From Tubulanus polymorphus (taxonomy: Eukaryota > Nemertea > Palaeonemertea > Tubulaniformes > Tubulanidae), in the NCBI RefSeq assembly GCF_964204645.1, contig NC_134030.1:5640278-5704277 (forward strand): DNA of 64,000 nucleotides, written 5' to 3'. Positions 1 to 64,000 of the stretch are shown here, piece after piece. Position 1 is the first letter of the stretch. Every line of letters begins with the position of its first letter. Made by a program: the position numbers and the translations under genes. The notes below the pieces were generated by a model, which saw only the letters and a list, made by a program, of their open reading frames with translations, had not been told where the DNA came from and searched no databases.

Positions 1-1987
1 GAACACCATCCCGTACAAACCTTGCGAGATAACAACACGGATTCTCTCGACATACACAATAAGTTTGTAAACATGCCCCGAGACGGTCGACATCAAACAG
101 CGCCGACATCAACATATTCTCACGCCAAGCTACTTGTGGTGCCACGGTTTGGTAGAATCCAGAACTAAATCCCGAGCTCGGCTTAATTTGAATCCTTCGA
201 GATATATGTTGGTTGTACATCTCGCATGGGTCATACTTACGATTTCCTGAGGTCAGGGATGGCTAAATATTTTTGGCAAACATTTGCCCATGCCTTGAAA
301 TAGTGACCTGTCTAGGCCTAGGGATGTTACCATCTAGGCCTATCTTATATTCACAATTTGATCAAGCGTTGTACACGCAAACATTGATTTTCACATTCGA
401 GAAGAATTCACTTTTGTTACGTAGAAAGTATTCGAATATGTATTCCATTAATTGCGGATCCACGCTTAGGTTGAGTACTCCAAGATCCACTGAGAGTATT
501 TTCCAAAGCGATTTTGATAAACACGAGCAGCGCTTTATTCCCAGTTTGATATTCCACAGTTCACTTACTGATATCCATCGAGCACGGTGCGCAAAACATA
601 ACTGTCTGAAATATCCGACAGGTTCATTTTATATCCGCTATAGGACCATTAAACACATAAAACTGGCGTCTTTATTTACATAAATAAGTTTTAGAACTTT
701 CACTCGTATAAAAATTGTACGGGGACGTGACCACGTCCTTTCATTGGCCGGCAGCGATATACTTTGAGTGACGTAGACGGTTTGAATGTATTTGCGTACA
801 TAATGAGAGAAGCGCGCGGCTGTAATGTTGTTACACTTTCAGCTTGCACAGAAAAGTTATCTTTAGGTTTTTAACTAATGTCTACAAATCAACGTTGATA
901 GAAACGTATCCGCTCTATTTAAGATACCAACACGTAATCTTTGCTTGCTGAAATAAGGACTCGATGGGTGCTTCTTCGCGTTTCTGCTACAACGAGGGTG
1001 GGATTTGGTATGCTAATATGCTAATAAGATTACGACGTCATCATCCCGCTATTATTAGTCATCAATAACTGTCGATTAGACAACGCTTTGAAGTTTGCCG
1101 AATTTACGACTGCGAGTGCTTGTAGGTCATTATTAATGACGCCTTTGTGTATAAGGCCATGCAAGTTTAGAATTCAGTTTAGTATTCAATCCAATGACAT
1201 CGTTTCCAACATTTCGACGGAATTCTCTTGATGGAAAAACCGTTTTTTTTAAATCCGAAACACACACAACGTCCCCTCTCCAACTGTCCTTTTGTAGAAT
1301 ATATACAAATGGCCCTAATTTGTTACACCCAACAAGCGTTCACGATCTTCGACGCGAATCTTTGTTAATTGTCGTGGCCTTGGAGGATGATTAACGAGGA
1401 TGGGTGCTGAGTACTTCCTTTGAAGTTGCCGATGGCTTTATCCAGAAGTTGACCGCCATCACTCTGCCCATGAGGTCCATGCTCTGACTCAACCTATCAT
1501 GGACTTTTTTATAAAGAAATTGAATTTTCCAATGTCATTGTTTTTGCGTGAAAACCATTAAAAACTAGTACATATTATTTTGGCGGCTCACACAAATCCT
1601 CCGTGAGTTGTGAGAAAATTACTTGTGTATGACATATAACCAAAATTCAAAGTGAAAACGTTTCGCAAAACCAAGGTTCAGGTTAGTTCTTTAAATACTG
1701 GTAGAGAGATCGAGTGGCAGCACAGTCTGATTGTAGCACAGTCGTTTCTGAAGATCCTCCCACACGAGGCGGGTCAGATTAGTTCACCAGTTATCCAGCG
1801 ACTTATTGGCAGCACGATCGAGTAACATGGTTGTCAATATTTAAAGGTTGGTTCGAATCCCTAGAACCATATACGGTATGTATTACGACGTATATCGTAA
1901 GCGTCTTGCAAGATGATTTCACATTCATTAACTTTTTGAAAAATAAAATTACCAAAATTTCGGTAAAAAGAACTGTACAATCTTCGC
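1..1987. other. Intergenic, no gene supported
   Basis: I see no supported gene here. The longest open frame (273-683) starts at a non-ATG codon, has no recognisable domain and has no convincing splice context. A short B-box-like stretch (GGTTCGAATCC, about 1850-1860) lies 130 bp from the tRNA relic at 1988-2055, but no cloverleaf can be drawn around it. Confidence 0.6.
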
Positions 1988-2055
1988 CACCCTCGATGGG
2001 ATTCGAACCCACAGCCTCCAGAAGTCCAGCGCGCTATCCGTTGCGCCACGAGGGC
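1988..2055 (-). pseudogene. tRNA-Arg(UCU)-like relic with a damaged anticodon arm
   Basis: On the minus strand a 68-nt sequence has a 7-bp acceptor stem (GCCCTCG with CGAGGGT, first pair G-U), a perfect D stem (GCGC/GCGC) with an A box, and a T arm with TTCGAAT loop and B box. The anticodon region reads CTGGACTTCTGGAGGCT. That matches the 5' half of a tRNA-Arg(UCU) anticodon arm (CTGGA then C-T-TCT), but the 3' strand of the stem is missing. Total length is 5 nt short of a normal 73-nt tRNA, as if a segment like ATCCA was lost. The acceptor, D and T arms are intact, so this is a young pseudogene, a tRNA-derived repeat, or an assembly error in a functional gene. Confidence 0.65.
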
Positions 2056-3284
2056 TCATGCGCGTTATTTTGCGAGTGACCAAAAACTTGGTCAATATAA
2101 TTCCCAATACCGATAATCCTGAAGGTTGCCAATGTCCAGGTTAACTGAATGAACACTGTAGTCGGCAGTTAGGGGCGGATCCAGAGCGAAGTTCACGCGA
2201 AGGGCAGTAAACCTTTGGACGATTTAAGGAATTTAGAGCCATTCTGTAGGGTTTTGGAGGTGTACCCATATTTTTGACACCATGTAAACTCCGATCCCTC
2301 ATCACCATTATTCGACTTGCGTTACTGAATGACTGCAAGTGCCTCGCATGTGTTTGTGACATAAAATTGCCATATACCCATATTCTTTTATCATGCTCTC
2401 GTACCCATATCATCGTTTATCAGTCACCCAAGTTTTGATCGTTTGTCCCTCCCAGTTATGGGTTTTAACGTCTTTTGCCCGTCACACCCAATACACGGTT
2501 TCAACATCGTGGCCTCCATCCATATGACTGCATTGGTGGATGATGTTACCCTTCACACCGATCTATACCCTTCTGATCTCGGGTAAATGTGCCCTGAATG
2601 GCACATGTGCAATGAATCCCTTACAGAATGAGTAGCTATTGACGAACGTAGGCCATCTCAACGGTGTTCTGGGAACCCTAGAACAACCCCTGGATCCGCA
2701 CCCTACCTGAATGATTGTTTGGGGCTGTTGTTGAGCTAGGCCTGATGATCTTTGAGTAGCCCAGGATCGGAGACAAGAACCTTCATGCGGCGACCTAGGA
2801 GGCCCAATACGGAACCAAGTCTCATTAAAGAAACGTAACGGGCCGGGGAACATGAAGATGGAAATTGAATGGGATGTCCAGTGAACGGGCCCGGCTGCGG
2901 CGCTATATATCACCTACTCGTTCGGTTTAGTGAAGTTAGTGATCTGTAGAAGCGGAGAGATGGCGGGTGAGGATTTGAATCTAGCCTACAACAAAATTAA
3001 AAACTGAACGAACTATTTCAATTTCACACATGATACACATACAAAGTAACACATTTTCGATGGAACAAATGCCGTGGACATGGTCTGGTCACGCCGACAC
3101 GTGGACTGAATGAACAATCAGGCGTTTAACGCATCAATTATTAGCCATAATCTATAAACAGATGATACGTGTTCCCATCGAGTTCAAAAAATATATTAAG
3201 TACCATAAACCAAAACCGATCGCTCATTTCTCGCAAAATACAGCGTCGAACTGTCGTGTTGTCGATCAACACAGTGAAGAAAAC
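2056..3284. other. Intergenic, with putative core promoter of the repeat-protein gene
   Basis: No gene is supported. A minus-strand open frame at 2563-2913 is repeat-like with no recognisable domain. Just upstream of the secreted repeat-protein gene, an AT-rich AAATATATTA (about 3189-3198) could serve as a TATA box, placing transcription start near 3220. Confidence 0.4.
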
Positions 3285-4237
3285 ATGAATAAAGTTGCTA
3301 TTGTTGTTCTTGTTCTCGGTAGGTAAAAGCTATCAAAGAATAACAGTTTCATGTATAAGGCTTACTTACGTATTTGAAACATACTGTATATAATATTTCA
3401 TTTTTAAGATATTCAACGTTATTACTAATTAGTAGTAGCTTAAATGAGGGGATTGATTCGTGATTTACTGCAACAACGTTTTTCTTTTTCTTCCCCACTA
3501 TTCGTGTTAGGCAAATTTTTGACTATTTAGCAATAAGTTTGAATAAGTGTCTGAACATTGTCAAATTTGATATTTCAGGGTGCTACCACCAAGCGGTGAT
3601 AGCCCAATCTTCTTCCTACGTAGGTTCCAACGGTAGCTACGGAGGATCAGATAGCTACGTTACATCTGGTAGCTATGGCGGGTCAGACAGTTATGATTCC
3701 ACTGGTAGCTACGGAGGATCAAATAGTTACGTTACATCAGGTAGCTATGGAGGATCAGACAGCTATGATACAACTGGTAGTTATGGAGGATCAGATAGCT
3801 ACGTTACATCTGGTAGCTATGGCGGGTCAGATACAGATACAGCTGGCAACTATGGAGGATCAGACAGCTACGTAAGTTCCTACGATACCACTGGTAGCTA
3901 TGGCGGATCAGATAACTACGTTACATGTGGTAGCTATGGCGGGTCAGATACAGATACAGCTGGCAGCTATGGAGGATCTGATAGCTACGTAAGTTCCTAC
4001 GATACCACTGGTAGCAATGGAGGATCTGATAGCTACGTAAGTTCCTACGATACCACTGGTAGCTATGGCGGATCAGATAACTACGTTACATCTGGTAGCT
4101 ATGGCGGGTCAGATACTGCTGGCAGCTATGGAGGTTCAGATAGCTACGTAAGTTCATACGATACAAATGATAGCTATGGAGGGTCAAATAGCTACGTTAC
4201 GAGCGGTAGCTACGGAAGATCAGCTAGCTCAGTTTAG
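3285..4237 (+). CDS. Secreted Gly/Ser/Tyr/Asp-rich tandem-repeat protein
   Basis: Two exons, 3285-3318 and 3579-4237, give 230 residues. The split is supported by GT after 3318, a TTTCAG acceptor, and an in-frame join that completes a signal peptide. The first 20 residues are MNKVAIVVLVLG followed by CYHQAVIA, hydrophobic with a likely cleavage before QSSS. The mature chain is almost entirely about 15 degenerate units of the type SYGGSDSYVTSG, alternating with SYDTTG and SDTDTAG forms. This suggests a secreted structural, mucous, adhesive or shell/cuticle matrix protein; that role is inferred from composition alone. It has no catalytic domain and essentially one Cys in the mature chain. Codons vary between units, so the repeat is not a very recent amplification. 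A polyadenylation signal AATAAA lies at 4329-4334. No known family is recognised. Confidence 0.8.
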
Positions 4238-4328
4238 GAGGCAGCTATATATGAATGACTTGAAACAAAATGATGCACTTACTTTGTTCTTGAAATATTT
4301 TGGGATTTTAATGTGACCTACATATCCG

Positions 4329-4334
4329 AAATAA
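4329..4334 (+). terminator. Polyadenylation signal, repeat-protein gene
   Basis: AATAAA lies 92 bp after the stop codon of the secreted repeat protein. Confidence 0.6.
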
Positions 4335-5946
4335 ATTCAATCATTTATCAGCAGCAAATATATTGAATCTTCAAATTCTCGCATATCAGTCGTGATAATT
4401 GATTTACTTTGTTCAAAAGGTGTAAAGGTGCACATACGTACACGAATTGCCCAAGACCAGCAAAAACTTTGAAATCCATCAAAGAATGGAATTTGATATG
4501 AAATTCTTTATCTTGAAATGCCAGTTTCGGTTTAACGTACGACTGATGATACAAAGAAACGACAATGACTTTAAATTAAAACAAAAAAATCTATAATTCT
4601 GATTGCCTGATCACACTTTACACGAACTGAAAGTGAAACGTTTTCAGTGGCCACATGTGCAACACTCCTGCGTTCGTCACATCACGGTGATCATCCCTAT
4701 GGTTTTTAAGTACTGATGCGAGGACCCAGTAATGTCACGCAAGTGTACACACGCCTCGGCTGATTAAATACACAACAAACAAGTGCGATGGGTCCAAGGG
4801 AGGTGCGAGAAAGCCTTTTCAAAAGTGTCCACGTTTTCACTGGCAACTGCTGTGTAAACGAATCACTGAACAATAACTCACTTATGGGTTCAACGATTTC
4901 TTGTTTCACGGACCATGAGAAAATATGGCAAATGCCACATTTGCACCGATGCTATGCTAGAGGGACACGATGCTAGATAATCTAAAACAATAATCTTTAT
5001 TTGCATAACGTAAAATGAAAATGTTTTACGATCAGTTGCAACATATATATTCAAAATAAAAAAAGAAACAAAGGAAAAGAAAACGAAGAAAGAAAAAATT
5101 TGGACAACAGATGAGATTGGGGAGTTATGGTGTTTTATAATATGTCTGAATACGGATATTCTGACAAGTTGCAGATTTGATCGAACCTGGTGCCCCTGAA
5201 GTCGATAGCCTATCATGCCTACGCAGAAAAGTTATACAGCATAAATCACGATTGTTCGGTAATTTTGATAGTCATGTCTGTGCAAAAAGGCTATTGTGCG
5301 AATAAAGCGAACACGCCCAATACGTGTTACTCAGTATTTCTGAAATAATGCAAACCGCAGTTAAATTACGAAAATCCATTTAAAACAGGTCCGGGCCAAA
5401 TTCTCGTATGGACTCATATGCCGGTCAATCGGATTCCTGTTCAATGAAAGTGTGTTCAAAGTCACATGGAAAAACCTCCGAATCGGACAGATCACACGAA
5501 CAACGTAATGGAAAATCACCTTTACTGATCTAATGGTGCGCGCTTGAGTAATGTACTTTATCTTTTTTTTGGAAAATGTTACAACTTAAAAATCGAGCTG
5601 TAGTTTATAACTGAAGTGGATGCGACCTCGAAGCTATACGTATAAACACAAAACCATCACCGCATTCTGTAAGTATGAATGAAAATCGAGTTCTTTTTCG
5701 TCATTTGAATTTTGAATAAATGAAAGAAAAACAGTGAAATCGCGATAACTATCAGTACCCACGTGACAGAAGCGCAATGTCCGTGTTCGATAATCCTGAT
5801 TATTCGCTGTCATTTGTCAAATTTATCTCATTTATACCGATGACAGGTGACACAACTATACATTTTTGATATATCAATTTTAAATGGTTAAATACTTATG
5901 AATGAAGACTATTTATGCAACTCTAATTACAGCAAATGCCTAAAAA
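4335..5946. other. Intergenic, no gene supported
   Basis: AT-rich sequence with no supported exon. The short open frames at 4348-4554, 4706-4976 and 4890-5216 lack splice context and recognisable motifs. Confidence 0.5.
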
Positions 5947-6762
5947 ATGACTGTGGAGCCGCAACAAGACACGAAAACATTGGACGTCGGTTCCGCTCTA
6001 TTCAAAGTGGTCGGTTCGCTTCAAGTCATCTGCGCATGTTGCCTCGCTATTCAGACAATTATCGAAACTGTCCGATTCTTCGGCAATCCATTTCATTACG
6101 GCATTTGGGCCGGTTTCTTCTTTGCGCTAGCGGGATTCTCGACGATCTGGGCCGGGAAAACGTCAACGAAAAGCGCCGTTCATATATGTATCGGAGGGAC
6201 GATAACGGCGATGATAATGGGTGTGTTTTCCGTCTGTTCGGCTGCAATTCTTCTGCACAGGTATTTCACTCTTAATATTATCAGTCTATTCGTTGTATGG
6301 GCTTGAAATGCTAATCAGAAAACAGTTCGTAAGCTTCAGGTCCAAAATTATGTCTAACCTCGAGAGTTAATAGTCTTTAGTTGGAAGTTAGAACCAAAAT
6401 GGACTCGACTTGAAATAGAGATTGGACCTGCGTATGATTGATTCGATTTGGTGTTCCTATAGCCTGTGGTCTCAAACGTTGTCAAAGACGATGTTATCTT
6501 TTGCAGATATTTCTACAAAGACGTTATATGTGGCGACTTACCCGATGAGAACTTTGATTGGTACAACGTTATCTGCGTGGATCCCAATAATACAAATTCA
6601 ACCGCTATGGCCATTCTTTATGGCTTGGACTTGTTCTTCAGTGTTTCGGAATTGTTACTGGCTATAGGTATCAGTTTGAAGTGTTTCTTTGTGCTAAATC
6701 CGATAAGGCCCAAAACAGAAGAGCATCAACATTTGATTGCAATGAAATCGCTCGTAAAGTAG
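5947..6762 (+). CDS. MS4A/CD20-like four-transmembrane protein
   Basis: Two exons, 5947-6260 and 6507-6762, join in phase (AG|A gives Arg) to give 189 residues. Four hydrophobic segments are visible: about residues 23-44 (VICACCLAIQTIIE region), 51-70 (YGIWAGFFFALAG region), 78-103 (ICIGGTITAMIMG region), and one near residues 145-172 (ILYGLDLFFSVSELLLA region). A longer loop with two Cys (ICGDL and ICVD) lies between segments 3 and 4. Length, topology and the G-x-L-Q-V start of TM1 fit the MS4A/CD20 superfamily of membrane proteins. This is a family-level call, because small tetraspan proteins diverge quickly. The exon break at the end of TM3 fits the frame on both sides. The first AATAAA downstream is at 7183, so the 3' UTR may include a 50-bp perfect palindrome. 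Confidence 0.75.
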
Positions 6763-7694
6763 TGTAAAAGATGCTTCAAAGTGAATGTCGAAGATCTGAT
6801 TCGGTAGAATGGGCCATTCATATAATATAACACACGAGCATTTTTGAACCGGGAAAAATGAATACGGTCCGTGCCAAATATTTGTGAAAGGTTGACCCGA
6901 GCCTAATATTAGGCTCGGGTCAACCTTTCACATTGGCGCCTATATTGGACTCGCATCTGTTTGACACGGACCAGATTTGACCAAGCACGTCGGACCAGCT
7001 GGCTGCGTCAAATTGTGTAAATGGTCCTGGATCGACATTGTTTTCAATATCGAGTCAGTGGTTAACGTGTGACCAAATTTGACTAGTGTCTGATCTGGGC
7101 GAGATCGTGTAGAACAGAAATGTTTCAACGTCAGTGTCCAGTTGTAAATCCAAAGGAAAATAGTAGTTTATTGATATTTTCTAATAAATTTCATATTTTG
7201 TTGTAAAAAAATACGTGTTTGTTTTGATGCTATATACTATATTTGGTACACACCACTTGAGCCTTGCACCCACGGTCGAATTCACATACATTCACCGACG
7301 ACATCAAACCTCAACGGTGTCACAGGCTGATAAGAAAAGAATGTAATTTACACAAAGAAATTACTGAAGTTAATCTTTATTTAGTTCGAACAACTATTTA
7401 AACATGAATTTGATCGAATTCAGTCAATTCGCTTTCACGCTATACATACGTACATTTATACATTATCTAAATACAATACAACTGCGAACATTGTAGAAAA
7501 TTGTTGTTGCCCGCAAAATGTGAATCTTCATTTCGAGCCAGCTGTTTATTCTCAGCCACTTCATCGGTTAAGTCTCAATAAAATCTAAAACTTAGTTATA
7601 AATAGATTGATTATTCAATAACGTCTACAATTGAATAGTTTGTACATAATATTCAACAGTTCATAAATAAAAACATCGTTCATGGAATTATCTT
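6763..7694. other. 3' flank of the MS4A-like gene and convergent ACBD5 end
   Basis: No coding exon is supported. It holds a perfect palindrome (6883-6932), a candidate polyadenylation signal AATAAA for the MS4A-like gene at 7183-7188, and AT-rich sequence shared with the convergent end of ACBD5. Confidence 0.5.
6883..6932. repeat. 50-bp perfect palindrome
   Basis: Two 25-bp arms with no spacer: TGTGAAAGGTTGACCCGAGC plus CTAAT, followed at once by its exact reverse complement. It starts 120 bp after the MS4A-like stop codon. Confidence 0.95.
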
Positions 7695-7700
7695 TTTATT
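7695..7700 (-). terminator. Polyadenylation signal, ACBD5
   Basis: AATAAA on the minus strand, about 123 bp downstream of the ACBD5 stop codon. A second minus-strand AATAAA lies at 7376-7381. Confidence 0.5.
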
Positions 7701-7822
7701 CACACATAATTTGTTTCCTCCGGAAATGACTAGAAATATGTGCATATATTAGTATCCTAACCGAGCGGCGCAGGGCGTTTCGAATCACGTTGTTTGAGAC
7801 ATACTTAACTATCAGGGCTTCA

Positions 7823-10800
7823 TCATCGCAACGGCCTGAAATTCAAATGAAAACAAAAATCGTGCATTTTGAAGGGCTTATTCAACGGAAATATTTCACC
7901 GAGTTTGACCTCAGATGAAGTACATATACATACCTACGACGTTTGGACAGCAATTTAATGATATAATGCACGACAAAAGGCCAAACAACAATAAACAAAA
8001 CGGTTTTTCCGGAAATTTGGTTAAACGGCCACCAAGAAGGAACATTCTGCAAGCAAAATGGGAAAAATAATTTCATTAAATGTCAATTCACTTTGGAATT
8101 CCTACGAAATTAGGGGCGTTTGCCAGTTTTTAAAACTGCAGAAACTAACGTGATTACGAAGTCTTTCTCGTTCGGCTTCTTCGGTTAAAACCTGTCTCTG
8201 TAACAAGGCGTACGTTTCCAGCGTATTCAGTCTGGTCAATACGTGATTCATATCTAACTGTAATTGAGCGAGCGCGGTCGTGATCTGTTCGTTAACGTCA
8301 TAGCGTAACTGACCGCCGGGTTGATGAGGAGGAAGTCCACCGCCGGCGACGATCGGCTCATTTAATCCTGCAGTATGTTCAGGGCTCTGGCGTGAACTAC
8401 CTGTGTAACACAAATACATAATGATTAATAGATTGTAGTAATCAGACATTTTGCGCGTCATCATAGGCAGACGTAGGTCAGCTTAGTGGCTCACTACCCA
8501 CCCTTATGACTGCTATTGACTGGTCGCGATTCTAGTCGCACATGTTCTACCTTCTGCAACGCGGCCATTTCTCCCAGACCTACACCCCCATTTGTGACAT
8601 GTACCCGACTTTACACAAAGTAATCGCAGCCTTACCCGGTTATATTGTAAATATTTCACTGAATCGGGGAAAATTCAAAGGGCAATGACTTGAATGAGTT
8701 GACCAATACAAAGCAAAGCAGAGTTTGGGGAATGCTATACAGTATAACCTTGGAGTAATCATTTGAATGATTACTCCAAGGTATAACCTCGTCATAATGA
8801 ACTTCTACAAAAAGATCCTTATATCCAGTATGAAATAGATAATTCTTCGTTCTTGATTCACATTATCTGATCAGATTCATTATCATATCAGGATTTTTCA
8901 TTGATGAGGAGAGTTGTGAAGGAGTCACAACGACAAGTAGTTAAAGGATTCACTAGATTTTGAAGTACAAGCTTTAGCTATTAGTACATAGCTTCATCAG
9001 GTAAATGAGGGACATTTATATTTTTTTTAAATTTCTCATTTACCTGATGAAGCTACTATACACTGGTAGCATAAGCTTTTACTTCAAATAAATCTAGTAA
9101 ACCTAGAAGTAGTGCAAATGAATCCATCTTTTTGTGGAGTTGTCATTTACAACTAGGAGAATTGTGGATAATATTTACTGGTTGATTGAGTGTCATGATT
9201 GGACCCAGACGATCTGCTAGATGATGATTGTGCGCGATTGTTTATTTTCTGATCTCCGCCCCCTCGCTGTTGAGTGATGGCTTCACGATGCAATATCGTA
9301 TCGGACATCGCCGCCTGGTGTTGAGGCGTAGAAATAGTCTGATCAGCTGATGAAAACGTCACACGATTATTCACGGAATGTCCATCTGCAAAACAAAGGT
9401 AAATTCATTGTTACAAACGAAACTTTGGTAGAAAAATAATAACTGTGCATGCCTGAGAACTTGGGACCGACAAAATATGTTCAACTTAGAAGAACTTGGC
9501 TGCGAACAAGTTGGACTAAGGGACTTTTTTGGGAATCTGAATGATGGCATCTAATTAGCAAATTAAAATTAGTAAATTAACTTTTCCCTGCCCATGTGGA
9601 TTAATTGCTTTTATACATTCTAGTATACTAAGTAAAGCCTGTTTTCTGCATAGGAATGAAGGTGCTATATAAAGCAAAAACGATAACAAGCATCCTTCAC
9701 TTCAGCATTTTGGGGATAAAACGTTTGCCTGATTTAGGTGAGCGTCGACATAAAATCTGCTGTAAAGACAGAAGGTATAAGGAAAATGAATGGGAAAATT
9801 GCGGGCCTCACCATTTCAGCCTACTTCACTGATTTTCTCATTTAGACCAATTGGACTTGCACAAGTTTTACTGTATTTAGTCAGCTTCAAACTTACTTGT
9901 ATTCGAATGTATTTGGGCAGTAGTTATCGTAAGGTTTTGATTATGTCCAGTAGGTGGATCAGTATGTTCTGATTGCGTTTTCGCTGAAATTAACAGCGGC
10001 ATCTACGAAAAAATCATAAAATATACCAGTATGATACACTGAGGCAGGCTTTGAATGGTCTCTACCGATTCGGGAATTCTCTTCTATCCCATTCTTTTTG
10101 ACCAGAATGCTCTTCCTATTCCGGCCTGGCAAAATCTTAATCTGTAAATCTGATAGAAGGCCGGTCGGGAGTATATAATTCAAATTCCCGAATCGTTTTT
10201 TATGTTTTTGATCAAAAGATATGAATATTTGAGTATTTAGTTCTGACCTGTAGTTGCTCTGATGTATCACAGAATTCGTCGTCTTCGCTGTCTGATTTCA
10301 CCGCAGTATCCGGCTCGGGCGAAGGAGCCGTTTTCGACTTAATCGGCAACGAAATCAACTGAACGATTTCATTTTGATCGTGATGACCGTTTTCACCACT
10401 CGTCACATCATCAGTATCATCCTTCTGCTCATCTTCACTACTGTTTATCATATCATCTCCATTTTCATTGATATGAAGGTGGTTTGAGTCCGTAGAACCA
10501 TTTTCTATTGACAAAGAGCATCAAATTTTAGTTTTTGAATTAGTTCAGTCGAGGGGGAGGAGGTTTCTTCTATGTACATTGTAGCAAAGGGATCATTCAT
10601 TTATTATGTACGCATTAGGGGAGGGGGGAGGGGTAAGTGCAATTGCATACTATAATGCTTAATGTATATGATAATATGGCCGATTTTGCGTACAGAGGGG
10701 GGTTGGAAAAGTCAAATTTCATGCGTACGTAATAAATGAATGATCCCAAATGAAAACCAAGCTTTAATGCAACCGTACTTTCAATGACCACTCTCGGTTC

Positions 10801-13800
10801 TGGAAAAAAATGTCCACTTTGGAAAGGTGTTCTCTACGCAGAGGTATGAACTCATATACATAACCATTCAATTGGATTACCTAGTAATAAACCATTACAT
10901 ACTGGTTGATAGTGAATGCTTTAACATCGAAAACTTATCGATTAACAACTTTTGATTGTCCAGACATACTGGGACATGGGCACGGCTCGCTGTAACGAGG
11001 TGAAATGTTCATCTTGTACCAGAAAAATGTCTATTGTAGAGACTTAATAATCAAGAGATCCTTGAAAATTTAGCTTCCAAAGAAAATTATTCATTATGGG
11101 ATGCGTTCGTTGTGGAGAAGGGTTCATTACAGGAGGTTTTACTGACCTGTATTGTGGTGGTTTGTGAGGACTACATTTTCTAAACAGCGCGCCTCTTCCT
11201 CCATAAGAGCGACGCACATCAAATCAGACGACGGTAAACCCGGATTAGTTTGATTCAGGTGTTTCTCGACGATCGAATTCACGTGATTGATGCTCATCGT
11301 CGTTTCGTCGTCGTCGTCGTCGTTGTCGTGTGGTCTAGATTTTTTACTATTATTGTTTATGACGTCTCCGTTCATTTTTGGTAAATTCGACGTGTCGACG
11401 TCGACTAGTTCGTAAAACGTTCCCAGTTTCTCGATAAATGCGGCTACATTCGGTGTCTGAGGCATCATTTCGATAATCTGAAAATAGAATGACGGTCACA
11501 TCATCAAAAGTCAATTCGTTGAAACCATCAGAAATCATTGAACACATGAACAGATCGTGACTCGTCGATAACAATATAGACAGTATATCAATGGGAGCTT
11601 ATAATTAGGTTTTTAAACCCTTCAAGGTTTCAATTGTTTCTGGTTTCCACTTTCCCAGGATTTCAACAAATTGCTCAAAATTCATGTTTTTCACTGGTAA
11701 AAATATCACCTTGCACGGAGCTGCCATGGTACGAATACGTTTAAAAACCTCAGGTGACAGGTGTTGACATGGACGCATATACATCCAAAACCCTAAGAGA
11801 ATGGCTGTATTGGACGTGAATTTACGCTCAAAACCTTTAACGGGTTAAATTCTTCTTTTTTAAAGATGTTGACACTTTCTCCTGAAACCATGATACCCTG
11901 GGGGTTAGTAAACTGCACAGGGAGTTCAGCACAAGAGGGCCTATGTATGACCTGACTGCTAAGTAACTAAACGTATGTACCGGTAACTATATCAACCATT
12001 AACAAAGAACATGAACATTAACAAACAAAGGATTACACAAGAAAATAGCAGTTTAATTGGAAGTTATTGTGTGAATTAACTGTTTCGTTAAATGGAATGT
12101 TCTTAAAGCCATAAAGAGTGACAACTTACTGACATGTACATACCTCTTTATGAAATGCATAGATATGTAGATAGGGAGAGAAGACGAAAGTTTGATTGTC
12201 TCTCGGGGAGAAATGAGATACCCACAAGGTTTTGGTATGGTGCCAGACAAGAGATTCACGGACTATATCAAATGTAGGACTATTACGAAAATGCATTTGA
12301 TTTTAGACAGAGTGCAAAAGGTAATCGAAGATGCCTAGATCTTTGATTATCAACGAGAATGTCTTACCACCAGGGTCACCACCTGATGGCACAGGTATCT
12401 CATCGCAGGGTAGCTGTGTTATATATATGACATACATACCTTCGGATCAGCCGCCATTTTTTCCTGATTTTCTTTGAGAGTCTGAAAGCCATATGTATGT
12501 TATATATATACACACACAGCAAAACTGGAGACAGTACAGTCATTTAAAGGAAAAAAAAAACAAACTACTATGCGTAAAATATACTACCGTAGACATACAG
12601 TGGATGTTTCTACCAAAATCAGAAAATTTGATTTATTGATGGTTTCAATAAATTAATACAAGTTATTAGACATAAATCCAATTTTTCTACAGTACATGTA
12701 TATCTATGATACCCCTGTTATATAGCAATATCATTCTTAGCATATTAAAGAGCATCAAAGCTGAGTCAATGTTATCACATTACATTTGAAAACATCGGCA
12801 TGTTAAAATGCAAAAAGAAAGTATATACTGGTTGTTGATAAGTGAAAATTTGAGAACTCCCACGCGTTAAAATGCAAAAAGAAGATATATACTGGTATGT
12901 GAAGTGTTGGAAGCAATAGATTTTTGTCCATTGTTCAAGGAGGATGGGATCAACTGTGCTCTGTTTCTCCGACCAAAATTTCGTGAGAATTTGATATCGA
13001 TTTCTGACAACATGATTTTCAATGTCAGTCAGTTTATGAACGGCTACTTATAACATCGAAAATAATACACATGATAACAGAAAGGTCGATAACGCACCAT
13101 TGTGTGATAAGAGAATACCAACATGCTAGCCTAATTTGAAGACGTTAAAAAATAATGCGTTTCAATACCTTCTTCAATTCCTCGACGTAATTTGACATCG
13201 CCTCCGTTTTGGGCATAGTCCCCAATGAATTCCACGCATCCCTGTAAAAAATAACAAAGAAGAGAACGTACAAATTTATGAAAATACTTAATAACAGTTA
13301 ATGAAACAATGTTTATAATTTTGGAGTATTTCAATATCCATAATTCGATGAGAAAATTTGTGGAGGAGTCATGTTAACCTGGAATCAAATCAAATGAAAA
13401 AAGAGGTAGGCTAGTAGCTTTACTGATCTTATTTATAGAAATCATAAGCTTTCGCTACTAGTGCATAGTTAACCTATGAGTACTTCCTGTTTTCTCATTA
13501 AACATCCACAATGAGTACAAGTGGCACAGGTCTTACCCTAGCCTTTACCTCTCATCTATGCAATTAAGCGCTCAGGAATAATCTACCTGGTAGGTGATTA
13601 CTTATAGGCGAGGAGAGGCTTATGTCAACGAGGATCACTAACACTGACTCTACAATCTTGCCAGGGACCCAAGCAGTGTCTCAACCCATGAACCCATGAT
13701 CAGGGCCAGTTGCTGAAAAGTTGGTTAGAGTCAACTAATTGGTGGACAAACCATTGGTATCAATGCAATTTCAATTGTCACCATGGCATCTTTCTGTCAG

Positions 13801-14825
13801 TTAACTTCAACTTTTGAGCAGCATTTTCGAGTAATAAGGATGCATTTACCATTTTGCCTTCCCAACAACATCCCAGAATCCAGGTCGTTGAACCATACAT
13901 GGTCCTAGAGTTGCTTGCTTGTAGAAGCCATAAAAACGTAACATCAACTCATGAGACGGTTGAAAAGTACCTGGAAAAAAATAAAAATTGACAATCAGAT
14001 ATTTATACAAACAACACTTTTGATTTTTTGGTAATCAGGGAAACTGGATGTCTAAAAGAAAAAGCAAGGCAGTTCAAGCAGCCATGCTGAAAGCCACCAG
14101 GCACCAGTGAGGTTCCACGATCAGATGCAGACTGATATTTTCTTCAAAGCATTACATCAAAAAATTCCAAGGATGATGTCAAATTCATAGGTGTGTCATC
14201 AATCTTTTTTAAAAAGGGCAACCTCGATGGCAACGCTATAAGGGAGGTGCAGTGACCGAGTGGTTTAAGCCGCCGGTCACTGGTCAATCAATCCCCAGGG
14301 TTTATGGGTTCAAACCCTGGTCGCAACAGAGCTTCTTGGTTGAAGGTTCTTCTCGTCTCTCCCCCGTTAGGAAAAAGAAACATCGAACCCGCTTCTTATA
14401 TGTAATGCCCTGCGCGCGTGGCGCTAGGGCTAGAGGTGATGGTGTTAAAAAAGGCTTTAAGGGGTCCAGATCGGCAAAACCATGCCTAGAAGTAGCTTTG
14501 ATCTTGGAGCAGTGACATGTGATCTCGTGAACAGGATGCAACCATACAATGCAACACGAAAAGCATGATTAGATTTTTTCTGTTGTTGTGAGTGAGTGAG
14601 TGTGGACGGTGGACGAGCGAGACGAGTAAAATTGTCACACTTTTCATGTTAGGTTTCCACATCATTTTATGGGTTTCAGTATCTATGATGTTATTGATAA
14701 AAGCAGCTGGTGCTACATATTTCATCTATCATTCGGTGAAGTAACGAGCGCGTACCATTTTTTGGTAAACTCTGAATAACTTTGACTGCGGCGTCGAATT
14801 TCTCATTCGTCGAAGCGGCGGCCAT
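7823..14825 (-). CDS. ACBD5: ACBD5, tail-anchored peroxisomal acyl-CoA-binding protein
   Basis: Eleven minus-strand exons close in phase to 527 residues: 14825-14756, 13970-13850, 13241-13169, 12481-12440, 11477-11147, 10504-10248, 10002-9897, 9385-9179, 8400-8150, 8046-7934, 7835-7823. Residues 1-100 form an acyl-CoA-binding domain ([50 protein letters not shown]). The middle is acidic and disordered, with a DDDDDE run. EFCDTSE at 289-295, in an acidic context, fits an FFAT motif for VAP binding. A coiled coil occupies about 430-486 ([14 protein letters not shown]). A WWPF-preceded transmembrane segment with a basic tail (KRRRPLR) ends the protein. In known ACBD5 this tail anchors it in peroxisomes, where it binds very-long-chain acyl-CoA and tethers to the ER. 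Length matches human ACBD5 (about 530). Exon 7 (10002-9897) is the least certain, but it is the only one that keeps the frame. Confidence 0.92.
8747..8782. repeat. Short palindrome in ACBD5 intron 8
   Basis: ACCTTGGAGTAATCATT, a 2-bp spacer TG, then its exact reverse complement. It lies within intron 8 and is likely a fold-back relic. Confidence 0.85.
8945..9104. repeat. Fold-back element with paired CTGATGA-hairpin motifs
   Basis: Inverted repeat of about 65-bp arms (CACTAGATTTTGAAGTACAA with its partner near 9080-9104). Each arm carries CCTGATGAAGCTA, on the minus strand at 8994-9000 and on the plus strand at 9044-9050. In both copies this is followed by a short hairpin (GCTAT...ATAGC and GCTAC...GTAGC) and an AAGCTT segment. 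It lies in ACBD5 intron 8. Confidence 0.8.
10589..10747. mobile_element. MITE with GGGATCATTCATTTATTA termini (copy 1)
   Basis: Terminal inverted repeats of about 25 bp (GGGATCATTCATTTATTA and TAATAAATGAATGATCCC) flank a 159-bp core with G-rich runs. AAA on both sides may be a 3-bp target duplication. It is clearly homologous to 28216-28381. It lies in ACBD5 intron 5. Confidence 0.85.
13440..13500. repeat. Degenerate fragment of the fold-back family
   Basis: Contains AAGCTTTCGCTACTAGTGCA and AGTTAACCTAT, which match segments of the elements at 40523-40683 and 43363-43520. The CTGATGA part is absent. It lies in ACBD5 intron 2. Confidence 0.45.
13684..13830. mobile_element. Putative MITE (GGGCCAGTTGCTGAAAAGTTG type)
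   Basis: Imperfect inverted ends: GGGCCAGTTGCTGAAAAGTTG, then TTAGAGTCAACT, and at the other end CAGTTAACTTCAACTTTTGA followed by GCAGC. It lies in ACBD5 intron 2. Confidence 0.4.
14242..14327 (+). repeat. tRNA-like Pol III head, possible SINE start
   Basis: An A-box-like TGACCGAGTGG (14253-14263) and a B-box GGTTCAAACC (14307-14316) are spaced as in a class II tRNA (Ser/Leu type), but no full acceptor stem forms. About 190 bp of non-coding sequence follows before gene sequence resumes, as in a tRNA-derived SINE. There is no second copy in the window to confirm it. It lies in ACBD5 intron 1. Confidence 0.45.
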
Positions 14826-15299
14826 ATTGTTTACTTCCTGGTTCGACAACTTTTGCCGGTAGATGGTGTGCTACTACTAATTATTACTACGCGTTAAACG
14901 AATTAAACGAGTTTAATGATTTCTGAAATAAATTGTGAATTAAGATCTTATTAATAATATAAAAGATGGCACATGTGTCACAGATGCAATCAACTCTGTT
15001 TCTATAAATAAGAACTTTATTTGCGTGTGAACTTTCTGTTGTATGTGAACAGGTTCCAGGACGTTTTAGATGCGTTTTCCCAAATTACGTCATTAATGGA
15101 GTGAACAACCAATCATAATACGGGCACCTGTCAAACTAGCCAATCATCGCGTTGATTGCGCCACTTCCGCCCGACATCGCTCAATTTCTTGCTACTTTCG
15201 TTGTTGACGCGTCGACTTTTGCTCGTAAAAACATCGAAATTCTACATTCAAACCACGATTAAAATCTTAAAACCGATTCTCAATTGAAGTGGCGAAATC
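14826..15299. promoter_or_regulatory. Bidirectional promoter ACBD5/CREBZF
   Basis: 474 bp separate the two divergent start codons. The segment holds two CCAATCA boxes (15109 and 15140), a TTACGTCA ATF/CRE-like site (15085-15092) and an ETS-like CACTTCCG near 15160. Transcript starts cannot be placed from sequence alone. Confidence 0.6.
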
Positions 15300-16382
15300 A
15301 TGGATGCTGTTTACGATACTGGATCGCTTCTAGACGAACTAGAACGAGAGTGCGCCGACGCTGAACTTCTGGTTCTTGGTGGTGGAAGTTGGCCGCCGAC
15401 AATGACATCTTCCCCGACGCATTCGCTTGAAAGCGACGACAGCGGTACAGGTAGTTATGTCGAAGATATCGACGATATTTTAATTAACGATGTCTGCTTA
15501 ACTGCTGATTTATTTGATGTACCCGAGGCTTTTAATGATGAATTGCTAAATAACAATAACGTTAAGAAGATAATAGAACCTGAAAATCAGTGCTTGCCAT
15601 CATCGTATGCGGAAAATAATTCCAATTTGAATTGTTCCTCTGTAGGCAACTATTCACAGGCGTTGTTATCAGTAGATCCTGTAATTTCGTCGATTTCGGA
15701 AGATAACGTGGATGAAAATGCCGTTTTAAAAGGTAATGATAATAATAACGATGAAGTTATGCTTGTTCCACGTACTCGCGTTTCGAGTAGAATAGCCGCG
15801 AGACCGGTCGTCGCGATGACCAGCGCCGATAAAGATCACGGCTACGTGTTGAAACTCGCCGACAACACGACGGAAAATCAACACCAGAACAAACTGCCGA
15901 AAGCCCCGAAATCGGTTTATTCGAAAATCGTCGAAGACCCGGGCGTCGATAAGACGACGAAGACCGTCATTCAAGCGCGTTTAAATCGCCAGAAGAAGAA
16001 GGAATACATCCAGGGTTTGGAGTCGCAGGTTACGAAATTCAAATCGGAAAACGTCGAACTGCGACAACGCGAAAAACAATGGGAGAAACATCGTAAATCT
16101 CTCGAGGAGGAGATCGTTTACTTGAAGTCGGTTCTAGCGAACGACAGTCGATTGTCGTCGCTTCTGAAGAATATAAACGGTTTGAAGAACGTTCACTTGT
16201 CGTCAGCGTTCTCACAGAAGCGTAAAATCGACGCCGACCACGATTATTTGAAACGCGATCGCGTCGGTTCCGCGACCGGCGGCGTTTGTTTACACGTCGA
16301 TAGCGACGAGGTGTCGTTGGAGTTTTGTTCGCGGTGTTCGAATCAATCGAAACGAAGTCGTTCGACCGTCGATGATCGCTGA
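15300..16382 (+). CDS. CREBZF: CREBZF (Zhangfei) bZIP transcription factor
   Basis: A single 360-residue open frame with no introns. The first third is acidic with SPT/DDS clusters, as in an activation or regulatory region. Residues 218-282 form a bZIP: basic stretch IQARLNRQKKKEY, then heptads through LESQV, VELRQ, LEEEIVYLKSVLAN. The basic region lacks the usual N-x-x-A-A-x-x-C-R pattern, as in known CREBZF, which binds DNA poorly on its own. DHDY at 313-316 is an HCF-1-binding motif of the (D/E)HxY type. GGVCLHVD followed by EFCS (327-343) matches the conserved C-terminal block of vertebrate CREBZF. The known family represses CREB3-class and HCF-1-linked transcription in the nucleus. It is divergent from ACBD5, and AATAAA lies at 16576-16581. 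Confidence 0.93.
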   Translation: MDAVYDTGSLLDELERECADAELLVLGGGSWPPTMTSSPTHSLESDDSGTGSYVEDIDDILINDVCLTADLFDVPEAFNDELLNNNNVKKIIEPENQCLPSSYAENNSNLNCSSVGNYSQALLSVDPVISSISEDNVDENAVLKGNDNNNDEVMLVPRTRVSSRIAARPVVAMTSADKDHGYVLKLADNTTENQHQNKLPKAPKSVYSKIVEDPGVDKTTKTVIQARLNRQKKKEYIQGLESQVTKFKSENVELRQREKQWEKHRKSLEEEIVYLKSVLANDSRLSSLLKNINGLKNVHLSSAFSQKRKIDADHDYLKRDRVGSATGGVCLHVDSDEVSLEFCSRCSNQSKRSRSTVDDR

Positions 16383-16575
16383 TCGGATTCAGAGATTTGA
16401 AAAGGAAAGTTTCTTGTGTGTTGAAAATACATGTGGTACATGTACAACTAATCACAGCGCGCTGGGACACCTTCACCGGTTCCTATAGCGCTTAGTGAAC
16501 AGGGGAAATTAGTGTGAACTTCGCTGGTTAAAAACAGTAAATCGGCAAAAAAATATAGAAGAAAAAAAGATAAAC

Positions 16576-16581
16576 AATAAA
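16576..16581 (+). terminator. Polyadenylation signal, CREBZF
   Basis: First AATAAA after the CREBZF stop codon, 194 bp downstream. Confidence 0.55.
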
Positions 16582-19500
16582 AACGGAGAAAAGCTTCATT
16601 AACTTTAAACATTCAAAAAAGACAAACTTGAGAAAAAGAATAGAAAAAAAACATTGAATTGTTGTAAATCGGTGTATTTTGTGATGATGTATTGTTTACT
16701 TTTGCTTCTAACTATATCTTTACCTTGCAGTAGTATGAGACTTCGACACACACACACCTGGCACACGGCATTCTACATCGAATGTTGCACAACGTAAATG
16801 TGTGCGCGTTCAGAATTTTTAAATGGTAAGATTTCGATGCCATTTTCATTTCAGGATATATACCGAATCAAGTGATTGTACATATGTGATGAAATCTCTT
16901 ATATACAGTAGACTCTTGATGATTTTAGCTTCTCAAAGTTCCTATAGTTTATCAGATAAAAATGTATTAGGACTGTTAGAACTGCAAAATCAAGAGTAAT
17001 ACGGTTAAACCTGCTTAATCGGGATTTTCGTCTACTCTGGACAATATATGCAGTTCATTTGTAGGTCCCTATTGATCCAAGTGGATTCTACTGTAGGATA
17101 GATATTACATATATAATTGATATTCTTTAATTAACTAATTTAGCTCATGACTGAGAGTTAAAATTTCTCTGAACATTGTTCTAGTTTTTAAAGAGTCTTA
17201 CTGTTACAATAACGCTACCCATTATGGCTTAGTTTATCTGATTATGGAGAGGTTTCGCTCTTGTACTATATTCACTGGATTCGGTATTAAATCGTTGAAT
17301 GAAATTAGAGGAAAAAATCAGCGTAACATTCATCGCGGTTCCGAGTAGTAAATCCATCGTGGATAAGTTTGAAGCGAACTGAACTACGATGAAGTTGCGT
17401 TGATCGTCGTGTAACACGAATATTAATACCAGATTTCATGTTTGTTTTTGTGGCGGTGATTAGAAAGAGAGAGAGAGAGATGGTGGTGTCTGCGTTTGTT
17501 ACCCAGATCGATAGTTGCCGATTCCTGATAATCATCCGATGCGATTTTAAATTTTTCAAACGGTAATACCTATACAAAGTTGTTTTGTATGTTTTAATTT
17601 TTAGCGTTCTTTGGTGAAAATTTGCAGCTTCCCTTTTTCAGTAGAGTTTATGTCAATTTCCCTAAACTGGGCTGGAGTAACTCCAAAACTGCCCAAGTTT
17701 GTGAGTTGATTGAAGATTTAGAATGTCTTTGATCCTTAACCTCGGGTATCACTGGTTCAAGAAAGGGTTTGTGGGTATCAAATTCTCAATTAATCTCTAT
17801 ATTTTGATTGGGAAGACTGCAAAGTAATCGAAACTCCATTACATAATTCTGCCTTCTTCGAAAGCGAAAAGTGCTTGTCAATGAATTTTGAAAACGGATT
17901 TGAAGATCAAGTAATCATTGATAATGAAGTAAATTAAGTGGAACTGCCAGTTTATGGGATAAATTGATTAAATAACTGTTGTTAAGTTGCATGTTGATGA
18001 TAGCCTATGAAGCATTGCAACGCATTAATACAGATTTCATATAAATATGTGCTGAAACTTATGACTTAATAATCTATTTTGTAAATATGTATTATATTAC
18101 TATAATGTGTACAGAAAAAAAAATAAATATGTGAAAGTATTTTACGATCATGAAAACGTTTTATGTTGAGCCGATTAATCTTGCTAGATTTTATTTTGCA
18201 GTTATTAGTGTATCCATATTGGTTCACTTCAGATAAACACGGAAAGAGGAGAGAAAGGAGGCAAGAGAATGAGGAAGAGATCATACAGCTTACTGTAAGG
18301 TCGTGTGTTTGGTTGAGAGGATGGTGTGTGTATGAGCTGGTAACTGTGTACAATCCATGTTTCTTTATTATAAATGCATTACTCGATCTGCTGATAGCTA
18401 TGATGAAAAAAATTCACTTTTTAGCGCGCTGAATTCGTGGACAGTTAACTAATTATGAAATACATGTATAGCAGCTTCCCCTACTCTGATCAGGTTGGTC
18501 TGTTGATGTAGCATTCAATTAGCATTCAACCGATTATACTGGTTTTGCTAGTTCATCAGTAGTGGAAAGCAGTCTAAATGGGTAATGTATGTATGAAGAA
18601 GAACATGGACTGTGTATCATACCTGAATTAAATTTGTGGAATAACAGAGATGAGGAGTTACTTAACATTTTGTAAGTTCTTCAGACCTAAGCAACTTGAT
18701 CGACTTGAGGAAACTTGTACATTACATTTTACAGGGAAATAAAGTTAAATTTATTCGAGAAAATTAACTACGATAATCTTGAAGTGTTTTATTGGCTTTT
18801 TTGTTCCACCATTACCTCATAGGGAATATTTGGCCACTATCACCTGGAGATCCCTGCTGGATGAAGACTCGATCACTGTGAGTTGAATCTATGAATAACC
18901 TGAACCCCTGAGATTATCGAAAAGTGCGTATTTAAAGGATTAAAATCCCTTCACGAGGTCTTGTTTCCTGAATACATTCGTCAGTGTTTGAGGACTTCCT
19001 CATTCTCAATAATTGGAGATTTCTAGGCTCTCAAACTTGCTAATAGATGCAAAAGTCGATGGTAAGCTTTCTGGATCACTCATTTTCGATAACTGGGACG
19101 TATTGGAGATTTCTAGGGCCAAATTCGGTTTTCGTATCTAGTCAACTAGTGGTCGGAACTAATAACCGAATGCGCTTGATTTTCGAACTATTTCCGGAAT
19201 ATAGTTCCGACTATTGGACATTCGGTTTCGTTAAGTTCGACTAACTCAGAAAACCGAAGGTGGCCTAGAGATTCAAAAGATAATGGCAAGCTTCTGGATC
19301 CATGGGACCCTTTAAGTAGGTTCTCGTATCAAGTACAGCAGTGACTGTCAGATTCTTGTTCAGATTAAAACTGAAAGTGATGAGTCATCCTTTCAATGAA
19401 TTGCCAATTGGAATAAAGTAGTGACAAATTAATCAGGACGGAAAGGATTTTATTTGATTTAACATAAATAGATAAACTATATGCATTTTTTAAAATATAC

Positions 19501-19681
19501 AAACATTACGTCGTTCTACTGTAATTTTTAACAAGTCTTTTTTCACTAATTCATATGGACGGATAATATTTGTAGGTAAATCATCTTGCTGGACGGCTTA
19601 GTATTATTCAACGACGGTATAGTTCAATCACAAGTGCTATCAGTGTCCATAGAAAAAATATTAAATAATTAGACGCAGCCT
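16582..19681. other. Intergenic between convergent CREBZF and SPAG16
   Basis: AT-rich, with no supported exon. It contains a GA run (about 17466-17480), a mariner-like short repeat with CAGTAGACTC/CTACTGTAG ends (about 16906-17095), and an inverted-repeat element at 19109-19265. Confidence 0.5.
19109..19265. mobile_element. MITE with GGCCAAATTCGGTTTTC termini
   Basis: Imperfect terminal inverted repeats (GGCCAAATTCGGTTTTC and GAAAACCGAAGGTGGCC) surround an interior that is itself inverted (GTTCGA, CGAACT). Downstream of SPAG16. Confidence 0.6.
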
Positions 19682-19687
19682 TTTATT
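19682..19687 (-). terminator. Polyadenylation signal, SPAG16
   Basis: AATAAA on the minus strand, about 47 bp after the SPAG16 stop codon. Confidence 0.55.
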
Positions 19688-19733
19688 TGTGCAACTCTCA
19701 AGTATTTCAGTCTGGTCTCTGTGGCGGGTGACT

Positions 19734-22700
19734 TTACGACCACACCCTAACTGTATAATCACTACCTCCTGATACCATAAATTCTCCAGATTTATCAAAC
19801 ACGGATGCCTGTACTGCATCTTCATGACCAACTAGACAGGTCACCTGTAAAAGAGGACATTTTTTCAGCAAATCTTAAGCATACACGACTAAGTTCAAAT
19901 ATCCAATCAAGAAACCCTTGCTTTCAATTCTCCACGCATCTTTCATAACACTTGGTGATATGCAATAATTTCGAGGTCAATCATTTCTTCACCCTATCTT
20001 CCCCTATTCGTTTACTAAACCGGGCTCAGAATGGTACATACCTGTCCTGTAGCTAGTTCATACATTTTGATCGTGCCGTCGTTGCTGCAGATTGCCAGTA
20101 CTGCGGCAGACGGATCGAACGTCACCTGATTGGCCGGATGCGGCCCGACATCGATACTAGACATCGGCGAAACTGTTCGAATATCCCACAGTTTTACGAC
20201 TCCATACGAATCACATGATGCTATTGTATCTCCCTGTAAAAATTCAATAAGATAACTTGCCATCACATTTGTTGACTAGGGGTCGGGGCACATTCAGTTT
20301 AAATTCCATAAGACTAGCAATTTAGTGGGCAGTGGAATGGCTACACCCTACAACACTGTTTTCACTTCTATGTGACGAGGGGCTATGCCTCCTTTGAATC
20401 TCCCTTGTTTTAAAAGGCTTGATGTAAACTCACCTTTAGGTTGAAAGTTGCACTGTTGACTGAGTGCATGTGTCCATAGAAAGTCTGAGCACACAGGCCC
20501 TGAAAGTACATAGGTTTACAGAAGATTAGTGAATAAAGTAGTCAAATGAAACTAAATGGAGGATTTATGGAGGATTAAGGTCTTCGTGCTAACCGTTCTA
20601 GCATCCCACAATGACAATGTTTTATCAGCAGAACTTGTACAAAGTATGTTAGAAAAGGGTAAGAACTGTATACTGTTAACCGAATCGGCATGACCTCGCA
20701 ATGTGTAACGACATCTCAAACTGGAACGAAAAAAAAACATATTTCAAGATTAATGAAAAAGTCCCAAAGTTATAGTTTTGCGATGAATATGAATCAAGAC
20801 CTGAAGTTGTATAAATTGACACTCCCAGATGGAGAACAAACCTGTTCAAATCCCAGATCTTAGAAGAGTTATCCATAGACGCCGTAGCAAGGAAGTCTCC
20901 ACAAGTGTGCCAGCTCGATGACCACACTGAAATATCAAATAACAATTCAGTACCCATAATATTTGAGACCGGATATGTTCAAACAAAGCCTTCGTTACGC
21001 GATGAATGTAAACTAACCTGCGTGTGTATGATCTGTGAATGTATGGATACATTTCGCTTTACCGAAGTCCCAGATTTTCACGGTCGTATCTCCGCTCGTA
21101 GTTGCAAGGCGGGTACCCCTAAAAATCCGAGGATGAGAGACTGATTTTCACTACAAGTCTGATGAATACTTAGAATAGAAGTCTTTAATCGGCATAACTA
21201 ATCACAGTGAACCCTTGAGAATAGGTTCCGAATACTTATACAGCCGAATACTTATATCCGAATACGTATTTGCCTGTACTTACGAAGGATGAAAATCACA
21301 AGATGAAACCCAGTCTGAATGTCCCTCGCCTGTCATTATTATATCGCCGCTAGGTACTGCCCACATTTTCCATGAATTATCGTCGCTGGTCGTACAAAGG
21401 ATCTGTTTCTTCGGATGAAGGGCAACTCTAAAACAAACAATGACAATCAGTGGTGTCCACAGAACAAAATACATGACAAGAGATTGATGTGAAAAATGGA
21501 TGTCTGCTTGAAAAAATGTGAAAAATCTGTGAAAAATTATGAAAGTTAGTGAAAATTCAAGAAATCTTGATCCCTTTTTTAAGCCAAATACCGTGGAGCT
21601 CAGAAGCTTTGTTGGAATTTTAGAATTTTGATATTGATCTGTCCAGATTGTGATCAGTGACGATTGTTCAAATGAAAGTTAGGTGTGAAAAAATGTAAAT
21701 CAGTAACTCAGTAAGCGAACACCTACCCACTGACTGCGAGCGAATGGGCCTGGAATGTATTCGACAATCTGAAACCACCCGTTCTCGTGAGATGACCGGG
21801 TGGCGCTTTAATCTGCGATAGAAGCGGATTCACACGAGTATCGATAGGAAATTCTGCGTCCTGGAAAAGAGAAAAAACATAAGAATTCATGCATGGGTAC
21901 AATCTGACAAGTTTTCTTAAGGTCGAGCGTTGATGCGCGTTAACAGTTTTAAACGTACATTCGGATGTCGTTTTCCTTCCTCGAAGAAGTATTTTGAAGT
22001 GTTACTATACGAGCGAGCAGCAGCCAGCGCTCGTTGACTCGGTCCACGGCCATCTTTATCCACAAACATCTCCTGTCCTTTCTGACATGAATGGAACGAC
22101 ATGGACGTCATTCCTACAAATAAATCAAAACAGTTCAAACTCTAATAGATCAATTTTAATCTGAACCTCAGGATCTCGTCACATATAGCTGAGGGTACAA
22201 AATCAAAGCCATATCCCAGTATCAAAACATGCAAGACAAATGGGGAAGACAAATTTAGGTCCAGTCAAATCCACTCAATTTGGATCAGTTTTTACCAAAT
22301 ATTTTTTACAGTCCACCTTTACATAAATGTATAAAAAATATGATGTTCAATCTGGATTTCCCATAAGCCGGACGATTTCTCAACTGATCCCAATTAAGCG
22401 GTTGTATAGAGTTTCTTGGTGTTGAAATACCTGTATGTTCTTTAGCTGGTGAACTACCACCAGTACTGATACTCTTAATAGTACTCTGTAAACCGACCAC
22501 TTGTCCAACGGCTCGATCTCGCTCCAATTTCGTCAACATTTTCTCTTTCATCGCGACCTCGTATTTATTTTTGAGTTGTTGTAATGCTGGTTCATACGAT
22601 GAATAATGTTTCTTGATTCTAGAATATCAAACATAACGTAATTATGCTGTAGAATATTACCTGCCGATAAGGTATTCATTGCTGGAAGTAATGACACGAT

Positions 22701-24095
22701 TTGGTTTAAAACTACTAAACCCTAGGAAATATCTTTTAATTTGTCAAAAAAAATATGAAGCCATGAACGTTTGAGCTAACGAAAGGCAATTATATCTCAT
22801 ATCAGTTCCAAAATCTACCTTTTAATGTCAGTGACGAGTTTATTTTTTTCTTGTACGACGCGTTTATGATGCATTCTGTGGAAATCGCGGTCCTTTCTCA
22901 GTTTCACGTACATATCCTTCGTTTTCCTGGAAATTACGATAAAAAGTAAGTACACCATGAGAGCAATCTGGACCCCTACGAAATGTCTTATGCCAAGACT
23001 GAGGTGGATCCCACTTGTGGCCTTCAGCGTAGCTGTTTTGGAATGCCCTTTTTCCCCTTCCATTTTCCTAGAGTAGATCCTCCCCCATTGACACAATTTT
23101 AATCCTCAATTACCACAGTCGACTGTGGAGATCTTCAGACTCTATGTGCAACCGCGACCTTAGGTGGGAACTTACACAGCGGCATCTTTGAATCGATCAC
23201 GTTCAGTTCGTAGGAATTTCACTTCATTATCGAGTTGCTGATTACGAATATAAATATCAGGGACAACATCAACATCTTCTTCATTTAATAAACCCTTCTG
23301 TTGTAATTCATACCTGGAAAAAGTTACAACAAATTATCGAACACAATTTTCTATCAATTTTGAAAGTGTCTACGGTCTGATCTTACCATTCAGTTTGAAA
23401 GCAATCAAAAGTTCTCATCATTCCCATTTTGACTAAGAAATTTCGCATGAAATCATCAATTAATTCGGGACGATGCGATAACTCTTTCCTGGCGATCGAT
23501 TCTTTGCGAATCTTTGATTCTTCGTCTTGTGATTTTTCCTGAATCGCTCGCACAGCTGCGTCGAGATCTTCTTCCTCTGTGTAAAAAAGAACAATGCTAT
23601 CAATTTATAATTTAACCCAAAATCAGACCTGCCTTAGTTATCTGTGCCAGGAGGTAGGATATCAAACTAAACTTTAACTAAAGGCCACCCGAGGGAGGCT
23701 AAAATTACCTTCAACTTCAATGTCATCATCGACAGGGACTTCTTCATACTCATAATCCTCATCTAAATCTTGTATTATCTGCTCCTCTATTTTATGATGG
23801 TGAAAGAAAAATAACTTTCTTGTTGTTTGAGTTAACGAAAGAAGTTCAAAATCATATCATATTCTGAAAAGACTGATTTGAAGAAAGTTCATTGTTGGTT
23901 TAGTCTTTTTAGAAATTGTTTAAACTTACAAGGGCCAAATCATGCTACATTTTCAAAAGCCAAATATGCAGCAAATATGCAGTACTTATAAATGAGGAAG
24001 TAACAAAACGGATGGGCCGAAAACCTGCTGGTGTGGCAAATAAAAAGGATACTTTGCAGATAAAATTTATTTCCATCCAATACATCGGTCGCCAT
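19734..24095 (-). CDS. SPAG16: SPAG16/PF20, axonemal central-apparatus WD-repeat protein
   Basis: Fifteen minus-strand exons close in phase to 619 residues (human about 631): 24095-24053, 23786-23709, 23576-23387, 23313-23176, 22926-22819, 22618-22431, 22113-21959, 21860-21727, 21427-21284, 21118-21018, 20926-20842, 20720-20594, 20499-20434, 20233-20042, 19844-19734. The N-terminal half is acidic (DEDYEYEEVPVDDD), then helical with MRNFLVKMGMMRTFDCFQTEW-like LisH-type sequence and a coiled coil (HRMHHKRVVQEKNKL). The C-terminal half carries about seven WD repeats (SGDTTVKIWDF, SSADKTLSLWDA, GSDYTVRVWS). SPAG16 orthologues sit in the central pair of motile cilia and flagella. The start uses the ATG in an AAGATGG context 13 bp from an RFX X-box. 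Exon 1 is very short (43 nt) but matches the N-terminal FYLQ...EQ of orthologues. Confidence 0.95.
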
Positions 24096-24361
24096 CTTGT
24101 TTTACGCGTTGTCTGGCAACGGCGTAACAAAGTTTCGCAATGGCTATAACAAAAATTAACACCAATCAACTTTTCTCTTTTTCTTATTGTTTTTGTATAT
24201 CTTGAATGTCAAGAATTTTGTTTTACCTTGATGAATGTTACGAAGTGCATGTTCTGATTATTTCTAAACTTCCATTTGGTAGAAAAAGTCGATCAAATTC
24301 AATTCAACTACAAAGCCGTCCCTGAGCGCTTAATGTCCCTGGTTCTAAAGTTTAACACAAA
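24096..24361. promoter_or_regulatory. Bidirectional promoter SPAG16/ORC4
   Basis: 266 bp separate the divergent start codons. It contains an RFX-type X-box at 24108-24120. No TATA box is evident. Confidence 0.6.
24108..24120. promoter_or_regulatory. RFX X-box
   Basis: GTTGTCTGGCAAC is an imperfect palindrome matching the GTTGYC-N-GGCAAC consensus of RFX factors, which drive ciliary genes. It lies 13 bp upstream of the SPAG16 start codon. Confidence 0.7.
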
Positions 24362-27300
24362 ATGATCGACCCAGATTCAATATCCGAAGCCCAAAGAGTA
24401 ATCCGAGAACGAATATGCCAGCACAGGATACCGTTCGAAATTAAATGTTGTCACGAAGAACAAAGGTAAGGAAGAGTTTGTAATTTTTCCGTTTGAAATA
24501 GCAAAAATCGCTCTGCGAAAAATGCAGACGCTTCAAATTTTCAACATCTGATCTGTCATGTCACTCACTTTCAGTCGATTATTAGACTTGATACAGAGAA
24601 CGGCTAAAGTGGGTGAGAGTAACTCATTATTAGTGATAGGACCGAGAGGCAGTGGCAAAACTGTGGTGAGTTTCAACCTATTCCTGCAATAATGGTCAGG
24701 ATAGGAAGGATCAAATGTGCCGATCCTTTCCTCAATAACTCCTCGACTTTGCGTGGTGTCACATGGATTTAAGTAAGCCAATTCATTACAATACATTACA
24801 GATTCTGAATCAAATTTTACAAGAGCTAAAACAAAACAAAGAAGTGAGAGAAAATCTATTGGAAGTGAAACTGAACGGTAAGAATTCCCTTTATCAATTT
24901 CCCATCAGACGCAAGTCTGAATTCTCATAGAGAATAACCGTCTCAAAATGATTTCACAGGATTGGTTCAGACCGATGATAGAATTGCGTTGAAAGAAATA
25001 ACTCGGCAATTAAAACTAGAAAATACAGTCGGAGACAAAGTATTCGTAAGTATAATCCAGGTCAACACCTGGCTGACTAGACTCTAGCTGCAGCCAGCAC
25101 CAGTGAAATAGTTGCTGGTAAAGTATGACTTATAATATTGCAAATTTTGCATTATTCAAATTTTAACTTTAAACCGAGGCTGGTAAATTAGGGTTCTCCA
25201 CTGTACAGTTTAGGTATTGCATTTCCCAGTCCTGTTAAAGTGGCTGGTAGTTCTTCAATTCACGATGATACGCCACACTCACTGGATGAAGTCAAAAGAA
25301 GTTGATTATTTTTGTACAATCGGGCCCTCCGAATTCTATCACATATTGATGTACGATTGTATTGTACTATTCTAGGGCTCATTTGCAGAAAATTTACAGT
25401 TCTTATTGGAGTCATTGAAAAGTGGTAAGTATGAAATTAGAATCTAATCATGAAATTAACCAGAATTCCAAAAATGAGATTCTACCTTACTGTAACATCC
25501 AGACATCTCTTGATAACTGAAACTTGTTTCTAGCGAATCTTTTCACAATTTATTAATAAACGAAAACACTGACTGTGTTGTAACCATATCCCACTATAAG
25601 AATGAAAGAAGTCATAAATGACCCCTTCATCTGGTTTGTTTTACTCTTGTTGTAGAATCAATTTTATATTGATAAACGTTTTGTGCTGTGTTCCAAGTCA
25701 GCCGGTACCGAGTAAGGTTATATCCACTGTATAATCAATTATTTGTATCACTTTTTCAGGAAATCAGGGCAGTAAATCGATTGTGTTCATTTTGGATGAG
25801 TTTGATTTGTTTACGTTCCACAAGAATCAGACTTTATTGTATAATCTATTCGATGTATCGCAATCAGCTCAAACACCGATCTGTGTGATTGGATTGACAT
25901 GTAGACTTGTGAGTATGAACAATTTATTCTCCATCTATGTACGTTCCCCCTAGACATAGGTGTATGTGTGAAATGTATCTAATCTGAATTTTTCATAAAC
26001 TGGATTAGGCAGGTTTCAATCGAAAGTTATCTGGTTGAAGAATATCAATTCTGGATCACAAACTCTCTTTCTGGCCTTTTACTCGGGTTTGCAGACAGTC
26101 ATTCCGGAATACGTAGAGCATATCGTATTCTGGTCAAAACTAACTTGCTATAAGAGTATTCCAAAAATGATAGACGAATTAAAACCTGTCTTCAGTTTCA
26201 TTTGTCCTCAATGATCAGGATTAACCCTTTCAATGCGTCTTCACCGCAGTGCGGTGTATAGATTGGTGATGTATTTTGCTAGTACACCGCACTGCGGTGT
26301 ATTGATGTAATTAGTAATTAATTTCTATCTCTATTGAAAGATGGCAGCACCTGTCAAACATAGTGAAATACTAGTAACTAACAATGCACCGCGCTGCGGT
26401 GTAGACGCACTATAGTGGTATTCCCGTTAACACACTAGGGTGGAATTTTTTAAAATTTTCAAATTATCTCCAGCACTATAGGGTATTGATTAGTCAGCAC
26501 TGAAAGGGTTAAGCAGGTTTAACTGTATTCCCCTCGGTCGGACTCATATTTTCGTCTTAATTTTGTGAATGACAGAATACAATCCTCATGAATTTGTAAC
26601 TGTGCCTCTACTCTTACAGGATGTTACCGAGCTGCTTGAAAAGCGAGTTAAATCAAGATTCTCACATCGACAGATTTATTTATTCAACAATTTCTCATTT
26701 ACGGAATACTGTGATATATTCGAGCGCTATCTCACGTTACCCGCTGATTTCACTGATAAATCATATGCTAAGAAATGGAATAGCCACATACATGTGAGTC
26801 AGATGAAACACTTTAATCCATGTCAACTGTAGAATTGATAAGAAAGTTCAATGATTAAACTTGATGCAATAAAACTAGAATTTTTAAAACAGAACCACCA
26901 CCTTTCGGCTGTTGACTGTCAGCCATCATCAAGAAGACAAACTTCCTGATTATAAACAACCTAAACATTGTGGTTTAATTTTAATAAATCTTCATTGCAT
27001 TGAATTCCATTGTAGGAGTTTTCTACTATTTATCTACTGGTACACATAAGTGCTACACTGAATATATTGTCGTGTCTTCTGAAGCTTATTATCCGTATGT
27101 TATATGTAAAATGGTCATCGTTTCAGAAATTACGGAAAGACTCTGCAGTTGTTGATATCCTAAAAAAACAGTATCATCTGTCAAAAGACATTCGAGCATT
27201 ACAGGCTCTTATGGTAAGGAACAAAGTTCTTAGTTTACGCCACAAGGTTAAGAACTCTGTATGTCTGTAGTTATTGTCATCCATCAGTCTGTCATTATAA

Positions 27301-28648
27301 ATTGCTATTGTTGATGTTATAGAACGAAAATGTCAGCTATACGTTGAAAATGGTTGATTGTAAGGATAAAAGCAGAAATGAGGAAAAATTATTTCAAACT
27401 GACTAAACCCAATAATTAGAAAGAATGATTATCGGTGCATTTATGTTTTGGCTCAATTCTATGAGGCCTTTTCGAAGCTGAAAATAGCTGATGGAGTTTC
27501 TAAGTTTCTAATTGTGGGTGTTTTCAATTCAAATCAGACATTCACTTGTCTATGGGAACCGGAGAAAAGTAGTTATCAAAGCGGCCTATTAGTAATAAAT
27601 GTTCTTTTGTAGTATTTTCCAGTATTCAATACAAATGTTGATCAGCCATTTCTGGAAGCTGCTGATTTTTTGGAGGCTGTACAAACACTTTCACACGATA
27701 CTAAGTCATCAATGCTACAGGGTAAGTGCACCGTTAAAGTCTAACTACATTGTCAAATTTAATTCATTTTCAATTATATCTGAATTCTACGGAATTTTCA
27801 CGAAGTCGAATGTACATAGAGTTGATATTCTCATGAATTCCAGATACAATTGTCTACTGATTTCAGGTATTTCAATTCTGGAATTATGTTTGATGATCGC
27901 GATGAAACATTTGGATGAAATTTACGAAGGAGAACCGTTCAATTTTGAGATGGTTTATGACAGTGAGTATCTAAAACTACTTGTTAAATGTTGTAACTGC
28001 CTGTAAATGATGTAAGAACGATGTATAAATACTGAGTATAAAGGTATATAAATAATGATTTAAACTAATATTCGCTGGAACTTGTTTTTCCCTAGAATAT
28101 AAGCAGTTTTCTCAGAAGAAATCTACTATGCAGACGTTTGAAAGAGCAGTTGTTTTAAAAGTATGTTTCATTCTATGTTTAGATTATTTGATGAGGTGAC
28201 ATTGATTATTTATAAGGGGTCATTCATTTATTACGTACGCATTTGGGGAGGGGGAGGGGGTCTGTGCAATTGCGTAATGTAATGCTTAATATATATGAAA
28301 GAATGGCCGATTTTGCGTACAGAGGGGGAGGGGGGGTTGAAAAATTCAAATTTTATGCGTACGTAATAAATGAATGATCCCTAAGGAATAATGTTTGTTT
28401 GGCTTTATGGCGTTCAGATCTTGGTTTTCCCAAGTTTTCATTGGTTTTTCCATAATGTTTTTCAGGCTTACGAACATTTGGTAGCGCTTGAATTAATACG
28501 GCCGGCTGATGGCGGTACAAAAACTCAGAAAGAATTCAAACCGATGAATTTACTCATAGATGGGACACAAATCGATGAAGCTGTGAAATCGTATCCAAAC
28601 TGTCCAACTGAGATAAAACAATGGTCAAAAAGTATGGCTATGGCTTGA
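24362..28648 (+). CDS. ORC4: ORC4, origin recognition complex subunit 4
   Basis: Twelve exons close in phase to 422 residues (human 436): 24362-24465, 24575-24665, 24802-24877, 24960-25045, 25376-25424, 25760-25908, 26620-26793, 27127-27213, 27613-27721, 27867-27962, 28096-28160, 28466-28648. It is an AAA+ ATPase with Walker A GPRGSGKT (57-64), Walker [10 protein letters not shown] (143-151) and a sensor-1 region with [12 protein letters not shown]. The block [16 protein letters not shown] is near-identical to human ORC4. A winged-helix C-terminal part follows ([26 protein letters not shown]). The protein acts in the nucleus in the ORC ring that loads MCM helicase onto replication origins. 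It is head-to-head with SPAG16. AATAAA lies at 28715-28720. Confidence 0.96.
26221..26512. mobile_element. piggyBac-like MITE (copy 1)
   Basis: TTAA target sites (26221-26224 and 26509-26512) flank imperfect termini CCCTTTCAATGCGTC and GCACTGAAAGGG. The interior has repeated ACCGCACTGCGGTGTA palindromes. It is homologous to 32669-32970. It lies in ORC4 intron 6. Confidence 0.85.
26872..26960 (-). repeat. TGATGA-hairpin-GAAA repeat fragment
   Basis: On the minus strand, CTTGATGATGGCTGACAGTC then AACAGCCGAAAGGTGG forms TGATGA, a GGCTG/CAGCC hairpin and GAAA. It lies in ORC4 intron 7. Confidence 0.65.
28216..28381. mobile_element. MITE with GGGGTCATTCATTTATTACG termini (copy 2)
   Basis: Inverted ends GGGGTCATTCATTTATTACG and CGTAATAAATGAATGATCCC, flanked by TAA on both sides (3-bp duplication, PIF/Harbinger style). 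The core is shared with 10589-10747. It lies in ORC4 intron 11. Confidence 0.88.
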
Positions 28649-28714
28649 GATGGCTGAGTGAGGCAAAAGTGATTTGTTTATTTCATTGTATATTTAGTGA
28701 TTTGAATTTTGTAA

Positions 28715-28720
28715 AATAAA
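28715..28720 (+). terminator. Polyadenylation signal, ORC4
   Basis: AATAAA 67 bp after the ORC4 stop codon. Confidence 0.65.
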
Positions 28721-28779
28721 TGTTGTGATTTGCTTAATTATATCATTGGAGGTATTTAGTAGAATTCAAAATGAGGATT

Positions 28780-29300
28780 CGAACCCAACCAAATCAATGG
28801 ATTTTCGCGCGCTTCGGGATTCCCTCGTCGGTGGCAGGTGCGCGTGACGTATAAACGAACGCACCACGTGATGATTGGGTGGGGTCAATCAGGGATAATT
28901 GACGGCCGCCATTTTGACGAAGAGTGACAGCGTCGGATCGTAAGTTTAGCTGCCACTCAAAATCTATCCGCTTCGAATATCGCCGTTAGACGACGATAAC
29001 ACGGGCCTAGAATAACTTTTACGCAAAAAGGCAATCGTGAACTATGAAATGAAGCCTATTTCGAGGTGAACCGATGCCTATTTAGGCCGCTAGGCGACGA
29101 TAAACGGTTGACCTGCCCGCCGAAGGGGCAGTGTCTTGTAGCGATTGATTCATTGTCTGACGTGTATATTTATGTGTGATGTGTCGTGGTCGCCGTGTTT
29201 ATTGCTAATTATTCGTTCTGTCACACGTCAGCCTTACACTGACAGAGATATACGATGGCAGGGTGCTGCTGCAGTACCTCCTAAAAGCAGACGCTTGATA
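28780..29300. promoter_or_regulatory. CpG-rich likely promoter and 5' leader of the PKNOX gene
   Basis: This block is notably richer in CG dinucleotides than its surroundings (28800-29110). It contains GCCGCCATTTTG (YY1-like) followed by a splice-donor-like CGGATCGTAAGTTT near 28940. The first PKNOX coding exon lies about 1 kb downstream behind an acceptor at 29925, so a non-coding first exon here is likely. Confidence 0.5.
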
Positions 29301-29947
29301 ATTTTAAATATTTGAAGGTGATAAAACGCGGAAAAGCTTTGTTTGTCGTTTACTACTCCACCGTACTACACGCGCACGACACACAATACTCTCTTATCAT
29401 CGAATCAAGTGTCACCACTTCAATATCGTCACTTGTTGATTGAATACATTTCCATATTTCTGATGGTCAAACCACGAATCAATTATTATAGATCAAAAGC
29501 CTCTTATATAGAAGTAACGATTTTAGAGTAAAGAATTTTGATTGTTGTTAAATAAAGTTAATATTCTCAGTTTTCACCCGTACAGTCACTTAAATTATCA
29601 ATTACCAATTCAATATGTGTTACTGTTTTAATTGACTATATTGGTAAAGGTAATCAGTAATAGAATAGAATCAGTAGTTTTCTATGTATTTGATCCTAAT
29701 TGTAAGAAGCTTATGACCATTTCTTATACTCACTAGCTCCTCTAAAAATCAATAATTCTATATACACTGTACGCATAATGTGTATTGTTATAAGTTTTGT
29801 ATAGTTTTTGCTGAAAGTGAAAACAGTTTTAGGCCTTTGTATGTATTTGACGATAACCTATTGATATATTCTATTTAACTATCTGATATCTGATGTAAAA
29901 TATCGAATTGTTTTTTTTTTTTACAGTGACACTGTCACATTTGACAG

Positions 29948-32900
29948 ATGATGCAGGAACATGGAGGTTTACATGGCGCGTTACATATACCCCTAACAGT
30001 ATCACTGGCCGGATACCGACAAGATCAACAGTTACAACCACAAGTCATTCAAATAACGAAATCAGAACAGCTTCAAAATCCGGACATGCAACAGGCAGCT
30101 CAGCCCGGAAGGTACTGTGTCCCAGTGTCCCTCAAGTGCAGATCCAGCAGGTTTCTATTTTGGAATACTCTTCTAGTGCGTTTGTTTTGACCAGAATACG
30201 CTCTGCCTATTCCGATATAGCATATGATCTGTAAACCTGATAGACGCTGCCAGTAGGGTGTTTCTATCTGTGTTGTACATAACACATTAACTACATGTTC
30301 TCCTGAAAGCGCTACAAGGCATCCTTCAATTTTAATGGGTTTTGCACTACTTTGGTACTTTTAATACCCGGTAGTGATGTCTATCATTATTGAAAACTGT
30401 CTACTGAGAGTTTTCAATCTGTAATTTTCATTTCTGAACCGGAATATGTTCAATCGAAACCTGCCTAGCCGTAGTCAGTGTGATATTTTGATCCCTTCAG
30501 TTTTATATAATTTGCTAAGTGTGTAAATCTAATTTCAGCCTTATTCAATTATCTACGTCCTCTGTACCTATGCAAGAGGTGGAAACAGTTCTGGAACCGG
30601 ACAAACAAGCTATTTACAGGTAAGGCTTGGTCATAGGTCCATATCCCCGAACTGCTTTCCTAGCTAAGACCAGAAACAGGCTAACACTGAACCCAGCAAG
30701 AGGTAGATGGCTTAAGATGTCTCCAGTTCCTGAGTTGATTAACTCCTATTCAAACAGTCATTGAAATCCTGAGAAAATTAACCATGTATGTCAAATTATT
30801 GATGAAACACTTTGTGTGTTGTCAAGATGATATAAAATTTCTACAATTAGAATGAAAATTCCAAAGCTGTTTCCTTGAGCTAGTGTAGTTTTTTCGACGT
30901 TTTGACTAATCCTATTTCTAGTCCTCTTCAGATTTCGCATTCTGATGGTGGGATTATTTAAAGCGAACTTCAACAATCTGTTTTTTGTTTGTTTCAGGCA
31001 TCCTTTATTTCCGTTGATGGCTCTGTTATTTGAGAAGTGCGAACAGGCGACTCAGACGCCCGATTGTCCGACTGCTGACAGTTTCGACGTCGATATCCAA
31101 GCTTTCGTTCATCAACAAGAACAAGAACGAAAACCTTTCTTCAGCGACGAACCTGAACTCGATAATTTGGTGAGTAAAATTCTGTTTAGTTTCTTAGATT
31201 CAACAAGTAGTTTGTAACTGTCTAACTGTAGGTCCTCAGAGTGTGTAGTTGAACCTTGTTGATCCCTTAAATCATAACGGGAAATGTTTGAAACTTTTTT
31301 AACAAAATGCCAAAAACTCCTTCAAGTTTGCAGTTGTACAGTAAAATACCCCTAAATCGAAAACAGTTGGGACCTGGATTTTTCTTTTTACCCAATAAGG
31401 CAGTCACCAAATAAGAAACAAAGTTTAGGTAGTGTTAAGTATTGAAAATTGCTTACAAAAGCACTGAATTACTGGTTTACCAAGTTAACAGTTATTACGA
31501 TTTAGGAGTAAATTGGTATATGAAAGTGATGCAGATGCTTTCTCAAGATTTTATATCCAGGAATTACTGATCTGTAGGGACCCAGTAAAATCTAATAAAT
31601 TCTTAATGCATGTCTCCAGAAATCAGGAAAAAAAATTAAGATTTTTGACAAGATACTTGTCCTTCAGTAATTTTTCTAAAAAATCAAAAAATTACCCTTT
31701 TGGACTTAACTTTTCATTCTGAGCATCGGAAGAACTATTAACGAAATATTATGGTTATTATTGATTTTTAGATGGTGAAAGCGATCCAAGTTTTGAGAAT
31801 TCATTTATTAGAACTGGAAAAAGTAAACGAACTATGCAAAGATTTCTGTACGCGGTACATCAGCTGTTTGAAGGGTAAATTACAAAGCGAGCAGTTATTG
31901 CGATCGGAGAACGACTGCGACGACTCGATGCAGTTCGAGTGTACGTCTCCGGGCGCGGATACCGGCGCGTCGTCGTCGATCGCTCCCGTCAGTCAACAGA
32001 CTCCCGCCGGTAATGTCGTTATGCAGAACTCGGCCGCGCAGCCGGCTAGTCTGAATCAAGGTCAGATCATCTCCGGCGGAACGGTTTATCAAATGGTGCA
32101 AACTCCGCAAGGACTCGTCGCGCAGCCTATACAGGTAAAACGCTTCAACTTTTCATTCAAACTTTTATGCTACCTAATGGTACTGTGGCACTCAAGGCAA
32201 TTTCCTGTGACTGGTAGACTGATATTAATCTCAGTATTTCAGAATTAATGAGCAAAACTTTCAGTTGATGATATAACGGTTTATTCTGACACTTTTGACT
32301 AAACTTCATCAGATTTAGTCAAAACTTTGAAATTGTTAAGAATAAACGGTTACAACTGTGGGTTTTGCTCATTAATGCAATTTCCTTTATGTTTTTGATC
32401 AGAAACCTTAATCAAAGGCAAACTGGGAGCGGGATACACTTACGATGAGGGTTTTGTATCCCGAGAAGATGCGAACTCCGTAGAATTGTATAATTTGAAT
32501 GTTGTAGATGGGTTTCATCTAAATTTTAGATACAGACTGTACCACCTATACAACCAGCAGTAACACAAGCGAGTGTGATCCACGGTAGTACGCCGCTTTC
32601 ACAAATAGGTGTCACCTCAACTCCTTCATCTTCCACTGTTACAAGTACAGGTTAGTTTAAACACTCTATTAACCCTTTCAGTGCGTCTACACCGCAGTGC
32701 GGTGTATGAATCGGTGATGGATTTTGCTAGTACACCGCACTGTGGTGTATTGATGTTAGTAATTAGTAATTATCTCTCTTGAAAAATGGCAGCACCAGTC
32801 AAACATAGTGAAATATTAACTAACTAACTAACTAACGATACACCGCACCACGGTGTAGACGCACCACAGTGGTATTCCTGTTATTCAACACACTAGGGTG

Positions 32901-34745
32901 GGATTTCTCAAAATATTCAAATTATCTCCAGCACTATAAGATATCAATTAGTCAGCACTGAAAGGGTTAATAGGTGGTGCAATGGTGAAAAACATATATC
33001 CCTTTTCTTACTGTTGGCAATGATTGTGTAAATGTTGTATTTTCGGTTTCATTCAGGTCCAAATCTTCAGAACGCGTTCGTTTTCGAAGACGACGACGAT
33101 GACCCGAAAAAGAAAACGAAACGCGGAATTTTACCGAAACACGCGACGCAAGTGATGAAATCATGGCTTTTCCAACATATAGTGGTTCGTTTAGAAAGAA
33201 ATTTTCTGAATATTCTCCGCTTGCTAATAGTTGAATACATTGATATGACATATATTACAGTTATCATAATTGAAAATCATCTCATTTATCGGTAAATTGT
33301 TGATTGTTTAATTTCAGCATCCGTATCCAACTGAAGATGAAAAACGACAAATTGCTTCGCAAACGAATTTATCGCTTTTACAAGTCAATAATTGGTAAGT
33401 ATATTTTCCAGAGGTTTACGATTTTACATCAGCCCTACTGAAAATCAGCCACCCCTGTTCAAAAAACTGCTGCTACTCTACATGAATTGATGTTAATGTT
33501 CCACGTCAACGTACACTAAAGAATGAATGCAACTCCAAAACCAGCATTAAATGTAGAACACTGACAGGGTGGCCACCGACCTGGAAAACTCGGGAAATCA
33601 GAAAAAATCTGGAAAAAGACCAGGGAATTTTACTAAAAACCTGGAAAACTCGGGCAGTTGACCGCATGTTTCTTTATCAGTGCGCGATTCAATGAAAAAT
33701 TGATGAATTATAACATTTTAAACCTGAAAAGTTGTCTGGATTTTTGTGTAATCACATAGAAAAATCAGGGAAAACTCAGGAAATTTGTAAATGGGTAGAA
33801 AGTGGTGGCACCTTGATGGAGGACACTAGTTATTAGGATTTAAATGTTTACTGAGAGATGAATTCAAGTTATATATCTTAATCTCACAGGTTTATAAACG
33901 CGAGACGTCGTATTTTACAACCGATGCTCGACGCCAGTAACCCCGAACAGGCGAAAGTAAAAAAGAATCGACCGCAAAATCGTCCACTGCATCGATTCTG
34001 GCCGGATAGTATCGCGAACATTACGCCGCAGCTATCCACGACCGCGAGTAGTAACGATCAGAATAGTGTCGATAGTTCACAACCGGGAACGCCGACGTCC
34101 GATACGACCGTCGGGTCAGCGGCTGCTCAACTTCAGGCTCTTTCGTCACAGGCGGCCTTGAACCAAGTACAACAGACTACGCAAGGTCAGATGATCATAC
34201 CCGGAACTACGCGTAAGTCATCAAAAGGGTTTGCGGGTTTATTACAGGTCAAGGCATATTTTATTGAGTTTTCTTGAAAATCAGGGAATTTGTCTATGTG
34301 TTGTTCTTGCTGGTGATGAGTGAAACAACAAACCTCTTGAGAAGGAAAATCCCCATTGAGGATATCTTAAAATCTAATCAGGGAACTTTGGATCCCCTGA
34401 TCTGTAAGATTTAAATGCCACTACAGTAGACTTTGCTCGGCTTGGATTAGTTAAAAACTTTCCAAATACAATTCATATTATGACTCTTTAACAACTGGCC
34501 CCAGATTGATGAACCGGACGAATATACTTGAATGGTTGTTTATTTCAGTGGTGACTGCCGACGGACATCTTATCAATACAAACACGCCGGGAATATCGGT
34601 GAAAATTGACGGATTATCTCCGATGTTGAGCGGTCAGGGTAGTTCACAGGCTATTCTATTGAGCAGTATTTCACAGGGTAACGGTAATGCTAATCATGGA
34701 CTAGTACTCGATAACAGCGACACCGGATCCAGTTTAGGCGATTGA
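29948..34745 (+). CDS. PKNOX1: PKNOX/PREP TALE homeobox transcription factor
   Basis: Nine coding exons close in phase to 541 residues: 29948-30111, 30539-30619, 30998-31169, 31772-32134, 32530-32650, 33057-33184, 33318-33394, 33890-34212, 34549-34745. A MEIS/PREP N-terminal domain has HR1 ([18 protein letters not shown], from residue 83) and HR2 ([20 protein letters not shown], from 140). A Gln/Thr-rich linker leads to a TALE homeodomain (about 318-380) with an acidic run before RGILPKHAT, the three-residue PYP loop insertion and WFINARRR in helix 3. QNRP...RFWPDSIA is diagnostic of PREP rather than MEIS. PREP proteins pair with PBC homeoproteins on DNA in the nucleus. The exon 6 donor is taken at 33185 (GTTCGT), giving HIVHPYP with correct spacing. 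Vertebrates have PKNOX1 and PKNOX2; this is probably the single pre-duplicate gene. AATAAA lies at 35211-35216. Confidence 0.95.
30865..30940 (-). repeat. CTGAAGA-hairpin-AAACG repeat fragment
   Basis: On the minus strand, TCTGAAGAGGACTAGAAATA then GGATTAGTCAAAACGTCG has CTGAAGA, a GACTA/TAGTC hairpin and AAAACG. It lies in PKNOX intron 2. Confidence 0.6.
32244..32376. repeat. Fold-back element, PKNOX intron 4
   Basis: Inverted repeat with ends ATTAATGAGCAAAACTTTCA and a near-complementary 3' end (GGGTTTTGCTCATTAAT). Its centre is a GACTAAA/TTTAGTC hairpin around TCATCAG (32306-32312). Confidence 0.75.
32669..32970. mobile_element. piggyBac-like MITE (copy 2)
   Basis: TTAA on both sides, termini CCCTTTCAGTGCGTC and GCACTGAAAGGG, with interior ACACCGCAGTGCGGTGTA palindromes and an ACTA microsatellite run near 32817. 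It is homologous to 26221-26512 and fills most of PKNOX intron 5. Confidence 0.88.
33567..33814. mobile_element. MITE-like element with GGGTGGCCACC ends
   Basis: CAGGGTGGCCACCGACCTGG at one end and an imperfect AAGTGGTGGCACCTTG at the other, with repeated ACCTGGAAAACTCGG inside. It lies in PKNOX intron 7. Confidence 0.6.
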
Positions 34746-34819
34746 ATGAGAGAGTTTGGTGGTCTATCGAGATTTGACTAGCAAATATCGAATGAATTGC
34801 GAAATTCTGCGCACTGTTA

Positions 34820-35073
34820 CAGGGTCCGATCTAAGCACTTGTCCGATTGCCCGGGACAAGTATATTCTCATCAGGGCAAGCAGGTAATCATCACTTGTCC
34901 GCCGGGCTTGTGCAATTCTATGTCACAAAGCTTTTTTCCCACTAGATACAGCGGAAGATAGTGCCACCAATCGGACTGCCTGTGAAGGGCAAGTATTTTT
35001 TGCAGGGGGCAAGCGAAATTTCAGATATGCTTGCCCTCGGGCAAGTGGCTTTCATTCCGTAGATCGGACCCTG
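34820..35073. mobile_element. MITE with CAGGGTCCGATCTA termini and target duplication
   Basis: Inverted ends CAGGGTCCGATCTA and TAGATCGGACCCTG flank 254 bp. CTGTTA lies directly on both sides as a 6-bp target duplication. It is inserted in the PKNOX 3' UTR, between the stop codon and the polyadenylation signal. Confidence 0.85.
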
Positions 35074-35210
35074 CTGTTAAGTAAGTTACCAATCTTCTGT
35101 TTGGAATCGGCCTCTGAATGTCTGGATAGCAGATTGATACCTACTCTGTATACCCACACAAGGTACACGTATTATGTAACTGGTGATTATTATTGTTCAT
35201 AAGTGCCATA

Positions 35211-35216
35211 AATAAA
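35211..35216 (+). terminator. Polyadenylation signal, PKNOX gene
   Basis: AATAAA 466 bp after the stop codon; the MITE at 34820-35073 accounts for over half of this distance. Confidence 0.6.
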
Positions 35217-37066
35217 ACGTATACAAAATACATAGATTACTTTTCTATTCTGGTGTAAATATGAATGGCTAGTTGAAAACTAAAGCGGGACCTCGTCAAT
35301 ACAAATCTTGTGGGCAAAAGTGAGATTGTCGTATTAAATCTCCGCTGGGACATGCTGGAAATCATCATAATTAATAAACGGGTTACGTCTAAAACAGGTA
35401 TTAACGAGGATTAACTGTGTATAATGTTGTTCAGTAGATCCTGCTAAATCCGGATTTTCATCTAAGTCCGCGTATACGTAAATGTACCAGCATATAGAAA
35501 TATTATGTTTACGGAAATCCGGATTTCTCATAAACCTGATTGATTTCATCACAGATCTCGAATGATCCGGATTAAGCCGCTTCTACTTCGTTGTCATCAT
35601 TAGATTTGTAGTTCACGTAGCTATTAAAGAGTACATGTGACGTGTACCGGTAGTTTGCATTTATATTTCGCGACTAGGCGTAGTGGTGTAAATAAATAGT
35701 TTTCTCCCGATGAACTGGGGGTTCGTTTCATTGTAATATATAGCTATTTTCTTACAGAGCTTTACGAGTATTTTTCTGCTTATTCTCTCTCTTCTGTTTT
35801 ACGGTAGCGGCGTAGTATACGTAATCGTGTTCCATTCGGTGGGAAAAAATGTTTACGCAAAACAGAAGCAAACAGCGAATTTAATACTTCGATTGATATT
35901 GTTTAGTTTTTGATAAGAATTCCAATTAAGAACGCTATGCAAAAATAATTGTAATTTTAGTAATATTTAGCTGGTACTACGTAATTTCCTATTTTCCTTG
36001 TAGACTATGAGTAGTGTGTTAATGATATACGTGGTTTTATTTCGAGCTACATTTTGTAAAACTACATTTTCTTCAGGCAATATCGAGTGAAATGCAAGAT
36101 CTTAGTGTGAATTCTATTGAATATTCTGCTACGATTTAACGATTAATAGATAATTAGTATCAAGTGCGTACAAACTGCTTTCCGAAATCATTGGAATTTC
36201 AACAATCATGCTGGTGCTTTTGTAAATACAGCATTTTTTATATATAATCTGTAAAAATTAATGCCGATATGTAATTATAGTTTATGAATGGAAAAATGAA
36301 GGTACTTCGATCTGAGATTTTTGAGATCAGAGGCAAGATCTTTCTTTATGCATATTTTATGTAGTTTTAAATCTGTTAGATATTTCGACAAGACAGGGTT
36401 CAAATTAAAGCGTTTTGTAAATACGTATGAATAAATCATGATACCATGTGAACAAATATGATTTGTTTTGATATTGATACGCTCGAAAAATAAATGGATT
36501 ATGATATATACGAATAAAATGTTTCGTGTTTATTCTCAGTTTGAATAGGACTGGTCTTAGAATGAGAGTAGACTCACTTCTTCCTCGAGCTATAGTTTCA
36601 ATCCAAGATTGGACACTTATTTTCACCTAGATTGCTCTTAGCGTAAGAGGAATCATTTACTGTTCTCGCCTCAGAGATTGGGAAATTTCTGGTTGCCGTA
36701 CTTAAAATTAGCGTATTATCTCTTCAATCAGTGAATGAAGTTATTTGTAGAAAGTGAAGTAGCAAATCCTTTTCTGTGTTCTAGGGGCAGCCACCTGATA
36801 GATGTATTTATTGAACAGAATGCACAACAACAAGACTTGGAAGATCGCTCCGTATATTTTCATCATAAAATTAATGCATTCATCAACAAGACTTATCACA
36901 GATTATTAATTATTCATATTTTCTAGTAATATAAAGATTTCATGGACGGATTAATGATGATTATAACTAGACGACACAAACACAGAGATATACAAGAGAA
37001 GACTGAGTTTTCAATAATTTCCTTTAAAGAAGAACATAAAATATTTCGACACGATCGCTGTTGAGA
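35217..37066. other. Intergenic between convergent PKNOX gene and CFAP91
   Basis: AT-rich, with no supported exon. A minus-strand AATAAA at 36807-36812 is a possible polyadenylation signal for CFAP91, about 255 bp after its stop. Confidence 0.45.
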
Positions 37067-44548
<7,482 letters not shown>

Positions 44549-44644
44549 TTTGCTGATTTCGTGTATATATCTATAGAAAAAATCACATTTTACGCCAAAT
44601 TATCAACAAGTCAATTATCTCCAGCTTAGAGAAAAATGGCCACT

Positions 44645-44658
44645 GTCTCCATAGTGAT
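44645..44658. promoter_or_regulatory. X-box-like site upstream of CFAP91
   Basis: GTCTCCATAGTGAT fits 13 of 14 positions of the RTHNYYWTRRNRAC RFX consensus and lies 97 bp upstream of the CFAP91 start codon. Confidence 0.4.
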
Positions 44659-46677
44659 ACAACAACAACATTTGTCATACAAGGGAAATCACGAACTGAA
44701 ATGTCGACACAGAATTTTGTCGCATTTTACGGATTCAGGTATTTCAAATAGATATATACATATATATTGTGCCAAGAAGAAGATTTATGCAGTTCACCTA
44801 ATATTGTATTAGGTAAAGTAAACTGCAAAAATCTCTGTACCGTTCCCGTTGATATGCGACAATTTGTGGGATTCGAACTCAAAAAATAAAGGCATCCTCG
44901 TCTCGCGCTCATTGTTTTATCAAAAAAGCCACCCGCTTCGAAACGCTACACAAACGAACCCTAAAATAGGTCAAACATTCGGATTCCATTGTAGATCGAA
45001 TGATATCGAGAAAGCGATCACAAATGCCTCCAGTTTATATCCTCGTCTCTATGGTGCTGGACCCAAAAAAAGACGAAAAAAAGTCCGAAAATGTTTCCTT
45101 GAGCCTGTGCACTTGTGCAGTGTAGGGTAGTTTTGACTTAATATCATTTTCGAAGGATTATCGCTATAATCATCGTCTCAACACGGATAATGTTTTCACC
45201 AAGTCAAATGGTAAAAAATAAATGAATATATGTGATAGATTTTTTAAGCAAACAAGCGAACAAGACCGGGCTTCTGTAGTAGGTCGCCTCATCGTGTCAA
45301 TACAAAGAATTTTCTTTTAACGCTCAGGCTGTATTTTATGCTGAAGGATTCAATTCAAATTCAATTATTTAACGTCTAACGAGTATGTAGGATGGATCGA
45401 TCAATGTCGGGGAGATGCATGCTGTAATCACAATCCCGTTGCTGATGATGATGTAACGGTTGACCAAATTTAAATCTAGACTAATCTAGACCAGTGGCTC
45501 CGATAGTGGAACGGGAGATGATTAGAATAGAAGTCCGACACAAGACAGGTAAAAAGCGGTCTCGTTTTTTGTATCCCTCGCGCTGAGTGGCGATTTTTTT
45601 CACAGAGTGTTTCCACCATTTTGTTCGCAGTGCGCATGCTCTGTGTAGGAAATTGAAAATTATGATCGATAGTGACACTACAGCACCTGCGCTAAAACAG
45701 TACTTCTATCTATTCATTGAGTTTCCAGAGAATGGATCTAATATTTTCCAAGTTTTCTGTTTTATAGATCTAGCCAAGTACTAACCGTCCTAACGACAAA
45801 CCCCCGAAGGTCGAAAGCGAGTGTCATTTTACTTTCAGACCATCAACCCATTTGTGCATCTAACCTACAAATAAGAATCTGATCAAATATAGGCTAATCA
45901 TTGATTCTACCGCGTTCTAAACCTTTCTAAACAGCGTTGGAGTAACGACGATTTTTTTCGAGCTATGCGGGATAAAGGAAATCATATTTTGCCTTGTCCG
46001 GTTAGTGTTTGGCATCATTCAAAAACGTATGTTACTCTTTTACTACAGAGGCATGAGCTTATTGAAAGGGATATGCGTAGTGTGATTTGGTCATGTTTGA
46101 TCAAATACAAGATTGGGTCATTGAAAATCTCTGTGAACGGAAAAACTAAATCAACATCTACATGAAATGATTTACAAACACGGCAATATTTCGGGTTTAT
46201 TTTTCTGAACACTACATGTATAACCACAACTAAAATAACGACTGTTGACATTATCGTCGGTTCAAGAACCAGGGACAGGGGTCGGGGTATGTGTATATAT
46301 AAATTTCTTTGAAAAAGATAAGAAAAAAAAACCGATAACCATCAATATTCATCTGATAAAGCGCTTATTGAACTTTCGCCGATCTTACGCAAGGTTTAGC
46401 CTACTGCATTATTCAAGCAGCTGAAAAGTATTCACTTCACATGTTATTAGAAATATCGCGATTTCGTCAACGGAATAAGTGCAGAAAAAATTACAATGGT
46501 TCAGGCAAGGCTACGTGTGTTTTTTTCGGACAATTCAAACGCCCACCAACGACAAGCAGAGGTCAAGGCTACAAGGCCATAGGTACCAACTATAGAAATA
46601 TTATCATTTGGATCGTTTATCAAATTCTGCTATCCTTATTTATGCGTAGATTTGTATTTTGTTTTCCATTTCAGAAA
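44659..46677. other. Intergenic, with possible 5' exon of the glycosyltransferase gene
   Basis: No supported gene. The glycosyltransferase frame stays open upstream from 46441, but a splice-acceptor-like TTCCATTTCAG sits at 46664-46674, so the upstream part is probably intron or leader. Confidence 0.45.
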
Positions 46678-47553
46678 ATGGCTACAGGAAATGTAAGAGG
46701 ATTTGTGATTGTTGTGGTGTGTTTGTGCGCTTATCTCGTTTTTGAACTCGTTCTCAACGTGACGTTTTCAAACCCGATGCCGATGACTCCATCTGACGAA
46801 TTTCAGGTACCGAACTATATGCATTACACGTGGTACCATCCGACCAAACTTACATGGCGCTTCCATCACATGATCAGCGTATTGAGCGCTCATCGGTTCA
46901 ACAAACCGGACAAGATATATTTCTGGTACGAGAAATACCCCGAGGGTCCGCTCTGGAATAAAACTTTGGAAATGGTTCCGAATATAGTGATGAAATATCG
47001 CAAGAAACCGACGACTGTGTTTGGTATCCCGGTGAAAGCAGCCGAACACCAAAGCGATATCGTGAGAATGGAAGCTATTTTGAAATACGGCGGTGTTTAC
47101 ACCGATTTGGACGTAGTCATCGTGAAATCGTTCGATCCGTTGCGTCTATACGATACTACTATGGGATTAGAAATGGAGTACCGTCTCTGTAACGGTATCA
47201 TCATATCTAAGGCCAACTCGTCGTTCATGAGGATGTTCTACGATTCATACAAAGACTTTAAAACCGACTTTTGGGCTTACAATTCCGTCGAGGTGCCCGC
47301 TAAACTGGCCGCCAAATACCCACATCTGCTACACGTCGAGCCAACGTCTCTTCATCGGCCAAACTGGCGGGAACTCGACTGGATTTACAAACCTGGACAA
47401 ATATATGATCTCAGCAATAATTACGCTGTCCATACGTGGTTTAGGCATTACGAAAAAGACCACACAGCGGAAGATATCAAGAAATTGAATTCGACATTAG
47501 GACGATTGTACAGAAACGCTTATTACGGAAGCATGGAAATGATTGATACTTAG
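46678..47553 (+). CDS. Type II membrane glycosyltransferase of the DXD sugar-transferase family
   Basis: One exon encodes 291 residues from the ATG at 46678, chosen for its AAAATGG context and the acceptor just before it; the frame is open 79 codons further upstream. A short cytoplasmic N-terminus is followed by a membrane anchor (about 8-27, VIVVVCLCAYLVFELVL), as in Golgi type II enzymes. The catalytic core has HQSDIVRMEAILKYGGVYTD followed by LDV (DLD at 143-145), the metal- and nucleotide-sugar-binding signature of Gly_transf_sug / alpha-1,4-glycosyltransferase-like proteins. N-glycosylation sites include NVT (27) and NKT (94). Orthologues with this fold add GlcNAc, Gal or related sugars, but the donor and acceptor cannot be told from the sequence. 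It may be one of a lineage-specific family. Confidence 0.85.
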   Translation: MATGNVRGFVIVVVCLCAYLVFELVLNVTFSNPMPMTPSDEFQVPNYMHYTWYHPTKLTWRFHHMISVLSAHRFNKPDKIYFWYEKYPEGPLWNKTLEMVPNIVMKYRKKPTTVFGIPVKAAEHQSDIVRMEAILKYGGVYTDLDVVIVKSFDPLRLYDTTMGLEMEYRLCNGIIISKANSSFMRMFYDSYKDFKTDFWAYNSVEVPAKLAAKYPHLLHVEPTSLHRPNWRELDWIYKPGQIYDLSNNYAVHTWFRHYEKDHTAEDIKKLNSTLGRLYRNAYYGSMEMIDT

Positions 47554-50500
47554 CTAATAGTGATACGTGTGATTCTAGTGAACTATGCTGTGTAATTCTC
47601 GTGGCATGGTAATAAGCTAAGGCTAAAAAAAATTGATACCTTGTTTCTCCGCTCTGCTGAGCTTAAATGTTGACCCAGCCGGCCGCCTATCTACCCTATA
47701 CATTACTTTTTTTAAAATCGTGATCAATTTAACCATAACAGACCCGGCTGATATGAACTGTTTATAAATTTTATCATATTTTACAAAAATGACCCGGCCA
47801 GGTATCATCTTTGTTTAGCCTAAGCATAAACATGCTCTAAAAAGGCGGTTGTTCATAAAATTCCGCTTATGAGTGTCAGACGATATTTTATATTTTTCTT
47901 GCTCATGGTTTTTGATTAATTCCGTTTTGAAATATATCGAGTGTGCGATTATCAAATCTACCAGACGCTAAACAGTATTATGATGCTTCATACATAAAAA
48001 TCGCGAACTGAACCCATCAAAACTCTTCATCCCGTATAGCGGGATGATCCGTAAGTTCAGGCCAAAGCCATACGATTTCTGCACGTTTTATTCAGAAGTC
48101 GTAAAACGGCAAATTACCTTATAGTATTCTCATATATACCGTTTAATTGATAACTTATCATACCCACCTGATATTTTCGAATAAGTCTGGCCCAATCAGG
48201 GGTTGCGAAGGCGCCTCTCACTTTCAAAAGCAAGACGTCTCCGCCGCCTCTGGGAGACGAATTTTGTCTAATAAGCAGTTTAATTCCATGACTTAATGGT
48301 TTAATTCCATGACTGTTTCAATCCATGGCTGTCTCGGATGAAATGAACTGAATATTGAGAAAGAGCTGCTCGATCGGTAACACGTTCACGTCGATAGGAA
48401 GATATCTTACTGTCGTGGATGTAGACGTACTGAAGCTAAAGTCAAAATGGCGCACATGTTGTTACACAGTTTTTACATGAAATGTTACACAGTTTTTTGT
48501 AGTACCATCTGGAACAGTTTGCCTACTTTAATCAGAAAATTCAATGATGCTGAAACTTGAAAATTGTCATCTTTTTAACGAGCATTCCTGCTGATGTTTT
48601 ATTCTATGACTTGATATGTAATCGTTGTGGAGTGTAGTGTCAAAAATGAAATTGTGATTATGTTAACATTTTAGTCTATATACTGCTTGTACTGGATTTG
48701 GATACAGTATGCCTATATTTGTACTTCATATGTAGGCTTATCCTCATTATGACCAGGGTGGCCATTTGTTTAAAAAAAAACAAACTAAAAAAACAGGGAA
48801 GTCACGGAAGAATATGTTGAGATACGTAGCTATCCCGCCTTAGAATCGAGTCACGGAATATTCCGGGAAAAATTATTTTATTATTTCATTTTGATTATTA
48901 ATTATTTTTGAAAGGATGTGCACTACTTCGTTAATAAATAGGGGCCAGAATGGTTGCCGGTAAATTCAAATCAATAAACGATGTATCAAATTGAAAAAAA
49001 TTATTGATCCTTTATTTTGTATAATCGTAGGCTTGTCGACATTATGTAAAGCATACATGTAGTTATCTTTCAAGGCGTTAATAAACTTTCAAGTTAGTAG
49101 ATAGTTTTCTTGTTTTGTCGCAGAGGCTCGCTTATTTTCTCAGTATGAAAATTGTCACTATACACGGTGCTTTTAGATAGCGTAGAATAAGGAACAGTTT
49201 TCCGCCTTTGACTTTGTCGAATCAACTATTCAATTAATTCTCTAAAACCGCGGATAAACTTAATATCTAAACAGGGGAATCCAGGAATTTTTGAATGGGG
49301 GGAGCAAAAAATCCGAGACCCCCACACTGAACGCGAGCGCTGCCCTCGAGGGGTTCGGGGCCCAAAGAAAATTTTGAAAAAATACATCATTTTCTAAGCA
49401 TCTGGAACAAAATCACCGGTAATGATTTGGCACAACACTTAATTAAGCCAACTTGGAAAAAAATATCGGTGGGCCGCATAGGCCCCTCGATCCGCCCCTG
49501 CTAAACATGTCGCGAAAATAGGAAATAACTCGACCTGTTTGGACTGCTCCTAAGCTACATCGATGAATATAGCTTGCTGATCCGTGTTACTACGCGTAGT
49601 TCTTGGTTGTAATTCTCTATGGGGATGAAATTCACGACACATTCAATAGTTGCAGAGCGTGAACTGAAAAGTAATCGATAATTTGCCTCCTCGGCCATCA
49701 ATACGTGATGTAGTCTAGTCTAGATAATATGCTGACATACAGTGGCAGCACTGGTACACTCGGTAACTGTGCGGTGAATAAAGCTTTAGTTTGTCAGTGC
49801 GTTTGACAACATATGGTTCGCTTGATTATAGTAATTCACTGTTTTTCTCCGTAAGCGAGGTATGTATATGTGTACATAGTATTTAATGTCTGTATTCTGA
49901 GATCTTAATTTCACATAATGTATTCAGGGCCCGGCGGATTTCGGGGGGTCCGAGCACCGAGATCGCTGACTGACTAATTAAAACTTGCAAATTTGACACC
50001 CATCCTCTCGGCATCATTTAGGACGTATTTTTTTCATAAAAATCTTAACACCAAGAGTATAGGATCCCGCTTGTAGCGTTTGACATAGCTGTTTTATCCC
50101 GCCGAGAAATGCCTTTTCTATGTTTCTGCCGTGGATCCCAGCCTTCCAATTTTGCTGGATCAACTCCTGTCTGATGTAGTATAAAATGCACGCATTGTAG
50201 GGACAAGGATTTGACAGTACTCTACTGGTTTAGTGATTTGACTGAGCATCGGCTATTGTCGTAAATTAACGATATAAGGTTATCTCCACAAAATTCAAAT
50301 TTACGTTTAGTTTAGTTTAGTTTATTTTGCTTAGGGCACAGAAAATTTTTTACAAAATTACAATTCATGTGTGAATACATATACATAGATTGACAAATTA
50401 CATAAACATAGACATAGACACTATGAATTTAACCTTTTACATTTTGAACGCTACTGGTACAATTGAAGCGTGGCGTTTGCTTAAGACAAAAGTGGGCTTG

Positions 50501-52083
50501 CCTTCTTTTTTGAATAAACCAGATATTTTAGGGTTTTCTATTAGAGTTAAACGGGGTGCCCAATTTATTAATGACGGTAGAACGGTGGTTTGTTAGTGAC
50601 TGATGTTTGTCTCGGTCGATGATGTCGGTTTGAACTACGTATCAAATCGTATTTGATATTTCGCTGCGATAGGCCTTATGCCGAAAATTGCATTTGCTAA
50701 ATCTAATAAATCTGTTTTCGGAGGAAGGCTCCGAGCCAGACAAGACTCGTGGGCGTTAATGAAAAACGTTTCATTTATCGCGTCCCGCACAGAAAACTGT
50801 ACTTAGCGTATCTGCACTGTCCAAACGTGCTTTGATGGTCGTTAACTTCATCAGCTATCGAATTAGATGGAATTTCCGTGTGACTGCGATGCGTTGATTT
50901 GCATGCAAACCGTATTTGACGTAGCGAGTGAATGTGTATCATCAATCATCTGTTCGTTTGGAGAAGAAAAAAACGGTGGATGCTGCGAAAAAGAAAGCTA
51001 TTTCATTTTTTTCAACTCAAGCGGGAACTGAACTCCATCGGAATCAACCGAATGTTTCTCGAATAGAATTTTGATTACGTAAAAAAGTGTTTGCTCAATA
51101 TCGGCAGCGGGGATTACTGCAACTTTCTGAATCCCCGATTTCATAGGCTCCGACAGATTTCTCTTTTTTACAACTGAAGCGGAAAATCTTTCATCGAGGA
51201 TTTCGTTTGAAAGCTGGCATGCTCCCGATGAGAGTTTACTTTTGACTTCGTCCCATGGGAATACTCCAAGGTTAGATATCACGGGCGTCACCAGCAGAGG
51301 GGTCAGGGGTGCGGACGACTACCATTTTCTAAATCCAAGTTCCACATATTTTTCCTTAGTTATCAATTTTGTTTTTTCACATTCCGGAAATTTCACAAAC
51401 ATTTTTCATTACGAAGTAAAAAACGCGATTTACAAGCTTCGAATTTCAAAAATTAAGAAGACTATAAAAAACATTCAAGTTTCAAGGATTCAGAAATGCT
51501 CGTTTGCCTTCGACGCTTGGCGGATACGGTGCAAAGTATGGCATAGTTCCATGTGCCATTTATCAATTCTTACCCCCTTTGAATATCCTATAAGTGACGT
51601 TCCTTGGTATACGTACTATATCAATATGTCATCTAATATTAGTTTTAATCCGGCCTATAAAGACTTACAAGACACAAGATATCTAACAATTTAGTTAATG
51701 TTTTTCTTTGCTCCTGGTCGTTAACTCGTGAATGGTGAAAACCGGTTTGATGTAGTAGGTGTCTAATTGTCTATTTCATTGCTTGGATAATATAAAAAAG
51801 AACAACATCGTTTTGATGATAGCTTGTTTTCTCGTGCTATCAGCCAACAGGGAGATTCGTGTGATTGTGGCGCGATTGATCTCGGAGAAAAACAAATTGG
51901 ATGTGGACATCAGCCTTGTCAGACTTGTCAGAAGTATTTAGTGATAAACTCGCTCTATATAATCTGACAGTTACAACGAGACAGTATGATTACTGGTTTG
52001 AAGCACCATCTCAAATTTAGACTCGCGGGGTTCGTACTAGTCCTTAAAATCCTGGAATAGTTGCGGAAATTAGTAGTTATTTT
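47554..52083. other. 4.5-kb intergenic tract with repeat relics
   Basis: No gene supported. It contains a MITE-like relic at 49272-49503 and a GTTTA run near 50305. A 97-codon minus-strand frame (50998-51291) starts at GTG and lacks a recognisable domain. Confidence 0.5.
49272..49503. mobile_element. Degenerate MITE (AGGGGAATCCAGG ... CCGCCCCTG)
   Basis: Ends ACAGGGGAATCCAGGAATTT and TCGATCCGCCCCTGCT are imperfect inverted repeats. GGGGCGGATCCAGAG at 2173 resembles one end of the same family. Confidence 0.45.
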
Positions 52084-52956
52084 CTTAAGTATGGTGGCTG
52101 ATAAGGGCCATAGCGTAAAATTCCTGGTATGTAAATGAGGGCGCCAGAACGCCAGAACGCCAAAACGAAAAAAAAACGTCCAATTTTCTCTAAAAGTTCG
52201 TTTTGGCGCGCCAAAACAAAGAAAATTCCGTTTTGGCGCCCCCACCAAAACAACGAAAAACGTCCAATTTTCTCTGAAAGTTCGTTTTGGCGCGCCAAAA
52301 CGGAGAAAATTCCGTTTTGGCGCCCCCGCCAAAACAACGAAAAACGTCGAAATTTCTCTAAAAGTTCGTTTTGGCGCGCCAAAACAACGAATATTCCGTT
52401 TTGGCGCCCCCGCCAAAACGAACTTTCATTTTCACAAAGAAAAGTTCGTTTTGGCGCGGTTATTTCCATTTTGGCGCCCCCGCCAAAACAAGCATTCAAC
52501 CACAGTAAAATTATTTTTCAATTTGGCGCGTTGATCTTGTGTGTAATTTGCATAAATTTGCATATATGAAAATATTTTACGTATATATGGAATTATTTTA
52601 CGTGGTTTAAAGTTCGTTTTGGCGGGGGCGCCAAAATGAAAGTTCGTTTTGGCGGGGGCGCCAAAACGTAATTTTCTCCGTTTTGGCGCGCCAAAACGAA
52701 CTTTCAGAGAAAATTGGACGTTTTTCGTTGTTTTGGCGGGGGTGCCAAAACGAAAGTTCGTTTTGGCGGGGGCGCCAAAATGAAAGTTCGTTTTGGCGCG
52801 GGCGCCAAAACGGAATTTTCTTTGTTTTGGCGCGCCAAAACGAACTTTTAGAGAAAATTGGACGTTTTTTTTCGTTTTTGCGTTCTGGCGTTCTGGCGCC
52901 CTCATTTACATACCAGGAATTTTACGCTATGGCCCTTATCAGCCACCATACTTAAG
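52084..52956. mobile_element. 873-bp fold-back element built of GGCGCGCC-palindrome modules
   Basis: The outer arms are exact inverted repeats over at least 60 bp: CTTAAGTATGGTGGCTGATA, AGGGCCATAGCGTAAAATTC, CTGGTATGTAAATGAGGGCG on the left and their complement ending at 52956. TTAA lies at both borders. Inside, both arms hold repeated modules: AACGTCCAATTTTCTCT, AAAGTTCGTTTTGGCGCGCC, AAAACNNAGAAAATTCCG, GTTTTGGCGCCCCC-CCAAAAC. About 120 bp of AT-rich spacer (52495-52610) separates the arms. It has no transposase; the long open frames on both strands result from the stop-poor modules. It is best described as a non-autonomous fold-back or TTAA-type element. Confidence 0.9.
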
Positions 52957-53402
52957 GCTTGTAAAAGTTATGAAATTTCTAACTTCTCTGAAGCTATGAA
53001 AAAGCCAGAGAATCTAAGAAATGTTATCTGGATAACTTCTGCTGGTTTTGATATATGCTGCATCAAAAAAAAAAATCATGGTGGCATTTTAGGATACATC
53101 TTTTGCTTTCCTGAGTTACTATGGAAATATTGATCAGCCTTGGAAAATCTAAGTCTGCAAATGGTACGGACCCTGGATTCTGTTTTGAGTGTATTTACGG
53201 ATGGATTTGTTTGATGTGAACTTTGTCATTAACGGGTATTTTTAATCAATGTCGTTTTTATAGCCGGTAACGCGCTCGTAGCGTCAATTCTAAAAGCACA
53301 ACCTATTCTTACGTTCATGTATTTTAGAAATTTTGAATTGCTATATTTCTGGCTGTAGGTATAGCTGTGGTGACAGTCGGAGAGGTTCGAACCGCTGCAA
53401 CG
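52957..53402. other. Leader region of the SLC17 gene
   Basis: No coding exon. A splice acceptor (CTGTAG near 53358) precedes the start codon, so a non-coding upstream exon is likely. Confidence 0.45.
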
Positions 53403-56400
53403 ATGGCCGGTGACGATGAGGAGAAAAAGATTTTACCGATGAGTAAAGTGTACGACGAGTCGATGAATCAGGGCTACAATAACGAGAAAACGAACGGATC
53501 GTGTTGGAATTGTATTCCTAAACGTTACATTCTAGCAGCAATGGCTTTCATGGGATTCAGTAAGTAACAATGATAAAGGAAGAAGCTGCCCCTTGAGCCG
53601 CGTTACCCGGCTGAAAATCATATGCTTGTTATGAAGTTCGCAATCATCATCGACGGAAAATAGCTGTCTTTTTACCAGGTGTTGCGGTATGAAATTTGGT
53701 GGGAAATAATGATTATTTCTGCGCCTTATTCTTTCAGTGAATGTTTACTCTTTACGAGTGAATCTAAGCATTGCGATTGTTGCCATGGTTAACAACCGTA
53801 CAGTTACAGTCAACGGTACAGTCAAAGAACGGGTAAGAGACACCATATCATCAGGACTGAGCATACTCGGGGCCTGACTTACACTATACCAATGCCATTA
53901 TTCCGTTTTTAACAACAAGGATCAAAATTCATTTCATTGTTTTCCATGGAATCTAAAACGTTTTATAGTACATGAATCTACTTAATCTTTTCTCGATGTC
54001 CGTCTAGTCTCCAATAGTTTCAGAAGATTTATATGTAATTCTTCTTTACCGTGTCTGTAATGCATATGCTATGTTTGAACATATTTTTTGTGCTCGGTGC
54101 AAATGCATTTTTATTGGGGTAATAAACTATATTGCAGATTGTAAGTTCATAGAATACTAATTATCTATGACCACGGTATTATTAGCCTACTCTCAAAATG
54201 CTCTAAAAATCATGATTATTCTGCAGATTATTTCCAATCAAGCGACTGCATTGTATATAACTCATTGGAATCAGCTTCATAGGCATTCTGTATATCAATA
54301 TGAAATGATTTTGGACATGTCTACATGTATGTTTATATGAAATAGCAGGTGCTGCTGAAGTCCCCTTACATCTATATAGGCTTATACACACATTCCGAAC
54401 AATCATGGTACAGCTGATGAAATGATTATCGACAATAGAAATGACCCTTTTTAATCAATAATCATTTCGTAATACAGTGGCACTGATAATTACTTTTTTC
54501 ATTTCGTATACGTCTTTATGTTCATAATCATGACGAAAAAATGTGTTATGTGAATTGAACATGAATACGAGAAACTAGGGAAGAGATTGAAAGACCATAT
54601 CCTGGGGCATATCTTAAAAAATAAGTGAAATTCAAATAAGTATCTTTTTTTCAGATCGCACCATTTCAATGGAATTCAAAAATGCAAGGATACGTCCTAA
54701 GTTCATTTTTCTATGGATATATTCTAACGCAGTTTGCTGGCGGTAAGTCTGCGCTATTTCGTTAGTTTCTCGTCTCATGAATTTCTAGTTGGTGTTATTA
54801 GTCTCTAGTCGATTGATCACACGCTGCAGAACTGTCGTCGCATCTCCATCGAATAATGCTAATCACGCAATCAGGAATTAATGTAATCTGTTCTTTTCTG
54901 AATCTCATCTCAAAAACGTAATAAGAGCTCGCCGACAGCGACGTATTTTGATGCTTTACGTGTAGGCGATGATATCACCGATTTAAATGCGAAATTCTGA
55001 AATACCTAGGGATAAATTCCAGTTGAAAGATGTGGAATCGATTAATTGGAAGGTTACGAATAACGAGAAAACTAACGTTAAAGTTTATGACGCCATTAAA
55101 AATAATACATACTGTATATCGCTTAATATTGTCGACAAAAATGATAAGATATGAAATATGTATTTAGTACCAAGGATCAATACAATTATTTTGTGTTTGA
55201 ATATATCGATAATTGTATTGCCCGGCAACTAGTCTAGACCCGATATATTGATGACGTAGCGCGCATCCTTCCAAAAGTGATTATCAAAATATATCAAAAA
55301 TAGAATAAGAGGAAATGTATTTAATTACAAAATAATCGCCAAAATTCACAATATTGTAATTGTTATTTTGAAACACCAATATTGATGACGTGGTGCACAT
55401 CAACTCACATAGAACCCCTTAAATAACGCTCACTTAGTATCAATGTATATAAACATTACTCTAACGGTTTTTACGGCGTCAAAAATGCAATATATGGGTA
55501 TCTTATCTGCTGGTCTTTGTCACGTGTCAATTACATTTCGCGCAACAAGAAACCTCACGTAGTTTCTGATGTCAACAGGTGAGACGAGCAATCATTGACA
55601 ACAAACACAACGCCTGATGTTGATTCGATGGTCGCAATTCTCCGTCGGGTTACCATAGTTACTAAATAGGTCGTCACTCCTCAGGTTCTCTTAATAATCT
55701 CTCAGACAATTTCGAACGATCGGTATAAATAAGGAAGCACTTACATGTAACAAACAGTGGTTTGCGTTAGATAATCATCCCTTATACATTAGAGCTTTAC
55801 ACACCTAACTATAACCAGTGCGTATCTGAGAGATTTGAGAGTAATTTCTACTCCATAAAGTTTAAAAAAGATCTCAGTTAAAAGCATTTCTCTTCATGCA
55901 ATATATTAAGCGACTTCATAGCCCTGTTTATTGTTCACCGTGTTCAAATGTATATGGAGCGCGGTAAATGTGTACTATTGATAATATCTTTAGAACTCAA
56001 CTTCTCCCTAAAATATTTGAAATACTCTCAAAATCAGAATCGTTTCTATAGTTTATTTTCAATAAAACTTCTACTATTTTCGATATGAAAAAACTCTCGT
56101 TTTTGTTGGAAACTACTACAATTAAAGATATCAGGTCTGTTCTGGGGTATACACGTATTTTTATACGAGCTACGGAATATCAAGAAGTCTTTCAACCTCG
56201 GTGTTTGGTATAGGCGCACATTATTAATGTTTGATTAACTTCAGAGAGAAATTCATTTGATTTTATCCGAAACGATAGAATCAATTGAAGACCGAATAAC
56301 CGCTAGCGAACCTGTTAGATCCTCGCTATTAACGTGAGGAGATTCTTCAATTGGCCGTCGCACCGGCAGATGAAGATTCGAAAGATGTGTTTTGATCTGC

Positions 56401-59400
56401 TCGGAAGAAACCGCCGCTATAAGACTTCATCAGCGCGTAATACGACTTCATTGCAGTTTAATTAGCCTGGGTCAGCTTTCATCAACCGAGCAGTAATCAA
56501 CGCTCTGATTGCACCAAATCAAATAACCACAAATACGGTATCGCGCAGCTTACGTTAGTTCGTTATTACGATTATTTAACGATCCTCGGCTCAAATTTAA
56601 TTTCTACCTCGGCGAATGATTACTTTCGTTCTCGGTAATCGCGCCTCCTCGGTAGATTCGTTATTGCTTTGATTTCCTCGGTCGCTCATTTCCGCCGCAC
56701 GGGTCTAGCGTTCATCAGCATCCGATAAGTTTTATAGCGTTTTTCACAATATGGCGTCGCCAGTATGTTCTGGAATCAGATTGCAAACCTTCAGTCATTC
56801 GGGGCAACAGATTTAATCTCGAGGGTTCAGTTTCGCAGTGTTAACGCGAGTTAACATGATGCCCAACGTAAATCATAGGCTAGCTTTGATTCGTACTGAC
56901 AGGCTGGGGTGTATCCTGGGGGCACTAAACTGTACAAGTCCATCAAGCTTCTCGTCAACAAAAATATTGGTGTACTTCAGTGAAGAGGGGCGCCTCGTAT
57001 ATTGCCTTTTTGCCTTCGAAATACGATCGGCCCCTAGTGATTTTGGTTCGTATTGGGAGTGTGTGTAATACATATTCGAAACGCCAAATCAACGATACAC
57101 GCAGGTTATCGCCAGGGGCCTGTTGCACAGTCGTGACTTAAGTCCAAAAGTAGTCTTAAATCTTAAGACTGGTCTTAAGTTGTTAGATTGGCTATATAAC
57201 TAAGTTCGTCTTAGACTAAGCCATGACTATGCAACCGGCCCCAGTAGTCTAAGCTGTTATTCGTGTCTATGTGATTGTCACGACTCAACCTCACGTGCAC
57301 GTATCTCCCTAATAGAATTACTGAAAATCATGCCGCATATAATCCACTTACATAGATATTGACATAAATAGATACATGGTGTATTTATATTTCAGGTTAT
57401 CTGGCTCGAAGATTCGGTGCTAAATACCTATTCGGCGGAGGTATCGCGATAACTGGCTTATTGACGTTGTTTACACCTGTCTTGGCGAAAGTGAACGTCT
57501 GGGTGTTAGTCGCCTCTCGTGTTTTGATGGGAATATGTGAGGTTAGGGAAACACTCAAATTGTGAAAAAATATATACAGTAAAAGTCTTTCATAATGCCA
57601 CTATTGGGAACATGGTGGCGTTATAACTAATGTGGCGTTATATAGAATGGTACTTCCATTGAATTTATTTTCATTGGGCAAATTCATTCTCTACTATTTA
57701 TTGGCTGTAGCATTAAAAAGGATGGCGTTATAATGGACTTCGACTGTATTTCATTGCAATTCTGGGTTAAATGAATTATCCCACGAAGATGTATTGTTCA
57801 ATTAGTCTTTGTCTGATACGAATTCAATTCACACTCAATTCTTATATTATGTTTAAAGGGTGTCACATTCCCTGCCATCCATACTCTATGGAGTAAATGG
57901 GCCCCACCGTTAGAACGAAGTAAACTCGCTATCACTACATTCTCCGGTAAGTAAATCTACAGTCAATAATGCATACTTCTTATTTGATTGAATATGTTTT
58001 ATATAATACATTATGTATTAGGCCTATAACGAATTTTCGAAAATCAACATAACCAGTAAAACTCAAGAGAAGCTAGTTAATGTTGCCTGGAATGAAGTTT
58101 ATTGGATCTTGAACTGCTTGTATCCATCTGTGAGCCTTCAATTTGTCCGATAGATTTTAACGTGGCTTTTGGTGATGTTGCTTTGCAGGAGCGTACTCGG
58201 GCACAGTCGTAGCTATGATAATATCCGGGTTGATGGCCGAACACCTCAACTGGGAGGCGATTTTCTATTTTTTCGGCGGATTAGCGATTGCTTGGTTTAT
58301 GGTTTGGTGTTTGTTGATTACCGAATCTCCGCAGACCCACCCTTCAATCACTCGACTCGAGTTGGAATACATCGAACATAGCATCGGATTTTCAGATAAA
58401 AAAGCCGATGTAAGATATGTTTGTTATACATTTTGCAAATCTTTAAGATATATTACAAAAACCGCTTCCAAAAGCGTCATTAGTATAGAACATAACGTTC
58501 TTTACTAATGATGCAGACTGATGTTATCTACGTCAATATATGATTAAAGACCTCGAATACTGTGTTACATATTCATTATATTCATCTGTCTTTTAGAGTC
58601 AAGCGACACCGTGGAAATCGATCTTCACATCCCTACCGGTAATGGCTATTACAGTCGCCCATTTCGGAGAGAACTGGGGATTTTATACATTGCTCACCGG
58701 CTTGCCGAGTTTTATGAACAATGTTTTCCATTTTTCGCTGCAGAAGGTACGAAAAAATAATTACCTAAAGCATGAATAATGTCTTCAATAAGTAAATTAC
58801 GAAGATATTTGTTTTGTTTAATGTAGTCCGGATTTCTGGCCGCTTTGCCGTATTTGGTGATGGCTTTAGCCGCTCAGCTCGGTGGGAATTTCGCTGACTG
58901 CCTGCGAGGACGTCTAGGATGTTCAACTACTCTGGTTCGCAAATTGTTCAACGCGGTTGGTACGTATATTTCCCCAGTAACTCCTTCCTAGTAAACCCAA
59001 ACCCCGCACACAGCGCACATTTGCTTTTGCATGTTGAATGAAAACCTTTTTTAGAAACTCTCATTAATATACGTATTTCTATTTCTCAACAGCATTTTCT
59101 GGTCAAGCTATTTTCCTGATTATAGTCGGGTTTACCCCTAATATAAACGCTGCTGTCGTATCGTTGACATTAGCAGTTGGTCTGGGAGGATTCTGTTACG
59201 CCGGATTCGCTGTCAATCATCTAGATATCGCCCCTCAGGTAATCAATCTACGTATATTCGATTTGTTTCGCCTGGTTTGTCATAAAAATGAACTTCCAGC
59301 AATGTGACATAGGCTACATATGAATATCGCATCGATTCTGATAATTGTACCGGAAATATGCGGTATCCAATTGTAGCAGGTGTACAGATTTATGAGATTA

Positions 59401-60068
59401 CCGGAATTTTTAATATATTGATATCTATTTTATGCAGTATGCTGGAATATTGATGGGAATTACCAATACAGTGGCGACTATACCAGGAATTGTTAGTCCT
59501 ATTATCACCGGGCAAATTGTACAACACAAGGTAAATGAAATTATAATTTCATTTGGAAGGTGCCCCATATACCTATCATCAAAAATACATACTTGATACA
59601 CGTTATACAAGGGATTCTGTGCGAGTCGATGTGCACTACGTCATCAATATTGACGTTTCAAAATAACAATTATGAATTTTGGCGTTTATTTTGTAATTAG
59701 ATATATTTCATAAGTCTCATTCTATTTTTGATAAATTTTGATGATTACTTTTTGAGCGGATGTGCTCCGCTTAATGTAGTTTTGCTATCACCTGATCGTA
59801 TACAATGATTTGGAATCGAGAGGGAGGTCATCCCGCTGACAAAATTTTCAGTACATCACTTCATTTTTTTCAGCTGGCTTCCGAGTGGCGCATCGTGTTC
59901 TTCATCGCTGCCGCTATCTATCTGGCCTCAATGGTCGTCTACGTCATATTCGCTTCCGGTGAAACTCAACAATGGGCCAAGATCGCTAACGGCTACGAGG
60001 TCCATTCGACGCTGACCGACGTCGAAGAGGAAGACGAAGAGGACGAAAAGAATGAAACCGTTCATTGA
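53403..60068 (+). CDS. SLC17A5: SLC17-family anion transporter, sialin-like
   Basis: Eleven exons close in phase to 503 residues (human sialin 495): 53403-53559, 53738-53832, 54655-54742, 57396-57541, 57859-57946, 58189-58409, 58597-58746, 58827-58959, 59093-59238, 59438-59530, 59874-60068. It is a twelve-span major-facilitator protein. TM1 has [20 protein letters not shown] and [11 protein letters not shown] as in SLC17 members, followed by a luminal loop with NRT and NGT glycosylation sites. Other family blocks are [56 protein letters not shown] and [10 protein letters not shown] near the end. Sialin exports sialic acid and acidic sugars from lysosomes with protons; other SLC17 members load glutamate or nucleotides into vesicles, and invertebrates have many paralogues, so the substrate is uncertain. 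The C-tail is acidic ([11 protein letters not shown]). Intron 3 (2.65 kb) is the largest. AATAAA lies at 61383-61388. Confidence 0.88.
55242..55410 (-). repeat. Dispersed repeat, copy in SLC17 intron 3
   Basis: About 150 bp matches the reverse complement of 59620-59777 (shared TATCAAAAATAGAAT, AATTACAAAATAA, TTGTTATTTTGAAAC, CAATATTGATGACGT). Confidence 0.75.
55985..56140 (+). repeat. Dispersed repeat, copy in SLC17 intron 3
   Basis: It shares a diverged sequence with 60424-60580, including ATTTTCAAT, ACTCTC and AAACTACTACAATTAA-GA-ATCAGGT. Confidence 0.5.
57115..57245. mobile_element. Short MITE (GGGGCCTGTTGCACAGTCGTG type)
   Basis: Inverted ends GGGGCCTGTTGCACAGTCGT and CATGACTATGCAACCGGCCC with internal CTTAAG/CTTAGACTAAG repeats. 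It lies in SLC17 intron 3. Confidence 0.65.
59620..59777 (+). repeat. Dispersed repeat, inverted copy in SLC17 intron 10
   Basis: The reverse complement matches 55242-55410 over about 150 bp. The two copies could pair within the SLC17 pre-mRNA. Confidence 0.75.
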
Positions 60069-62079
60069 AACCACCCTCTCCCCTGAAGAGACTGGAGCCG
60101 GATCCTTCAGCTGAATGTTGATAATGTCTGTTGTCGCATTATTGTGTGATGAGTGATATATATTGTGATCAATAAGTTCTTCGTAACTCTAAAAAATAAG
60201 TGCAGTAATGTCTCTCCCAGCTACATTGGGGCCACGCGATAGATAGATCAAGCATCAACTGGAACTAACTGCCGAACTGTTAAAATCTCCATGCCTAACC
60301 ACAATGACCAATTGAACAATCACGTTAAAGAGGATTTAGAATCTGAATGCATATTGAAAATACTTACGGTTGCCCTAAGCAGACCTGGCTACAATAACAA
60401 TTTAAGAGCATTTATTTTCCTCTCAGGTTAAGAGCTCAATTATTCCCAAAAATATCAAAAAACTCTCAGAATCGGAATAATTTCTAGTTCATTTTCAATT
60501 TAACTAGTATTTAAAATGTCAAATTGCTCTCAATTTTGGTACAAACTACTACAATTAATGACATCAGGTAGCCGAGTCTGCGTAGGAAACTCTGCTCGCA
60601 ATTTTGGTACAAAGTACTACAATTAATGACATCAGGTAGGTAACGTGTGATATTATTTTATCAAACCATCATCTATTGGAACTTCGTATAACTTCCCTCC
60701 AGCGGCTCTTTCATTTTCTGTATTTTGTTTGGAAATTCTGCTTTTAAACAACATGAAGTAAAGCAATCGAGATTTCATACTCGGGGTCCATTGCCCTTCA
60801 TATGTAGTAGAAAATGACCGAAAAGACGACGATGTTGTATAATGTCTAGTATTTAAGTTTTACATATGTGTCTGCATACATAAATCTAACTAATTTGTTT
60901 AAATTGTAAAAAATGTTATTGATTGTAACAAAATGTCGAATGATACGTCATGGTCACTTTTTCCAGTCTCACGAAAACTGTGGTTGATAGTCGACGTGAA
61001 ACTGGAATATTGTAGATTAATGTTGAAACTTTGTAGAATACTAGAGGTCAATACTTACCAAGCTGCATTTGTGTACATAGTAATCCGGGTGTTTAATCGA
61101 GGGATGATAATAACAACTGTGATTGTATTTTCACGTTACAGTATTCTACTAGTACAACGCGAAAGACTTTATTTTTTATGCAAATTATTTAGGACGACAT
61201 ACGTAAAGACACCAATGTTCTCTATTTTGCTAGAATAGAAATTTCAATCCACTTCTGTTGATGTATTGGTATATATATAGATATACACTGTATTATTAAA
61301 AAGGATCTATGTATATTTTATGAAAATCAAATATTCATGTATACACGTTTATTGTTTATTGTCTTGTGATCAAATTCCGTTGAATAAAAAACTATATTTT
61401 GTTTGAGATTATGTCATTATTGGAACGCGCTTGTGAGTTTTATTTCGGCGAAGACATGGGCTTCCTGCTTCTTTCTTCCTAATAGTCAGTAAACCAAGAT
61501 CACGCTCGAAATGTGACCCCCGAAATATTCAACTAGCTGGTCACTGGTGTCCGGCATCGAACCCAGAGTTGGATTACGCATGTTTGAAGTTTGATTTCTA
61601 TTTCGGGGTTATCACGTACATCGACTGACCTTTGCTGAGTGCCAGAGCGAAATCTGATAAACAAAATGTGTTTAGCGAATGTCAGTAGGTCAGTGTTGCG
61701 TTTCCTATATCTTGGACCCCAGATACAGATTCTCATTATGCAGTACCGTGCTGAGATCAGATGTATACGTGAATTCGTTTCTGTTTTTGTCGTTCAGTTT
61801 CGATCATCTTTTAAACTATATTTGAATAGTTTATGTTGACATACTCTAGAGTGTTGGAAATATGTAAAACGATCGTTTGAAGTCGGCCAACATAAACACG
61901 AAGAAGGAGTTTAGGTCATAAGAGGATGAGATGATACCACATATGGCCAGCATTATCATTATCTGGATATAGGTGCATATATGATACACATATAGGAATT
62001 TAAAAACTGCGGACGATTAGCAAGAGAGTGAAAGTTCCGCTTATTATAACGGAAAAATTCTAAGGATTTGTGCAAGAAA
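60069..62079. other. SLC17 3' UTR and intergenic region
   Basis: It holds the tandem segment at 60424-60645 and AATAAA at 61383-61388, a possible end of the SLC17 transcript. No other gene is supported. Confidence 0.5.
60424..60645. repeat. Tandem duplicated segment in the SLC17 3' region
   Basis: AATTTTGGTACAAACTACTA followed by CAATTAATGACATCAGGTAG appears twice about 65 bp apart (near 60533 and 60600). A diverged relative lies at 55985-56140. Confidence 0.7.
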
Positions 62080-64000
62080 ATGTCGTCAGAAATATGGATC
62101 GTTTTCATCTGTTTTACGGTAACCCTGGTAACTGAATTATCGGCGAGAAGTGGCGGAGATCTGATCGAAAGCGAACAGTCGCAAACTGCAGGAAAAGAAT
62201 CATTCTTTATGCTCAGGTAAGCGTAGCCTGCGGGATGCTGGGTTACAGCTGTAATGATTCTCTTTGATTTACATCATTGGCCTTTATTTGTGGACGAACA
62301 ACTGTATACTTGAAAGAAATTGCTGGATATCTCCTTGCTTTTACATTAATTTCGACAACATCTCTATAGCCTACTCTACAGAAAATTGCTGACTCTCTAT
62401 GAAACTTTCAGGGGCCCAAATGTTTGCAAATTCGGGCATATGTTCACTTGTTGTCCTGGTTGGACTCAGATACGCAGGGATGGACCATGCAATAAACGTA
62501 AGACTTCCAATTATCACAGAAGACAGATGTGTCATTAACCATAATCTAAATGATTATTGACTGTTCATATATAGTTTCATTATTTTCAAATTTGTTGTAT
62601 ATTTTCTAGCCGTATGTACATTTGATTGCGGTGATGGTGGAGCATGTACCGCTCCTGACACTTGTAGATGTCGTGACGGGAAATCATCGGTGACCTGCGA
62701 CGCGGCGAGACTTCCAGAGGCTAATGCTGTCATGAGACAACGCGAGAGACGGACTTGCACGCAGCTTCGGTGTCATCAAGGTTGCGCGATTTATATGGGC
62801 CAGGCTTACTGCACTTGTCGCCGCGGTTACCATCTAAGTGTCGACGGAAGATTCTGCGTTGGTATGTTGACGTGAAGACACCACGAGTCCACGGAGGCGG
62901 CCACTGATTAGACATTTACCAGCATAATATGGTTTTTGAACGATAACAATTTCAACTCTATCTTTACAGATATAAACGAATGTTTAAGCTCTAATGTACC
63001 GTGCCAACAACGATGTTTGAACATTGCCGGAAGTTATCGTTGTTCCTGTTCGGCTGGTTACCAGTTACAGGTCGATGCGACTTCATGTCAACCAATCGAA
63101 CTAACCGGTAATGTCGTTTTTAGTCCGTACTTTCCGGTTGATAACTGCGAATCGAGAATACAAATTGTAGCGGTATAATTCACAGTTCTCGTTGTACGTG
63201 ACATGTTTTGATAATGCTTCGATAAACAGATCAGTGTTCTAAGCTCAACCTCGTATAACGTTTGGTGTATTTCTGTCCCCATGCGTCATCTACCCATTGC
63301 CGGTAACAACAAAAAATGGTCCCTTCTTTCGACCAGAAATGATGCATGATAATTATCAAATGCTCTTTTTAGATGAGAATTGTAAAGATGGAAATTGCAC
63401 TGATCAACAGGATTCTCAGCCGAGTTGGAGAGATGCTAATCCGGGCACTCTAGTCAATCAGCGCCATGTTTATCACGGAGGCCAAGGTCAACCGATGTTC
63501 GCTGGCGATGATTTTGACGGTCAGATCGGAGAAATAATGGAAACGTCAGAAACGGAAAGAGCTCGGGGTAGAAGGCGCGCGTTGAGAGTACGAGACCCAC
63601 ATCGGAGGCATCTGAAAGTTTTACGTCGACTGGACACGACGATCAAACGATCGGGTCGAAGAAAACCGTTGAGAAAGATCGATCGCGAAACGTTGCGTAG
63701 TTTAAGACACCCGTGCGCCGGTGGAAAGTGTAAAAACATCAATCTGAAATCGATCAGCAGCGTACTGAGAGATATGCAAACGTCAGAGGCGATCTCACGA
63801 GCTGATCAAAGCGGAACCGTTAAGTCCGGCAAGCGCCGAGTCAGCTACGGTATTACTTATCTACCTGAGACGGGTGATGGTGGTCGGATTCCGACCGTTT
63901 CTCGCGGTGTTTCAAACACTTTAACGACGGATGAACTGGTTCCAAACGGCCACTATACCCAGACAGTTGTCGACCAAGCCGGACAAACCGATACGAATTT
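62080..64000 (+). CDS. Secreted EMI/EGF-like protein, 5' part (runs off window)
   Basis: Five exons, 62080-62216, 62412-62497, 62610-62861, 62970-63107 and 63373 to the window edge, join in phase to at least 413 residues. A signal peptide (IWIVFICFTVTLVTELSA) is followed by an acidic spacer, a Cys module VCKFGHMFTCCPGW typical of the start of nephronectin/EGFL6- and EMI-type proteins, an EGF-like unit (CTFDCGDGGACTAPDTCRC), an unusual spacer, a second EGF (CHQGCAIYMGQAYCTCRRGY) and a calcium-binding EGF (DINECLSSNVPCQQRC ... CSCSAGYQLQ). Exon 5 is a long Arg-rich, Cys-poor stretch with dibasic/furin-like clusters (RARGRRR, RRKPLRK), open to the edge. The predicted role is as an extracellular matrix or signalling protein. 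Orthology is not established; nephronectin/EGFL6-like is a guess from the CCPGW-EGF order. Confidence 0.78.

Follow-up and report, generated by a model that had tools for sequence, protein, structure and literature searches.

A fold-back element with tandem-palindrome arms and its probable parentage in an IS3EU DNA transposon family

Introduction

What kind of sequence is a stretch of less than 1 kb that folds back on itself and whose arms are in turn arrays of short palindromic modules, how does it spread, and what, if anything, are the modules for? An earlier note on the 64,000-nucleotide stretch of DNA analysed here (the window) had described such an element, bordered by TTAA, had pointed by way of that border to piggyBac and Kolobok, and knew of no named family with its design. 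As a whole, that interpretation is partly supported. The element is very probably a non-autonomous (MITE-like) fold-back derivative of an IS3EU DNA transposon that is mobilised in trans, judging by its ends, its target-site duplications and its coding relatives in the same genome. Fold-back elements with internally repeated arms are best known among P- and Mutator-type transposons; their presence in IS3EU suggests that this architecture has originated repeatedly.

The element and its parts

Comparison of copies sets the ends of the element (TATGG..CCATA, without assigned strand) at 52090 and 52950, a length of 861 bp. On either side lies a 6-bp target-site duplication, CTTAAG, at 52084-52089 on the left and, identical to it, at 52951-52956 on the right (neither with an assigned strand; placed by comparing the flanks of copies). 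The 873-bp extent given earlier does contain the fold-back, but it takes in one duplication on each side, and the TTAA of the supposed border consists of the four central letters of CTTAAG.

The outer 75 bp of the left end (52090-52164, + strand) pair with those of the right end (52876-52950, - strand), being inverted at 74 of 75 positions and 98-100% identical in dozens of copies, and the terminal 92 bp are 99% complementary when the palindromic CTTAAG flank is included. That the element can fold back is borne out by its predicted folding energy (-617 kcal/mol for the 861 bp, as against approximately -221 kcal/mol for shuffles).

Repeat analysis divides the interior into three parts. The left arm (52158-52488, + strand) opens with a tandem array of an 84-bp unit (3.1 copies, 91% matches), followed by degenerate modules, array and modules alike being made of GGCGCGCC and GGCGCCCCCGCC palindromes. 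The right arm (52617-52875, - strand) is a 144-bp higher-order array containing 30-bp sub-units and the same palindromes as the left arm, inverted. The units of 30, 84 and 144 bp are all built on the half-site TTTTGGCG, disposed as GGCGCGCC or GGCGCCCCCGCC palindromes; counted as self-complementary modules, the element holds five of TTTTGGCGCGCCAAAA and seven palindromes of the form TTTTGGCG..CGCCAAAA, whose centre is longer. The modules are palindromic and tandemly arrayed, as had been proposed, but the two arms mirror each other only imperfectly: neither the number of modules nor their order is the same. The third part, an AT-rich core of 128 bp (52489-52616, + strand), is typical of short non-autonomous copies; its length is 128 or 140 bp in most copies, and a genome search with it gave 40 matches at 95-100% identity.

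Long open frames, also reported earlier, are present (140-157 aa) and more probably arise incidentally from modules that are poor in stops, the unit lengths of 30, 84 and 144 bp being multiples of three. No evidence for a coding function of the arm frames was found; the arms as a gene for a repetitive protein were considered and set aside, an A-run of variable length near the arm start changing the frame between copies.

Copies, target duplications and an empty site

The genome searched is a 268-Mb eukaryotic assembly of about a dozen chromosome-sized contigs (designated C1, C2 and so forth). Other copies with the same ends, which the earlier note had proposed to look for, are abundant: more than 75 separate loci came up in searches with arm, end and core, and the identity of their ends reaches 100%. 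These counts are lower bounds (an initial look gave approximately 500 candidates). Misassembly of inverted repeats does occur, but the notion that this one was created by the assembler can be dismissed for practical purposes in view of so many places with differing numbers of modules, and of forms that range from short through medium to 9-10 kb and are each bordered by a 6-bp duplication of their own.

Perfect 6-bp duplications flank 19 of 27 two-ended copies, as against none of 702 swapped pairs of flanks. Three further full-length copies (with GAAACT, ATATAT and TAAATC) and three of four further short ones (ATAAAC, CCTATG and ATATAT; the fourth matches at five of six positions) also have them, for a pooled total of 25 perfect duplications, varied in sequence, among 34 two-ended copies. 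The remaining eight of the 27 copies lack a perfect duplication, and some ends must therefore have been rearranged. The TATGG..CCATA termini are found in all two-ended copies except two, which have TGTGG or TATGA at one end. That the element is a piggyBac or Kolobok MITE inserted at TTAA, the lead suggested by the TTAA on both sides of the window copy, has a negligible probability: the duplications are 6 bp long and of varied sequence, TTAA lies within just one of the 25 perfect ones (the CTTAAG of the window copy itself), and the transposase of the coding partner, described below, is an rva_4 integrase-core protein.

An empty site is provided by a copy at C4:8205940 that is nested in the arm of another copy: when its flanks are joined minus one duplication, the uninterrupted arm is restored, with 139 bp aligned across the junction.

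Arm lengths differ widely between copies, and in any one copy the left and the right arm vary independently of each other. No sign was seen of gene conversion keeping the arms of one copy alike: left-right identity within copies is 0.917 and identity between copies 0.926. The simplest copies (226-244 bp) are near-single palindromes with zero to two intact modules, and have target duplications. Long arrays may accordingly be dispensable for transposition, although these copies might also have shrunk after insertion.

Certain copies have unusual ends. At C6:10719470, C6:10716675, C5:10339055, C1:3102461 and C2:19529425 an extra copy of the terminal 16 bp (TATGGTGGCTGATAAG) lies outside the usual end, and in three of the five a perfect 6-bp duplication is found beyond it, as if the transposase had used the added end. 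Several family ends are nested or rearranged at C5:10037519-10041359, where the outer pair keeps a perfect duplication (CATTGG); another cluster of several ends, nested or rearranged together, occupies C4:8571414-8575210.

Coding relatives

A coding partner with matching ends, also suggested earlier as something to seek, exists in the form of five copies of 8.8-9.9 kb that have the family ends and perfect 6-bp duplications. Two of these were read through (C1:4406522-4416409, 9888 bp, duplication AATATG; C1:21785906-21794736, 8831 bp, duplication TAAAAC) and for three more, on C7, C8 and C10, the check covered the two ends. Both of the copies that were read have palindrome arms of 0.75-1.4 kb in addition to the family ends, and their unique interiors differ by approximately 12 substitutions over approximately 6.9 kb and by one larger indel.

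On the + strand of the long copies, four exon pieces match successive parts of Pfam PF24764 (rva_4, integrase core). A manually assembled transposase model, spliced at GT-AG introns and provisional as to the gene start and one splice junction, matches this profile with E=1.1e-38; among NCBIfam profiles, IS481 is its best match (1.1e-6) and IS3 its second (2.4e-4). The N-terminus weakly resembles helix-turn-helix domains, and profile search found no match to a THAP domain. The transposase gene of the C1:21785906 copy has a stop at a site that is open in the C1:4406522 copy and in four others checked.

On the - strand, convergent with the transposase gene, lies a 632-aa frame that matches the HECT domain of ubiquitin ligases (7.9e-9); the TC of its ARTCAQILELP segment sits at what we take to be the position of the catalytic cysteine of HECT ligases. 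This frame is intact in six copies (C1:4411721, C1:21790484, C7:10231965, C8:3177602, C10:11518007 and C4:19506737), whose sequences are identical or nearly so (protein 100%, rounded). The near-identity of the long copies and of the six HECT frames suggests that the family is young and was active very recently. The palindrome arrays lie 5' of both genes.

The AT-rich core has no match in the 8.8 and 9.9 kb copies. Simple internal deletion of the long copies read was rejected on this account as the origin of the short form, the 128/140-bp core being missing from them.

HECT-like matches that have diverged (24-34% identity) also lie within approximately 3 kb of PF24764 matches and convergent with them (L076, L078 and L079; C3:13.006/13.009 Mb, C2:15.537/15.539 Mb and C4:18.045/18.048 Mb). 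Because such diverged convergent pairs exist on three contigs, the pairing of a PF24764-type transposase with a HECT protein seems to be older than the present family. No clean termini were found for these relatives, and no module arrays around them apart from one insertion of the fold-back family. An older, diverged fold-back copy (L077:3295-3898) lies right next to a HECT-like match of 29% identity on C8.

Assignment to IS3EU

The assignment to IS3EU is based on the element's termini, the length of its target duplications and the profile matches of the transposase. Elements of this superfamily have TA..TA termini and usually generate 6-bp duplications (PMC10045372). The ends of fungal members read TAYGG..CCRTA, and these elements contain a transposase gene together with a second gene in opposite orientation, which in TET-bearing fungal members is an alpha-kinase gene (PMC12730594). 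The present family resembles them on each count: its TATGG..CCATA ends fit the TAYGG..CCRTA pattern, its duplications are of 6 bp, elements with the same ends encode an IS481/IS3-related DDE transposase, and the second gene is convergent. It is unlike described IS3EU elements in its long tandem-palindrome arms, in having a fold-back non-autonomous form, and in having HECT as the second gene. The superfamily is already known, and it is under this name that the element, which the earlier note could place in no named family, can be filed by termini, duplication length and coding partner; searches of openly available literature gave no account of a fold-back design or a HECT passenger in IS3EU. 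As to the features of Polinton/Maverick, long elements with 6-bp duplications and a polymerase B gene, the 6-bp duplications are present and the long copies measure 9-10 kb, and there was no polymerase match among the subset of frames scanned.

The architecture has its closest parallel in Galileo and Foldback (FB) of Drosophila, members of the P superfamily, whose terminal inverted repeats are likewise long, internally tandem-repeated and variable in length (PMC3688188, PMC3573991), and which also exist in non-autonomous and coding forms. What is shared is the long tandem-repeated inverted arms and not membership: the transposase here has an integrase core, whereas that of Galileo and Foldback is of the THAP/P type. 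Tm1 (Mutator/Foldback) of root-knot nematodes and Tetris of Drosophila virilis have a fold-back architecture too, and belong to other families (PMC3169594 and PMC4079207, respectively).

Having no transposase of its own, the 861-bp element probably moves by means of that of the long copies. Transposase encoded by the 9-10 kb relatives would recognise the ends common to both forms, excise the element and reinsert it where the two strands of the target are cut with a 6-bp stagger, which would account for the 6-bp duplications. The arms would lengthen and shorten by gain and loss of the 30-, 84- and 144-bp palindromic units, through slippage or unequal exchange; such gain and loss fits arm lengths that are independent on the two sides, and arms that are no more alike within a copy than between copies. 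The presence of coding copies with identical ends in the same genome makes the function of repeated arms testable with a matched transposase.

What the palindromic modules might do

The palindromes match the binding site of the cell-cycle regulator E2F, of which the consensus is TTTSSCGC (PMC2891812). This may be a chance resemblance (they happen to match) or it may reflect function, and E2F response, transposase binding and absence of function each merit about a third of our belief. Lying 5' of both genes, the arrays may serve as E2F-like regulatory sequence or as repeated sites for the transposase.

One tentative reading takes the modules to be E2F/DP response arrays that would couple expression of the transposase and the HECT protein to S phase and, by their hundreds of copies, could titrate or rewire the host's E2F. 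There are 21 TTTSSCGC sites in the 861-bp element and two in the remaining 63 kb of the window. The looser TTTSSCGS occurs 28 times in the element as against an expected 0.14 in shuffles, and 83-133 times in the long copies. TTTTGGCGCGCCAAAA is found at 523 genomic places and a reversed control pattern at none. The half-site TTTTGGCG is the common part of otherwise different module types, and both arms are upstream of the element's two genes. There is a precedent in Brassicaceae, where MITEs have raised the number of E2F sites (Henaff et al. 2014, cited in PMC12595863). There too, short non-autonomous transposons multiply E2F-like motifs genome-wide; the carriers in these plants are hAT, PIF/Harbinger and MULE MITEs together with Helitrons, with E2Fa binding reported, whereas the present case is a sequence match. 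Against an E2F function it must be said that the likeness was spotted after the fact and that no arrays belong to the diverged relatives. Moreover, the GGCGCGCC unit is approximately 98% conserved throughout, core and spacer equally, so that no selection on the palindrome core is visible in this comparison of copies too young to separate the hypotheses.

An equally tentative proposal is that the modules are repeated sites for the element's own transposase, which would raise its avidity for the ends, as has been proposed for Galileo, whose long terminal inverted repeats have multiple THAP-domain binding sites within their tandem repeats (PMC3688188). Palindromes would be apt targets for a DNA-binding domain that acts as a dimer, and the helix-turn-helix resemblance of the transposase N-terminus, weak as it is, points the same way. 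Copies of 227-244 bp with perfect duplications and no more than one intact module argue against such sites, unless these copies shrank after insertion.

Somewhat more doubtful is that the modules have no function, and are satellite-like expansions generated by replication slippage at palindromes and hitch-hiking on transposition. The wide and side-independent variation in arm length is consistent with such expansion, as are the simplest copies, each a lone palindrome that has a single module at its apex. On the other hand, in both coding copies that were read each side still has a long array, and the CpG-rich cores have not decayed (CpG observed/expected is 1.3-1.9 in array-bearing copies), although the copies are young.

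To return to E2F, the most far-reaching form of that reading would be a two-gene IS3EU transposon with terminal inverted repeats that are E2F response arrays, its transposase and HECT genes turned on in S phase and its fold-back derivatives spreading hundreds of E2F sites, thereby tapping or titrating the cell-cycle network; we regard this combination as unlikely. The HECT passenger and the E2F-like arrays offer two concrete starting points for understanding the element's relations with its host cell.

Surroundings in the window

The nearest recognised gene to the element is a single-exon glycosyltransferase-like gene at 46441-47553 (Pfam Gly_transf_sug, 4.2e-10). Near the other end of the window, at 3464-4237, an open frame contains a tandem repeat of the GSYGGSDSYVTS type, in an array of 36-, 48- and 117-bp units.
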